Positions 1 to 64,000 of a stretch of 64,000 bases of DNA are shown piece by piece. Every line of letters starts with the position of its first letter. Position 1 is the first letter of the stretch. Made by a program: the position numbers and the translations under genes. Below the pieces are notes generated by a model that had not been told where the DNA came from, searched no databases, and saw nothing but the letters and a program-made list of their open reading frames with translations. The DNA comes from an uncultured Pelagibacteraceae bacterium (GTDB lineage: Bacteria; Pseudomonadota; Alphaproteobacteria; Pelagibacterales; Pelagibacteraceae): contig CACALX010000005.1 in NCBI GenBank assembly GCA_902533445.1, forward strand, positions 1-64,000. Direction: 5' to 3'.

Positions 1-439
1 TATTAAATAAATTTAAATTTATATTTTTTGATTTAACCCCCAGTGTTCCAATTGAAGCAACTTTTTTTTTATTTAATTGCATTATTTGAAGATAAAATTC
101 AGCAACTGAAGATTTCCCATTAGTTCCAGTAACAGCTACTAAATTTTTTGGTATTTTGTTGTAAATTTTAAATGAAACTTCTGCTAATAATTTTCTTATA
201 TTTTTTGTTCTTATAAAAAAAATTCCATTACGAAAATCTTTTAATTTTTGTTCTGTTACAATTATTTTAGAACCTTTTTCTATAGCTTTAGAAATGAATT
301 TATTTCCATCTATACTATTTCCCTTAATTGCAAAGAAAATATTATTTTTTTTTAACGATCTAGTATTAAAAGAAATACCTGAAAAAAATAATTTTTTATA
401 ATTTTTGTGGATACCATCAAAATAATTTCCAAGTAACAT
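1..439 (-). CDS. murE: UDP-N-acetylmuramoyl-tripeptide synthetase MurE, N-terminal part (3' end beyond the window)
   Basis: Reverse-strand translation from ATG at 439: MLLGNYFDGIHKNYKKLFFSGISFNTRSLKKNNIFFAIKGNSIDG...LVAVTGTNGKSSVAEFYLQ; Mur ligase P-loop TGTNGKSS; lies directly after ftsI. Confidence 0.9.
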   Translation of the reverse strand, partial: MLLGNYFDGIHKNYKKLFFSGISFNTRSLKKNNIFFAIKGNSIDGNKFISKAIEKGSKIIVTEQKLKDFRNGIFFIRTKNIRKLLAEVSFKIYNKIPKNLVAVTGTNGKSSVAEFYLQIMQLNKKKVASIGTLGVKSKNINLNLFN

Positions 440-441
440 TA

Positions 442-2133
442 TTATTTAACCTGTATATATTTTGTGGCTAAAATAGGCCCAATTTTATCAATTACTTTTC
501 CTGCTACTTCTACTGAAGTCCACCCGGCTGTATTATAAAGTGTTCCCTTCCATCCACCTTTTCTATGCCTATACTTATAATAATAATCTTTTGATTTTTT
601 AGGTGTATCTAGCATCACAACAAATACAAATTGTGGACTAGATGTTGGAAATACCGAACTAAAAGTATTTATTTTTGACTCTGAATATTTTCCTCCTTCT
701 GGTTGATCGGCTGTACCTGTTTTGCCTCCAATTTCATAATTTTGAACATCTGCAAATCTAGCAGTACCCTCGTCTGTATTAACAATTTTTCTTAAAGCAT
801 TAACAACTTGTTCTGAAACTCCTTTATTAATTATTCTTTTGTCCTTATTTTTTTTATTATCTTCCTTAAGAACCAATGTTGGTTTTACATCGTAGCCACC
901 ATTAGACAAAATAGCATATCCTTTTGCTAGTTGAAGAATGGTTGTTGCTACTCCATGACCAAAAGAGGCTGTTGCTAATCTACATTTTCCAAAATCATAA
1001 TCAATTTGAGGTGCCACTTCTTCAATGTCAAAATTAATCTGAGTCAATACTCCAATATCCTCTAAAAAAGATTTAAATTTTTCTGGGCCAACTTTTTGAG
1101 CAATTCGAACAGATCCTATGTTTCCAGATCTAACTAAAATTTGCTCAGCAGTTAAATCTGAAGGTATTTCATTATCATATTCTCCAATCCTGTATCTGTC
1201 ACACTTAATTGATTTTGGTAAATCTAAAAATTCAGTGTCTGGTTCAATTAATTTCTCATTTAAAGCACTTGCAAAAGTAAAAACTTTAAAAACTGAACCA
1301 AGTTCATATGTTCCTTTTGTTACTCTATTAATATAATTTACATCTGATATACTTTTTCTCTCATTTGGATTAAAATCAGGTAATGAAACTAAAGAGAGTA
1401 TATTACCATTATTAACATTCATTAAAATCGCTGCACTTCCTTTGCTTTTAAAAATTTCCTGATATTTTAACAATTCTTTTCTAATCAAAAATTGAATATC
1501 TTTATCAACAGTTAATTTAATTGGGTCTCTAGATGATCTAAGATTTTCATTTAACGATTTTTCCAACCCAGAAATACCATTATTGTCACTATCTATTTGT
1601 CCTAAAATATGACTAAAAAGATTTTTCTGTGGATACATTCTAAGCACTTTTTCTTCAGGGATAAGAGATTTATCTCCCAACTTCATAATTTGCTCATATT
1701 TTTCTTCTGAAATTTTTTTCTCTAAATAAAAAAACTTTTTGTTTTCTATTTTTTTTTCAATTTCATTAAAATCTTTGTCTGGGAAAATAATTTTTAGACT
1801 TAACAGTAATTTTTCTTCACTAATTATGTCTGAAGTTTTGAGACCAACATCAATAGACTTAACCGTTTTTGCTAAATAATTTCCATTAATATCTAAAATA
1901 TCTGCTCTATAAAGATCACTACTTAAAGTAAGTTTGTTGTTTGTATTCTCAATTTTTGCCTCTCGAGACCCTAAATGAATTAAATGTATTGTGTATATTG
2001 AATAAATAACAAAAAAGATAAAAAAAATAAAAGCAACTCTATTAAATTGAATATTTAATCCAGTATTACTTTTTTTATAAACAAAATCATTTTTGTGATC
2101 TTCAATTGTTAATCTTTCTTTAAAATTGCTCAT
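442..2133 (-). CDS. ftsI: Peptidoglycan transpeptidase FtsI/PBP3
   Basis: 563 aa; N-terminal TM segment, PBP dimerization domain, transpeptidase motifs (ELGSVFKVF, SGN, KTGTA). Confidence 0.95.
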   Translation of the reverse strand: MSNFKERLTIEDHKNDFVYKKSNTGLNIQFNRVAFIFFIFFVIYSIYTIHLIHLGSREAKIENTNNKLTLSSDLYRADILDINGNYLAKTVKSIDVGLKTSDIISEEKLLLSLKIIFPDKDFNEIEKKIENKKFFYLEKKISEEKYEQIMKLGDKSLIPEEKVLRMYPQKNLFSHILGQIDSDNNGISGLEKSLNENLRSSRDPIKLTVDKDIQFLIRKELLKYQEIFKSKGSAAILMNVNNGNILSLVSLPDFNPNERKSISDVNYINRVTKGTYELGSVFKVFTFASALNEKLIEPDTEFLDLPKSIKCDRYRIGEYDNEIPSDLTAEQILVRSGNIGSVRIAQKVGPEKFKSFLEDIGVLTQINFDIEEVAPQIDYDFGKCRLATASFGHGVATTILQLAKGYAILSNGGYDVKPTLVLKEDNKKNKDKRIINKGVSEQVVNALRKIVNTDEGTARFADVQNYEIGGKTGTADQPEGGKYSESKINTFSSVFPTSSPQFVFVVMLDTPKKSKDYYYKYRHRKGGWKGTLYNTAGWTSVEVAGKVIDKIGPILATKYIQVK

Positions 2134-2438
2134 TTTTCCTTAGTTATTTTATAATCCTCTAATTTATTTACATTTTCTGAATTATTATAAATTTTAATAT
2201 CTTCTATTTTTTTTTGAAATAATTGATCTTCAAAATATAAAGATTGATATTCCAATAATTTTTCAGCAGAACTTAGATAATCATATTCCAACTGACTATT
2301 TTCTAAATCTGATTTTAAAAGTCTTATGCTTTCTTTATAAGCAAATATTTTATCTTCAATTTTTTTTGTAGTATTTTTTATAATTGCTGTAGTTAAAACT
2401 AAAATTATAATTGTTAATGTTAGTAATAATTTTTTCAA
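2130..2438 (-). CDS. Small single-TM protein in the FtsL position (candidate FtsL)
   Basis: 102 aa, N-terminal TM plus coiled coil, located between rsmH and ftsI. Confidence 0.6.
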
Positions 2439-3445
2439 AGTTTATCTCCAAACTTTTCAATTTCTAAAAAATTTTTAAATTTTTCCTCTATATCTGTGTC
2501 AAAATTAAAGAAATCACTTTTCTTAATTGCATATCTTAGTTTTGCAGATCTTGAAGGTGGGTTTTCTTTTATCTCAAGATCAGATGGAACAATTGGTTTT
2601 TTTTGACTTAAATTAAAAAGAGTTTCCTTTTGATCTATAATAGGCGAATATCTCGAAATACTCTTATTTTGAGAAAGACTTTTTAAAAAATACTTTACAA
2701 TTTTATCTTCTAAAGAGTGGAATGTAACAACAGCTAAAACACCTCCTTTTTTTAACACTTTTGTAGCATTTATAAGTCCATATATTAATTCACTTATTTC
2801 TTTATTTACAAAAATTCTAAGAGCTTGAAAAACTTTAGTTGAATTATGTATTTTAAAATTTTTTCTTATTTTTGATTTATCAACAATTTTAATTAAACCC
2901 TGTGTATCAATTTTCTTATTTAATCTTTCTTTTACAATATTTTTAGAAATATATTTTGCATCTTTTTCATCTCCAAAGTATTTAAAAATTTTCTCCAACT
3001 CTTTTGCATTCAGTTTATTTATAGCATCGGCAGCTGAATAATTATTTAAACCCAATTGCATATTTAAATCTGTCTTTGAGTTGAATGACAATCCTTTTTT
3101 TGGATCTTTCATTTGTGTTAATGAATATCCTAGATCAAAAATAACACCTTTGATATTTTTGTTTTTAATTTTTAAATTTGTTAATTGACTAAATTTTAAA
3201 TTTTTGAAAATAAATCTATCTTCAAAGTTTTCTAAAATTGAGTTTGCAACTTTTTGACTTTCAATATCCCTATCAAGTCCTATTACTTTTGTATTTTCAA
3301 ACTCTAATATTTTTTTTGAATATTCACCTTGACCAAATGTACAGTCTATAAATGTGCCACCATGTTGAGGGGTGATAACGCTAATAATTTCTTCTAGCAG
3401 TACTGGATAATGTTTTTGTACATCCGGTACTATGGTGGCTTCCAT
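2435..3445 (-). CDS. rsmH: 16S rRNA (cytosine(1402)-N(4))-methyltransferase RsmH/MraW
   Basis: [10 protein letters not shown]...[15 protein letters not shown]...[12 protein letters not shown]; family motifs. Confidence 0.95.
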
Positions 3446-3463
3446 TTATTTCTTTGAAGACCA

Positions 3464-4939
3464 TTAATTTTTTTGTCTTCTTAGGAAAGCAGGAATTTCA
3501 AGATCGTCTTCATCTTCTCGATCCTCAGAATTTAACAAATCTGAAGGAGAAGAGTTTTCGCTTTCAGAGCTAAATAAATCTGGTGAGTCTGAATCTACGC
3601 CAAACTCCTTCAGATCATTTGATGTTTCTTCTTGAACATTTTCATCATCATTTTTTTCTTCAAATGTTTCTACTGCTTCTTGAGTAAACGATTTTTCCAT
3701 TTCATTTACAGTGCTGTCTTCGACAATGTTTTCTGTTACTACACTGTTTTCTGTAGCGAAATTTTCGTTCATCATGTTATTTTCAACACTTACTTGTTCT
3801 TGTTCTTGAACAATTTCATTCTCAACCTTGAGAGCGTTAGCACCATGAGTAATTGGGCTTGATGAATTTGAAAAATTAAATGCTGGAGAGCCCATATTTG
3901 AAAAATCAGAGTAACCTGGATTACGATTTTGTATTCTATGCACCATATTTACCACTGATTTAGACTCTGGTTGTTGTCCATCTAATGAGGTTGCAACAAT
4001 TGAAACTCTCATTTTTCCGTCTAAGTCAGCATCTGTTATTGCTCCTATAATTAACTCAGCCTCTGGATCAACTTCTGCTCTTACTTTGTTAACTGCTTCG
4101 TCAACTTCAAAAAGTTTTAAATCTTTACCACCGGTGATATTTACTAGTAAACCTTTAGCACCCTTTAAAGTATAATCATCAATTAATGGATTGCTGATTG
4201 CCATTTCTGCTGCTTTAAGTGCTCTACCTTCACCTTCAGCTTCTCCAGTTCCCATCATTGCTTTGCCCATTGAAGCCATTACAGTTTCAACATCTGCAAA
4301 ATCTAAATTAATTAATCCAGGTCTTACCATTAAATCTGTAATACTTTGAACTCCATGCATCAAAACATTATTTGAAAGATTAAAAGACTCTTCAAAAGTT
4401 GTTTGTTCATTTGCAATTTTAAATAGGTTTTGGTTTGGAATGACAATAATAGTATCCACATGTTTTCTTAACTCTTCCAATCCTTGTTGTGCTCTTCGCA
4501 TTCTTGAGGGACCTTCATATAAAAATGGAAGAGTCACAACACCTACAGTTAAAATATTTAATTCTTTAGCAGCTCTAGCGATGACGTGAGCAGCACCAGT
4601 GCCCGTTCCACCACCCATACCAGCTGCAATAAAAACCATATTTGCGCCTTGAAGTGTATTTACAATTTCATTCAACGATTCATCGGCAGCTGCTTGTCCG
4701 ATGTCTAATTTTGCACCTGCACCTAAACCTTTTGTTAAATTTAATCCGATTTGAATTCTAGTTTTTGCTTTACTTAACTTTAAATCTTGAGCATCTGTAT
4801 TTACTGCAATAAACTCTACTCCTTGAAGTTTGTTATCAATCATTTCATTTATTGCGTTTCCTCCAGCCCCACCTACTCCTAAAACTAAAAGTCGTGGCTG
4901 AAGTTCTTTTATCTCTGGTGCTTTAAAGTTAATTGTCAT
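3464..4939 (-). CDS. ftsZ: Cell division protein FtsZ (start placed at [10 protein letters not shown], not the 5080 ORF start)
   Basis: Tubulin signature GGGTGTGAA, C-terminal conserved peptide [20 protein letters not shown]-like sequence before ATG at 4939; the longer ORF overlaps mraZ. Confidence 0.95.
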
Positions 4940-4940
4940 C

Positions 4941-5408
4941 TTATTTCCCCTCGTTATTGTTAAAGTGTTTTTCCCATTTAAGACTTGCTCGATTTGAATT
5001 TGCTTTTTTTCTTGCTGATGTCTTAAATTTTTCAAATGCTGTTGGTTCCCAAATTTGAAAGGTTTGACCTTGACCAACAAACAACATGCTATTTTTTATT
5101 TTTGCATGTTTTAATAATTTTGATGAAAGAGAAATTCTACCTTCACCATCAAACTGTAAATTAGTGCTTTCTGCTAATATTGATGTTGCAAAATAATCTC
5201 TTTTTTCCTCAAAAGGATTTAAAGAGTCTATCGCAGAAGAAATTTTTTCAATTCTGTCTTGAGAGCATGCTTCTATAGAGGAATTATTAAAAGATGGATA
5301 ACAAATTACTCCATTATAACCTAAATTCGACAAATGAGATCTGAAGCTAGCAGGCACAGACACTCTCCCCTTTTTGTCCAATTTGTTCTCGTAAGTCGAT
5401 AAAAACAT
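4941..5408 (-). CDS. mraZ: Transcriptional regulator MraZ
   Basis: [23 protein letters not shown]; AbrB-like MraZ domains. Confidence 0.93.
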
Positions 5409-5436
5409 ATATTTTTAATTTTATAAATTCCATAAA

Positions 5437-5460
5437 TGGGAATATTTGGGAATATATGGG
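5437..5460 (-). promoter_or_regulatory. Candidate MraZ operator: three TGGG(N) repeats with exact 10-bp period
   Basis: TGGGA-ATATT-TGGGA-ATATA-TGGG at 5437, 5447 and 5457, upstream of the mraZ start (5408); matches the TGGGN-N5 repeat pattern reported for enterobacterial MraZ. Confidence 0.75.
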
Positions 5461-5511
5461 CATTTAAAATGATAGTCAAATGTTGATTCTTTGCCTAATT
5501 AAAGTAATTTT

Positions 5512-5664
5512 ATGAGGAAAAATTCAAAATATGATTTAAAATTGATGAGTTCTTTCATTTATTTGTTTGCTGAGATAATGAGGATACTTATTCAAGCTCC
5601 ATTTAAATTTATACTTCTATCTATAAAAATAATTGTATTAATATTTTATTTTTTCGTTTTTTAG
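5512..5664 (+). CDS. Putative small (50 aa) single-pass membrane protein
   Basis: ATG..TAG ORF: MRKNSKYDLKLMSSFIYLFAEIMRILIQAPFKFILLSIKIIVLIFYFFVF; basic N-terminus, hydrophobic C-terminus; fills an otherwise empty 260-bp gap; below the ORF-track size cutoff. Confidence 0.4.
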   Translation: MRKNSKYDLKLMSSFIYLFAEIMRILIQAPFKFILLSIKIIVLIFYFFVF

Positions 5665-5672
5665 ACTATGGA

Positions 5673-6030
5673 GAGCCAGATAAACTATAAGCCGGGTTCT
5701 GTCATTTAAACCTATCATTTGTCTAGGCTTAAGATCACTCTTAAGCTCAAGCAACTAACCCTGATGACCAGCCAAGGACGGCTTTTAGTTTTGCAACAAT
5801 GTCATCTCTACTTAGTCTTGCTCTCAGTGGGGTTTTCCAGCGTTCATTGTTACCAATAGAACCGGTGTGCTCTTACCACACCTTTTCACCCTTGCCATGT
5901 TATGGCGGTTTATTTTCTGTGGCACTATCCCTAGGGTTTCCCCCGCCAGGCATTACCTGGCACTGTGTCCTTGTAGAGCCCGGACTTTCCTCTTTAAAAA
6001 AAATTAAAGCGATAAGTCATTTATCTGGCG
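5673..6030 (-). ncRNA. rnpB: RNase P RNA (class A)
   Basis: Reverse strand has GAGGAAAGTCCGGGCTC, GGTAA..., and 3' AGAACCCGGCTTATAG; terminal GCCAGATAAA / TTTATCTGGC pair forms P1. Confidence 0.95.
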
Positions 6031-6069
6031 AGGTGAACTTATTATTAAACTTAAAAATTACAAGACAAA

Positions 6070-6807
6070 TTAATTAAGCTTTTTTATTAGGTTTTCGCTT
6101 ATTAATAAACATTCTTTATCAATTTTGCCATTTACTAGTTCTTGCCTGAATCGTCTCTGAAATGCAAATGTGATAATTTTATTATATTTATTTTTATTTA
6201 TTTTTGAGCTTCTAGGATAACCAATTTTAAAAAGATTGTTTATAAATTTTAATTTAAATGGATTTGAAATATTTAATCCTCTTTCTTTTTTTACCTTGTT
6301 TTGATTTAAATCATGCCAAATTCCAATTTTGTTTTTTGATAAAAATGCCCATGGAAATTTCTCACCAGGGTCTAGCTTTCTATCTGGTGCTATATCTGAA
6401 TGACCTAATATTAATTTTGAATTAATTTTAAACTTTTTAATTAAATAATTTGTCAGCTTTATTAATGATGAAATTTGTTTTTTTGAAAATTCTTTATATT
6501 TAAATTCATGACCAGGATTAGTTATTTCAATCCCTATAGAGTTTTTGTTTAAAGATTTAAATTTTTTCCAACTAGAAATGCCTGCATGCCAAGCTTGATA
6601 AGTTTCAGGTACCATTTTTATAATATCTCCATTATTCTTAATTAAATAATGACAGCTAACTTTAGAGTTTTGATCTAATAATTTGTCTATTGCTTTTTTT
6701 TCGGATTTCATTCCAGTATAGTGAAAAACTATGAATTTTATCTCACTTATTTTTCTTCTTTTAAGATCAAAATTTGGAGAATAATTTAGTATTATTTTCA
6801 TACTCAA
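6070..6807 (-). CDS. N-acetylmuramoyl-L-alanine amidase (Amidase_2, AmiD-like)
   Basis: FIVFHYTGM...CHYLIKNNGDI...AWHAGIS...IGIEI...GHSDIAPDRKLDPGEKFPW. Confidence 0.88.
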   Translation of the reverse strand: MSMKIILNYSPNFDLKRRKISEIKFIVFHYTGMKSEKKAIDKLLDQNSKVSCHYLIKNNGDIIKMVPETYQAWHAGISSWKKFKSLNKNSIGIEITNPGHEFKYKEFSKKQISSLIKLTNYLIKKFKINSKLILGHSDIAPDRKLDPGEKFPWAFLSKNKIGIWHDLNQNKVKKERGLNISNPFKLKFINNLFKIGYPRSSKINKNKYNKIITFAFQRRFRQELVNGKIDKECLLISENLIKKLN

Positions 6808-6902
6808 TTTGGGTACAAATTTAGGCTATTTATTAACAATTTATCGTCACTTTTGAAATTTAATTCTACTTTAATATTAAATTTTATATAATATAAATTC
6901 GC

Positions 6903-7706
6903 ATGTTAAAAAAACTGACCATAATAGTATTTTCTCTATTCTTAATTGCATTTAATGCTAATGCAGGTTCTGATGGCGAGCTAGCTTTAAATAACAATAA
7001 ATCTGAAACTCAAGAGACAAAGGATTGTTTTGAAAAGCTTAACAGAGCAACATTTTCTTTTAACCAAGGTCTTGATAAAGCATTAATTAAACCAATAGCA
7101 AAAGGGTATAGAAAATTGCCAGATAAAGTTCAAAAAGGAACTAGCAACGCTGTAAAAAATTTATCTAACTTGGTAACTATACCGAATAATGTTTTGCAAG
7201 GTGATATTAAAACTGCAATTATAAATACTGCTCGATTAGCAGTTAATACAACTGTTGGATTATTAGGAACCATCGATGTTGCTAACAATATGGGTTTTCC
7301 TAAATATGAAAAAGAGGATTATGGGCAAACTCTTGGTAAATGGGGCTTTGGCCCAGGTTGTTATTTAGTGCTTCCAGTTCTAGGTCCCTCTACTATTAGA
7401 GATACGACAGGATCTTTTGTAAATATAATGGGTGGAGATCCTTGGTACAATGCCTCAGTACATGGAAACAATGAGTTTTTAAGTGAGGGAGCTTATATTG
7501 CTTCAAAAGCAATCACTGGAATTGAATTTAGAGCAAATAATATTGAATCTTTTGAAAACCTTGAAAAAAATTCTATAGATTTTTATGCATCAGTCAGAAG
7601 TTTATACTTACAGGATAGAGAAAATAAAATTAGGAATAATCAACGAGGAAATATAGATGTCATTTATGAAGATGATGAAGATTGGGAAGAAATAGATAAC
7701 AAATAA
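6903..7706 (+). CDS. mlaA: MlaA/VacJ family lipid-transport protein
   Basis: Signal peptide; CFEKLNRATFSFNQGLDKALIKPIAKGYRKLP; GFPKYEKEDYGQTLGKWGFGPGCYLVLPVLGPSTIRD. Confidence 0.9.
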   Translation: MLKKLTIIVFSLFLIAFNANAGSDGELALNNNKSETQETKDCFEKLNRATFSFNQGLDKALIKPIAKGYRKLPDKVQKGTSNAVKNLSNLVTIPNNVLQGDIKTAIINTARLAVNTTVGLLGTIDVANNMGFPKYEKEDYGQTLGKWGFGPGCYLVLPVLGPSTIRDTTGSFVNIMGGDPWYNASVHGNNEFLSEGAYIASKAITGIEFRANNIESFENLEKNSIDFYASVRSLYLQDRENKIRNNQRGNIDVIYEDDEDWEEIDNK

Positions 7707-7724
7707 TCAAAAATAATATAAATC

Positions 7725-8309
7725 ATGAAAAAACTATTGATGTTGCTATTCTTGTTAAATTTACTAACAAGCAATTCTCATTCTATTGAACCTGATGTAT
7801 TTGTTCAGTCAACTGTAAATAGAGCATCAGCAATTCTTTCAAAAGATATTTCAAAAGAAGAAAAAATAAATCAACTTAAAGTAATAGCAAAAGAAACCGT
7901 AGATATAAGAGGAGTAGGTTTTTATTCTATTGGTTCAGCAAGAAAAAATCTTAATGAAGATCAAAAAAATAAATATTTAGAGGTTTTTGAGGATTATTTT
8001 TTAAAAAGTTTTTCAAGTAGATTGTCAGAATATTCTAATCCTAAAATAGATGTTCAAGATAAAGATGTATTAAATAAAAATTATACAATTGTTAAAAGTA
8101 TATTGGTTGCAACATCTGAGAGACCAGAAATTAAAATTGATTGGAGAATTTATACTAAAAATCCTGACAATCCTTTGATTAGAGATTTGATTATAGAAGG
8201 ACTAAGTTTAGCAAGAACACAAAAAGAGGAATTTGCATCTATTTTGAGTTCTAATGATGATGATATTAATGCACTATATGAAGCACTAGAAAAATTTGCC
8301 AACAATTAA
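7725..8309 (+). CDS. mlaC: MlaC/Ttg2D family phospholipid-binding protein
   Basis: Signal peptide, MlaC-like length and fold pattern, adjacent to mlaA. Confidence 0.8.
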   Translation: MKKLLMLLFLLNLLTSNSHSIEPDVFVQSTVNRASAILSKDISKEEKINQLKVIAKETVDIRGVGFYSIGSARKNLNEDQKNKYLEVFEDYFLKSFSSRLSEYSNPKIDVQDKDVLNKNYTIVKSILVATSERPEIKIDWRIYTKNPDNPLIRDLIIEGLSLARTQKEEFASILSSNDDDINALYEALEKFANN

Positions 8310-8310
8310 T

Positions 8311-8365
8311 TTGGTGGGCCCGCCAGGACTCGAACCTGGGACCAATACATTATGAGTGTACTGCT
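8311..8365. repeat. 55-bp direct repeat, left copy (tRNA 3' portion)
   Basis: ttggtgggcccgccaggactcgaacctgggaccaatacattatgagtgtactgct, exact match to 10327-10381. Confidence 0.97.
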
Positions 8366-8385
8366 AGAACGAATGAGCCGCTTGA
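8311..8385 (-). pseudogene. Partial/degenerate copy of the downstream CAU-anticodon tRNA (3' part identical, 5' part decayed)
   Basis: 8311-8365 is identical to 10327-10381; the rest retains only scattered D-arm similarity and cannot form the acceptor stem. Confidence 0.85.
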
Positions 8386-8437
8386 AATACAATAAAATTT
8401 TTTTAAAACTAGTCTAAAACTTGTATTCAGTGAGTAC

Positions 8438-8452
8438 CTGTGAGAGTCACAG
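8438..8452. repeat. Perfect inverted repeat CTGTGA-GAG-TCACAG just past the protease stop codon
   Basis: Direct reading. Confidence 0.6.
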
Positions 8453-8454
8453 AA

Positions 8455-10230
8455 TTAATTCAACTCAATAACCTTTTCTAACAAAACATTATTATGTTTT
8501 TTTTTATTTTTTAACTCTTCGTGTTTTGCTTTTGTATTTAAACAAAATAATTGAATAGTTGCTGGTCTTCCTATTTTTGCTAATTCTTTAGTATTATTAA
8601 TCACCAATGCTTCAGTTTTTGTTTTTACTCCATTAGATTTTAAAAAGTTCAATAATGTAGGTGCAGCAACTGCAAAATTAATATTTTCTGGTATGTATGG
8701 CTGGTCTTCATCTAGTAACATCATAACCTTGTTCAAACCAGATGACGCAATACCTACAACTTGACCTTCCATATTTAATACTGGTCCACCACTATTACCT
8801 GGTTGAATAGCTGCATCAATTTGAATTTGAGAATAATTGTCATCTGGACCACTCAAGGAACTTACAATTCCTCTAGATAATTTTACACTACTACTCAGCT
8901 TATCTCTGAGTGGATATCCGAAAGCTACAATATCTTCTCCAAATTCTGCTCCATCAGACTTTATATTTAAAAAACTTGAGCTTTTATAGTCCCCCTTTAT
9001 CAGACCAATATCATTAACTTTGTCTGTTTTTAAAATATTAAAAAATACTTTCTCACCATCTATTTTAGTTGCTACTTTTCTACAAATACCAACAACATGT
9101 TCGTTAGAAACTGCGTGACCAGATGAGCTTACAAAAAATCCTGTTCCAGACCCAATAACGTAAAGTTTTGCGTTAGCCTCTTTACGTTTCTTTTCCTCTT
9201 CCTCTCTTTTTTTCTTATCCTCAGCTATCTTTCTCTTTTCTTCTTCTATCTTTCTCTTTTCTTCCTCTATTTTTCTTTTTTCTTTCTCAAGAATTTCTTG
9301 ATCATTACTAGAATTTTCAGGTTTTTGTTTTTTAGCTGTAGTTGTTACTACACCACCAAAAACAAAATAGTCATCAACTCCGTCATTTCTTGAAAATCTA
9401 ACTTTAATAAAATTTTTGCTGCATTCTTTACCTATCAAAGTATGAGTGATGTGCTCTTTAACAATATTACCAGCTTTTTTTCCCTCTGGTCTATAACAAA
9501 GTTGTACTGGACCTGGATCTTGAGCCCAGCCTTTATTTGTTTTATTCCATTCTTCATAGGTAATTCTTTTAGTTATACATTTTCTGGAGAATGGAATGGT
9601 CATTTCTCCAACTTTTTCTCCACTGCAGAATTTAATTTTAATTTCTTTCTCTAAAATGTATTGATCCTCTTTTTGCGTTTGGCTTGGTTCTGTTTTGGCG
9701 ACCAATGAATTTTCAATTAAAGTTTGATAATCATTCCAAGCCCATTTATGACTGTTATTATTAAAAAAATTGACAGTTTTTTCCTTGCCATAATATTCAA
9801 TCATCATATCAATTCTTTCTTGATCTGTAGTTTCCCTAGCCTTTTTATTTTTTTCTTTTATATAAAAAGGGACACATAAGGCTGCTTCGTCAGTCCAATT
9901 TTTTCTTTCTAAATTACAAGCATTTAAGCTTGCTGTAATAGCTGCTTTAAGATTTGAATACATGTTTTTCCAACTATAAGCCCATTTATCCCCTTTAAAT
10001 GAGTAAGACCAAGCTGCAAAAGTTTGTATTGCTGAAAATTTCTGCCAATCATCTGCTGGTCTGAGTTTATTAGAACCTTTTACACAAGCGTCTGCTAAAC
10101 TTTTTGGATAATCTATTTTCTTACAATCAGCATTCAAAACTTCTTCAGCAGTAGTAAAAGCTTTAGTATTAATACTAAACGTTAAATTCAAACAAAAAAT
10201 TACAAACAGGTATCCTAATAATCGTTTCAT
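8455..10230 (-). CDS. Secreted/periplasmic trypsin-like (S1C, DegP-type) serine protease with novel N-terminal region and Lys/Glu coiled coil
   Basis: Signal peptide; GTGFFVSSSGHAVSNEHVV (His), DIGLIKGD (Asp), QPGNSGGPVL (Ser); about 300 aa N-terminal region of unclear family. Confidence 0.85.
   Translation of the reverse strand: MKRLLGYLFVIFCLNLTFSINTKAFTTAEEVLNADCKKIDYPKSLADACVKGSNKLRPADDWQKFSAIQTFAAWSYSFKGDKWAYSWKNMYSNLKAAITASLNACNLERKNWTDEAALCVPFYIKEKNKKARETTDQERIDMMIEYYGKEKTVNFFNNNSHKWAWNDYQTLIENSLVAKTEPSQTQKEDQYILEKEIKIKFCSGEKVGEMTIPFSRKCITKRITYEEWNKTNKGWAQDPGPVQLCYRPEGKKAGNIVKEHITHTLIGKECSKNFIKVRFSRNDGVDDYFVFGGVVTTTAKKQKPENSSNDQEILEKEKRKIEEEKRKIEEEKRKIAEDKKKREEEEKKRKEANAKLYVIGSGTGFFVSSSGHAVSNEHVVGICRKVATKIDGEKVFFNILKTDKVNDIGLIKGDYKSSSFLNIKSDGAEFGEDIVAFGYPLRDKLSSSVKLSRGIVSSLSGPDDNYSQIQIDAAIQPGNSGGPVLNMEGQVVGIASSGLNKVMMLLDEDQPYIPENINFAVAAPTLLNFLKSNGVKTKTEALVINNTKELAKIGRPATIQLFCLNTKAKHEELKNKKKHNNVLLEKVIELN
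9225..9287. repeat. Three tandem 21-bp units encoding the (K/R)KIEEEKR coiled-coil heptad
   Basis: ctatctttctcttttcttctt / ctatctttctcttttcttcct / ctatttttcttttttctttct. Confidence 0.85.
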
Positions 10231-10326
10231 AATCTTAATATATCAAAAAAGTCATCACCAGGTGAGTCATATGTGAGTACCTGACTGGTTGTATTACTTA
10301 AAGTAATTTAAAAAGTGTTGATTTTA

Positions 10327-10381
10327 TTGGTGGGCCCGCCAGGACTCGAACCTGGGACCAATACATTATGAGTGTACTGCT
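10327..10381. repeat. 55-bp direct repeat, right copy (within the intact tRNA)
   Basis: Exact match to 8311-8365. Confidence 0.97.
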
Positions 10382-10404
10382 CTAACCAACTGAGCTACAG
10401 GCCC
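10328..10404 (-). tRNA. tRNA with CAU anticodon, probably tRNA-Ile2 (lysidine type); elongator tRNA-Met not excluded
   Basis: Complete cloverleaf GGGCCTG..CTCATAA..TTCGAGT..CGGGCCCACCA; acceptor resembles tRNA-Ile. Confidence 0.92.
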
Positions 10405-10463
10405 AAAACAATTGTTAATTATATCATTTCTATCAAGTTATCAATTAAAGATAAAATCAATAA

Positions 10464-10538
10464 TGGTGGGCCGTGTTGGTTACGCTCCAACTACCCCTGC
10501 AATGTCAATGCAGTACTCTACTATTGAGCTAACGGCCC
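10464..10538 (-). tRNA. tRNA-Val (GAC) with atypical D-loop and T-loop
   Basis: Cloverleaf: GGGCCGT/ACGGCCC acceptor, CTGCA-TTGACAT-TGCAG anticodon arm, GTTGG-AGCGTAA-CCAAC T arm, encoded CCA. Confidence 0.82.
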
Positions 10539-10541
10539 AAT

Positions 10542-12398
10542 CTAACTTTCTAAGAAACTTTTTAGTTGTTTAGATCTACTTGGGTGCTTTAATTTTCTAA
10601 GAGCTTTGGCCTCTATTTGCCTAATTCTTTCTCGAGTTACAGAAAATTGCAAACCAACTTCTTCTAAAGTATGATCAGTGTTCATACCAACACCAAACCT
10701 CATTCTTAAAACTCTTTCTTCTCTAGGAGTTAATGTAGATAAAATTTTTGTTGTTGCCTCTCCAAGGTTAGATTTAATAGCCTGCTCTAACGGAGCTAAA
10801 GCTTTTGTATCTTCAATAAAATCTCCTAAACTACTATCTTCTTCATCGCCAACAGGTTTTTCAAGTGAAACTGGTTCTTTTGAAATTTTTAAAACTTTTC
10901 TAACTTTATCTAGAGGCATTCTTAATTTTTGCGCCAACTCCTCTGGAGTTGCTTCTCTCCCAAATTCACTTAAAATTAATCTTTGTGTTCTCACTATTTT
11001 ATTTATAGTTTCAATCATGTGAACAGGAATACGAATTGTTCTTGCTTGGTCTGCAATTGATCTTGTAATTGCTTGCCTAATCCACCATGTTGCGTAAGTA
11101 GAAAATTTATATCCTCTTCTATACTCAAACTTATCAACTGCTTTCATCAATCCAATATTACCCTCTTGAATTAAATCTAAAAATTGCAATCCTCTATTTG
11201 TATATTTTTTAGCTATTGAAATTACCAATCTAAGATTAGCTTCAACCATCTCTTTTTTTGCTATTCTGGATTCTTTTTCACCTTTTTGAATCCTACTCAC
11301 TAATTTTTTAAAATCAGTAACTGAAATTCCAAGTTTGTGACTTATTTCAATAAGTCTTTCTCTGATATTTTTAAATTCTTCTTTATTTTTTGCAAAAAAT
11401 TGCTTCCAGACTAAATTTGTATCTAAAAATTTTTTAAGATTTGGATTTATTTCATTACCAACATAAAATTTTATAAATTCATTTCTTGGTATTTTTTGAT
11501 CCATTGCAAGTCTTAAAAGATTTCCTTCTAAAGAAATAATTTTTTTATTCTCAACATAATGCTTTTGAACAAGTTCTTCTAAAACAGATGGAGAAAGCTG
11601 TAGAGATTTAATATTTTCTAAAATATCATTTACAATTTTTTCATAACTTTTTTCCTTTGCAGGTGTAAAGTTCAGAGAATTTAAAACACAATCTAACTTT
11701 TCTTTCTGATACTTAATTAATTTTGTATATTCTTTAGTTAATGTATTTACTGTTTTTAATACTTTTGGTTTAATTTCTGTCTCCATTGCAGCAAGAGTAG
11801 GATTGAAATCATCATCTTCATCAGAAGAACCATCTTCTTTATCTGTTTCACCTGCATTTTTTTGTTTAGCGCTTGGTCCAGTTGACTCATCTTCCATATA
11901 GTTTGTATCGATATCTATAATTTCTCTAACTAAGATTTCATCTTTTTGAAGTTTTTCATTCCACTCAAAAAATTGTTGTGCTGTTATAGGGCTTTGAGAT
12001 AGTGCAATTAACATTACATCTTTTCCAGCCTCTATTCTTTTTGCAATTGCAATTTCTCCTTCTCTTGAAAGTAACTCAACACCTCCCATTTCACGCAAAT
12101 ACATTCTGATAGGATCATCACTTTTTTCGATTGTTTTACCTTCTTCCTTATTTGAATTTTCTTTTTTTCTAAGAACTTTAAAATCTGATTTTTTTTCAAC
12201 TAATGAAATATTTTCATCTAAGATATGGATAAAAGCTTGAGCAAGATTTTCGTCTGATAAATTTCTTTTACCCAATGATTTGCTAAGTTCTTCGTATGTT
12301 ATGAATCCTCTATGGGTTCCACGACCCATTAATCTAGCAAATGATTTTGTAATAATTCTTTCCACAGCGATAAAGTTGAAAGTCTTATATAATGTCAA
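10542..12398 (-). CDS. rpoD: RNA polymerase sigma-70 factor RpoD
   Basis: [88 protein letters not shown]. Confidence 0.97.
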
Positions 12399-12430
12399 AT
12401 CTGTAAAAATCCATTACAAATTTGTCCGGA

Positions 12431-14206
12431 TTAATTGAGATTCTGCTTTTTTTTGAGCTCTTTTAGCTCATTAAATGTGCTCTCGCTCATATCGACTGAG
12501 AACTTCGATTCTAATTCTTGTATTCTAAACTCAAGATCATAATTCATTAAATCTCTTGAAATATCCTCTAACAATTCGATCGTTTTTTGATCATCATCAG
12601 CTTGATTTTTAAGAATATGTTTAATGGGCGCAAATTTATTTATCTTTTCTAACAATTGATTGTCTAACTTTAGATCCTCAATTATAATTTGCTCTCCAGA
12701 TTTCAGTTTCTCAATTATTAATTCAAATATTTTTTTATTAACTTCAGTAAATAACTTAATATTTTCAATTAAATGTATATTTGCTTGTAACAAATTTAAA
12801 TTATTCATTACTAAATACAGTAAAGAAAACTCTTTAAGCTCAACCCCTGTCAATGATTGACTTTCATTGAAATGCTTTTTTGTTGTATCTAGAGATTTAG
12901 TTCTTTTAAAAAAGAATTTTTTCTTATTTTGATAAGAATGTGGTGTTAATTCAGCAATTTTTTCTAAAAAATATTCTAGTACATATTTTTTTATAAAATC
13001 ATCTTTAATTGTACTTGCAATACTTCTCAATTTTTTTTCAAAAATTGCTAATGAAGAAGGATTATTTTCTGTTTGTTTTTTATAATGACTAAAAATAAAT
13101 TGATGAATAGAAAGCTTACTTTGTTTAGTAAAATCAATAAAATTATCTTTACCATTTTTGTTCACATAACTATCAGGGTCTTCCTTGTCTGGTAAAAATA
13201 AAAATGAAATATTTTTTTCTGGTTTTAATTCTTTAATAGAGTTTTCCGCTGCTCTTAATGCAGCTTTATAACCACTTTCATCACCATCGAAACATATAAT
13301 AATGTCATCAAAAAACTGATTAAGAGTTAAAATTTGTTTATCAGTCAAAGAAGTTCCAAGATTAGCAACTGCATTATCAATCCCATTTTTACTTAAACCG
13401 ACAACATCCATATAGCCCTCAACTAAATAGATATGATCCATTTTATTAGAAAGTTTTCGAGCTAAATCTAAATTATATAAATTAGACCCTTTTTTAAAAA
13501 AATTTGTTTCAGGTGAATTTATATATTTGGCCAAGTAATCTAACTTTTCGATTATTCTACCTCCTAAAGCTATTGATTGACCTGAGATATTATTGATTGG
13601 AAAGATTAATCGTCCTCTAAATCTTTCAACATACATTTTCTTTTTTTCATCTAAGTAAAATAAACCCGTTTCAACCAAAGTTTGCTCACTATAATTATCT
13701 TTTAATTTCTCAAAGAAATTTGGATTTTTTTCTATGTATCCAATTTTAAATTTTTTAACTTCTTCTTTAGTTAAAGATCTATTTTTTAAATAATCTCTTG
13801 CAATAGAATGACTCTCATTTTTTAATAATTCATTGTGATAAAAATCTACATACTGGCTAAAAATTGATTGGTACTCTTTCCATTTTTTTTCTCTTTCTTC
13901 ATCCTGTTTTGAAAACATATAGGGCTGCATTCCAGCTAATTGGGCTAAATGCTTTACTGCCTCTCCAAATTTAAGATTTTGAATTTTCATAACAAAATCA
14001 AAAATGTTTCCATGCTCTGAGGTTGCAAAACAATGATAAAATTCTTTTTCATCATTTACGGTAAATGAGGGGGTTTTTTCATTTTTAAATGGAGATAAAC
14101 CAACAAACTCTTTTCCTCTTTTTTTTAACGAAACAGTTTTTGAAACAACTGTAGATACTTTTAACCTTGTCTTAATTTCATCAAGGTATTCTTTTGGATA
14201 TTTCAT
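12431..14206 (-). CDS. dnaG: DNA primase DnaG
   Basis: Zinc-finger domain FVGLSPFKNEKTPSFTV; Toprim LVEGYMDVVGL, CFDGDESGYKAA. Confidence 0.95.
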   Translation of the reverse strand: MKYPKEYLDEIKTRLKVSTVVSKTVSLKKRGKEFVGLSPFKNEKTPSFTVNDEKEFYHCFATSEHGNIFDFVMKIQNLKFGEAVKHLAQLAGMQPYMFSKQDEEREKKWKEYQSIFSQYVDFYHNELLKNESHSIARDYLKNRSLTKEEVKKFKIGYIEKNPNFFEKLKDNYSEQTLVETGLFYLDEKKKMYVERFRGRLIFPINNISGQSIALGGRIIEKLDYLAKYINSPETNFFKKGSNLYNLDLARKLSNKMDHIYLVEGYMDVVGLSKNGIDNAVANLGTSLTDKQILTLNQFFDDIIICFDGDESGYKAALRAAENSIKELKPEKNISFLFLPDKEDPDSYVNKNGKDNFIDFTKQSKLSIHQFIFSHYKKQTENNPSSLAIFEKKLRSIASTIKDDFIKKYVLEYFLEKIAELTPHSYQNKKKFFFKRTKSLDTTKKHFNESQSLTGVELKEFSLLYLVMNNLNLLQANIHLIENIKLFTEVNKKIFELIIEKLKSGEQIIIEDLKLDNQLLEKINKFAPIKHILKNQADDDQKTIELLEDISRDLMNYDLEFRIQELESKFSVDMSESTFNELKELKKKQNLN

Positions 14207-14667
14207 TATTTGTTTAATAGATCTTTTATCATCGGGCCTGCTTTAGCAAAATCAATTTCATCCGAATGGGTTTTCTTTAACTCACCCATTACTTTACCCA
14301 TATCTTTTATTGAATTAGCACCCAGTTTAGATATTAAATCTGCACAGATTTTTTTGGTTTCCTCTTCTCCTAATTGCTTTGGAAGAAATCCAGTTAAAAT
14401 ATCATATTCATTTTGTTCTACTTCTAACAGATCATTTCGATTATTTTTTTTATAAATATCAATCGATTCGGCACGTTGTTTAACCATTTTTTTTAAAAGC
14501 TTCTTAATATCTTCATCATCTGTATCTTTTTTATTGGGTCCAGATCTATTAATTATGTCTAGATCCTTTATAGATGACAATATTAACCTATAGGTTGATA
14601 TTTTATTTTTATCTTTTGATTTAATAGCAGTTTTATATTCGTTTTCGATAGTATCTTTTAAGGACAT
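14206..14667 (-). CDS. GatB/YqeY domain protein
   Basis: 153 aa YqeY-like: KDTIENEYKTAIKSKDKNKISTYRLILSSIK...GFLPKQLGEEE. Confidence 0.9.
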   Translation of the reverse strand: MSLKDTIENEYKTAIKSKDKNKISTYRLILSSIKDLDIINRSGPNKKDTDDEDIKKLLKKMVKQRAESIDIYKKNNRNDLLEVEQNEYDILTGFLPKQLGEEETKKICADLISKLGANSIKDMGKVMGELKKTHSDEIDFAKAGPMIKDLLNK

Positions 14668-14794
14668 AATTTTTTTAATCTACTGCAAAGAAATAATTCT
14701 TCAAAAGAAAAATTGTTTTTTTACAATTTTATAATACATCTCTGTTGCGATAATAAAGCAATTATTGTATTAACCTTTAACTCATGAGTTGTAA

Positions 14795-15988
14795 TTGATC
14801 AAAAAAGCAAAAAAAACAAACTCAAAAAATTCACAAATTAACACGGGCGTTTTAGTTCTTGAAAACAAGAAGGTTTTTAAGGGGATTGGGATCGGCTATC
14901 AGGGAGAAGCAACTGGGGAAGTTTGTTTTAATACCTCGTTAACCGGTTACCAAGAAATAATTTCAGATCCTTCATATGCAGGTCAGATTATAAATTTTAC
15001 TTTTCCACATATTGGAAATGTTGGAACAAATAAAGAAGATGTCGAGTCTGATAAAATCTGGACAAGAGGAGTAATCTTTAATTCAGAAATAACTTCTCCT
15101 TCAAATTATAGAGCATTTCTACATTTAGATACCTGGCTCAAAAAAAATAAAATTGTAGGAATTACAGGATTAGATACAAGAAGTTTAACAAACTTAATTA
15201 GAGATAAAGGAGCACCTAAGGGAACAATTGCTTTCTCCAAAAATGGAAAGTTTAATATTAGCAAATTAACAAGATCAACAATTAAATGGGGTGGTTTAAA
15301 AAACCTTGATCTTGCAGAAGTTGTTACAACCCCAAAGAACTATATTTGGAAAGGTCTTCAAACATGGAAAAAAGAAATAGGATTTAAAAAGAATAGAAAA
15401 AACCTTTTTCATGTAGTTGCAATTGATTATGGCATAAAAAAAAATATTTTAAGATATTTTTCAGACTTTAAATGTAAGGTATCGGTTGTTTCGTGCAAAA
15501 CTTCTGCAGAAAAAATTCTAGATCTCAAGCCGAATGGAATATTTTTGTCAAATGGTCCTGGTGATCCAGCGGCGACAGGAAAATATGCAATAGTAACACT
15601 AAATAAATTAATCAAAAAAAATTTACCTATATTTGGGATTTGTTTAGGTCATCAAATTTTAGCTTTAGCTTTAGGTGGAAAAACAAAAAAAATGAAGTTG
15701 GGTCATAGAGGAGCTAATCATCCAGTTAAAAATTTAATCTACGATAAAGTTGAAATCACTAGTCAAAATCACGGTTTTGTAGTAGTTGAGGAAACTTTAC
15801 CTAAAAAAATTGAAGTCACCCATAAATCTCTTTTTGATAGTACTATTGAAGGAATAAGACTTAAAAACAAACCAATATTTTCAGTACAATATCATCCGGA
15901 GTCTAACCCTGGACCACAGGATAGCGTCTACCTATTTCAAGAATTTGTTAACAACATGAAAAAAAATGCCAAAAAGAAAAGATATTAA
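14795..15988 (+). CDS. carA: Carbamoyl-phosphate synthase small subunit (TTG start likely)
   Basis: [29 protein letters not shown]; GATase [22 protein letters not shown]. Confidence 0.96.
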
Positions 15989-18900
15989 AAAAATATTAGT
16001 TGTGGGAGCTGGACCCATTATTATTGGTCAAGCATGTGAGTTTGATTACTCGGGAACACAAGCTTGTAAGGCATTAAAAGATGAGGGTTTTAAGGTAATA
16101 TTAATTAACTCAAATCCTGCAACAATTATGACTGACCCAGATGTAGCGGACAAAACTTATATTGAGCCCATAACATTAGAGGTTTTAGAAAAAATACTTA
16201 TCAAAGAAAAACCTGATGCAATTCTCCCTACAATGGGTGGTCAAACCGCGCTCAATCTTGCTATGGAAGCGGAAAAAAAAGGAATTTTAAAAAAATACAA
16301 GATTGAACTCATAGGTGCAAATTCTAAAGCAATTGCTAATGCAGAGGACAGGAAGAAATTTAGAAAAAATATGATTGATATTGGTTTAGATTTACCTAAA
16401 TCCGAGATCGTAAATAATATCAAACAAGCCTCTAGAGTTTTAAAAAAAATTGGTCTTCCTGCAATTATAAGACCTGCATTTACACTTGGGGGTCTTGGTG
16501 GTGGTATTGCTAAAAATAAAAAAGATTATTTAAAAATAATTAAAAATGGACTTCACGAGTCTCCAGTTAGCCAAGTATTGGTTGAAGAATGCTTGGAAGG
16601 TTGGAAAGAATTTGAGATGGAAGTGGTAAGAGATAAAAAAGATAACTGTATTATTATCTGTTCTATTGAAAATGTTGATCCTATGGGAATTCATACAGGA
16701 GACTCGGTTACTGTTGCCCCCGCACTAACACTTACCGATAAGGAATACCAGGTGATGAGAAATGCTTCCATTGCTTGTTTAAGAAAAATTGGAGTGGAAA
16801 CCGGTGGATCTAATGTTCAATTTGCAATCAATCCAAAAAATGGACGAATGGTTGTGATTGAAATGAACCCAAGAGTATCAAGATCTTCAGCACTCGCATC
16901 AAAAGCAACTGGTTTTCCAATTGCAAAGGTTGCAGCAAAACTTGCTGTTGGTTACACTTTAGATGAATTAAAAAACGAAATAACTAAAGTTACCCCAGCA
17001 TCCTTTGAACCTAGCATTGATTATGTGGTAACAAAAATTCCAAGATTTACTTTTGAAAAATTTTCAACCTCTCCTACAATATTAGGTACCTCAATGAAAT
17101 CAGTTGGGGAAGCAATGGCAATTGGTAGAAATTTTAAAGAGTCGCTTCAAAAAGCATTGGTTTCTCTTGAAACAGGTTTTTCAGGATTAGATAGAGTCCT
17201 TGATCTAAATAAAAAACAAATAGAAAAAAAACTTAAAGAAAATATTCCAAATAAACTACTTGTGGTTGCTGAAGCGTTAAGAAAGAAAATTGACTTAAAA
17301 AAAATATTCACATTATCTAAAATTGATCCATGGTTTTTAGAGCAAATTAAAGAAATCGTAGATAATGAAACTATGATCAAAAAGAGAGGTTTACCAAATG
17401 ATTTCGCTGAATTTAACAAAATAAAATCAATTGGCTTTTCTGATAAAAAACTTTCTGAATTGACCAAAACTTCTGAGGATATCATTAGAAGAAAAAGAAC
17501 AGCACTAAAAATTTTACCTGTATTTAAGAAAGTAGATACTTGTGCTGCTGAATTTAAATCTTTCACACCTTATATGTATTCAACATATCAACGAAATTTC
17601 TCTATTAATTCAGAGTGTGAGGCAGATCCATCTTCAAAGAAAAAAATTATAATTTTAGGAGGCGGTCCTAACAGAATAGGACAAGGTATAGAATTTGATT
17701 ATTGTTGCTGCCAGGCAAGTTTTTCTTTAAAGGATGCTGGTTTTGAAACAATCATGATTAATTGTAATCCTGAAACTGTCTCAACTGATTATGACACAAG
17801 TGATAGACTTTATTTTGAACCCTTAAAAGAAGAATATGTTTTTAATATTATTAAAAAAGAACAAGAAAAAGGTAATCTTGTTGGAATAATTGCACAGTTT
17901 GGTGGGCAAACACCAATAAAACTTGCAAAATTCTTACACGATCACAAACTTCCAATTCTAGGAACACAGTACACTTCTATAGATTTAGCTGAGGACAGAG
18001 ATCGATTTAGAAATTTGTTAGATAAACTTAAATTAAAACAAGCTGAAAGTGGGATAGCAAAAACATTCAAGCAAGCAATACAAATTTCTGAAAAAATTGG
18101 TTTACCTTTAATGGTGAGGCCTTCTTATGTATTGGGTGGAAGAGCAATGGAAATTGTTCATGAAAAAAGCCAACTTAAAAATTTTGTAGAAGAGGCTTTT
18201 AAGGCTGCTGAGGAAAATCCAATTTTAATCGATAAATTTATTGATCATGCAATGGAGGTTGATGTTGATGCCATCTCAGATGGAAAACAAGTTCATGTTG
18301 CAGGGATCATGCAACATATAGAGGAAGCTGGTATTCACTCTGGGGACTCTGCATGTAGTTTGCCTCCTGTGTCTATAAAACCATTCTTGATTAAAGAAAT
18401 AGAGAACCAAACCAAGAAATTAGCATTAGCTTTAAAAGTTAAAGGTTTCATGAATATTCAGTACGCAATTAAAAAAGACGAAATTTACGTAATTGAGGTT
18501 AATCCTCGAGCAAGTCGAACAGTGCCATTTGTATCAAAAGCAAAAGGATTACCACTTGCAAAAATTGCATCGCGTGTGATGGCTGGTGAAAAATTATCTA
18601 AATTTAATTTAAAAGATAAATCGAGAGGGATGTATGCAGTTAAAGAAGCTGTATTTCCTTTTAATAAATTTCCTAATAGTGATTTGCTTTTAGGTCCTGA
18701 AATGAAATCAACAGGCGAAGTAATGGGATTTGATAAAAACTTTGGAATGGCATTTGCAAAAAGCCAAATAGCCTCGTCTAATTCTTTACCAAAAGATGGA
18801 TTAGCATTTATTTCTTTGAAGGATAGTCACAAAGATGAAGGAATAGGTTTAGCTAAAGAATTAATTAAATTAAATTTTACACTTTGTGCAACTCGAGGAA

Positions 18901-19190
18901 CAGCTGAATACATTAGAAAACATGGGATGAAATGCAGAATTATTAATAAAGTCAGTAGTGGTTCCCCTCATATTGTTGATGTGTTAGACTCTAAAAAAAT
19001 TGGTCTAGTTATTAATACTGGTGGCGGAAATACTGAACATAGATTAAATGATGCTATAGCCCTTAGAAGAGGGACACTTAAAAATAAAGTTCCTTATTGC
19101 ACCAATATGTCGACAGCTCTAGCATGTTTAGAGGCCATTAAATCACTTAAAACAAAGAAATTAGAGGTTACTTCGCTACAGGATATATAA
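15966..19190 (+). CDS. carB: Carbamoyl-phosphate synthase large subunit
   Basis: 1074 aa, duplicated ATP-grasp halves, [20 protein letters not shown]. Confidence 0.97.
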
Positions 19191-19193
19191 ATT

Positions 19194-20639
19194 TTATACA
19201 TCGACAATTAACGTGTCTTTGGATCCTCCACCTTGAGAACTATTGACAATTGTGCTTCCTTTTCTGAGTGCAACTCTTGTTAATCCACCCGTGCTCACAT
19301 AAGTAGTTTTTCCACTTAGAACAAACGGCCTTAAATCAAGATGTCTAGGCTCAATATCATTTTCGGTAATTGTTGGTGCTGTTGAGAGAGTTTCAAGTGG
19401 TTGTGCAATATACTCTCTTGGATTTTTTTTAATTTTGGCAATTACTTCATCTCTTTCTTTTTTATCTGCTTTAGGGCCTATCATTATTCCATAACCACCT
19501 GAAGCATTGGCGGGTTTCACAACTAACTTAGAGATATTTTCAATTACATAGTTTCTTTCATTTTTATTATGACATAAGTAGGTTTCTACCTGGTTCAAGA
19601 TTGGCTGTTCACCAAGGTAATAAACAATCATTTTATTAACATAAGAGTAAACTACTTTGTCATCAGCTACTCCAGTGCCTATAGCATTAATTATACCAAC
19701 ATTTCCTTTACGCCAGCTCTTAAATAATCCCGGCACTCCTATCAGTGAACCTTTGAAAAATACTTTTGGATCTAAAAAATTATCATCAAGACGTCTGTAT
19801 ATACAATCAACCTTAAGGGGGCCTTTGACAGTTTTCATGTAAACAATATCGTTCTCAACAAATAAATCTTTTCCTTCGACTAAAGCAATACCCATCTGTT
19901 CAGCCAAGAAAGAGTGTTCAAAATAAGCAGAATTAAATATACCAGGTGTTAAAACTACCATATGTGGGTTTACTTTTTTTTTTGGGATACATTCAACCAT
20001 ACAATTGTATAGTTTATTTGTATATTGATGAATTGATGCAACTTTATATCTTGTAAATAATTCAGGAAATACATCTCGCATCACCATTCTGTTTTCGAGC
20101 ATGTAAGATACACCTGAAGGTACTCTTAGATTGTCCTCTAAAACTAAATAATCACCATTGGTATTTCTTATTAAATCAACCCCAGAGATATTTGACCAAG
20201 CTTTGTGTTTAGGAGAAAACCCTTCGCATTCTTTTACATAAAAGGGAGAATTAAAAATAATTTCTCTTGGAATGATTTTATCTTTGAATATTTTTTTTTG
20301 ATTATAAACATCATCAATAAATAAATTTAAAGCCTTTACTCGCTGCTTTAAACCTTTTGAGACTTTGTTCCATTGTGTTTTTGGGATTATTCTTGGAATT
20401 ATATCAAGAGGCCATTTTTTTTCTTCTGCTCTATTATTGGCAGCATATACTCTGAAATTTATGCCTCTAGCACTTATGGTACTCTGACAATTTTTTTCAA
20501 TTTCTTGAAGTTTTTTTTTACCGTATCTCTCTAAAATTGATGAAATTATTGTAGCGTGCTTTCGAAGTTTATTATCTTTGGTAAAATAACCGTCATAAGC
20601 ATGTTTTGAATTATAATTTTTCCACAGCTTTGTAACCAT
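19194..20639 (-). CDS. Circularly permuted ATP-grasp protein (COG2308 / DUF404-DUF407 type)
   Basis: FYVKECEGFSPKHKAWSNISGVDLIRNTNGDYLVLEDNLRVPSGVSYMLENR; VKPANASGGYGIMIGP. Confidence 0.9.
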   Translation of the reverse strand: MVTKLWKNYNSKHAYDGYFTKDNKLRKHATIISSILERYGKKKLQEIEKNCQSTISARGINFRVYAANNRAEEKKWPLDIIPRIIPKTQWNKVSKGLKQRVKALNLFIDDVYNQKKIFKDKIIPREIIFNSPFYVKECEGFSPKHKAWSNISGVDLIRNTNGDYLVLEDNLRVPSGVSYMLENRMVMRDVFPELFTRYKVASIHQYTNKLYNCMVECIPKKKVNPHMVVLTPGIFNSAYFEHSFLAEQMGIALVEGKDLFVENDIVYMKTVKGPLKVDCIYRRLDDNFLDPKVFFKGSLIGVPGLFKSWRKGNVGIINAIGTGVADDKVVYSYVNKMIVYYLGEQPILNQVETYLCHNKNERNYVIENISKLVVKPANASGGYGIMIGPKADKKERDEVIAKIKKNPREYIAQPLETLSTAPTITENDIEPRHLDLRPFVLSGKTTYVSTGGLTRVALRKGSTIVNSSQGGGSKDTLIVDV

Positions 20640-20752
20640 AATAATTTAGTGTTTAATACTTAGATAAAATAAGCAAATGCATATTGCATATATCTGTTAT
20701 GCTTTTAATTGATTATGAAAAAATGTAATAATTAACTAATTATTAAGGTGAG

Positions 20753-21478
20753 ATGACTTACTGTATAGGTATTAAAACAAATGACGGTCTTGTTTTTGCT
20801 TCAGACTCAAGAACAAATGCTGGATTAGATAATGTAAATATTTATTCTAAAATGATGACTCACGACGTAGGTGATCGAACTATTGTAATTGTAACATCAG
20901 GAAATTTAGGAACATCTCAAGCAGTTTTTAAATCAATTGAAAAAGATTTAAAAAGTTCATCGGGTATAATTAATTTAAATACTTGTAGCGATTTTGAACA
21001 AATAGCATCTTATGTTGGTTCACTAAATATTGAACACTCAGCACCTCAAGGAATAAATACTGATAATGTTTTGTTAGGTTCTACTTTTATTGTTGGAGGG
21101 CAGATAAAAGGCCAGCAACATGAATTATATTTAGTTTATCCCCAAGGTAATTACATAAGACCAGCTGATAGTAAACCATACCTTGTAATCGGAGAGGTAA
21201 AATATGGAAAACCAATTCTTGATAGAGTTATAAAGCCAACTGTTTCAATTGGTGATGCATCACGTTGCGCTCTGATTTCAATGGATTCTACACTAAAAAG
21301 TGATCTTACTGTTGGACCTCCAATTGATTTTGCAGTTCTTAAAAAAGACGCTGATAATCTATCTACACTTGAATGTTTAAATGTTACAGACGAGAATTAT
21401 TCAAAAGTCTGTAATCAATGGTCAGAGGGAATTTTTAAAGTTTTTGACTCTTTTCCAAGATTTGATTGGGAAAAATGA
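20753..21478 (+). CDS. Anbu-type proteasome-like peptidase (COG3484)
   Basis: MTYCIGIKTNDGLVFASDSRTNAGLDNVNIYSKM: Thr after Met1, Ntn-hydrolase proteasome fold signature; 241 aa. Confidence 0.9.
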   Translation: MTYCIGIKTNDGLVFASDSRTNAGLDNVNIYSKMMTHDVGDRTIVIVTSGNLGTSQAVFKSIEKDLKSSSGIINLNTCSDFEQIASYVGSLNIEHSAPQGINTDNVLLGSTFIVGGQIKGQQHELYLVYPQGNYIRPADSKPYLVIGEVKYGKPILDRVIKPTVSIGDASRCALISMDSTLKSDLTVGPPIDFAVLKKDADNLSTLECLNVTDENYSKVCNQWSEGIFKVFDSFPRFDWEK

Positions 21479-21481
21479 AAA

Positions 21482-22144
21482 TTATTCAACTTTCCAATCA
21501 GTTTCGAAAGTAACATAATTTACTTGCAAGCATCTTCTCTCTTTAAGAATTTTCTTTTTTTCCATTCCATGCCAGGTGTTTGGACCACTGGTAAAAAGAT
21601 ACCCATAATTATTTCTATAAGGTAAAGTTTTAACTTTCTCTAACTTTTCGTTATAAAAATCTGTACCCAAATCCTCAGACTCATTGGTATTATTGACGAA
21701 TATCAAACCTGACATTAATTTTTCTTTAATATCACAATGAGGTTTTAACCAAAATCCCTCTCGGTCACAAATAACTTCAACTCTTACATATGAATTTGAT
21801 AAGTCCCTGCCAATCATTTCAGAAATTGTTTTATGTGTCTCTTTAGATTGCAATTCGTTAATAAATTTAACTAGATGTGGAAACTGTGTAGCATTCTCTT
21901 TAGATACAAAGCATCTAAATTTTATTGCTTTACCTCCTGAGGCAATCCCCTCTCGGAATTCTGCACCACCACCATCAATTGCTCTTGTCCCATCATATGA
22001 CAGATTTAGTTTAGTTAAATCAGGAATATCTGCTTTAATTATTTCTTCAATTGAACCTTCACTTAGTGCATCACTATATTCCCAATGATCAAAAGGAATT
22101 TCATATTTTATTGAATTATTTTTTATAGAATTTAAAAATGACAT
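21482..22144 (-). CDS. Putative 2-oxoglutarate/Fe(II)-dependent oxygenase
   Basis: HxD (KPHCDIKEK), distal H (NTWHGMEK), R (ERRCLQVNY) in expected order and spacing. Confidence 0.7.
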   Translation of the reverse strand: MSFLNSIKNNSIKYEIPFDHWEYSDALSEGSIEEIIKADIPDLTKLNLSYDGTRAIDGGGAEFREGIASGGKAIKFRCFVSKENATQFPHLVKFINELQSKETHKTISEMIGRDLSNSYVRVEVICDREGFWLKPHCDIKEKLMSGLIFVNNTNESEDLGTDFYNEKLEKVKTLPYRNNYGYLFTSGPNTWHGMEKKKILKERRCLQVNYVTFETDWKVE

Positions 22145-23088
22145 TAAGATTGAATTTTTTCTCTTATAAGTTTTGCTACTCTATTAGTTTCAGTTAACTT
22201 TTCATAGTTCCAAATTTCAACTTCTTCTCCTAAGTTTCTTGTTATATTTAGTTCTCTAAATAGGTTTCTGAATTTTTGAAATCTTTTGTCATTTTTTTTT
22301 GGTAAAATATTTGCAACATATATGGGCTTACCAGTCAAAGCAGCTTCCGAAATCATTGAGCTTGAATCGCAAGTAACCACTATATTTTCTGATATTGCAA
22401 GTGCAGATAAGTATGCTTTTTTATCTATATCCATTATTATAGTGTGATTTTCACCAAAAAATTCTTTTGCATAGTGAATAGTGTTTATTGGTGTTCTCAT
22501 TGATGGAATGACTACTAATTGAAAATTATGTTTCTTCATTAATTTATAAAACATTGAGAAAATATGCTTCATATTCTTAGTTGAATAATCATAATATTTT
22601 GTTGGCCCCCCCAAAATTAAGGCCCATATTTTTCTGTTATCTTTTTTAATAAAAGAGTTCAAATATTCTTTATTTTCTGAAATTTCTTCCTCTGTTAAGT
22701 AATGAATTGCTCCCTTTGTACTTATAACATTATCTCCTTCTATTGCATCGTGCTCTGGTGCAACAATAAAATCAAAATGCTTAAAGTCTACTTTTGGATC
22801 TTGAATATGAATATTGAAAATTTTTTTATTAGAAATACTTTTTAAGTGAATTGAAGGAATAACACTTTTTCTTCCACACGAAATTATTAAATCAAAATCT
22901 GTTTGATCTATTTTTTTATAAACTGTTTGTGAAATTGGGGAAAATCTTGGTGGGATAATCTTCCAAATATTATTTGTTTCAACCTTACAGTGAATAAAAT
23001 CAATATCAAGAGCTTTAGCCAAACCTTCTACTTGGCTGATCATTCCGTGCATACCTTGTGTTAATAATAAACCTTTTAATTTAGACAT
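22144..23088 (-). CDS. ELM1-like (DUF1022/COG3660) glycosyltransferase-fold protein
   Basis: GLLLTQGMHGMISQVEGLAKAL; ISCGRKSVIPS; ALILGGPTKYY; VTCDSSSMISEAALTGKPIYV. Confidence 0.8.
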   Translation of the reverse strand: MSKLKGLLLTQGMHGMISQVEGLAKALDIDFIHCKVETNNIWKIIPPRFSPISQTVYKKIDQTDFDLIISCGRKSVIPSIHLKSISNKKIFNIHIQDPKVDFKHFDFIVAPEHDAIEGDNVISTKGAIHYLTEEEISENKEYLNSFIKKDNRKIWALILGGPTKYYDYSTKNMKHIFSMFYKLMKKHNFQLVVIPSMRTPINTIHYAKEFFGENHTIIMDIDKKAYLSALAISENIVVTCDSSSMISEAALTGKPIYVANILPKKNDKRFQKFRNLFRELNITRNLGEEVEIWNYEKLTETNRVAKLIREKIQS

Positions 23089-23109
23089 TTATCACTATAT
23101 AGCTTTCAT

Positions 23110-24057
23110 ATGAGTCAAAATCCAACTAAACACACAAAAGTGTTAATAATTGGATCTGGTCCTGCCGGATATACAGCAGCTGTTTATGCTGCACGAGCAA
23201 TGTTAAATCCTATCCTTGTTCACGGAGCTCAACCAGGTGGACAATTAACAACAACAACTGATGTAGAAAATTTTCCAGGATTTGCAGATGTAATTCAAGG
23301 ACCGTGGTTAATGGATCAAATGAGAGATCAAGCTAAAGCTGTTGGAACAGAAATGATTGAAGATCATATCGGCTCAGTAAATTTAAAATCTACACCATTT
23401 GAAGCTGTGGGTGATAGTGGACAAAAATATACTGCAGATAGCATAATTATTTCAACAGGTGCTCAAGCAAGATGGTTAAATATAAAATCTGAGCAAGAAT
23501 TTAGAGGATTTGGAGTTTCAGCATGTGCCACATGTGATGGTTTCTTTTTTAAAGATAAAGAAGTTGCTGTAGTTGGAGGTGGTAATGCTGCAGTGGAAGA
23601 AGCCATGTTTCTTACAAAATTTGCATCAAAAGTAAAATTAATTCACAGAAGAAATAGTTTAAGAGCTGAAAAGATGCTTCAAAAGAAATTGATGGAAAAT
23701 AAGAAAATTGAAATTGTTTGGGACTCTGTAGTTGAGGATGTTTTAGGGGATAGTGAACCCAAAAATGTTAAAGGGATAAAAATTAAAAATTTAAAAACTG
23801 ATAAAACTGAAGAATTAAAACTCGATGGAGTATTTATAGCGATTGGTCACGATCCAGCTACTTCTTTATTCAAGGATCAATTAGATATGGATAACGAAGG
23901 TTACTTAATTACAAAACCAGACTCAACTGAGACTAATGTTCCAGGTGTTTATGCTGCAGGGGATGTCAAAGATAAAACCTTTAGACAAGCAGTTACAGCT
24001 GCGGGAATGGGTTGTATGGCAGCTTTAGAGGCTGAAAAACATCTTTCTCATAATTAA
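23110..24057 (+). CDS. trxB: Thioredoxin reductase
   Basis: GSGPAGYTAAVYAARA; CATCDG; GGGNAAVEEA; YAAGDVKDKTFRQAVTAAGMG. Confidence 0.96.
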   Translation: MSQNPTKHTKVLIIGSGPAGYTAAVYAARAMLNPILVHGAQPGGQLTTTTDVENFPGFADVIQGPWLMDQMRDQAKAVGTEMIEDHIGSVNLKSTPFEAVGDSGQKYTADSIIISTGAQARWLNIKSEQEFRGFGVSACATCDGFFFKDKEVAVVGGGNAAVEEAMFLTKFASKVKLIHRRNSLRAEKMLQKKLMENKKIEIVWDSVVEDVLGDSEPKNVKGIKIKNLKTDKTEELKLDGVFIAIGHDPATSLFKDQLDMDNEGYLITKPDSTETNVPGVYAAGDVKDKTFRQAVTAAGMGCMAALEAEKHLSHN

Positions 24058-25079
24058 TGCCTGCAAAAGTACTTCTTACTGGAATAAGTGGATGGATAGC
24101 TAAACATACTGCAATAGAATTATTAAATTCTGGCTATGAAGTTTTAGGGACGATAAGAAATAATAGTTTAATTGACCAAACAAAAGAAACTATATCTAAG
24201 TACGCTCCAATAGATAATTTATCATTTGTTGAATTAGATCTTTTAAAAGATGATGGATGGAATAAAGCGGCTCAAGGCTGCAAATATATACTACACATTG
24301 CTTCACCTTTCCCTTACAAAGTTTCAAACAATAGAGATAGATTATTGGCACCTGCAGTTGATGGAACATTGAGAGTTTTAAATGCTGGTATTAATGCAAA
24401 TGTAGATCAGATAATTAAAACTTCTTCAATTGTTGCTATGTTTAGAAAACCAAATAGAAGCAACCCTTACACGTTTGGTGAAAATGATTGGACCGATGAA
24501 AATTGGACTAAGGGAGTAACTGACTACTTTTTATCAAAAACAAAAGCTGAAAGACTTGCTTGGGAATTAATGGAAAGCAAAGAATTAAAAAATAAATTTA
24601 CTACTATTTGTCCTGGTGGAGTATTTGGTGATGCGCTCGATAAAAAAGGAGGAACTTCAATTGAATATGTTAGACAGTTTCTAAAAGGCAAATTTCCAGC
24701 AGCACCCAAATGGGGAGTTTTAATTTCTGATGTCAAAGATGTAGCAAAAGCACACGTTGCATGTATTGGTAATAATAATGTTGGTGGAAGAAGATTAATT
24801 GTTGGTAAAGAAGTAAAAACATTAATTGAACTTTCTCAAATAATGGCTGAAGCAATGCCAGAGTATGCAAAAAAACTTCCAAAAAAACAGCTACCGAATT
24901 TTATGGTCACATTGTTTAGTTACTTGGACTCGAGTGCCAAAACAATGATCCCAGACCTTGAGATTACAATGCAAACTGACACCACATATGCTGAGGATTT
25001 GTTGGGGTTAAAATTTAAACCTGCAAAAGGTTGTATGGCTGAAACTGCTAGATCAGTCGTTAGATTAGGTCTTGTTTGA
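24057..25079 (+). CDS. NAD(P)-dependent epimerase/dehydratase (dihydroflavonol 4-reductase-like)
   Basis: LLTGISGWIAKHTAIELLNSGYEVLGTIRN Rossmann motif; YFLSKTKAE. Confidence 0.85.
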   Translation: MPAKVLLTGISGWIAKHTAIELLNSGYEVLGTIRNNSLIDQTKETISKYAPIDNLSFVELDLLKDDGWNKAAQGCKYILHIASPFPYKVSNNRDRLLAPAVDGTLRVLNAGINANVDQIIKTSSIVAMFRKPNRSNPYTFGENDWTDENWTKGVTDYFLSKTKAERLAWELMESKELKNKFTTICPGGVFGDALDKKGGTSIEYVRQFLKGKFPAAPKWGVLISDVKDVAKAHVACIGNNNVGGRRLIVGKEVKTLIELSQIMAEAMPEYAKKLPKKQLPNFMVTLFSYLDSSAKTMIPDLEITMQTDTTYAEDLLGLKFKPAKGCMAETARSVVRLGLV

Positions 25080-25727
25080 AGTTAATTCAACTATTTCATC
25101 AGATTCAAAAATAGTTTTTTCTAAATTTTCATTAGCAATTTTTATCATAACTTTCGCAACTGTTGCTGAATGGATAGGTTTCATTTTCTTTAGAGGCCCT
25201 AAAAATAGAGGAGATAATATTTTAAATACAAAAATTCCTATTTTCTCACCTACTCTCTTTTCTTTTCTATAACCAAGTAAAAAAGAAGGTCTCATAACTC
25301 CAAGTTTTAAAAAGTTAAGTCTTTTTAACTCTTCTTCAACTAATCCTTTAAATTTTAAATAATCTCCTGAACTTTTTGGATCTGCATAACCAGAAGAAAC
25401 AAAAACAAATGAATTTACTAAATTTGATTTTGCTATTTGAGCAACTTGTTTTGGAACTTCAAGTTCTACTCTCTTGTACTCATCTTTATCTGGTGAATTT
25501 TTCTTTGTAGTTCCAATACAAAAGAAACAATCATCACCTTTAATATCTTCAATATGATTTTCTAGATTATTAAAATCTGTTTTTACAATTTCAATTTTTG
25601 GGTCATCTATTGCATGAGCAGAACGAACAAATAATTTAATTTTAGAGTAGTTTTTATTTTGAATTAATTGATCTAAAACATGACCTCCGACTAATCCTGT
25701 TGAGCCAAATATTAATGCTGTTTTCAC
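25065..25727 (-). CDS. NAD(P)-binding oxidoreductase (HTATIP2/atypical SDR-like)
   Basis: ALIFGSTGLVGGHVLDQLI; CFFCIGTTKK; YLKFKGLVEEELK. Confidence 0.8.
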   Translation of the reverse strand: MKTALIFGSTGLVGGHVLDQLIQNKNYSKIKLFVRSAHAIDDPKIEIVKTDFNNLENHIEDIKGDDCFFCIGTTKKNSPDKDEYKRVELEVPKQVAQIAKSNLVNSFVFVSSGYADPKSSGDYLKFKGLVEEELKRLNFLKLGVMRPSFLLGYRKEKRVGEKIGIFVFKILSPLFLGPLKKMKPIHSATVAKVMIKIANENLEKTIFESDEIVELTSNKT

Positions 25728-25730
25728 TTC

Positions 25731-29110
<3,380 letters not shown>

Positions 29111-29129
<19 letters not shown>

Positions 29130-29863
29130 TTATTACAGGTGGAGCAACAAGAATTGGTGCTGCAATTGCAAAAAAATTATCTGGACCCAATAAAGAAATT
29201 CTCATTCATTTCAATAAATCAAAATTAAAAGCTGAGAAGTTAAGAAAAGAACTATCAAATAATGGTACTAAAGTTTACCTAGTTAAAGGTGATTTGAGTA
29301 AAGAAAATGATGTAAATAATATTGTTAAATATGCAAAATCAAAACTTAAATATTTTGATTGTCTAATTAATAATGCTTCTTTGTTTGAAAATGATAAATT
29401 GGAAAACTTTACAACAGATAGTTGGGGGCAACATTTAAGAACAAATTTAAGAACACCTGCGTTATTATCAAAAGAATTTGCAAAAAATGTTAAAGGAAAA
29501 AATAACAATATAATTAATATTATTGATCAAAGAGTATTTAAACTAACTCCACATTTTTTTTCTTACACAATTAGTAAAACTGGACTTTATACTTTAACCA
29601 AAACTAGTGCTATGAGTTTGGCCCCAAAGATTAGAGTAAATGGTATAGCGCCTGGTCCGACTATTAAAAATCAAAGACAATCTGAAAAACATTTTAGAAA
29701 ACAGTATTTAGCAACTCCGTTGAAAAGGCAGGTAGATGTAGAACAAATATGTAATGCTGTTGACTTTTTTATAAAAAATATATCTATTACAGGTCAAGTT
29801 TTAGCAATAGATAGTGGGCAGAATTTAAACTGGCAAACACCAGATATAATGGGCAAAGAATGA
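29111..29863 (+). CDS. SDR-family oxidoreductase (FolM/pteridine reductase-like)
   Basis: [34 protein letters not shown]; directly upstream of folB. Confidence 0.8.
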
Positions 29864-30285
29864 AAAGAAGTAATTTTAAGATTGTAAGAATAAATAAAAA
29901 TAAAAGTCTTTTTAATTACGAAAAGAAAATTCTAATTAATGAACTAATTTTAAATTTAAAACTTGGCTATTATGACTTTGAAAAGAAAAAGCCTCAAAAA
30001 ATTAAATTTAGCCTAGAAATTGATTACGTGGATAAAAAGCCATCAAGCGACAAAGATATAAAATCGATTGTTAATTATGGAACAATTGTAAAATTGATCA
30101 CAAAACTAGTTAAAAAAAAACATTACAACTTTCTTGAAACATTAGCTGAGGCTGTATTTGATGAATTATTCAAAGATCAAAGGATTGCTAAAATAATGTT
30201 GAAAATTGAGAAATTGGAAATTCTTAAGCAATGTTCATCTGTTGGTATTCAAATTACCAAAAAAAGAAGTCATGATAAGCTCTGA
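29860..30285 (+). CDS. folB: Dihydroneopterin aldolase
   Basis: [47 protein letters not shown]. Confidence 0.85.
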
Positions 30286-32107
30286 AATAGGAAAAGAAGT
30301 AATTAAAAAAGAGCTCTCGCTAGTCCCTAAACTTCCTGGTGTCTACAGGATGCTAAATGAAAAAAATGAAATCCTTTATGTTGGAAAAGCAAAAAATCTT
30401 CCTAATAGACTTAAAAGTTATGTATCTGAGAAAAATCATATAATTAGAACAGAGAGAATGTTGTCTCAAACTAGAAAGTTAGAGATAACAACTACTTCAA
30501 ATGAAAGTGAAGCTCTACTTTTAGAAGCGAACCTAATTAAAAAATTTAAGCCAAAATTTAATATATTGTTGAGAGATGATAAGTCATTTCCATTTATCTT
30601 TATAGGTAACAAAGATAAATGGCCACAAATCAAACGACATAGAGGAAAAAAAACAAAAGAAGGATTTTATTTTGGACCTTTTGCATCAGCAGGTTCAGCT
30701 AACTGGACTATAAAGATGATCCAAAAAATTTTTCATCTAAGAGTTTGTGATGATACTGTTTTTAAAAATAGAGAAAGACCCTGTATCCTTTATCAAATTA
30801 AAAGATGTTCTGGTCCATGCGTTGGTTATGTTGAAAAAAATGATTATCAACAAACAGTTGATGATGCTATTGAGTTTGTTTCAGGTAAATCAAGAAAAAT
30901 TCAAAAAAATCTCTCAAGTCAAATGGAAAAGGCAAGTGAGGAATTAGATTTTGAAAAAGCAGTAATTTTAAGAGATAGAATTAAAGCACTAAATATTATT
31001 CAGTCCTCTCAAAGAATTAATGAGGCAAATTTAATAGAGGCAGATGTCATTGCAGGATACAAAGAATCTGGAAAAACTTGTATCCAAGTATTTTTTTATC
31101 GTTCAAAACAAAATTGGGGTAACCAAGCTTTTTTTCCAAAACATGACCCTGATGAAAAATTAGGGGATATTTTAAATTCATTTGTTTCTCAATTTTATGA
31201 AAATAAAAGTGTACCCTCTGCAATTATATTATCTGAGGAAATAAAGGAAAAAGTTTTAATTGAAAAAACTTTAACTCAAAAAGAGGAAAAACAAATCAAC
31301 ATTAGTGTTGCTAAAAAAGGTTCAAAATTAAAAGTAGTTAATCAGGCAATTAAAAATGCAAAAGATAGTTTAAATAGAAAACTTTACGAAAGCCAAAATA
31401 ATCGAGGACTTTTTGATGAAGTTTCAAAGAAATTCAATCTAGAAACAAATATAAATTTAATTGAGGTTTATGATAACAGTCATATCCAAGGAACAAATAG
31501 CGTTGGAGCTTTGATTGCTTATGGGGATGAGGGGTTTATCAAAAAAAGATATCGAAAGTTCAACATCAAACACAAAAAAAATGAACAAGATGATTATGGA
31601 ATGATGAGAGAGGTATTAAACAGAAGATTTAAACGTGCTGTTCAAGAAAACGATAATTATCTGACTTTTCCTGATTTAGTATTAGTTGATGGAGGAAAAG
31701 GACAATATTCAGTAGCTAGAGAAAGTTTAAATGAATTGGGGCTTCACGACATTCCAATTATTGCAATAGCAAAAGGTAAATTTCGTAATAGTGGCAATGA
31801 AACGTTTTTTCACAATGGCAAAGAATATAAATTCTCAAAAAATGACCCTACTCTATTTTTCCTTCAAAGGATAAGAGATGAATCACATAGATTTGCTATT
31901 AGTGCACATAGAGCAAAGAGAAAAAAAGGAATTAGTAAATCTTTACTAGACCAAATTGAAGGTATTGGAGCAATTAGAAAAAGAGCACTGTTAAACCATT
32001 TTGGATCAGCAAGATCCGTTGAGTCTGCTAGTTTAGATGAAATTAAATCTGTTGAAGGTGTTGAAGAAAAAGTAGCAAAAAAGATATATAACTTCTTTCA
32101 CGAATAA
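30272..32107 (+). CDS. uvrC: Excinuclease ABC subunit C (start at [10 protein letters not shown])
   Basis: [59 protein letters not shown]. Confidence 0.96.
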
Positions 32108-32109
32108 TT

Positions 32110-32694
32110 ATGTTAAAAAAAATTCCAAATATTCTGACGATAGGGAGAATAATAATTGTACCCTTCTTCGTTTTAGCATTTTATCTGCCGGGCTTTTATG
32201 GTGATTTAACTGCTTTAATTTTATTTATAATTGCGTCATTTACAGATTTTTTAGATGGCATGTTAGCTAGAATGTTAGGACAAGAGTCTAAATTAGGAGA
32301 ACTATTAGATCCAATTGCAGATAAAATTATAGTCGCTACAGCTCTAATTTTGCTGGTAATGGATGGAACAATCAGAAATTATGAAGTTATTGCAGCTATA
32401 ATAATTTTAACTAGAGAAATTTTAATTTCAGGGTTACGGGAATTTTTAGCAAAAGGTCAGATTAAACTCCCAGTTTCAAATCTTGCTAAAATTAAAACAG
32501 TTTTGCAAATGGTTGCTATTGCCCTTCTGCTTTCAGGAGATACTGGAAATAAAATAATCAACTTTGAAAATTATAATGCTCAAACTATTGGGATTATTCT
32601 TTTATGGTTATCAGCCGCGCTTACTTTATTTACAGGATATGATTATTTACGAAAAGGTATTGATCACGCAATATCTGAAGATAACAAAGACTAG
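32110..32694 (+). CDS. pgsA: CDP-diacylglycerol--glycerol-3-phosphate 3-phosphatidyltransferase
   Basis: IPNILTIGRIIIVP; DFLDGMLARMLGQESKLGELLDPIADK. Confidence 0.94.
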   Translation: MLKKIPNILTIGRIIIVPFFVLAFYLPGFYGDLTALILFIIASFTDFLDGMLARMLGQESKLGELLDPIADKIIVATALILLVMDGTIRNYEVIAAIIILTREILISGLREFLAKGQIKLPVSNLAKIKTVLQMVAIALLLSGDTGNKIINFENYNAQTIGIILLWLSAALTLFTGYDYLRKGIDHAISEDNKD

Positions 32695-33572
32695 GCAGCT
32701 TTTTTCTTTCTTACCAATGCTTGATAACTTTCGTTAAGATCAATGATGGTGTCACAAACTTTAAATTGATTTTCTGCAATACAAGATACAGGTGTAACTT
32801 CAGCAGCAGTTCCTGTTAAAAAGCATCCTACAAAATTAGGAAGTTCTGTGGGACTAATTTTTCTTTCATGTACTTTTATATTTTTTGATTTTGCAATTCC
32901 AATTACAGTTCTTCTTGTAATTCCATCTAAGAATGAGTCTGGGATTGGTGTATGAATTTCTCCATTTTTATCTTTAAAAAATACGTTAGCCCCTGTTGCT
33001 TCAGCAATATTTCCTTCGTGATCTAACATTAAAGAATCGGTGTAACCTTGTTTTTCAGCTTCATGTTTTGATAATGTGCAAACCATATACAAACCTGATG
33101 CTTTAGTGTCCCAAGGTATAGTGTTAGGAGCTGGTCTTCTCCAGTTTGAAATATTTAATTTAATGCCTTCAACTTTTAGTTTTGGATCAAAGTAAGATCC
33201 CCACTCCCAAGTTGCAATCGCAACATGAATTTTTGTTTGTTGTGCTGAGATAGCCATCATTTCAGTGCCTCTCCAAGCAACTGGTCTTACATATCCGTTT
33301 TCTACATTCTGAGTTGCAATTATTTTATTTGAAGCAGTATTTATTTGCTCTTCAGTATAAGGAATTTCAAAACCCATTCTTCTAGCAGAATGAAAAAATC
33401 TAGAGGTATGTTCCTCTAATTTAAAAATAGAGCCATCATAAACTCTTTCACCTTCAAAAACACAACTCGCATAATGCAAACCATGACTTAACACATGGAG
33501 TTTTACATCTCCCCAATCAACAAGTTCATCGTTGTACCAAATTTTTCCAGATCTTTTATCGTACGGTATCAT
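32691..33572 (-). CDS. ilvE: Branched-chain amino acid aminotransferase
   Basis: LHYASCVFEGERVYDG; GNIAEATGANVFF; TGTAAEVTPV. Confidence 0.92.
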   Translation of the reverse strand: MIPYDKRSGKIWYNDELVDWGDVKLHVLSHGLHYASCVFEGERVYDGSIFKLEEHTSRFFHSARRMGFEIPYTEEQINTASNKIIATQNVENGYVRPVAWRGTEMMAISAQQTKIHVAIATWEWGSYFDPKLKVEGIKLNISNWRRPAPNTIPWDTKASGLYMVCTLSKHEAEKQGYTDSLMLDHEGNIAEATGANVFFKDKNGEIHTPIPDSFLDGITRRTVIGIAKSKNIKVHERKISPTELPNFVGCFLTGTAAEVTPVSCIAENQFKVCDTIIDLNESYQALVRKKKAA

Positions 33573-33596
33573 TAGTGAAAATATTTTAAAATATCA

Positions 33597-34082
33597 GTGA
33601 AAAATATCTTTGTATCTTTGATATGTCAATATAACTTACCCATTATGAAAGAACTTTTGTATCTTAAAGATGATCAACTTAAGGGTTTAATTGAAAAATT
33701 ATTTGTTAGTTACAGAGAGACATTTTCTGACTCTAGAAAAATTTTAGATAAATATTCAATTGGTGTAGCCCACCATAAGGTTATTCACCTAATTTCATCT
33801 TATGAAGGCATCTCTATCTCAGATCTTCTAAAAAAATTAAAAGTAACTAAGCAGAGCCTCAACAGAGTTTTAAAAGATTTAATAAAGTTAGACATCATTA
33901 TATTTAAAAAAAATGATCAGGATACAAGGGTTAAACATGTGTTTTTAAACGAAAAAGGAAAGAAAATATTTGAAGAAATTTTTAATTTACAGAAAAAAAG
34001 AATTTATTCTGCTCTTTTAAATTCAACTTCAGAGGAAGTTATTAATTTTGACAATGTATTAAATAAAATAATTAATGGATAA
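33597..34082 (+). CDS. MarR-family transcriptional regulator (PetP-like)
   Basis: Winged-HTH GISISDLLKKLKVTKQSLNRVLKDLIKLDII; directly upstream of an OmpR-type regulator. Confidence 0.82.
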   Translation: MKNIFVSLICQYNLPIMKELLYLKDDQLKGLIEKLFVSYRETFSDSRKILDKYSIGVAHHKVIHLISSYEGISISDLLKKLKVTKQSLNRVLKDLIKLDIIIFKKNDQDTRVKHVFLNEKGKKIFEEIFNLQKKRIYSALLNSTSEEVINFDNVLNKIING

Positions 34083-34752
34083 TTTTTTAGCTCATATTTT
34101 AGTAGTTGATGATGACGATGGTATTAGATCATTGGTCAAAAAATTTTTAAACGAAAATAATTATTTAGTAACTACAGCTGACAGTGCTGAAGATGCCTCA
34201 GACAAAATAAAAATAATAAAGTTTGATATAATTGTGCTCGATATAATGATGCCTGGAAAGAGTGGATTAGAATTTATAGAAGAAAATAAAAAAAATCTAG
34301 ATACTCCAATTATACTTCTTACAGCAAAAGGAGAAGCCAAGGAAAGAATAGAAGGTCTAGAAGTTGGTGCAGACGATTATTTACCCAAACCATTTGAACC
34401 CAAAGAATTAATTCTAAGAATAAAAAACATTTTAGATAAAACAAAAAAAACTGAACAAAAAAGAATAATTGAATTTGAAAATGTCAAAATCGACTTAAAT
34501 AAGCTTTTAATTATTAGAGATCAAATAGAATTTAAAATTAATAATACTGAAAAAACAATTTTAGAAAAAATGATCAATAGTCCTGGAAAAACATTTTCAA
34601 GAGAAGATATAGGAAAATTGATTAATCTTGATAAAGAAAGATCTATTGATGTTATTATTACTAGATTGAGAAAAAAAATTGAAATAGATCAAAAAAGTCC
34701 TAAGTTTTTGCAAACAATTAGAGGTGCAGGATATGTTCTCTGGATTGAGTGA
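34075..34752 (+). CDS. OmpR-family response regulator (PetR-like)
   Basis: Receiver ILVVDDDDGIRSL..IIVLDIMMPGKSG..LLTAKG..GADDYLPKPF; C-terminal winged helix. Confidence 0.92.
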   Translation: MDNFLAHILVVDDDDGIRSLVKKFLNENNYLVTTADSAEDASDKIKIIKFDIIVLDIMMPGKSGLEFIEENKKNLDTPIILLTAKGEAKERIEGLEVGADDYLPKPFEPKELILRIKNILDKTKKTEQKRIIEFENVKIDLNKLLIIRDQIEFKINNTEKTILEKMINSPGKTFSREDIGKLINLDKERSIDVIITRLRKKIEIDQKSPKFLQTIRGAGYVLWIE

Positions 34753-36052
34753 TTTTTTTAAAAAAGTTTTGCCAAAAAAATTATTTTATAGAGCACTTTT
34801 AATTGTTGCTGTCCCTGTAATTACTATCCAATTAATAATCACCATTGTTTTTTTTGATAGTTTGTGGATTAAAACAAATAAAGGTATGACCAGGACCTTG
34901 GTTAATGAGATTAGTGCTTTTATAGAAGCTTATCAAAATGAGGAAAATGATAAACAAGAGGTGACAAACCTATTTTCGTTATTTCTAGATTTAAATATTG
35001 AATTAGTAGTTGATGAAAAATTAAGTGATCAAAATCAAGAAAGATGGTTTAGTCCAATTGATCGAACTTTAAGAAGAGAATTAAAATCTAAATTTTCTCC
35101 TGAGATCTTCTGGTTTAATACTACAAACTATAAAGAACTAGTTGATTTAAGAATAAAATATGAAGATGGATATTTTAAATTTTTAGTTCCAAAAGATCGA
35201 GTTACTAGTACATCAGCAAGAATATTTGCACTATGGATTACAGTTCCTGCAATTATAATGGTTATTATTTCACTAATATTTTTAAAAAACCAAACGAGAC
35301 CAATTACAAATTTAGCTCGTGCTGCTGAAAGGTTTGGAAAAGGAGAAGGCATAGAAGAATTTAAACCCTCAGGAGCACTCGAGATACGTCAGGCAGGTCA
35401 TGAATTTGACAAAATGAGAAAGAGAATTGAAAGACATCTCAATCAGAGAACTGAAATGTTATCAGGTATTAGTCATGATTTAAGAACTCCTTTAACAAGA
35501 ATGAAGCTACAATTAGCTTTTCTTAAAGATCAAGATGCAGTTGATAAGTTAACAGATGATATTAACGAAATGGAAAAAATGCTTAATGAATATCTGCAAT
35601 TTACAAGCTCATCATATGTTGAAAAAGACGAAATGTTTAATCTTTCAGAGCTAATAGAGGAAATTATAAAAAAATATAATAATAACAACATTTCTCATAA
35701 TTTAATTACTAGAATTTACATTAATGGCAGAAAGAACCTTATCAATAGATCTTTAAATAACTTGATTGATAACGGATTAAAATATGCAAACAAAGTTGAA
35801 ATAAGTCTAACCAAAAAAAATACAAATCTATTTATAATTATTGATGATGATGGTCCAGGGATACCTAAAAAAGAGCATGAAAACGTATTTAAACCTTTTT
35901 ATAAGATGGACAAAGGCAGAAATGACTCAAAATCAAGTGTTGGTCTAGGACTTTCAATTGCCTCTGATATTATCAAATCCCATGGTGGAAACATTATGCT
36001 TGAAAAATCAAAATTTAATGGGTTAAGAGTTAAGATCTTTTTGCCGGTCTAG
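34724..36052 (+). CDS. EnvZ-like sensor histidine kinase (actual start probably MFSGLSDFFKK, about 34733)
   Basis: HAMP; SGISHDLRTPLTRMKLQL; DDDGPGIP; SSVGLGLSIA. Confidence 0.92.
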   Translation: MQDMFSGLSDFFKKVLPKKLFYRALLIVAVPVITIQLIITIVFFDSLWIKTNKGMTRTLVNEISAFIEAYQNEENDKQEVTNLFSLFLDLNIELVVDEKLSDQNQERWFSPIDRTLRRELKSKFSPEIFWFNTTNYKELVDLRIKYEDGYFKFLVPKDRVTSTSARIFALWITVPAIIMVIISLIFLKNQTRPITNLARAAERFGKGEGIEEFKPSGALEIRQAGHEFDKMRKRIERHLNQRTEMLSGISHDLRTPLTRMKLQLAFLKDQDAVDKLTDDINEMEKMLNEYLQFTSSSYVEKDEMFNLSELIEEIIKKYNNNNISHNLITRIYINGRKNLINRSLNNLIDNGLKYANKVEISLTKKNTNLFIIIDDDGPGIPKKEHENVFKPFYKMDKGRNDSKSSVGLGLSIASDIIKSHGGNIMLEKSKFNGLRVKIFLPV

Positions 36053-36296
36053 CTTTCTTCTTTTTTTTTGTTTCTAATTTTAAAATTTTATTTTCTAAAT
36101 TTTCTACTCTCTTTGAAAGAATATCAAACTCATCCTTGCTAGTAAGTTTCATTTTAAAAACGAATTCATCTCTCTTTGATTTAAATATATTCAAGATTTC
36201 AGATGATAAATCTTTTGAAGTTATTAATCCCTGCTCTAGCAGTTTTGCAAATTTATCAATTATAAATTTAGAATTTTTCATATTTGAGATATACAA
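36030..36296 (-). CDS. UbiK/BMFP-domain accessory factor
   Basis: 88 aa coiled coil: KDEFDILSKRVENLENKILKLETK. Confidence 0.75.
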   Translation of the reverse strand: MYISNMKNSKFIIDKFAKLLEQGLITSKDLSSEILNIFKSKRDEFVFKMKLTSKDEFDILSKRVENLENKILKLETKKKKKARPAKRS

Positions 36297-36313
36297 TATA
36301 GATATAATTTAAA

Positions 36314-37093
36314 ATGTTCATCAATAATTTTGACCCAGTTGCAATAGAAATATTTTCTTTAGAAATTAGATGGTATTCGCTAGCTTATATTGCGGGTATT
36401 TTATTTGGATGGTTAATAGCAAAAAAACTATTCTTAAAGAATTCTGAAATAAATAAAAATTTTGATGACTATATAACCTACTTAATCATTGGAATTATTT
36501 TAGGTGGAAGAATTGGATATGTATTATTTTATAATTTTGAATTCTATATCAATAATCTATTAGATATTTTAAAAGTATGGGAAGGTGGAATGTCTTTTCA
36601 CGGAGGAGTAATTGGTATTGTTATCGTAACTATATTGTTTGCAAAAAAAAATAATCAAAATGCGTTTTTATATTTAGACATCGTTGCTCTAGTTGCACCT
36701 ATTGGAATATTTTTTGGAAGAATTGCAAATTTTATAAATTCTGAACTTTATGGAACTATAACTAATTTACCTTGGGCTGTTACATTTATACAAATTGATA
36801 ATCAACCACGACATCCATCACAAATTTATGAGGCATTATTAGAAGGTTTAATTTTATTTTTAATTTTACTTTATTTTAGAAGTAAAGGAAATTATACAAA
36901 AACTGGATTTATTTCTGGATTATTTTTAATTTTTTATTCAATCTTCAGATTTATTGTGGAATTTTTTAGAGTTCCAGATGATCAATTGGGATACCTATTA
37001 TTCAATTTAACGATGGGTCAGTTAATAAGTTTTATCTTTTTAATAATAGGATTAATTATTTTATTTTTCAAAAAAAATGAACAAGTCAAATAA
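36314..37093 (+). CDS. lgt: Prolipoprotein diacylglyceryl transferase
   Basis: IRWYSLAYIAGI; GGRIGYVLFYN; MSFHGGVIG; GRIANFINSELYG; RHPSQIYEA. Confidence 0.95.
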   Translation: MFINNFDPVAIEIFSLEIRWYSLAYIAGILFGWLIAKKLFLKNSEINKNFDDYITYLIIGIILGGRIGYVLFYNFEFYINNLLDILKVWEGGMSFHGGVIGIVIVTILFAKKNNQNAFLYLDIVALVAPIGIFFGRIANFINSELYGTITNLPWAVTFIQIDNQPRHPSQIYEALLEGLILFLILLYFRSKGNYTKTGFISGLFLIFYSIFRFIVEFFRVPDDQLGYLLFNLTMGQLISFIFLIIGLIILFFKKNEQVK

Positions 37094-38126
37094 TTTACCT
37101 CTAGATCAATTTATAAATTACGCTCTTTACGATAGAGAAAATGGATATTATATGAAAAAAAATCCCTTTGGAAAAGAAGGTGATTTTATTACATCTCCTA
37201 ATATCACAAGATTATTTTCAGAAATAATTGCAATATGGGTAATAACTTTTTGGAAAAGTATCGGTTCGCCTAAAAAATTTAACTTGATTGAACTTGGTGC
37301 AGGCAATGGAGAGATGATGAAAGTTGTATCTGAAACATTAAAGAATTTTCCAGATTGTTTTAATTCCTGCAATTTAATGATTCATGAAAAAAGCTCATAT
37401 TTAATAAATGAACAAAAAAAAAATTTAAATTCTGAAAAAATAATCTGGGTAAATAAAGTTGAAATCGATAACACATTTCCTTGCATTTATCTTGCAAATG
37501 AATTTTTTGATGCACTTCCAATAAAGCAATTTTTTAAAAAGGAGAATAATTGGTTTGAAAGATATGTTAATTTAAAAACTCATAAAAAGGCTGAGTTCAA
37601 TGATAAGGAAATTAATATTAAATTAATAGAGCAAGAAATTAAATTTGAAATATCTAAGGACCAAGAAATTATTGAATACTCTCCAGAAGCGTTTAGGTAT
37701 CTAGAGAAGATTTGTAAAATTATTGAGAAAAGAGATGGTGGACTTTTAATAATTGATTATGGATACTTAGATTTGAAGATAAAAAATACTATTCAAGCAA
37801 TAAAAGATCATAGATTTTCAAACATATTAGAAAATATTGGCGACTCTGATATTACATACAATTTAAATTTTAATTTATATGCCAATTATATTGATCAGTT
37901 TGAAGAACTAGATAATCTAATTACTGATCAAAAAAAATTCTTAACAAGTATGGGAATTTTGCAGAGAGCAGAGATTGTAAGTAATAATATAACCTTTTCA
38001 CAAAAAACAGATCTTTTTTATAGAATTAGACGTTTAATTGATGAGAAACAAATGGGAGGGTTGTTTAAGGTAATGTTGATAAAAGTTAAAAACAATAAAT
38101 TTAAAACAGGTTTTCAAATTGATTAA
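37077..38126 (+). CDS. SAM-dependent methyltransferase, MidA/NDUFAF7 family
   Basis: YALYDRENGYYMKKNPFGKEGDFITSPNITRLFSEIIAIW; LIELGAGNGEMM. Confidence 0.88.
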   Translation: MNKSNNLPLDQFINYALYDRENGYYMKKNPFGKEGDFITSPNITRLFSEIIAIWVITFWKSIGSPKKFNLIELGAGNGEMMKVVSETLKNFPDCFNSCNLMIHEKSSYLINEQKKNLNSEKIIWVNKVEIDNTFPCIYLANEFFDALPIKQFFKKENNWFERYVNLKTHKKAEFNDKEINIKLIEQEIKFEISKDQEIIEYSPEAFRYLEKICKIIEKRDGGLLIIDYGYLDLKIKNTIQAIKDHRFSNILENIGDSDITYNLNFNLYANYIDQFEELDNLITDQKKFLTSMGILQRAEIVSNNITFSQKTDLFYRIRRLIDEKQMGGLFKVMLIKVKNNKFKTGFQID

Positions 38127-38889
38127 ATCTAAAAAGCTTTCAAAAAATAAAGCTATTAAACATGGTTTTTTTAATAGCACCGGTGGTGTATCAAAAAATA
38201 TTTATAAAAGTTTAAATTGTGGTCCAGGTTCGAATGATAATAGTGCAAATGTAAAAAAAAATTTAAATATTGTTAAAAATAAAATTTCTAAAAACTCAAA
38301 GGATATTTTTTTACTTAGTCAAATTCATAGTAATAAATTTATATTTATTGACAAAAAGTATAAATCAAAAATAAAACCTAAGGCTGATGCAGTTATTACT
38401 GACCAAAAAAATGTACCTATTGCAGTATTGACTGCAGATTGTGTACCAATACTGGTTTTTGATAATCAAAGAAAAATGATAGCTGCAATTCATGCTGGAT
38501 GGAAAGGCGCTTTTAAGGGAATTATATCAAAAGTCATTAAATTTATGATTAAGAGAGGGTCCAAAACAAAAAATATTATAGCGGTTATAGGTCCATCAAT
38601 ATCAGTTAAAAATTATGAAGTTCAAAAAGACTTTTATAAAAAATTTACAAGAAAAGACAAAACTAGTCATAAATTTTTTAAAATGAGTAAAGAAATGAGT
38701 AAACAGAAGTTATATTTTAACTTATCTAGTTATGTTAAGTCATTAATTCTTAAGTCTGGTGTGAAAAAAATAGAAAAAATTGACGTTGATACATTCGATG
38801 CTAAAAATAAATTTTTTAGTGCTAGAAGATCAAAAAGTGTAAATCATGTTGATTATGGTAGAAATATTTCAATAATTATGCTTAATTAG
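38119..38889 (+). CDS. pgeF: Peptidoglycan editing factor PgeF / purine nucleoside phosphorylase YfiH family (TTG start)
   Basis: [45 protein letters not shown]. Confidence 0.9.
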
Positions 38890-38896
38890 ATTTTTC

Positions 38897-39829
38897 ATGA
38901 AATTATTATCAGGAAATAGCAATAAACCTCTTAGTAAGAATATTGCTAAATATTTAAAATCTAAATTAGTCAATTCAAGTATTAGAAATTTTTCTGATGG
39001 TGAAATTTATGTCGAGATTAATGAAAACATAAGAGGAAATAGTATTTTTATTATTCAATCCGTTTCTTCACCTGCGAATGATAATTTAATGGAACTTTTA
39101 TTATGTATAGATGCTTTAAAAAGATCATCTGCCAAAAATATAACTGCTGTAATTCCATATTTTGGTTATGCAAGACAAGATAGAAAAGTTGTCCCAAGAA
39201 CTTCAATTTCAGCAAAACTAGTATCAAACTTAATTACAAAAGCAGGAGCAGATCGTGTTGTAACAGTAGATTTGCATGCAGGACAAATTCAAGGATTTTT
39301 TGATATTCCTGTAGATAACTTGTTTGCTACTCCTATTTTTGCAAGACACGTTAAGAAAAAAATTAAAAGTAAAAATATGATTTGTGTTGCTCCAGATGTG
39401 GGTGGTACTGAAAGAGCAAGATCTCTTGGCAAACTTTTGAATGTTGGTCTAGCCATAGTAGATAAAAGAAGACCTAAACCAGGACAATCTCAGGTTATGA
39501 ATGTAATTGGAGATGTAAAAGGTAAGACATGTATAATTGTAGACGATATCATCGACTCAGGTGGAACAATTGTAAATGCAGCTAAAGCACTAAAGGATAG
39601 AGGTGCAAAAGAAGTTTACGTTTATATTACTCACGGCGTTCTTAGTGGTGAAGCGGTCAAAAAAATTAAAAATTCTGTTATTAAAAATTTAGTAATTACA
39701 GACACAATTGATAATAGTGACAAAATAAAAGGTGCAAAAAACATTGAAGTTTTATCTATTTCAGGACTAATGGGTGAAGCAATAAAAAGAATATCAAATT
39801 CCACTTCTGTATCTGATTTATTTGCATAA
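38897..39829 (+). CDS. prs: Ribose-phosphate pyrophosphokinase
   Basis: [59 protein letters not shown]. Confidence 0.96.
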
Positions 39830-39874
39830 TTACCTTGTGTTATTAAGGATCTTGAGCTAAAAACCCTTGTTTTT

Positions 39875-40564
39875 ATGAATACATTAGAAGCTAACATCAG
39901 AGATACTAAAACAAAAGGTGAGCTTAACTCACTAAGAGATAATGGAGAAGTTCCAGCCATAATTTATGGCGGTGAAGCTCAAAATGAAAAAGTTTCTATA
40001 TCTAAAAAACTTCTAAAGTCAATGTTAGAAGACCCAAATTTTTTATCTACAATTCTTACATTAAATGTAAATGGTAAGCCACAAAATGTACTTCCCAGAG
40101 AAGTAAAATATCACATCTTGTCAGACGAACCTATACATGTTGATTTTTTAAGAGTTGTGCCTGGTCTAAAAATTAGAATTGAGGTTCCAGTTAAATTTAT
40201 TAATCACGAAAAATCACCTGGATTAAAAAAAGGTGGAGTATTGAATATTGTAAGAAGAAAAGTTGAATTAAAATGTCCAAGTGAAAAAATACCTGAAAAT
40301 CTTTTAATTGATTTAGATGGTATTGATATTGGAGAAAGTTTTAAAATTTCGTCAATTAATCTAGATCCTGAAGTTGTACCAACTATTCAAGGTAGGGATT
40401 TCGTTATTGCAACACTAGCGGCTCCAACTGTTATGAAAGAACCAGAAAAACCGGCTGAAGCGGAAGCAGCAGAAGGTGAAGCGGGTGCCGAAGCTGCTGT
40501 ACCAGCTGAAGGCGATAAACCAGCTGCTGAAAGCGAAGAAAAGCCTGCTGAAGAAAAAAAATAA
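39875..40564 (+). CDS. rplY: 50S ribosomal protein L25/general stress protein Ctc with acidic Ala/Glu-rich tail
   Basis: LNSLRDNGEVPAIIYGG; VDFLRV; L25 TL5/Ctc layout; low-complexity C-terminus. Confidence 0.92.
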   Translation: MNTLEANIRDTKTKGELNSLRDNGEVPAIIYGGEAQNEKVSISKKLLKSMLEDPNFLSTILTLNVNGKPQNVLPREVKYHILSDEPIHVDFLRVVPGLKIRIEVPVKFINHEKSPGLKKGGVLNIVRRKVELKCPSEKIPENLLIDLDGIDIGESFKISSINLDPEVVPTIQGRDFVIATLAAPTVMKEPEKPAEAEAAEGEAGAEAAVPAEGDKPAAESEEKPAEEKK

Positions 40565-40604
40565 ATTATTTAGACTGAAGTTTGTTTTCCATTAAAAAAT
40601 TTTT

Positions 40605-41165
40605 ATGCTTTTATTTGTAGGACTAGGTAACCCAACGCCCGATAGTGAAAATAATAGACATAATGTAGGTTTTAAAATTATAGATTCTTTAAATAAAAAA
40701 TTTGGCCTATCAAAACAAAAACCAAAATTTAAAGGTTTGCTTACAACAGGAAATGTTGGAGATAAAAAAATATATGCAATTAAACCTTTAACTTTCATGA
40801 ATAATTCAGGAATTTGTATAAGAGAATTAATAGAATATTTTAAAATTGATGCCGAAGATGTCATAGTTTTTCATGATGATTTAGATGTAGAGTTTGGAAA
40901 AATTAAAGCTAAGTTTGGTGGATCTAGTGCAGGACATAATGGTATTGCATCAATAGATAAATTTATTGGTAAAGATTATTCTAGAGTAAGAATAGGTATT
41001 GGAAAACCAAAAGATAATATTGAAGTTAGTGATTTTGTACTTCAAAACTTTGATGAAGATGAAATGGTTGGATTAGAAAAAATTAAAAACAATATTACTG
41101 AGTCAATTTCAATATTAATTGATAAAAAATTAGATCTATTTTCAAGTACAGTTAATAATAAATAA
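40605..41165 (+). CDS. pth: Peptidyl-tRNA hydrolase
   Basis: LFVGLGNPTPDSENNRHNVGFKIID; KPLTFMNNSG; DDLDVEFGKIKAKFGGSSAGHNGIASI. Confidence 0.96.
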   Translation: MLLFVGLGNPTPDSENNRHNVGFKIIDSLNKKFGLSKQKPKFKGLLTTGNVGDKKIYAIKPLTFMNNSGICIRELIEYFKIDAEDVIVFHDDLDVEFGKIKAKFGGSSAGHNGIASIDKFIGKDYSRVRIGIGKPKDNIEVSDFVLQNFDEDEMVGLEKIKNNITESISILIDKKLDLFSSTVNNK

Positions 41166-42238
41166 TGAGTTTTAAATGTGGAATTGTTGGTTTACCAAAT
41201 GTTGGTAAGTCTACCCTTTTTAATGCACTAACAAATTCTAGTAAAGCACAAGCAGCTAATTTTCCATTTTGTACAATTGATCCAAATGTTGGGGTAGTTC
41301 CTGTACCTGATGAAAGATTATCTAAATTATCAAAAGTCTCTAACTCAAAAAAGGTTATTAATACTACAATTTCGTTTGTTGATATTGCTGGTCTTGTAAA
41401 AGGAGCTTCAAAAGGAGAAGGATTAGGAAATAAATTTCTTTCTCATATCAGGGAAGTTGATGCTGTAATTCATATGATTAGATGTTTTGATTCAGATGAC
41501 ATCCAAAATGTTAATCCTGATGTAAACCCAGTGAGAGATTTGGAAATTATTGAAACTGAAATGATGCTTGCAGATCTAGAAAGTATTCAAAAAAGATTGG
41601 AAAAAAATAACAAGAAAAATGTAGATGAAGAACAACTTAAAATTTTAGAAATTGCTCTAGATTGCATAAATAATGACAAAGATATTTCAGTTCTAAAAAC
41701 ACAATTTGATACCAAGCAATTAAATCAAAGCGGTTTATTATCAATTAAACCAAAAATATATGTTTGTAATGTTGATGAACAAAGTGTTAAGAGTGGTAAT
41801 AAATATACAAATGATTTCATAGAAAAATTTGGAAATGAAAATACACTAATCGTATCCGCTGATATTGAAAATCAAATTAATGAGCTACCTGCTGAAGAGA
41901 AAAAAAATTATATGGAAATGATAGGTTTAAAAGAAACTGGATTAAATATGTTAATTCAAAAAGGTTACAATATACTAGAGCTAGACACTTATTTTACATC
42001 GGGTCCTGAAGAAACAAGAGCATGGACAATTAAAAAAAATTGTACAGCGCCTAAGGCAGCAGGCGAAATACATACTGATTTTGAAAAAGGCTTTATTCGA
42101 GCTGAAACTATTTCTTATGAAGATTTTATAGCAAATGATGGATGGGTAAATTCTAAAGCAAATGGGAAAATGAGATTAGAAGGAAAAGATTATATTGTTA
42201 AAGATGGAGATGTATTAAACTTCAGATTCAACACGTGA
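41165..42238 (+). CDS. ychF: Redox-regulated ATPase YchF
   Basis: CGIVGLPNVGKSTLFNALT; VDIAGLVKGASKGEGLGNKFLSHIREVDAV. Confidence 0.97.
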   Translation: MSFKCGIVGLPNVGKSTLFNALTNSSKAQAANFPFCTIDPNVGVVPVPDERLSKLSKVSNSKKVINTTISFVDIAGLVKGASKGEGLGNKFLSHIREVDAVIHMIRCFDSDDIQNVNPDVNPVRDLEIIETEMMLADLESIQKRLEKNNKKNVDEEQLKILEIALDCINNDKDISVLKTQFDTKQLNQSGLLSIKPKIYVCNVDEQSVKSGNKYTNDFIEKFGNENTLIVSADIENQINELPAEEKKNYMEMIGLKETGLNMLIQKGYNILELDTYFTSGPEETRAWTIKKNCTAPKAAGEIHTDFEKGFIRAETISYEDFIANDGWVNSKANGKMRLEGKDYIVKDGDVLNFRFNT

Positions 42239-42994
42239 CCAAATTTTCTTCATACTAAAGTAAACTAAAATAGTTAAAATAATTAAATATACTATAGCTT
42301 TAAATCCCATTTGGTGTCTTGCTTCTAAGTGAGGCTCTGCGGCCCACATTAAAAATGTTGTTACATCTTTTGACATCTGTTCAACTGATGCATTAGTACC
42401 ATCACCATAGTCTACTATTCCATCTGATAATGGTGCTGCCATTCTAATCTTATTACCATACATATATTTGTTGTAATATACTCCATCATCTAAAGTTACT
42501 CCACTTGGCGGATCTTCATAGCCTTGAAGTAAAGAATAAATATAATCAACTCCACCACCTCTTGCTTTAACTAAAACAGACATGTCCGGTGGATACGCTC
42601 CTCCATTTGCTGCTTGCGCAGCTTTGACATTGTCGTAAGGCATTACAAATTTATCAGAAAGTTTTCCGGGTCGAGTAAACATTTCACCATCAGCATTAGG
42701 TCCGTCTGTAACTTCAAAAGAAGCAGCAATTGCTTTTGCAGCTGCCAGTGAGAACTCTGGTCCACCTTCTTCTGATAAATTTCTGTAGCTCAAATATTTC
42801 ATTGAGTGGCAAGATGCACAAACTTCAGTATAAACTTGATAACCTCTTTGAAGAGCTGCCCTGTCAAATTTTCCAAAAAGACCTTTAAAACTCCAATCTG
42901 TTTTAAGATATTCTACCTTTTCCGCAGCAAAAGTTTGAGCAAAATTTAAAGAAAAAAATGAAAGTATTAAAATTAATTTAAATAACTTTTTCAC
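42215..42994 (-). CDS. petC: Cytochrome c1
   Basis: CASCHSMKYLSYRNL; C-terminal TM; after petA and petB. Confidence 0.95.
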   Translation of the reverse strand: MKKLFKLILILSFFSLNFAQTFAAEKVEYLKTDWSFKGLFGKFDRAALQRGYQVYTEVCASCHSMKYLSYRNLSEEGGPEFSLAAAKAIAASFEVTDGPNADGEMFTRPGKLSDKFVMPYDNVKAAQAANGGAYPPDMSVLVKARGGGVDYIYSLLQGYEDPPSGVTLDDGVYYNKYMYGNKIRMAAPLSDGIVDYGDGTNASVEQMSKDVTTFLMWAAEPHLEARHQMGFKAIVYLIILTILVYFSMKKIWSRVESEV

Positions 42995-42995
42995 T

Positions 42996-44258
42996 TTATT
43001 TTATTTTGCTTTCTCTATGTCTTGCTGCTGCTAAGCTCGGTGATCCACCTAAAATAGGTTCCGTTATACTCAGTGGGACAGGTAATGTTCTCTCTTTAAA
43101 TCCTAGCACAGGGAGAATAACTAAAAAATGTAAGAAATAATAGGCAGTGGCTACTCTTGCTATTAATAAATAAAGACCTTCTGCTGGCATTGCTCCCACG
43201 TAACCTAGAATTAAAACGTCTGCTACTAAAATCCAGTAAAATTGTTTGTACAAAGGTCTAAACACTGCTGATCTAATTTTAGAAGTATCTAACCAAGGTA
43301 AAGCTGCAAGTATTAAAATCGCAGATAACATTGCGACTACTCCAAGTAGTTTATCTGGTACCGACCTTAATATTGCATAAAAAGGTAACAAATACCATTC
43401 TGGAACTATATGAGCTGGTGTTACCATAGGATTTGCCTCTATGTAATTATCTGCATGGCCTAAAATATTAGGCGTATAAAAAACAAAAAATGCAAAAACA
43501 ATCATGAACATTAGTAATGCAAAACCATCTTTAATAACAATGTATGGATGAAATGGGACAGTATCCTTAGAAGGTTTTTTAATATCAATACCAACGGGAT
43601 TATTATTTCCAGGTACATGAAGAGCCCAAATATGTAAAACTACAAGACCTAAAATTAAAAAAGGTATTAGGTAATGTAGAGTAAAAAATCTTGTTAAAGT
43701 TGGATTGTCAACTGAGTACCCGCCCCATAACCATGTTACAATTCCTTCACCAACTAATGGTATTGCACTAAACAAATTTGTAATAACAGTTGCTCCCCAG
43801 AAGCTCATTTGTCCCCACGGCAAAACGTAACCCATAAATGCAGCTGCCATCATTAACAAGTAAATAATTATTCCAAGAATCCAAATAATTTCTCTTGGAG
43901 ATTTGTAAGATCCATAAAATAACGATCTGAAGATATGAATATATACAGCAAGAAAAAACATTGATGCACCATTTGCATGTATATATCTAATTAACCATCC
44001 ATAGTTCACATCTCTCATTATATGCTCAACACTTTCGAATGCCATGTCTGCATGAGCAATGTAATGCATCGCTAAAGTTAATCCTGTTATAATTTGTGTA
44101 ATTAAGCAAAAAGTTAAAATTCCTCCAAATGTCCACCAGTAATTTAAATTTTTTGGAGTAGGATAATCTGTTAAATGATTTGCAAGAGTTAGTAACGGTA
44201 ATCTATCATTAAACCACTGACCAACTTTAGATTTCGGTTTATAATCGTGATCACTCAT
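42996..44258 (-). CDS. petB: Cytochrome b
   Basis: [63 protein letters not shown]. Confidence 0.97.
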
Positions 44259-44265
44259 AAATATA

Positions 44266-44775
44266 CTATCCTATTTTAATTGTGTTTGCGTTTACGAATT
44301 CATATTTAGGAACTTCCATATTCCAAGGAGCTGGTCCTTTTCTAATTCTTCCAGACGTATCATAATGAGAACCGTGACATGGACAAAACCATCCATTATA
44401 ATCACCTTTGTCATTCAAAGGTACACATCCTAAATGAGTACAGACTCCTACCATCACTAACCATTCAGGATTTTTTGCTCTATCCTCATCCTTTTCTGGA
44501 TGAATTAATTCTTCCATTTTTACAGATCTTGCTTCTTCAATCTCCTCTTTTGTTCTTCTTCTAATGAAAACAGGTTTTCCTCTCCACAGAACAGTAATTG
44601 TATTTCCAGGTTTAACTGAACTCACATCAACCTCTGTACTTGCTAATGCTTTAACTGAAGCATCTGGGTTCATTTGATCTACCATAGGCCACACTACTGC
44701 TGCTGCTCCAACGGCACCTACAGCTGTGGTCGCTGTAAATAAAAAATCTCTTCTTTTTGGCTTTTTATCTGACAT
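44266..44775 (-). CDS. petA: Ubiquinol-cytochrome c reductase Rieske iron-sulfur subunit (Tat-type N-terminus)
   Basis: [44 protein letters not shown]. Confidence 0.96.
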
Positions 44776-44866
44776 TTTTAATAATTTTTTGTTAAAAAAT
44801 AAATTTAATATACGATTTCTTATAAGATAAAAGTAATTTTTCTACTGAAAGAATGACACATTAAGG

Positions 44867-45325
44867 ATGAAACATAGACCTAAAATTTCACTATACGAGC
44901 CAGATATTCCACAAAATACCGCTGCAATTATAAGAACATGTGCCTGTTTGGAGGCAGAATTAGAAATTATTGAACCTTGTGGATTTTTATTTTCTGACAA
45001 AAGGTTTAAAAGAGTTGTCATGGACTACATGGACTATAGTAAAATTAAATTCTACCAAAGTGCAGAACATTTTTTTGAAGAAAAAAAGAATCAAAGAATT
45101 GTTTTAATGACAACAAAGGGTTCTATAAATTATACTAAATTTAATTTTAAAACTGATGACACAATATTATTTGGAAGAGAGAGTGCTGGTGTCCCTGAGA
45201 AGGTTCATAAGCTAATTGGTGATCGTCTAAAAATTCCAATGAATGAAAAAGTGAGATCTCTAAATATAGCATCCTCAGTTGCAATAGTTTTAGCTGAAAG
45301 TTTAAGACAAAATAATTTAATGTAA
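44867..45325 (+). CDS. trmL: tRNA (cytidine(34)-2'-O)-methyltransferase (SPOUT)
   Basis: LYEPDIPQNTAAIIRTCACLEAELEIIEPCGF; LFGRESAGVPE. Confidence 0.93.
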   Translation: MKHRPKISLYEPDIPQNTAAIIRTCACLEAELEIIEPCGFLFSDKRFKRVVMDYMDYSKIKFYQSAEHFFEEKKNQRIVLMTTKGSINYTKFNFKTDDTILFGRESAGVPEKVHKLIGDRLKIPMNEKVRSLNIASSVAIVLAESLRQNNLM

Positions 45326-45326
45326 T

Positions 45327-46154
45327 ATGGACAATTCAATTAAAAAAGACCTAGCAAGCAATTGGTTCAAATTATTACAAGATACAATTTGTAATGACAT
45401 ACTCGAATTGGAAAATAACAAAATTAAATTCGAATCAACTTCTTGGAAAAGAAGCTCTAAAAAAGATGAAGGTGGTGGTGAATATAGAATTTTAAAAAAT
45501 GGAAAAATTTTTGAAAAAGTTGGAGTAAATTTTTCAAAGGTATATGGAAAATTTCCTAAAAAATTTCAAAAAAATATACCAGGAGCTGAGAAAAATCCTA
45601 GATTTTGGGCTTCAGGAATTTCAATAGTTATGCATATGCAAAATCCACACATTCCAGCTATGCATTTTAATACAAGATATATCAGCACTCAAAAAAACTG
45701 GTTTGGAGGTGGAATGGATGTAACCCCGACCATCAAAGACGATAATGAAAAGAATAAATTTCATAAAACTTTGAAGTTAATGTGTGATCAGCATAATAAA
45801 AATTATTATAAAAAATATAAAAAATGGTGTGATGAATATTTTTATTTACCCCACAGAAAAGAATCTAGAGGAATTGGGGGAATTTTTTTTGATTACAAAG
45901 ATGATAATTTTGAAAAAAATTTTAAATTTGTAAGGGATGTTGGGATTACTTTTCAAATAATTTTTAATGAAATTATTAGAAAAAAAATTAAGAAAAAATG
46001 GTCTTTAAAAGAAAAAGAGATGCAGTATATTAAAAGAGGTCATTACGCAGAATTCAATTTACTATATGACAGAGGAACTAAATTTGGATTACAAACTGGT
46101 GGTAATGTTGAAGGAATTTTAATGTCGTTGCCTCCCTTAGCAAAGTGGAAATAA
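45327..46154 (+). CDS. hemF: Oxygen-dependent coproporphyrinogen-III oxidase
   Basis: [45 protein letters not shown]. Confidence 0.96.
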
Positions 46155-46158
46155 AAAA

Positions 46159-46635
46159 ATGCAAAAAGAACCTATAACTTTAAATGGGCTAAAAAAATTA
46201 GAGGAAGAACTCATTTTTTTAAAAGAAAAGAAAAGACCTGAAATAGTTGCTGCAATTGCTGAAGCAAGATCTCATGGAGATCTCAAAGAAAATGCAGAAT
46301 ATCATGCTGCAAAGGAAGAACAGTCTCACAATGAGGGAAGGATTACTGAAATAAACGACATAATAGCCAGAGCTAATGTAATTGATGTAACTAAATTAAA
46401 TAATGAGGGTAAAGTAATTTTTGGATCAACTGTATATTTAGAAGATTTAGATAGCGGGGAAAAAATAAATTATAAAATTGTTGGAAAAGATGAAGCTGAC
46501 TTAAAACAAAAATTAATTTTCTTTCAATCACCAATTGGAAAAGGATTAATAGGTAAAAATAAAAGTGATCTTGTGGAAATAAGCACCCCTTCTGGCACAA
46601 AGAATTTTGAAATTAAAGACGTTAAATATATTTAA
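46159..46635 (+). CDS. greA: Transcription elongation factor GreA
   Basis: [32 protein letters not shown]. Confidence 0.96.
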
Positions 46636-47906
46636 CTTTTTACAATTTTTTCAACCTGTTTATCTGAAATTTGAAATCCATTCTGAACCCAGGTTTCTTC
46701 TATAAGTTTCAACTTATTACCTAAAATTTTACCCTCAGGAATTTTATACTTAGACATTAAAATATTTGCTCCAATTTTTAATTCAGGCAATGTTTTGTTT
46801 TCATAAATTTTAAGTAGTTTTAATAATTTATTCTCAACCTTACTTGAATAGAACAATTTAAAATTAATTATATCAATTACAGTTTGTCTGCCATTGTAGT
46901 AAAATATTTTATTAAAATTTTTTTCTGTAAAACTTTTAATATTCACTTTTTCTTTGAAAAAAGAATGAATTAATTTAAGCCTCTTTTGATCTTTTTTTGA
47001 AATTTTAAATTTGTAAATAAAATAATCGGTATTGTCTGTTTCATCAATAATCAGTAATGCAATTACAAAAATAAAGTCAAAGTTGCTAAAAACTTTAGAA
47101 CTGAATGGATTTAGCTTTTTAAAATGATTAATATTTTTAAATTGTGGAAATACTATTTCTAATATTTCTAAACTTTGTTGATCTTCAAATAATTTGAGAA
47201 AATTTTTTGATTTAACAGTCTTTTTAAATTCATCTAGTAATCTTTCAGAAGATAAGTTCGAAATACCTTTAATATTTTTTTTAAATATTTTAATTATCTC
47301 TGTTTTATGATTTTCATTTGAGTAATTAATATGAAAACGGAAGTATCTTAATATTCTTAAATAATCCTCTTGAATTCTTTTTTCTGGATCTCCTATAAAT
47401 TTTAAAACACCTTTATTTAAATCTAGCTTACCATTTTGTGGATCAAATAAATTTCCTAAACTATCAGAGTAAATAGCATTAATAGTGAAATCTCTTCTTT
47501 TTGAATCTTCTTTCCAATCAGAAGTAAATTCAACTTTTGCATGTCTTCCGTCTGTAGCAACGTCTTTTCTAAGTGAGGTAATTTCGTAGTTTTGTTCATT
47601 TATTACTGCAGTTATCGTGCCGTGTTCTTTACCTGACTCAAAAAATTTAATTTGATTTTTATTTAATGCATCACAAACTTCATCTGGAGTAATGTTAGTT
47701 GCTAAATCAATGTCATCTACTTCTTCTTGATTTATAATTTTTCTAATACATCCCCCAACAAATCTTAATTCACTATTTTCAGAATAATTGTTGATTGCTT
47801 CAAAAATTTTTTTTGCTGGAGTGTTCTCGGATATGTTTTGTATATTTTTGCTAATATAATTAAGATTTTTGGACCTAAAAAAAATTTTATCTAAAAATTT
47901 ATCCAT
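46632..47906 (-). CDS. CCA tRNA nucleotidyltransferase / poly(A) polymerase family protein
   Basis: [48 protein letters not shown]. Confidence 0.9.
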
Positions 47907-47911
47907 ATATA

Positions 47912-47985
47912 TGGCTGGGGCGCTAGGATTCGAACCTAGGATGCAGGTACCAAAAACCCGTGCCTTACCGCTTGGCTACGCCCCA
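47912..47985 (-). tRNA. tRNA-Gln (TTG)
   Basis: TGGGGCG..CGGGT-TTTTGGT-ACCTG..GGTTCGAATCC..CGCCCCA-GCCA cloverleaf. Confidence 0.95.
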
Positions 47986-48019
47986 ATATTATAGTTCCTA
48001 TAACACAAAAAAAATAAAT

Positions 48020-48862
48020 TTATATAGTTTTTGATACATACAACCAACAATTATTAAATTTCCTCTTAAATTGTGCTTTTGCTAAATTACAGTCTTTGAC
48101 TGATTGATAGAATGCAATAACTGTAGATCCAGACCCAGTCATTCTTACAAACTCAGGATTATTAGTCTTTTCTAAAAATAACTTGATCCTTTTTAGTTGT
48201 GGGTATTTTGAAATAGCAACATCTTCTAAAGCATTACTTTGATTTTTTAAAAATTTATAACCAAACATATTCTTTTTTGGGTTATTAAATTTTGGTTTTG
48301 TAAAATTTCTAACGCTAGAATAAATTTTTTTTGTCGCACAACCAAAATTGGGTTTTATTAAAAGAATATTTAAAATCGGACAATTTAAAAATTTTTTAAT
48401 CTTATTATTTGAAAGTAAGACTGAACTAGACGGTTCTATACCTAAGATGACATCAGACCCTACTTCAGAGCAAATCTCCAAAATTTTTTTTTTACTAATA
48501 TTAATTACCTTTTTTTTATTTAGAAAATTTAAAATACTAGCAGCATTTATAGAACCTCCACCAAGTCCAGCTTTTTGGGGAATATTTTTTGTTATAGAAA
48601 CTCTAAATTTTTGATTTATTAACAATTTTTCTCGATCTAATATTTGAAAGAGTTTTTGAACAGTATTTTTTTTTCCAATACCTTTCGCAAATTTCCCTTG
48701 AAAAGAAATATTATGTTTTTCATCACCTGTTTTTTTTATTGAAATAACATCATACAAATCAATAAAGCTAATGATACTCTCAATTTTATGTAATGATTTA
48801 TTTTTTCCAGTTACATTGAGAGCTAAATTGATTTTAGCATGAGACTTAAAATTTAATTTCAT
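48020..48862 (-). CDS. ispE: 4-diphosphocytidyl-2-C-methyl-D-erythritol kinase
   Basis: SHAKINLALNV; PQKAGLGGGSINAAS; RMTGSGSTVIAFY. Confidence 0.93.
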   Translation of the reverse strand: MKLNFKSHAKINLALNVTGKNKSLHKIESIISFIDLYDVISIKKTGDEKHNISFQGKFAKGIGKKNTVQKLFQILDREKLLINQKFRVSITKNIPQKAGLGGGSINAASILNFLNKKKVINISKKKILEICSEVGSDVILGIEPSSSVLLSNNKIKKFLNCPILNILLIKPNFGCATKKIYSSVRNFTKPKFNNPKKNMFGYKFLKNQSNALEDVAISKYPQLKRIKLFLEKTNNPEFVRMTGSGSTVIAFYQSVKDCNLAKAQFKRKFNNCWLYVSKTI

Positions 48863-50547
48863 TGAATAAATTTTAAGCCAGTAATCAATTTTTTGTTTAT
48901 ATTTTCTCTCATATCATCCTCGGTATCATCAAAGCTCAACACACTATTCCAAAAATATCTTGCCTGAATCTTTTGATCTAGCTTCCACAATATATCTCCA
49001 TAATGATCATTTACTATTGGGTCATCAGGCATTAATTCTACAGCTCTTTTTAAATATTTTTCTGCTTCTTCATATTCATCTATCAAGAAATATGCCCAAC
49101 CAATTGAGTCAATAATATAGGGATCATTACTCTTTAAATCATATGCTATTTTTAACATTTCCATCGCTTCATCTATTTTGTAATCACGCTCTAACCAAGA
49201 ATACGCAAGATAATTTAGGACGTATGCATCATTAGGTCTTATCCTTAGTGCATGAAGCAAATCTTCATCTGACTTCTCATAATTACCCAATCTTTCGTAA
49301 CTCCCACCTCTTCGATATAATATATCTGATTTAATTACAGAGGCATCCTTTAGTGAGGAGATTAATCTTGAATAATAATCAATTGCAAGTTCATAACTTT
49401 TAGAGTTTTTGTAAAAATTTGCTAAATCAAAAATCATCTTTGGATTAGGTTTTTCAATATTTTTAAATTTAGACTCGATATGGCTTGTGCCCTTCTCATA
49501 ATTTTGTTCTTTCACTATTATTTGCGATTCTTTTTTAACTCTAAACCAATAATAAAACTCATCAGTCTCTTTAAATTTTCTTATTATTTTTTTTACCTTG
49601 TTGTATTCACCATCTGCAAAGAAATTTTCTGCAACAAGTGATAAATTAAATTCAAATTTAGGATTTAAGTATATTGATAAATTTAAATAAAAATTTGATT
49701 TTTCAAAATTATCTTGTGATGAATAGAGATTTGATATCAAAAATAAAAATTCACTAATTATATCATTGTGATTTCCACATGAAAAAATTTTTTCAAAACT
49801 TTTAAAATTATTATTATCTATCCAGCTTTTGGTTTGAGTTAACAAAAGTGTTGAGCCAATATAATCAATTTGATCAATTACTAACTTTGCCTGATCAAAC
49901 TCCTTATTCTGAATAAGATAATTTATATAAAAAAATATATATCTTGAATAATCACCTTGTTGACTATTAATTAAATTTAAAAAGAAAGAGCTAGTTTTTT
50001 GATCATTATAATAACATCTTTGAAATGCCTCAGCTATTAATGATAAGTTTCCAAAATTTTTTTTATTTGGTAAAAGTTTTTTATTTTTAAAAGTGTAAAT
50101 ATACTGCTTTAAAGTCTCAAAAATTACTAGATTAATTCTATTTTCTTCCTGAAATCTCAAACTTTGATCTAAGTAAATATCAGCTTTATCAAAATCATTT
50201 TTTTTCAAACTATCAATTATTAATAAAACATATGCATCAAAAAAATCAGAGTTGCTTTTTTTTGAGTTATTTTTTACAACATTTATTGCTTGTGCTACTT
50301 TGTTTTCCAATACAAGCGAATTTACATATCTTTTTAAATAATTATCATGGCTGTTTAGTAAAACTTTACTTAAATTGAAATATTTTAAAGCATCTGAATT
50401 ATCTCTATTTTCATAAGCTATAATACCTGAAAAATAATTAGACAAATCTCTTGAGTTGAAATCATTAAAACTTGTACTTTTAGAATAAACAGGTGTCTGA
50501 TAGGATAAAGCTAATAATAATATGATTTTTAATATTTTAGATATCAT
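48859..50547 (-). CDS. TPR-repeat protein with signal peptide
   Basis: C-terminal TPR run (YERLGNYEKSDEDLLHALRIRPNDAYVLNYLAYSWLE...). Confidence 0.85.
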   Translation of the reverse strand: MISKILKIILLLALSYQTPVYSKSTSFNDFNSRDLSNYFSGIIAYENRDNSDALKYFNLSKVLLNSHDNYLKRYVNSLVLENKVAQAINVVKNNSKKSNSDFFDAYVLLIIDSLKKNDFDKADIYLDQSLRFQEENRINLVIFETLKQYIYTFKNKKLLPNKKNFGNLSLIAEAFQRCYYNDQKTSSFFLNLINSQQGDYSRYIFFYINYLIQNKEFDQAKLVIDQIDYIGSTLLLTQTKSWIDNNNFKSFEKIFSCGNHNDIISEFLFLISNLYSSQDNFEKSNFYLNLSIYLNPKFEFNLSLVAENFFADGEYNKVKKIIRKFKETDEFYYWFRVKKESQIIVKEQNYEKGTSHIESKFKNIEKPNPKMIFDLANFYKNSKSYELAIDYYSRLISSLKDASVIKSDILYRRGGSYERLGNYEKSDEDLLHALRIRPNDAYVLNYLAYSWLERDYKIDEAMEMLKIAYDLKSNDPYIIDSIGWAYFLIDEYEEAEKYLKRAVELMPDDPIVNDHYGDILWKLDQKIQARYFWNSVLSFDDTEDDMRENINKKLITGLKFIQ

Positions 50548-50561
50548 TTAATCCTTGTAAG

Positions 50562-51278
50562 GTGAAAAAATTGATAAATCAAAACGACAAATTAAACGAA
50601 GAATTAATAAATACAATAGAAGCCAATTTTGTATTTGATAAAAAACCTATTAATAGGTTTTCTGAGGTCAAAAAAGAAAGTGAAATCAGTCAAAGAAATA
50701 AACAAGATTTATTAGAAAATCTAAAGAAACAATTAAATTCAATTGAAAATTGTAAACTAAGAAATAATTCTAAAAATATTGTTCTTGGAGAAGGAAATAT
50801 TGATAGTCCTATAATGTTAATCGGAGAGGCTCCGGGTGAAATTGAAGACAAAGTTGGAAACCCTTTTAAAGGAGAAAGTGGAGAGCTTTTAGACAAAATG
50901 TTAATAGCAATAAATATTAAGAGACAAAATATTTATACAAGTTACGCAATAAATTTTAGACCACCAGAGGATAGAAAACCAACCTCACAAGAAATTAAAC
51001 GTTACTCAAACTTTTTAAAAGAACATATATCCATTATTGATCCCAAAATTATAATTTTAATGGGAAGCACTGCTATGGAAGCTGTTACTGGGATTAATGA
51101 AAAAATATCTTCAGAAAGAGGTAAATGGAAGGAAATAATTTTAAATAATAATACTTATCCTTTAATGATAACTTTTAACCCTTCTTACTTAATTAGATAT
51201 CCAGATAACAAAAAATATTCATGGGAAGATTTAAAAAAGATAAGTGAAAAAGTTAAAGAGTTAAAATTAACAATTTAA
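50562..51278 (+). CDS. Uracil-DNA glycosylase, family 4 type
   Basis: IMLIGEAPGEIEDKVGNPFKGESGELLDKML; TFNPSYLIRYP. Confidence 0.88.
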   Translation: MKKLINQNDKLNEELINTIEANFVFDKKPINRFSEVKKESEISQRNKQDLLENLKKQLNSIENCKLRNNSKNIVLGEGNIDSPIMLIGEAPGEIEDKVGNPFKGESGELLDKMLIAINIKRQNIYTSYAINFRPPEDRKPTSQEIKRYSNFLKEHISIIDPKIIILMGSTAMEAVTGINEKISSERGKWKEIILNNNTYPLMITFNPSYLIRYPDNKKYSWEDLKKISEKVKELKLTI

Positions 51279-51838
51279 TGAAATTAATAGCTGGTGTTGA
51301 TGAGGTCGGCAGAGGTAGTTTAATAGGTCCTGTTTATGCTGCTGCTGTTATTCTAAAGAAATCTGTGGATCCAAAAATTTTAAAAGACTCAAAAGTGTTG
51401 AGTAAAAAAAAAAGAGAATACCTTTTTAATTATATAAAAAATAATTCAATTTGGTCAGTAGGCAAAGCTTCCGTTAGCGAGATTGAAAAACTCAATATAC
51501 TAAATGCAAGTTTACTGGCTATGAAAAGAGCTATATTAAAATTAACAAAAAAACCAACTCTTGTATTGATAGATGGAAACAAAATTCCAAAATTAAAAAA
51601 TTATAAATTAAAATCAATCATAAAGGGTGATAAAAAAATTCCCTCAATTTCAGCAGCCTCTATTATAGCAAAGGTATCAAGAGATAGATTTGTTGCTACT
51701 CTGTCAAAAAAAAACAAAGGTTATTATTGGGATAAAAATTTTGGTTATGGTACCAAACAACACTTACAGGCATTAAAAAAACTAGGCATAACTAAACATC
51801 ATAGAAAAACTTTCTCTCCTATATATAGATTAACTTAA
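51278..51838 (+). CDS. rnhB: Ribonuclease HII
   Basis: IAGVDEVGRGSLIGPVYAAAVIL; KGDKKIPSISAASIIAKVSRD; GYGTKQHLQAL. Confidence 0.95.
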   Translation: MKLIAGVDEVGRGSLIGPVYAAAVILKKSVDPKILKDSKVLSKKKREYLFNYIKNNSIWSVGKASVSEIEKLNILNASLLAMKRAILKLTKKPTLVLIDGNKIPKLKNYKLKSIIKGDKKIPSISAASIIAKVSRDRFVATLSKKNKGYYWDKNFGYGTKQHLQALKKLGITKHHRKTFSPIYRLT

Positions 51839-51861
51839 TACTACATCTAGTTATCATTAAA

Positions 51862-51881
51862 ATTCGATACACAAATCGAAT
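51862..51881. repeat. Perfect 7-bp inverted repeat ATTCGAT-ACACAA-ATCGAAT upstream of ccrM, overlapping a GANTC site
   Basis: Direct reading. Confidence 0.7.
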
Positions 51882-51926
51882 CCAATTTTTTCAATCACAG
51901 GTTGACCGAAGAATCCATTTGGAGTC
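51878..51926 (+). promoter_or_regulatory. Cluster of three GANTC (CcrM target) sites in the ccrM upstream region
   Basis: GAATC 51878-51882, GAATC 51911-51915, GAGTC 51922-51926. Confidence 0.6.
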
Positions 51927-51942
51927 TAATTAAATTTTACAA

Positions 51943-53013
51943 ATGAAATCTGATTTTAAAAATAAAATAATTAACGGAGACAGTCTCAAAGAATTAAAAA
52001 AAATTCCACGTGAAACTTTTGATTTAATTTTTGCTGACCCTCCATATAATTTACAATTAAAAGGTGAATTGACTAGACCAGATAGATCAAAAGTCAGCGC
52101 TGTAAACGACAAGTGGGATCAATTTGAAAATTTTAAAAAATATGATGAGTTCACGTATGAATGGCTTAATGAATGTAGAAGGATTTTGAAAAAAGATGGA
52201 GCTATTTGGGTTATAGGTAGTTACCATAATATTTTTAGAGTAGGAACTGCAATACAAAATCTAGGTTTCTGGATACTAAATGATGTCATCTGGAATAAAA
52301 ATAATCCAATGCCTAACTTTAGAGGCACAAGGTTTACAAATGCTCATGAGACTTTAATTTGGGCTTCTAAGAGTGAAAAATCAAAATACACATTTAATTA
52401 TCAGTCTTTAAAATGTTTAAATGATGATCTTCAGATGAGATCTAATTGGAATCTTCCTATTTGTACTGGTTCTGAAAGACTTAAAAAAAATGGAAAAAAA
52501 ATTCACTCTACTCAAAAACCAGAATCTCTTTTACACAGAATTTTACTAGCTACATCAATTAAAGATGACCTAATTCTTGATCCTTTTTTAGGTTCTGGAA
52601 CTTCTGCTGCAGTTGCAAAAAAACTAGGGAGAAATTATTTTGGTATAGAAAAAGATAAGAATTATTTTAAAGCTGCTGAGGAACGTCTAAAGGCCACTAA
52701 ACCAATTGAAGATGATTTGTTAGATACACTTAAAAATAATAGATCAAAACCAAGAATTCCATTTGGATCGTTGGTAGAGCTTGGAATAATTAAGCCTGGG
52801 ACAAATATTTTTGATAATAAGAAAAAAATAACAGCAAGAATAATGGCTGATGGCAGTATCAAGCACAACAAAGCAGAAGGTTCTATTCATAAAGTTGCAG
52901 CTACTATTTTAGGAGCTGAAAGCTGCAATGGTTGGACATTTTGGCATTGTGATATTAATGGCCGAACCTACCCAATCGATTACTTGAGACAAAGATTAAT
53001 TTCTAAAAATTAA
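51943..53013 (+). CDS. ccrM: Adenine-specific DNA methyltransferase CcrM (GANTC)
   Basis: LIFADPPYNLQL; ILDPFLGSGTSAAVAKKLGRNYFGIE; C-terminal CcrM domain ITARIMADGSIKHNKAEGSIHKVAATI..NGWTFWH. Confidence 0.93.
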   Translation: MKSDFKNKIINGDSLKELKKIPRETFDLIFADPPYNLQLKGELTRPDRSKVSAVNDKWDQFENFKKYDEFTYEWLNECRRILKKDGAIWVIGSYHNIFRVGTAIQNLGFWILNDVIWNKNNPMPNFRGTRFTNAHETLIWASKSEKSKYTFNYQSLKCLNDDLQMRSNWNLPICTGSERLKKNGKKIHSTQKPESLLHRILLATSIKDDLILDPFLGSGTSAAVAKKLGRNYFGIEKDKNYFKAAEERLKATKPIEDDLLDTLKNNRSKPRIPFGSLVELGIIKPGTNIFDNKKKITARIMADGSIKHNKAEGSIHKVAATILGAESCNGWTFWHCDINGRTYPIDYLRQRLISKN

Positions 53014-54155
53014 TTTTTATAAATTTTACCTAAATAACTTTGCAAAAATTTTTTATTCTTAGTCAAAAGTTTTAAAAAAATATTTCTAAAAAAGATCATA
53101 ATCGGATTTGATAAATGAAAAGCAAATTGATTAAAATTAGATCTTCTATTAATCATTTTTACTCTCTCTAATCTAGAATTATAAAAATCATTTTTTTGGT
53201 TAATTATAATTTCATGTAATTGATCGGCTCCTTCTATTGATTGTGAGGCTCCTTGAGCAAAAGAAGGAGAGAATGCAAAAAAAGCATCTCCAACTAAAAA
53301 AATATTTTTGGGAGTAATAAATGGATTTTTACTCACAAATACTGGAAACAATTTAATATCTTCAAGACTCTGAAATACTTTTGATGAAATTTTTTCGGAT
53401 AATATTTGTTTAATGCTCTCAATAAATATACTTTCATTACAAAGATTGTAGTTTTTTTGCTGATCAGGATTTAACTTATTCTTTAATATCCCAATAAAAT
53501 TAAAATTTTTATCATTATTAAGTGGATATAATACATAATGAAAATCTGATCCTAAAAATAAAGAAATATTCTCCTCGTTTATATTATCAAGACTTTCTTT
53601 AGATACACTGGCTCTAACAGCGATAGTGTTATTATAAATTGGTTCTGAATTATTATTTGAAATTAATGACTTTCCTTTTGAAAATACGCCATCTGAAATA
53701 ATTAAATGATCACAAGTTATTTTATCTTTATCAAAAGTTAAATTTATTGAATCATTACTGTATTCTATCTTATCTAAACTGCAGTTAAACTGGATTGAAT
53801 TGTTATCTAATCCATTTATTAAAAACTCAAGTAATTTTGATCTTTTCAAAGTTGTGTACTTACAATCATCAGAATTAAATTCTGAAATATCTAAATCACA
53901 AATTTTCTTTGAATTTTTAATTTCATAAAAATCAATTTTTTTTGGATTAAATTTCTCTTTGTCCGACAAGGAAGAGAAGCCTAATTTGTTTAATAACTTT
54001 ACGCTATTAACAGATAATTGAATACCATAACCTTCCTCAATTTCTAGTGAAGTTTTTTTTTCATAAATTGTGACCTGATAATCTTTATTACTTTTAAATA
54101 AGTTAGCTATAAAGAGACCCGAAATACCTGCGCCAATAATTGCTATTTTTTTCAT
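53010..54155 (-). CDS. FAD-dependent monooxygenase (UbiH/salicylate hydroxylase-like)
   Basis: IAIIGAGISGLFIANLF; FLVGDAFFAFSPSFAQGASQSIEGA. Confidence 0.85.
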   Translation of the reverse strand: MKKIAIIGAGISGLFIANLFKSNKDYQVTIYEKKTSLEIEEGYGIQLSVNSVKLLNKLGFSSLSDKEKFNPKKIDFYEIKNSKKICDLDISEFNSDDCKYTTLKRSKLLEFLINGLDNNSIQFNCSLDKIEYSNDSINLTFDKDKITCDHLIISDGVFSKGKSLISNNNSEPIYNNTIAVRASVSKESLDNINEENISLFLGSDFHYVLYPLNNDKNFNFIGILKNKLNPDQQKNYNLCNESIFIESIKQILSEKISSKVFQSLEDIKLFPVFVSKNPFITPKNIFLVGDAFFAFSPSFAQGASQSIEGADQLHEIIINQKNDFYNSRLERVKMINRRSNFNQFAFHLSNPIMIFFRNIFLKLLTKNKKFLQSYLGKIYKN

Positions 54156-55138
54156 TTTTGACTTTCTAAAAATTTTATTATCTTTTTGGTAAATGTTGGA
54201 AGTACATAATTTTCAAGCTTTGCAGGATTTATCCAATTAATATTTTTGTCAAAGTTATGCTTTTTTTTATATTCAATTTTAATATTCATATTCATATTAG
54301 ATATTTTAAAATTTAAATCTTTATCAAACTTTTTAGGATTATTTAATTGATTCATTGGAAAAATATTTAAATTTTTCAAAAAATTAAATTTATTATTTTT
54401 GATTAATAAATATTGATTATTTTTTGTATAAACATTCAATATATAATATGTTTCCTTGTTAATTTTCTTGAATTTCACTAAATCAAAATTTTTATTTTTA
54501 AATGCTTTGCAATTATTAGATAATGGACATTTATTACAAGTAGGGTTTGTAGGTTTACAAATTAATGCACCCAGTTCCATTAAAGCTTGCGCATAATCGC
54601 TTGATCTTTTTGTTGATGTGCCAAAAATTTTTTTTTGATCTTGTAAGAATTGTTTTTTAATTTGACTTTGTTTTTTTAAATACAGATATCTTTTTAATAT
54701 TCTTTCAATATTCCCATCCAAAGGAACGATTGGTTTGTTAAATGCAATTGCTGAAATTGCACTTGCTGTATAATCACCAATACCTGGTAATGATTTTAAT
54801 TCATAAAAATCTCTAGGTATTTTTTTATTGAATTTTTTAACAATTATTTGAGCAGTTTTTTTTAAATTTTTAACTCTTGAATAATATCCAAGACCTTCCC
54901 AAAGTTTGATTAATTTTCTGTCATTATATTTTGATAATTTTTCAATATCAGGAATATTTTTAATAAATCTATTAAAATAAGGTATCACAGTAGCAACCTG
55001 AGTTTGTTGCAACATGAACTCGCTAACCAATGTAAAATATTGTTTCTTTTCTTGTGAAACCTTATTTCTCCAAGGTAAAGATCTCTTATTTATATCGTAC
55101 CAATTGAGAATTTTATTTGTTATTATTAGATCTTTCAT
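54152..55138 (-). CDS. mutY: A/G-specific adenine glycosylase (start at MKDLIITNKI)
   Basis: KRSLPWRNK; FMLQQTQVATVIPYF; LPGIGDYTASAISAIAFN; FeS CxxxxxxCxxCxxxxxC. Confidence 0.94.
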   Translation of the reverse strand: MKDLIITNKILNWYDINKRSLPWRNKVSQEKKQYFTLVSEFMLQQTQVATVIPYFNRFIKNIPDIEKLSKYNDRKLIKLWEGLGYYSRVKNLKKTAQIIVKKFNKKIPRDFYELKSLPGIGDYTASAISAIAFNKPIVPLDGNIERILKRYLYLKKQSQIKKQFLQDQKKIFGTSTKRSSDYAQALMELGALICKPTNPTCNKCPLSNNCKAFKNKNFDLVKFKKINKETYYILNVYTKNNQYLLIKNNKFNFLKNLNIFPMNQLNNPKKFDKDLNFKISNMNMNIKIEYKKKHNFDKNINWINPAKLENYVLPTFTKKIIKFLESQK

Positions 55139-55627
55139 ATGCAATTTAAAAATAATACTAAGCAGAGAAATACTAGCATTCAAGGGTTAAGATCTTTCAA
55201 AGACACTTTGCCAAAAAATCTAAAAAAAATTATTAATAAAAAAGGTCATATATATTCTGAAACACTCGGTAATTGGAAATATTTAGTCGGTAATGAATTG
55301 TTTAAAGTCTGTTTCCCAAAAACATTCAAAAACTCAAATCGATTTGGTGTGAGTACTTTAATTGTAATGGTTAAAAGAGGCCATGAAGTAGATGTAGAAT
55401 ATTCAAAAAAAAATATTTTAGATAAAATAAATAATTTTTTTGGCTACGATGTTGTAGAAAAGCTTAAATTTATTAGCTTTGATGACGAACAAAAAACTAA
55501 AAGTTTAAATGAAATTAAATCTAATAATGTGGCAATTAGTAAATATCGAGATAAAATCAAAGATGTTAAAAACGAAAAGATTAAAAAATCATTAACAGAA
55601 TTAACAAAAGTTTATAAAGAAAAATGA
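55139..55627 (+). CDS. DUF721 / DciA-like protein
   Basis: GHIYSETLGNWKYLVGNELFKVCFPKTF; divergent from mutY. Confidence 0.7.
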   Translation: MQFKNNTKQRNTSIQGLRSFKDTLPKNLKKIINKKGHIYSETLGNWKYLVGNELFKVCFPKTFKNSNRFGVSTLIVMVKRGHEVDVEYSKKNILDKINNFFGYDVVEKLKFISFDDEQKTKSLNEIKSNNVAISKYRDKIKDVKNEKIKKSLTELTKVYKEK

Positions 55628-56202
55628 GAAAAATTATATTAATTGCCGTAATTGTTTTGGGAAGCTTTTCAAATTTAAATGCTGAAGAAGTAAAAAGAAT
55701 TATTGTTGGCAATAAAGACGCAAATATAACTATAATTGCGTATGAGTCACTAACTTGTAGCTATTGTGCTAATTTTCATAAAAACGTTTATCCAGAACTT
55801 AAAAAAGAATATCTGGACACAGGTCTTGCTAAAATAGAATTTAGACATTTTCCTTTAGATATTGCCGCCTTCAACGCTTCAAAAGTTGCTCAATGTAAAA
55901 ATGATGGTAATGCTGATATTATGGAAAGTTTATATGCTAACCAACAAAAATGGGTAAAGGGAAGCTCTATTGAAGAAGCAAATAAAAATCTCCAAATATT
56001 TTTAAAAAATGAGGGTTTCTCTATCGATTTTGAATCTTGTGTGAATAACAAAAATATTGAGGATTTTGTGTTAAATGACCGAATAGAGGGTGCAAAAAAT
56101 TTCAAAGTAAACGCAACCCCTACGATAATAATCAATAACAAAAAATTTGAAAAAAAACTTAATTATAAAAATTTAAAAAAAGCACTAGAAAAAATGATAT
56201 AA
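55624..56202 (+). CDS. DsbA-family periplasmic thiol-disulfide protein
   Basis: Signal peptide; ESLTCSYCANFHKNVYPELK; VNATPTIIINNKKF. Confidence 0.9.
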   Translation: MRKIILIAVIVLGSFSNLNAEEVKRIIVGNKDANITIIAYESLTCSYCANFHKNVYPELKKEYLDTGLAKIEFRHFPLDIAAFNASKVAQCKNDGNADIMESLYANQQKWVKGSSIEEANKNLQIFLKNEGFSIDFESCVNNKNIEDFVLNDRIEGAKNFKVNATPTIIINNKKFEKKLNYKNLKKALEKMI

Positions 56203-56210
56203 GTTAGTGC

Positions 56211-58784
56211 ATGGAGTTTAAAAAAATCCAATTAAATGGATTTAAATCATTTGCTGAAAAAACCAATTTCTTAATAGAAGAAGGTCTTACTGGAATAGTT
56301 GGTCCTAACGGCTGTGGAAAATCAAACATAGTAGAATCTTTAAGATGGGTAATGGGAGAGACCTCTGCAAAAAGTATGAGAGGTTCAGGAATGGAAGATG
56401 TAATTTTTTCAGGTACATCTAATAAAGCATCAAAAAATATTGCTGAAGTTTCCATAGAAGTAGAGAACAAAGAAAAAGAAGGTCCCATTCAGTATCGCGA
56501 ATTAGAAAACATCCATGTTAGACGGAAAATTGAAAAAGATAAGGGTTCTAAATTTTATATTAATGACAAAGAGGTAAGGGCAAGAGATGCTCAAATGTTT
56601 TTTGCAGATCTTTCAACGGGCGCACATTCTCCTTCTATGATTAGTCAAGGAAGAATTGGAGCTTTGGTTACAGCAAAACCTACTGACAGAAGAGCAATAC
56701 TTGAGGAGGCTGCTGGAATTTCTGGTTTACATGTAAGAAGACATGAAGCTGAACTTAGACTTGGCGCGGCTGAAAATAATTTAAAAAGAGCTGATGAATT
56801 ACGAAGGCAACAAGAAAAACAATTAGCAAATCTTCAAAAGCAAGCGGAAGAAGCTACAAAATACAAATTAATTTCAGAGGAAATAAAAAAAATAGAGGCT
56901 GGTCTATATTATCTAAGATTATTGGATATCGATAAAGAAATAAGAATAGAAAATGAAATTAATACAGAGGCAGGAGGTGAAGTTGAAAGTTTCAACAAAC
57001 AAATATCTGAACTTGAAAACTTAATAAAAACTTCGACTGATAAAGTTGCTCCACTTAGAGAAAAAAATATTGAGAATTTATCAAGAATACAAAGACTTAA
57101 TTTGGAACTACAGAACCTAGATGAAGAAAATACTAGAATTCAAGATGAAATTGAAACTATTAAGAAATCAATAAAAACTTTAGACGAAGACATATCAAGA
57201 GAAAATGGAATTATTATTGATGCTAACTCTAATGAAAAAAGGTTAAAGGAAGAAAAGTCAGACTTAATTGAAGTAGATTCAAAATATTTTGAAACAGAAA
57301 AGTTATCAAACGAAGATTTAGAAAATGCAAAAAATGAACTTGAAAGAGAGCAAAAAGAAATTGATGAAGTCGTTAATAATTTAGCTGACTATACAATTAA
57401 AATAAGCATTGGTCCTATAAAGAATGTAAAAAATTCAATTACTAGAGCAAAAGAATTAATTGATAGTAATGAGATAAATCAAGCAGTTACATTACTTGAT
57501 AGATGTAATATGGAATTAGACAATTTTATTAATGATTTAAAAAATGAAAAATCAAGAACAGAGTTATTAAGTGTAAATGAGAAATCTCAAAATATAAAAA
57601 TACTTCAAGAAAAATATGCTGATGCATACAGTAAAAATCAGTCAATAAAGAATGAGTCTGTAAAAAGAAATGAAAGAATAAAAACAATAGAAACTGAAAT
57701 AGAAAGCTGGAAAAATCTTTTATCTAATTCAGAAAAAATGGTAAATGAATTAACCGAGAGAAAAAATAAATTATCTAAACAATTAAATGATTTAGAAAAT
57801 CAGCCAAGAGTACAAGCAGAAAGAAAAGGTCAAATTTCTGAAAATTTAAGAATTTCTGATGAAGAAAAAATAAAAAATGAAAAAATTATAGAAGAAACTG
57901 ATAAAAAAATTGAAACGTTAAGAGCTCAACTAAATGAAATACAAGAGCAATCAATTCAAATTAGAGAACGAAAAGCTAGCTCCAGTGCAACGATAGAGGG
58001 TTTGCAAAAAAGAAAAAATGATTTGCTTGATAGGGTTAATACAGAATTAAATTTAACAGAAGATAATATTTTAGAAAATTCAAATTTATTTGGAGTTGAG
58101 GAACTTCCAAATCATGTTGATCAAGAAGATGCGCTAGATAAAAAAAAACAACAAAGAGATCAATTGGGTTCTGTAAATTTAAAGGCGGATGAGGAAACTA
58201 GTATGTACGAAGAAGAAATAAAAAAAATGGAACAAGATCGTAGTGACCTAGTTACCGCAATTGTTAAACTAAAAGACAGTATTGATGAGCTAAATCAAAA
58301 AGGAAGGGAAAGACTTGTTGAGGCATTTGAAAAAGTTAAAAGAAAATTTAATGAGGTTTATACAAAACTTTTTAATGGAGGAAATGCCAAGCTTGAATTA
58401 GTCGACTCTGACGATCCATTAGAAGCTGGTTTAGAAATGTTTGTTAGTCCACCAGGGAAAAGGCTTCAATCTATAACTTTATTATCTGGTGGTGAACAAG
58501 CACTAACTGCCCTATCTTTAATATTTGCAGTATTTTTAACCAACCCTTCTCCAATTTGTGTTTTAGATGAGGTGGATGCTCCTCTTGATGATGCTAACGT
58601 TACAAGATTTTGTAGTTTACTAGAGGATTTAACTAAAATTACTAACACTAAATTTATAATTGTTACTCACCACGCCTTAACGATGTCTAAAATGAACAGG
58701 CTATATGGGGTAACTATGCCTCAAAAAGGGATAAGCCAACTGGTAGCTGTAGACCTCCAAAAAGCAGAAAGTATGGTTGCTTAA
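56211..58784 (+). CDS. smc: Chromosome segregation SMC-family ATPase (short, 857 aa)
   Basis: Walker A GPNGCGKSNIVE; C-loop LLSGGEQALTALSLIFA; Walker B CVLDEVDAPLDDANV. Confidence 0.9.
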   Translation: MEFKKIQLNGFKSFAEKTNFLIEEGLTGIVGPNGCGKSNIVESLRWVMGETSAKSMRGSGMEDVIFSGTSNKASKNIAEVSIEVENKEKEGPIQYRELENIHVRRKIEKDKGSKFYINDKEVRARDAQMFFADLSTGAHSPSMISQGRIGALVTAKPTDRRAILEEAAGISGLHVRRHEAELRLGAAENNLKRADELRRQQEKQLANLQKQAEEATKYKLISEEIKKIEAGLYYLRLLDIDKEIRIENEINTEAGGEVESFNKQISELENLIKTSTDKVAPLREKNIENLSRIQRLNLELQNLDEENTRIQDEIETIKKSIKTLDEDISRENGIIIDANSNEKRLKEEKSDLIEVDSKYFETEKLSNEDLENAKNELEREQKEIDEVVNNLADYTIKISIGPIKNVKNSITRAKELIDSNEINQAVTLLDRCNMELDNFINDLKNEKSRTELLSVNEKSQNIKILQEKYADAYSKNQSIKNESVKRNERIKTIETEIESWKNLLSNSEKMVNELTERKNKLSKQLNDLENQPRVQAERKGQISENLRISDEEKIKNEKIIEETDKKIETLRAQLNEIQEQSIQIRERKASSSATIEGLQKRKNDLLDRVNTELNLTEDNILENSNLFGVEELPNHVDQEDALDKKKQQRDQLGSVNLKADEETSMYEEEIKKMEQDRSDLVTAIVKLKDSIDELNQKGRERLVEAFEKVKRKFNEVYTKLFNGGNAKLELVDSDDPLEAGLEMFVSPPGKRLQSITLLSGGEQALTALSLIFAVFLTNPSPICVLDEVDAPLDDANVTRFCSLLEDLTKITNTKFIIVTHHALTMSKMNRLYGVTMPQKGISQLVAVDLQKAESMVA

Positions 58785-58793
58785 CCAGTATAA

Positions 58794-59069
58794 ATGGCAA
58801 AAGACCCTTTTAAAACTCGCTTAGAGATTGCAAAAAGCAAGATTTCTAAGAAAAATCTTTATAACAAGAAGGATAACCCCTCACCTATTGGAACTGCATT
58901 CAAATTGAGCACAGAACTTGTATCTGCAGTGGCCGTCGGGACAATTATTGGGTTTATTTTTGACAAGACCTTTGGTACTAAACCCTGGTTTATATTAATA
59001 TTTTTTTTTGTTGGGGTGATCGCTGGAATAACGAACGTGATTAAATCTGCAAAAAAGATGCAAAAATAA
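58794..59069 (+). CDS. atpI: AtpI-like F0F1 assembly protein (AtpZ/AtpI family)
   Basis: Two TM segments, first gene of the F0 cluster. Confidence 0.8.
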   Translation: MAKDPFKTRLEIAKSKISKKNLYNKKDNPSPIGTAFKLSTELVSAVAVGTIIGFIFDKTFGTKPWFILIFFFVGVIAGITNVIKSAKKMQK

Positions 59070-59078
59070 GTTAGTACT

Positions 59079-59813
59079 ATGGCAGCAAACCCAATGTCCC
59101 AATTCGATGTTTATAGAATTGGACCTGAAATAAAAGTTGGAGCATTTGATATATCTTTTACAAATGCAAGTTTGTTTATGATTATAAGTACAGTTTCTAT
59201 TTTATTAATTTTTAATTTAGGATCTAAGAAAAATTCAATCTTACCAAATAAAATTCAATTATTAGCAGAACTTAGCTACACCTTTGTTGCTAAAATGATT
59301 AGTGATACAGCTGGTTCTAAAGCAAAACCATATTTTGCATTTATTTTTTCATTGTTTATGTTTGTTTTGTTTTGCAACATGTTTGGAATGATACCGTACA
59401 CATTCACTGTAACTAGTCATATTATCGTTACATTTGTTCTTGCTGCATTTATCTTTATTGGCGTAACAGTAATTGGATTTATTAAACATGGTTTTGGTTA
59501 TTTAAAATTATTTGTACCAAGTGGAGTGCCAGCGGTATTACTTCCTTTAATAGTAGTAATTGAAATTATTTCTTATTTAAGTAGACCAATAAGTCTATCA
59601 GTTAGATTATTTGCAAATATGATGGCTGGTCATACGATGATGAAAGTTTTCGGAGGCTTTGTAATTAGTCTTGGAATAGTTGGTGGATGGCTTCCACTGA
59701 GTTTTTCGGTTGCATTAACTGGTTTGGAGATATTAGTTGCTTTTCTTCAAGCATATGTTTTTGCAATTTTAACCTGCATCTATTTAAATGATGCATTAAA
59801 TTTACACCATTAA
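59079..59813 (+). CDS. atpB: ATP synthase F0 subunit a
   Basis: LSRPISLSVRLFANMMAGHTMMKVFGGF; LQAYVFAILTCIYLNDA. Confidence 0.97.
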   Translation: MAANPMSQFDVYRIGPEIKVGAFDISFTNASLFMIISTVSILLIFNLGSKKNSILPNKIQLLAELSYTFVAKMISDTAGSKAKPYFAFIFSLFMFVLFCNMFGMIPYTFTVTSHIIVTFVLAAFIFIGVTVIGFIKHGFGYLKLFVPSGVPAVLLPLIVVIEIISYLSRPISLSVRLFANMMAGHTMMKVFGGFVISLGIVGGWLPLSFSVALTGLEILVAFLQAYVFAILTCIYLNDALNLHH

Positions 59814-59830
59814 TAACAGAGGAGGATATA

Positions 59831-60058
59831 ATGGAATTAGAAGCAGCAAAAATGATCGGAGCAGGTTTAGCAGCAATAGCTTTAGCTGGTGCCGGTGTTG
59901 GTATTGGAATAATTTTTGGAAATTATTTATCAGGTGCTATGAGAAACCCATCAGCAGCTCAGAAACAATTTCCTAACCTACTTTTAGGTTTTGCACTTGC
60001 TGAAGCAACAGGATTATTTGGATTAGTTGTTGCATTGATTATTTTATTTGCGTTTTAA
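59831..60058 (+). CDS. atpE: ATP synthase F0 subunit c
   Basis: GAGLAAIALAGAGVGIGIIFG..RNPSAAQKQF..ALAEATGLFGLVVALIILF. Confidence 0.97.
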   Translation: MELEAAKMIGAGLAAIALAGAGVGIGIIFGNYLSGAMRNPSAAQKQFPNLLLGFALAEATGLFGLVVALIILFAF

Positions 60059-60653
60059 GTTAATGGTCAAAAAAATATATCTTCATCTAATATTTTTAAG
60101 CTTCTTTTTTATTAAAGAAGCTTTTGCCGCTGAAAGTGGAGGTATGCCTCAATTAAATCCAGAGTTTTGGGTTTCTCAGATTTTCTGGTTGGTACTTACT
60201 TTTGGGATAATGTATTTGGTTTTATCTAAATTAATTCTTCCAAAAATTAGTAACAACTTAGAGTCTAGAAAATCTCAAATTCTAGAAAATATTGAGGCAG
60301 CTGAAAAACAAAGAGAAGATAGTGAGACTAAACTTAAAGAATATGATCAAATAATTTTAAAAAGCAAAACTGAAGCTAATTCTATGTTTAATCAAGCAAG
60401 AGAAAAGGCAGTTAAAGATATAAATGCTAAAAGAGAAGTTCTTGATAAACAAATAGATGAAGAAATAGCTAAAGCGGAAAAAGAAATCCAAGCTTTAAGA
60501 GATAATGCGCCTGATAAAATAAATAAAATTGCCATAGAAACATCATCTGAGTTACTTCAGAAACTTATTGGCGCTGAAGTAAATAATAGCAGTATATCAG
60601 CAATTGTTGACGATCTATCTAGAAGAAATGGAGATAAATACTATGGTAATTGA
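60048..60653 (+). CDS. ATP synthase F0 subunit b'
   Basis: FWVSQIFWLVLTFGIMYLVLSKLILPKI..; first of two b-type subunits. Confidence 0.92.
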   Translation: MRFKLMVKKIYLHLIFLSFFFIKEAFAAESGGMPQLNPEFWVSQIFWLVLTFGIMYLVLSKLILPKISNNLESRKSQILENIEAAEKQREDSETKLKEYDQIILKSKTEANSMFNQAREKAVKDINAKREVLDKQIDEEIAKAEKEIQALRDNAPDKINKIAIETSSELLQKLIGAEVNNSSISAIVDDLSRRNGDKYYGN

Positions 60654-61140
60654 TGCAACTTTCTGGGTAGCAATTTCATTTGTGATCTTCATCGGGGTTT
60701 TAGTTTACTTTAAAATTCCACAAAAAGTTTCTCAAATGCTCGACGGTATGATTTCCGATATCAAGAATGAGATAGATGAAAGTGAAAAATTGAGAACAGA
60801 AGCAAAAACTTTACTCGATAATGCTCAAAAAAAATTAGATACCGCTACTTCTGTAAGTAGTGAAATTTTGGAAAATGCAAAAAAAGAATCAGATAAATTG
60901 ATAATAGATTTAAATGATAAATTTCATAAATCATCAGAAATTAAAAAAAGTTTGGCTGAAAATAAAATTAGCCAAATGAAAGAGGCTGCATTGAGAGAAA
61001 TAAAAGATGCTTCAATCAAAATAGCGGTAGACTCAGTAAAAAAAATCATAACTACATCAGTTGATAAATCTAAACTGGATGCTGTATTTCAAAAAAATTT
61101 AGAAGAAACTAAAGAACAGCTAAAAAAAATAAACTCATAA
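60644..61140 (+). CDS. atpF: ATP synthase F0 subunit b (start at MVIDATFWV)
   Basis: MVIDATFWVAISFVIFIGVLVYFKIPQKVSQMLD; coiled coil. Confidence 0.92.
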
Positions 61141-61179
61141 TACGGTTACAATTTCCTGAAAAAACTATAAATTACAGTA

Positions 61180-62640
61180 ATGAATTCTATAGTTATTGGA
61201 TCTGGATTTGGTGGTATTGCTGCAGCAATAAGACTAAGAGCCAAAGGACATAAAGTAAAATTAATAGAAAAACATTCAGATCTAGGTGGAAGAGCTAGAG
61301 TTTTCAAAAAAGATGGTTTTACCTTTGATGCTGGGCCAACAGTAATAACAGCTCCATATTTAATTAACGAACTATTCAGTTTGTTTGATAAAAATCCTGA
61401 GGACTACATAAAACTAACCCCACTTAAAATTTGGTATCAATTTGTTTTTGAGGACCAAACTAAATTTAATTACTCAGGTGATGAAATAGAAATGAAAAAA
61501 CAAATTGAAAATTTAAATCAAGAAGATGTTAAGGGATATGAAGATTTAGTAAATTTTACCAAAAAAATTTTTGAGAAAGGATTTTTAGAACTTGCAGATG
61601 TTCCATTTGATAGACCCTTTTTTATGATGAAACAGCTGCCAGCATTATTAAAACTTAAGAGTTATAAATCAGTTTATTCATTAGTATCGTCTTATGTAAA
61701 AAATGAAAAATTAAGAAGGATGCTTAGTATGCATCCACTTTTGGTTGGTGGCAATCCGTTCACAACTACCTCCATTTATGGGCTAATTCTTTATTTAGAA
61801 AAAAAATGGGGCATTCATTATTCAATGGGTGGTACAGGAAATATAATTAAAGGATTTGAAAAGTTAATGGAGGAAATAGAAATCGAAATAATAAAAAAAA
61901 CTGAGGTAAAAGAAATTATTACTAAGAATAATAAAATTACTGGTATTGTAGTTGACAACGAAGAAATTATCGAAGCTGATAATGTTATTTGTAATGCAGA
62001 CCCTCCTGCTTTTTATGAAAAGATGAGTATTAAAAACTCAAAAAAATCAATGCTGTTTGATTGGAAACAAAAGAGGATGGATTACTCAATGGGTTTATTT
62101 GTTTATTATTTTGGAACCAAAAAAGTCTATGAAAACGTTGAGCATCATACAATTAAATTTGGAAACAAATATAAAGAACATCTAGATGATATTTTTGATT
62201 ATAAAAAATTAAATGACGATATTAGCTATTATCTCCACAGACCCTCTGCAACAGATAAAAGTATGGCTCCCGAGGGAAGTGATTGTTTTTATGTATTAGT
62301 ACCCGTTCCAAATAATCAATCAAATATAGATTGGCAAATAGAAGGAGAAAAAATGAAAAATCTTGTGGTTGATAAAATGGAAAATGATTTAATGCCTAAT
62401 CTTAGAAGTAATATTGTTTCAGACTTTTATCTGACACCTGATTATTTTGAGAAAGAACTAAATACAAAATATGGATCAGGTTTTTCAATTCAACCTAAAT
62501 TTACTCAATCAGCTTATTTTAGATTTCATAATAAATCAGAAATTTATGATGGTTTGTATTTTGTTGGTGCTGGAACTCACCCAGGTGCAGGAGTTCCAGG
62601 AGTACTTTCATCTGCAAAAGTATTAGATAAATTGATTTAG
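61180..62640 (+). CDS. crtI: Phytoene desaturase
   Basis: VIGSGFGGIAAAIRLRAKGHKVKLIEKHSDLGGRARVFKKDGFTFDAGPTVIT; GLYFVGAGTHPGAGVPGVLSSAK. Confidence 0.96.
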   Translation: MNSIVIGSGFGGIAAAIRLRAKGHKVKLIEKHSDLGGRARVFKKDGFTFDAGPTVITAPYLINELFSLFDKNPEDYIKLTPLKIWYQFVFEDQTKFNYSGDEIEMKKQIENLNQEDVKGYEDLVNFTKKIFEKGFLELADVPFDRPFFMMKQLPALLKLKSYKSVYSLVSSYVKNEKLRRMLSMHPLLVGGNPFTTTSIYGLILYLEKKWGIHYSMGGTGNIIKGFEKLMEEIEIEIIKKTEVKEIITKNNKITGIVVDNEEIIEADNVICNADPPAFYEKMSIKNSKKSMLFDWKQKRMDYSMGLFVYYFGTKKVYENVEHHTIKFGNKYKEHLDDIFDYKKLNDDISYYLHRPSATDKSMAPEGSDCFYVLVPVPNNQSNIDWQIEGEKMKNLVVDKMENDLMPNLRSNIVSDFYLTPDYFEKELNTKYGSGFSIQPKFTQSAYFRFHNKSEIYDGLYFVGAGTHPGAGVPGVLSSAKVLDKLI

Positions 62641-62641
62641 A

Positions 62642-63493
62642 ATGTTAACTAAAAATTATTTAGCAACATATGCAAAATCATTTAATTGGGCTGGTTTTTT
62701 TTTACCAAAAAAAACTTATGATAAATGTTCTGCGCTTTATGATTTTTGTAGAGAAGCAGATAATATTGCAGATGATCCAGGAAAATTAAAAGACAAAATA
62801 ATTAAATTTGAAAACTTTAAGAAAGATTTTTCAAATAAAAACTTTCAAAACATTGTTATTAAAAATATTTGGGAACTTATAGATGAATTTAATATTTCAA
62901 CAAAAGTAATTAATGATTTATTTGATGGGATTAATTCAGATATTAAAGAAAGAGTAGAATTAAAATCAAAAAAAGAATTATTAATTTACTCTTATAGAGT
63001 AGCAGGTACAGTTGGTTTAATGATGGCAAAAATTTTAAAAGTTAATAAGACAAATTCCTTAAAATCGGCTATCGATCTTGGAATAGCAATGCAGCTTACC
63101 AATATTTCAAGAGACGTAATTGAAGATAAAAATAATAAAAGAATTTATATAAATGAAAATTTTAACGATATCAAATCTACCATTTCTTTATCTGAAAAAT
63201 TTTATGAAAATTCTTTTTACTCAATTAAAGAAATACCTTTAACTTTCAGATTCTCTATTTTAGTTGCAAGACGAATCTACAGAAAAATTGGACACAAAAT
63301 AATTAATAAAAATAATTTAGAAAATTATAAAAATTCTGGAAAAATTTATGTAACAAAAATTGAAAAAATTATTGAAACTTTTTTATCAATTTTTGATTTA
63401 ATAATTTTAACATTTACAAATAAAAATTATAATAACATTGAACATGATCATTCATTAATTAATGAAGAGATAAATTTAAATGAAAGATTTTGA
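62642..63493 (+). CDS. crtB: Phytoene synthase
   Basis: YDFCREADNIADDP; AMQLTNISRDVIEDKNNKRIYI. Confidence 0.94.
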   Translation: MLTKNYLATYAKSFNWAGFFLPKKTYDKCSALYDFCREADNIADDPGKLKDKIIKFENFKKDFSNKNFQNIVIKNIWELIDEFNISTKVINDLFDGINSDIKERVELKSKKELLIYSYRVAGTVGLMMAKILKVNKTNSLKSAIDLGIAMQLTNISRDVIEDKNNKRIYINENFNDIKSTISLSEKFYENSFYSIKEIPLTFRFSILVARRIYRKIGHKIINKNNLENYKNSGKIYVTKIEKIIETFLSIFDLIILTFTNKNYNNIEHDHSLINEEINLNERF

Positions 63494-64000
63494 TTACATA
63501 ATTATCGGTGGTGGTTGTGCAGGTTTGTCTTTGGCTTATGAACTTGAAATTTCTGATAAATTAAAAAATAAATCTTTGGCTATAATTGAGCCTAGGGACG
63601 AATATAAAAGAGACAAAACTTGGTCATTTTGGAAAGTATTTCCACATAATTTTGATGATTGTGTCAAAAAAAGTTGGGATAATTTTTCTATAAACATTCC
63701 TAATGATACAAAGTTTATTGATTGTAAGCTAACACCTTATCAATCTATAGATAGCGGAAAATTTTATGACAAAATTCTTTCAAAACTTAAATTAAATGAA
63801 AATATAAAATTTTATAAAAATATTAATGATGTTGAATTATCAAATTCAATAATTTTTAATAGCGTTCCAAGTTTTGAAAATAAGCCAAATAATTTGTGGC
63901 AACATTTTTGTGGTGTGGAAATAGAAACTAAAAAAGATTTTTTTGATGATCAAATATTTAACTTAATGGACTTTGCGTGCGATCAAAAAAATGAGGTTCA
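63480..64000 (+). CDS. crtY: Lycopene beta-cyclase, N-terminal part (truncated by window end)
   Basis: MKDFDYIIIGGGCAGLSLAYELEISDKLKNKSLAIIEPRDEYKRDKTWSFW..; follows crtI-crtB. Confidence 0.92.
   Translation, partial: MKDFDYIIIGGGCAGLSLAYELEISDKLKNKSLAIIEPRDEYKRDKTWSFWKVFPHNFDDCVKKSWDNFSINIPNDTKFIDCKLTPYQSIDSGKFYDKILSKLKLNENIKFYKNINDVELSNSIIFNSVPSFENKPNNLWQHFCGVEIETKKDFFDDQIFNLMDFACDQKNEV

Follow-up and report, generated by a model that had tools for sequence, protein, structure and literature searches.

CIMEs (cis-mobilizable elements), for example those related to ICESt1 in Streptococcus, consist of attL and attR without integration or transfer genes, occur in tandem with integrase-bearing elements of like specificity (tandem accretion) and are expected to move in cis with such an autonomous neighbour (PMC5704250). 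The tycheposons of Prochlorococcus (Hackl et al.) are given in secondary sources as 4–200 kb in size and have been recognised in Methylophilaceae via their tyrosine recombinase (PMC10872708); methionine tRNA is among their targets and they are listed among the proposed phage satellites (PMC10872708, PMC11389934). PICMI is a minimal phage satellite of 6.1 kb (PMC10803314). In the Pelagibacterales genomospecies Ib.4 a relocated O-chain cluster lies at tRNA-Val/tRNA-Met, a target of site-directed insertion (PMC11898729).

The window analysed here is a stretch of 64 000 nucleotides from an uncultured Pelagibacteraceae bacterium (contig CACALX010000005.1, positions 1–64 000). The genome, denoted W, is a SAR11 genome of 1.13 Mb in 26 contigs and is 87% complete. 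SAR11 are the commonest bacteria of the ocean; their genomes are small and usually thought to be poor in mobile elements, and the route by which they exchange genes is therefore an open question. The locus comprises the following features.

7725–8309, (+): mlaC, chromosomal flank on the far side, ending 1 bp before the repeat (gene call, domain search).
8311–8365, (−): far-end att repeat, matching the tRNA 3′ part exactly over 55 bp, adjoining mlaC (sequence comparison).
8366–8454, strand not given: type-A right end (arm region), kept in G120, G177 and G102.
8430–8440, (+): GTGAGTACCTG repeat of the right end, inferred candidate for an integrase arm-binding site (repeat search, conservation).
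8455–10230, (−): cargo protease gene, 591 aa (Trypsin_2 domain).
10231–10327, strand not given: type-A left end (arm region), directly adjoining the 3′ end of the tRNA (conservation).
10262–10269: GTGAGTCA in the left end, accompanying the GTGAGTACCTG repeat.
10273–10283, (+): GTGAGTACCTG repeat of the left end (repeat search, conservation).
10328–10404, (−): intact CAU tRNA, attachment target, attL side of the cassette (ARAGORN; Rfam tRNA model, 72.7 bits).
10464–10538, (−): tRNA-Val(GAC), chromosomal flank on the tRNA side (ARAGORN).
10542–12398, (−): rpoD, chromosomal flank (gene call; order conserved in relatives).

A sequence-only reading of the window had described an intact CAU tRNA with an exact 55-bp copy of its 3′ part about 2 kb away, enclosing one protease gene and no integrase. 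Both statements were confirmed, the former by ARAGORN and sequence comparison and the latter by the single CDS found (8455–10230). Positions 8311–8365 are identical to 10327–10381 and comprise tRNA positions 24–77, with the encoded CCA, and a single T from the flank; the two copies have the same orientation and a spacing of 2016 bp. Similarity extends to 8378 (94% across tRNA positions 10–77), and the Rfam tRNA model detects the fragment (8323–8379) barely above its threshold (31.1 versus 29 bits). An exact 55-bp match inside 2 kb is not due to chance, and nothing elsewhere in the W genome exceeds 78% over 55 bp to the tRNA fragment. ARAGORN labels the CAU tRNA as Met, which does not distinguish an elongator Met tRNA from a lysidine-type Ile2(CAU) tRNA. 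The 11-bp direct repeat GTGAGTACCTG inside both cassette ends had not been mentioned in the sequence-only reading.

The cargo is a trypsin/HtrA-like serine protease with its Trypsin_2 domain at residues 362–494, and the nearest solved structures are HtrA/Deg proteases. By eye only, the sequence ahead of the domain was judged to contain a charged repeat and, probably, a signal peptide. Paralogues of the protease are encoded on contigs C4 and C12 of the W genome, with no tRNA near either. No partial integrase was visible between the cassette ends in the gene and ORF list. A role in defence was considered for the protease; this rested merely on protease-domain similarity to RT-Protease_XI and was not counted as evidence.

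By anatomy, the kind of element closest to the window cassette is the CIME: its ends are the repeat and the intact tRNA, with only the protease between them. The SAR11 units differ from CIMEs in their length of ∼1.4–3.4 kb with 1–4 genes and in grouping into families that keep their ends but exchange their cargo; furthermore, those of type B (see below) moved in integrase-less form and no conjugative partner was seen. With tycheposons the cassette shares the anchoring of a cargo element at a tRNA in a streamlined marine bacterium, and its CAU tRNA fits their insertion at a small set of tRNA genes; however, at 2.0 kb and without a recombinase it meets neither the size nor the tyrosine-recombinase criterion, as given in a secondary source (PMC10872708). 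The Ib.4 O-chain site is possibly the same tRNA-Val/tRNA-Met locus, but it holds a large O-antigen cluster, and the paper, in a text search, mentions no integrase or recombinase and, in the relevant passages, describes no small cassettes or tRNA copies (PMC11898729). The general kind of element is already known, and the minimal, modular and stacked form in SAR11 looks new; since the primary tycheposon and VEIME literature was not covered, an earlier description in SAR11 is not excluded.

The mlaC–tRNA–tRNA-Val–rpoD region was fetched from 60 places, some of the contigs ending within it. These regions were picked partly for the presence of two tRNA pieces and the counts are therefore not frequencies. 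In 31 of the 60, mlaC leads directly into an intact tRNA, i.e. the site is empty. The closest relatives, G041 and G156 (mlaC 93% and rpoD 99% identical to W at the protein level), have such an empty site, with one tRNA and no protease, and are otherwise colinear (mlaC–tRNA–tRNA-Val–rpoD). An insert together with a 3′ tRNA copy separates mlaC from the intact tRNA in 11/60 regions (G102, G120, G177, G172, G068, G198, G083, G045, G193, G031 and G166); further occupied sites were found afterwards in G382, G258, G395, G262 and G209. Integrase-less cassettes at the CAU tRNA of other SAR11 measure 1.4–3.4 kb, carry 1–4 genes, differ from one another and are sometimes arranged in tandem. The close relatives among these loci are Pelagibacteraceae single-cell genomes.

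Two families of cassette ends, A and B, were distinguished, and the cargo differs among the cassettes within each. Type A consists of W, G102, the inner unit of G120 and G177, which have ∼90 bp in common at each end, including the GTGAGTACCTG repeats; full type-A ends occur in only four of the 399 genus genomes, every time at the CAU tRNA. The right end of the window cassette (8366–8454) is 92% identical to that of G120, 84% to that of G177 and 81% to that of G102. The cargo is a protease in W, G102 and G177, and the C-terminal domain is 95% (G102) and 65% (G177) identical to that of W at the protein level; between the G120 cargo and that of the window no similarity was detected in DNA or protein, so conserved ends enclose unrelated cargo. 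Between W and G102 the DNA encoding the C-terminal part of the protease is 89.1% identical, compared with 68.8% for mlaC and 80.8% for rpoD, which supports transfer of type A, albeit an older one. The two proteins differ in their N-terminal part and recombination within cassettes therefore occurs as well.

Type-B cassettes carry AATTTGGTATACAATGAAAA-like repeats at both ends. This pattern was found in 23 of the 399 genomes, in at least 14 of them at the CAU tRNA; several off-site matches (G352, G121, G357, G279, G157 and contig C2 of G068) fall within unremarkable gene regions and were regarded as fortuitous. Among the type-B cargo are T5orf172-domain proteins, one of which matches the PADLOC candidate PDC-S57, an S9-peptidase-like protein, a YdjM-like protein (below the Pfam cut-off) and unknowns. 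The cassettes of G198 and G262 are 97.3% identical over their first 150 bp and 99.0% over their last 200 bp, with a differing middle gene, whereas outside the cassette the mlaC flank is 74.1% and the region beyond the tRNA 84.1% identical; this type-B cassette has therefore moved as a unit. For G031 and G198, 49/53 fourfold sites are identical in one cargo gene versus 55/152 in rpoD. Judged by these identities, the integrase-less form itself was passed between divergent hosts.

Elements that do carry an integrase occupy the same site. In eight genomes (G258, G010, G336, G368, G399, G400, G401 and G402) a phrog_1/PF00589 integrase starts ∼80–100 bp from the CAU-tRNA 3′ copy. In G399 and G400 it belongs to restriction-modification islands of ∼18.4–18.6 kb with methyltransferase-like ORFs, and in G401 and G402 to a 5.7-kb satellite-like element encoding the integrase, an AAA_25 primase/helicase-like protein and a terminase small subunit, in which no capsid genes were recognised. 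The latter resembles PICMI in size and gene types (integrase, primase/helicase-like AAA protein, no recognised capsid) but has a terminase small subunit, lacks a recognised AlpA/Fis and resides in SAR11 hosts. The criterion for a phage satellite, an integrase and a replication module without a complete capsid set, whether or not packaging genes are present, is thus fulfilled by the 5.7-kb element but not by the window cassette, which holds a protease only. The right arm of the G401 element matches that of the integrase-less type-B cassette of G031 with a score of 112 (34 at most after shuffling), and the TTGGACTCAATTTG...ACAATGA motif is likewise shared by its left arm. Only the G031 cassette has an arm that clearly matches one of an integrase-bearing element; other type-B cassettes share merely short motifs. 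No conjugation genes were noticed in the integrase-bearing islands, most ORFs of which were not searched against domain libraries.

A relative of the G401 element was found in the viral contig L347 (IMGVR_UViG_3300030380_006182; 6170 bp), the 99-bp terminal repeat of which implies a circle of 6.07 kb and which carries a 42-nt 5′ half of tRNA-Val(TAC) upstream of its integrase. The presence of this circle in a viral contig set is the sole hint of packaging by a helper phage; packaging itself has not been shown. Related integrases adjoin fragments of tRNA-Gly(GCC) and tRNA-Val(GAC) in other marine genomes, and sister integrase lineages (MSSIRKR.../MASIRKR...) lie beside a different CAU tRNA in other SAR11 (L333–L338 in G082, G345, G284, G389, G215 and G303). 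Set against integron gene cassettes, which are characterised by an attC site and an IntI-type integrase, the present units end in tRNA halves with arm repeats, and the integrases detected belong with phage families (phrog_1). A phage origin of the att site was not supported: no viral contig carried the 44-bp or 25-bp tRNA core, the type-B repeat or a type-A arm, the distant phage matches among those listed being tRNA genes or covering the tRNA part only. The integrase search of viral contigs yielded only relatives at 23–30%.

Neither the 399 genus genomes nor one scan of viral contigs by arm pattern yielded an integrase with type-A arms. Comparison of the type-A arms with both integrase groups gave chance-level scores; a TGAGTAC-like motif is present in both, in opposite orientation, and was not used as evidence. 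The 451-aa tyrosine integrase of W (Arm-DNA-bind_3) was rejected as the mover as it adjoins tRNA-Thr(TGT) outside the window (G000:C1:55602–56090, L002), and a 551-aa integrase of G120 was rejected as a candidate as it is located elsewhere and not at the CAU tRNA. In most cassette genomes only one recombinase was seen, of 325 aa, presumed to be Xer. As the genomes are incomplete (W 87%), a resident integrase that escaped detection is not excluded.

The best explanation is that the block is a non-autonomous, CIME-like cassette placed by a trans-acting tyrosine integrase, and as a whole this is considered probable. The window block would be a cassette of ∼2.0 kb with one cargo gene between type-A arms. 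An integrase, inferred to be supplied in trans, would insert it site-specifically at the anticodon loop of the CAU tRNA; the end repeats are inferred to be the arm-binding sites, and the existence of a separate type-A integrase donor, as yet unfound, is likewise inferred. The tRNA would be left intact because the cassette brings along a tRNA 3′ half of its own, while the displaced half would stay beside mlaC as the far-end repeat. The cassette would belong to a SAR11 population in which the cargo varies, no fewer than two end families (A and B) occur and units stack in tandem at a CAU tRNA that is also the target of the 5.7-kb satellite-like elements and the 18-kb restriction-modification islands. 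No excised circle of any cassette itself was seen.

Acquisition of the protease as an integrase-less cassette, as put forward in the sequence-only reading, is supported by the empty sites in the nearest relatives, by the different cargo at the CAU tRNA in many genomes and by the non-vertical history of the W and G102 proteases; vertical inheritance of the protease, which would have refuted that reading, was not observed, and relatives with a common att core do carry the integrases that it anticipated. Of its two suggested routes, mobilisation in trans stands by analogy with type B and not directly, since the type-A ends match neither integrase group, and decay into individual relics does not fit type B.

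Such decay would mean that deletion stripped the integrase and core from a larger island or satellite at this site, leaving the att repeats and one cargo gene as a CIME formed in situ. CIMEs have been described as arising by such deletion (PMC5704250), larger integrase-bearing islands are present at the identical site and some cassettes look worn, such as that of G068 with its mutated tRNA copy. The explanation is nevertheless unlikely for the window, as both ends are conserved in several hosts around different intact cargo, the integrase-less type-B form itself moved between divergent hosts and no partial integrase lies between the window ends; it is still possible as the ultimate origin of the window's own cassette. 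The distribution could also reflect homologous recombination through the flanks (mlaC, the tRNAs and rpoD) after a single ancient integration. These flanks are conserved, SAR11 are generally thought to recombine much and the cargo is mosaic (the middle gene of G198 versus G262, the N-terminus of W versus G102), but identity rises abruptly from 74% to 97% at one att site and falls from 99% to 84% at the other, which weakens this explanation for type B, and tandem stacking and unrelated end families at one site also argue against it, making it very improbable. That W is a draft assembly (26 contigs) leaves room for an assembly artefact, or a local duplication of the tRNA 3′ part next to a protease that is an ordinary resident gene; this is refuted by like structures in independent genomes together with the colinear empty site in the closest relatives, and hardly any weight is given to it.

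Beyond the non-autonomous cassette of the window, a wider proposal can be made only tentatively and is rather doubtful at present, namely that SAR11 possess a tRNA-addressed cassette system in which units of one or a few genes, equipped with nothing more than integrase-recognition ends, are loaded and stacked at tRNA genes in trans by integrases of small phage satellites, perhaps travel in virions and are exchanged in an integron-like manner. If true, the streamlined SAR11 would gain an integron-like route of gene exchange. Recurring 2-kb integrase-less cassettes and satellites, one of which shares a cassette arm, constitute a concrete and testable route, and units of this kind would be overlooked by island surveys that demand an integrase or a minimum size.

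Stacking is seen directly in G120, where a type-B and a type-A unit are in tandem, and is implied in G177 by a type-B left end to the left of the type-A copy; in G258 a type-B cassette neighbours a restriction-modification island that carries an integrase. By inference, the insertion closest to the intact tRNA should be the newest. An extra CAU tRNA was called by ARAGORN inside the island of G258 (L192, 12885–12961). The cassette 3′ copies begin at tRNA position 24–33 and the 5′ copies from islands on the opposite side of the tRNA (G094, G129, G127, G107 and G105) end at position 36–46, so that the two converge on the anticodon loop, where crossover by tyrosine integrases is known to take place. 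These opposite-side islands (L171, L172, L113, L195 and L092 among the loci) are larger, lie between the CAU tRNA and tRNA-Val and have left a 5′ tRNA fragment; G094 has methyltransferase-like ORFs and G129 a trypsin-like protease, and no integrase was recognised at the site. A tandem array was also observed at tRNA-Leu(TAA) in G092 (L081, contig C18, 1299–8050), in which the intact tRNA is accompanied by 5′ copies ∼2.2 kb apart (positions 1–40, 1–39 and one worn), each with a repeated flank of ∼110 bp. One unit of this array contains a relative of the window protease and another a copy of the G172 cargo with 98.6% DNA identity; as G172 has this cargo at the CAU tRNA, the comparison suggests that cargo may move between tRNA sites.
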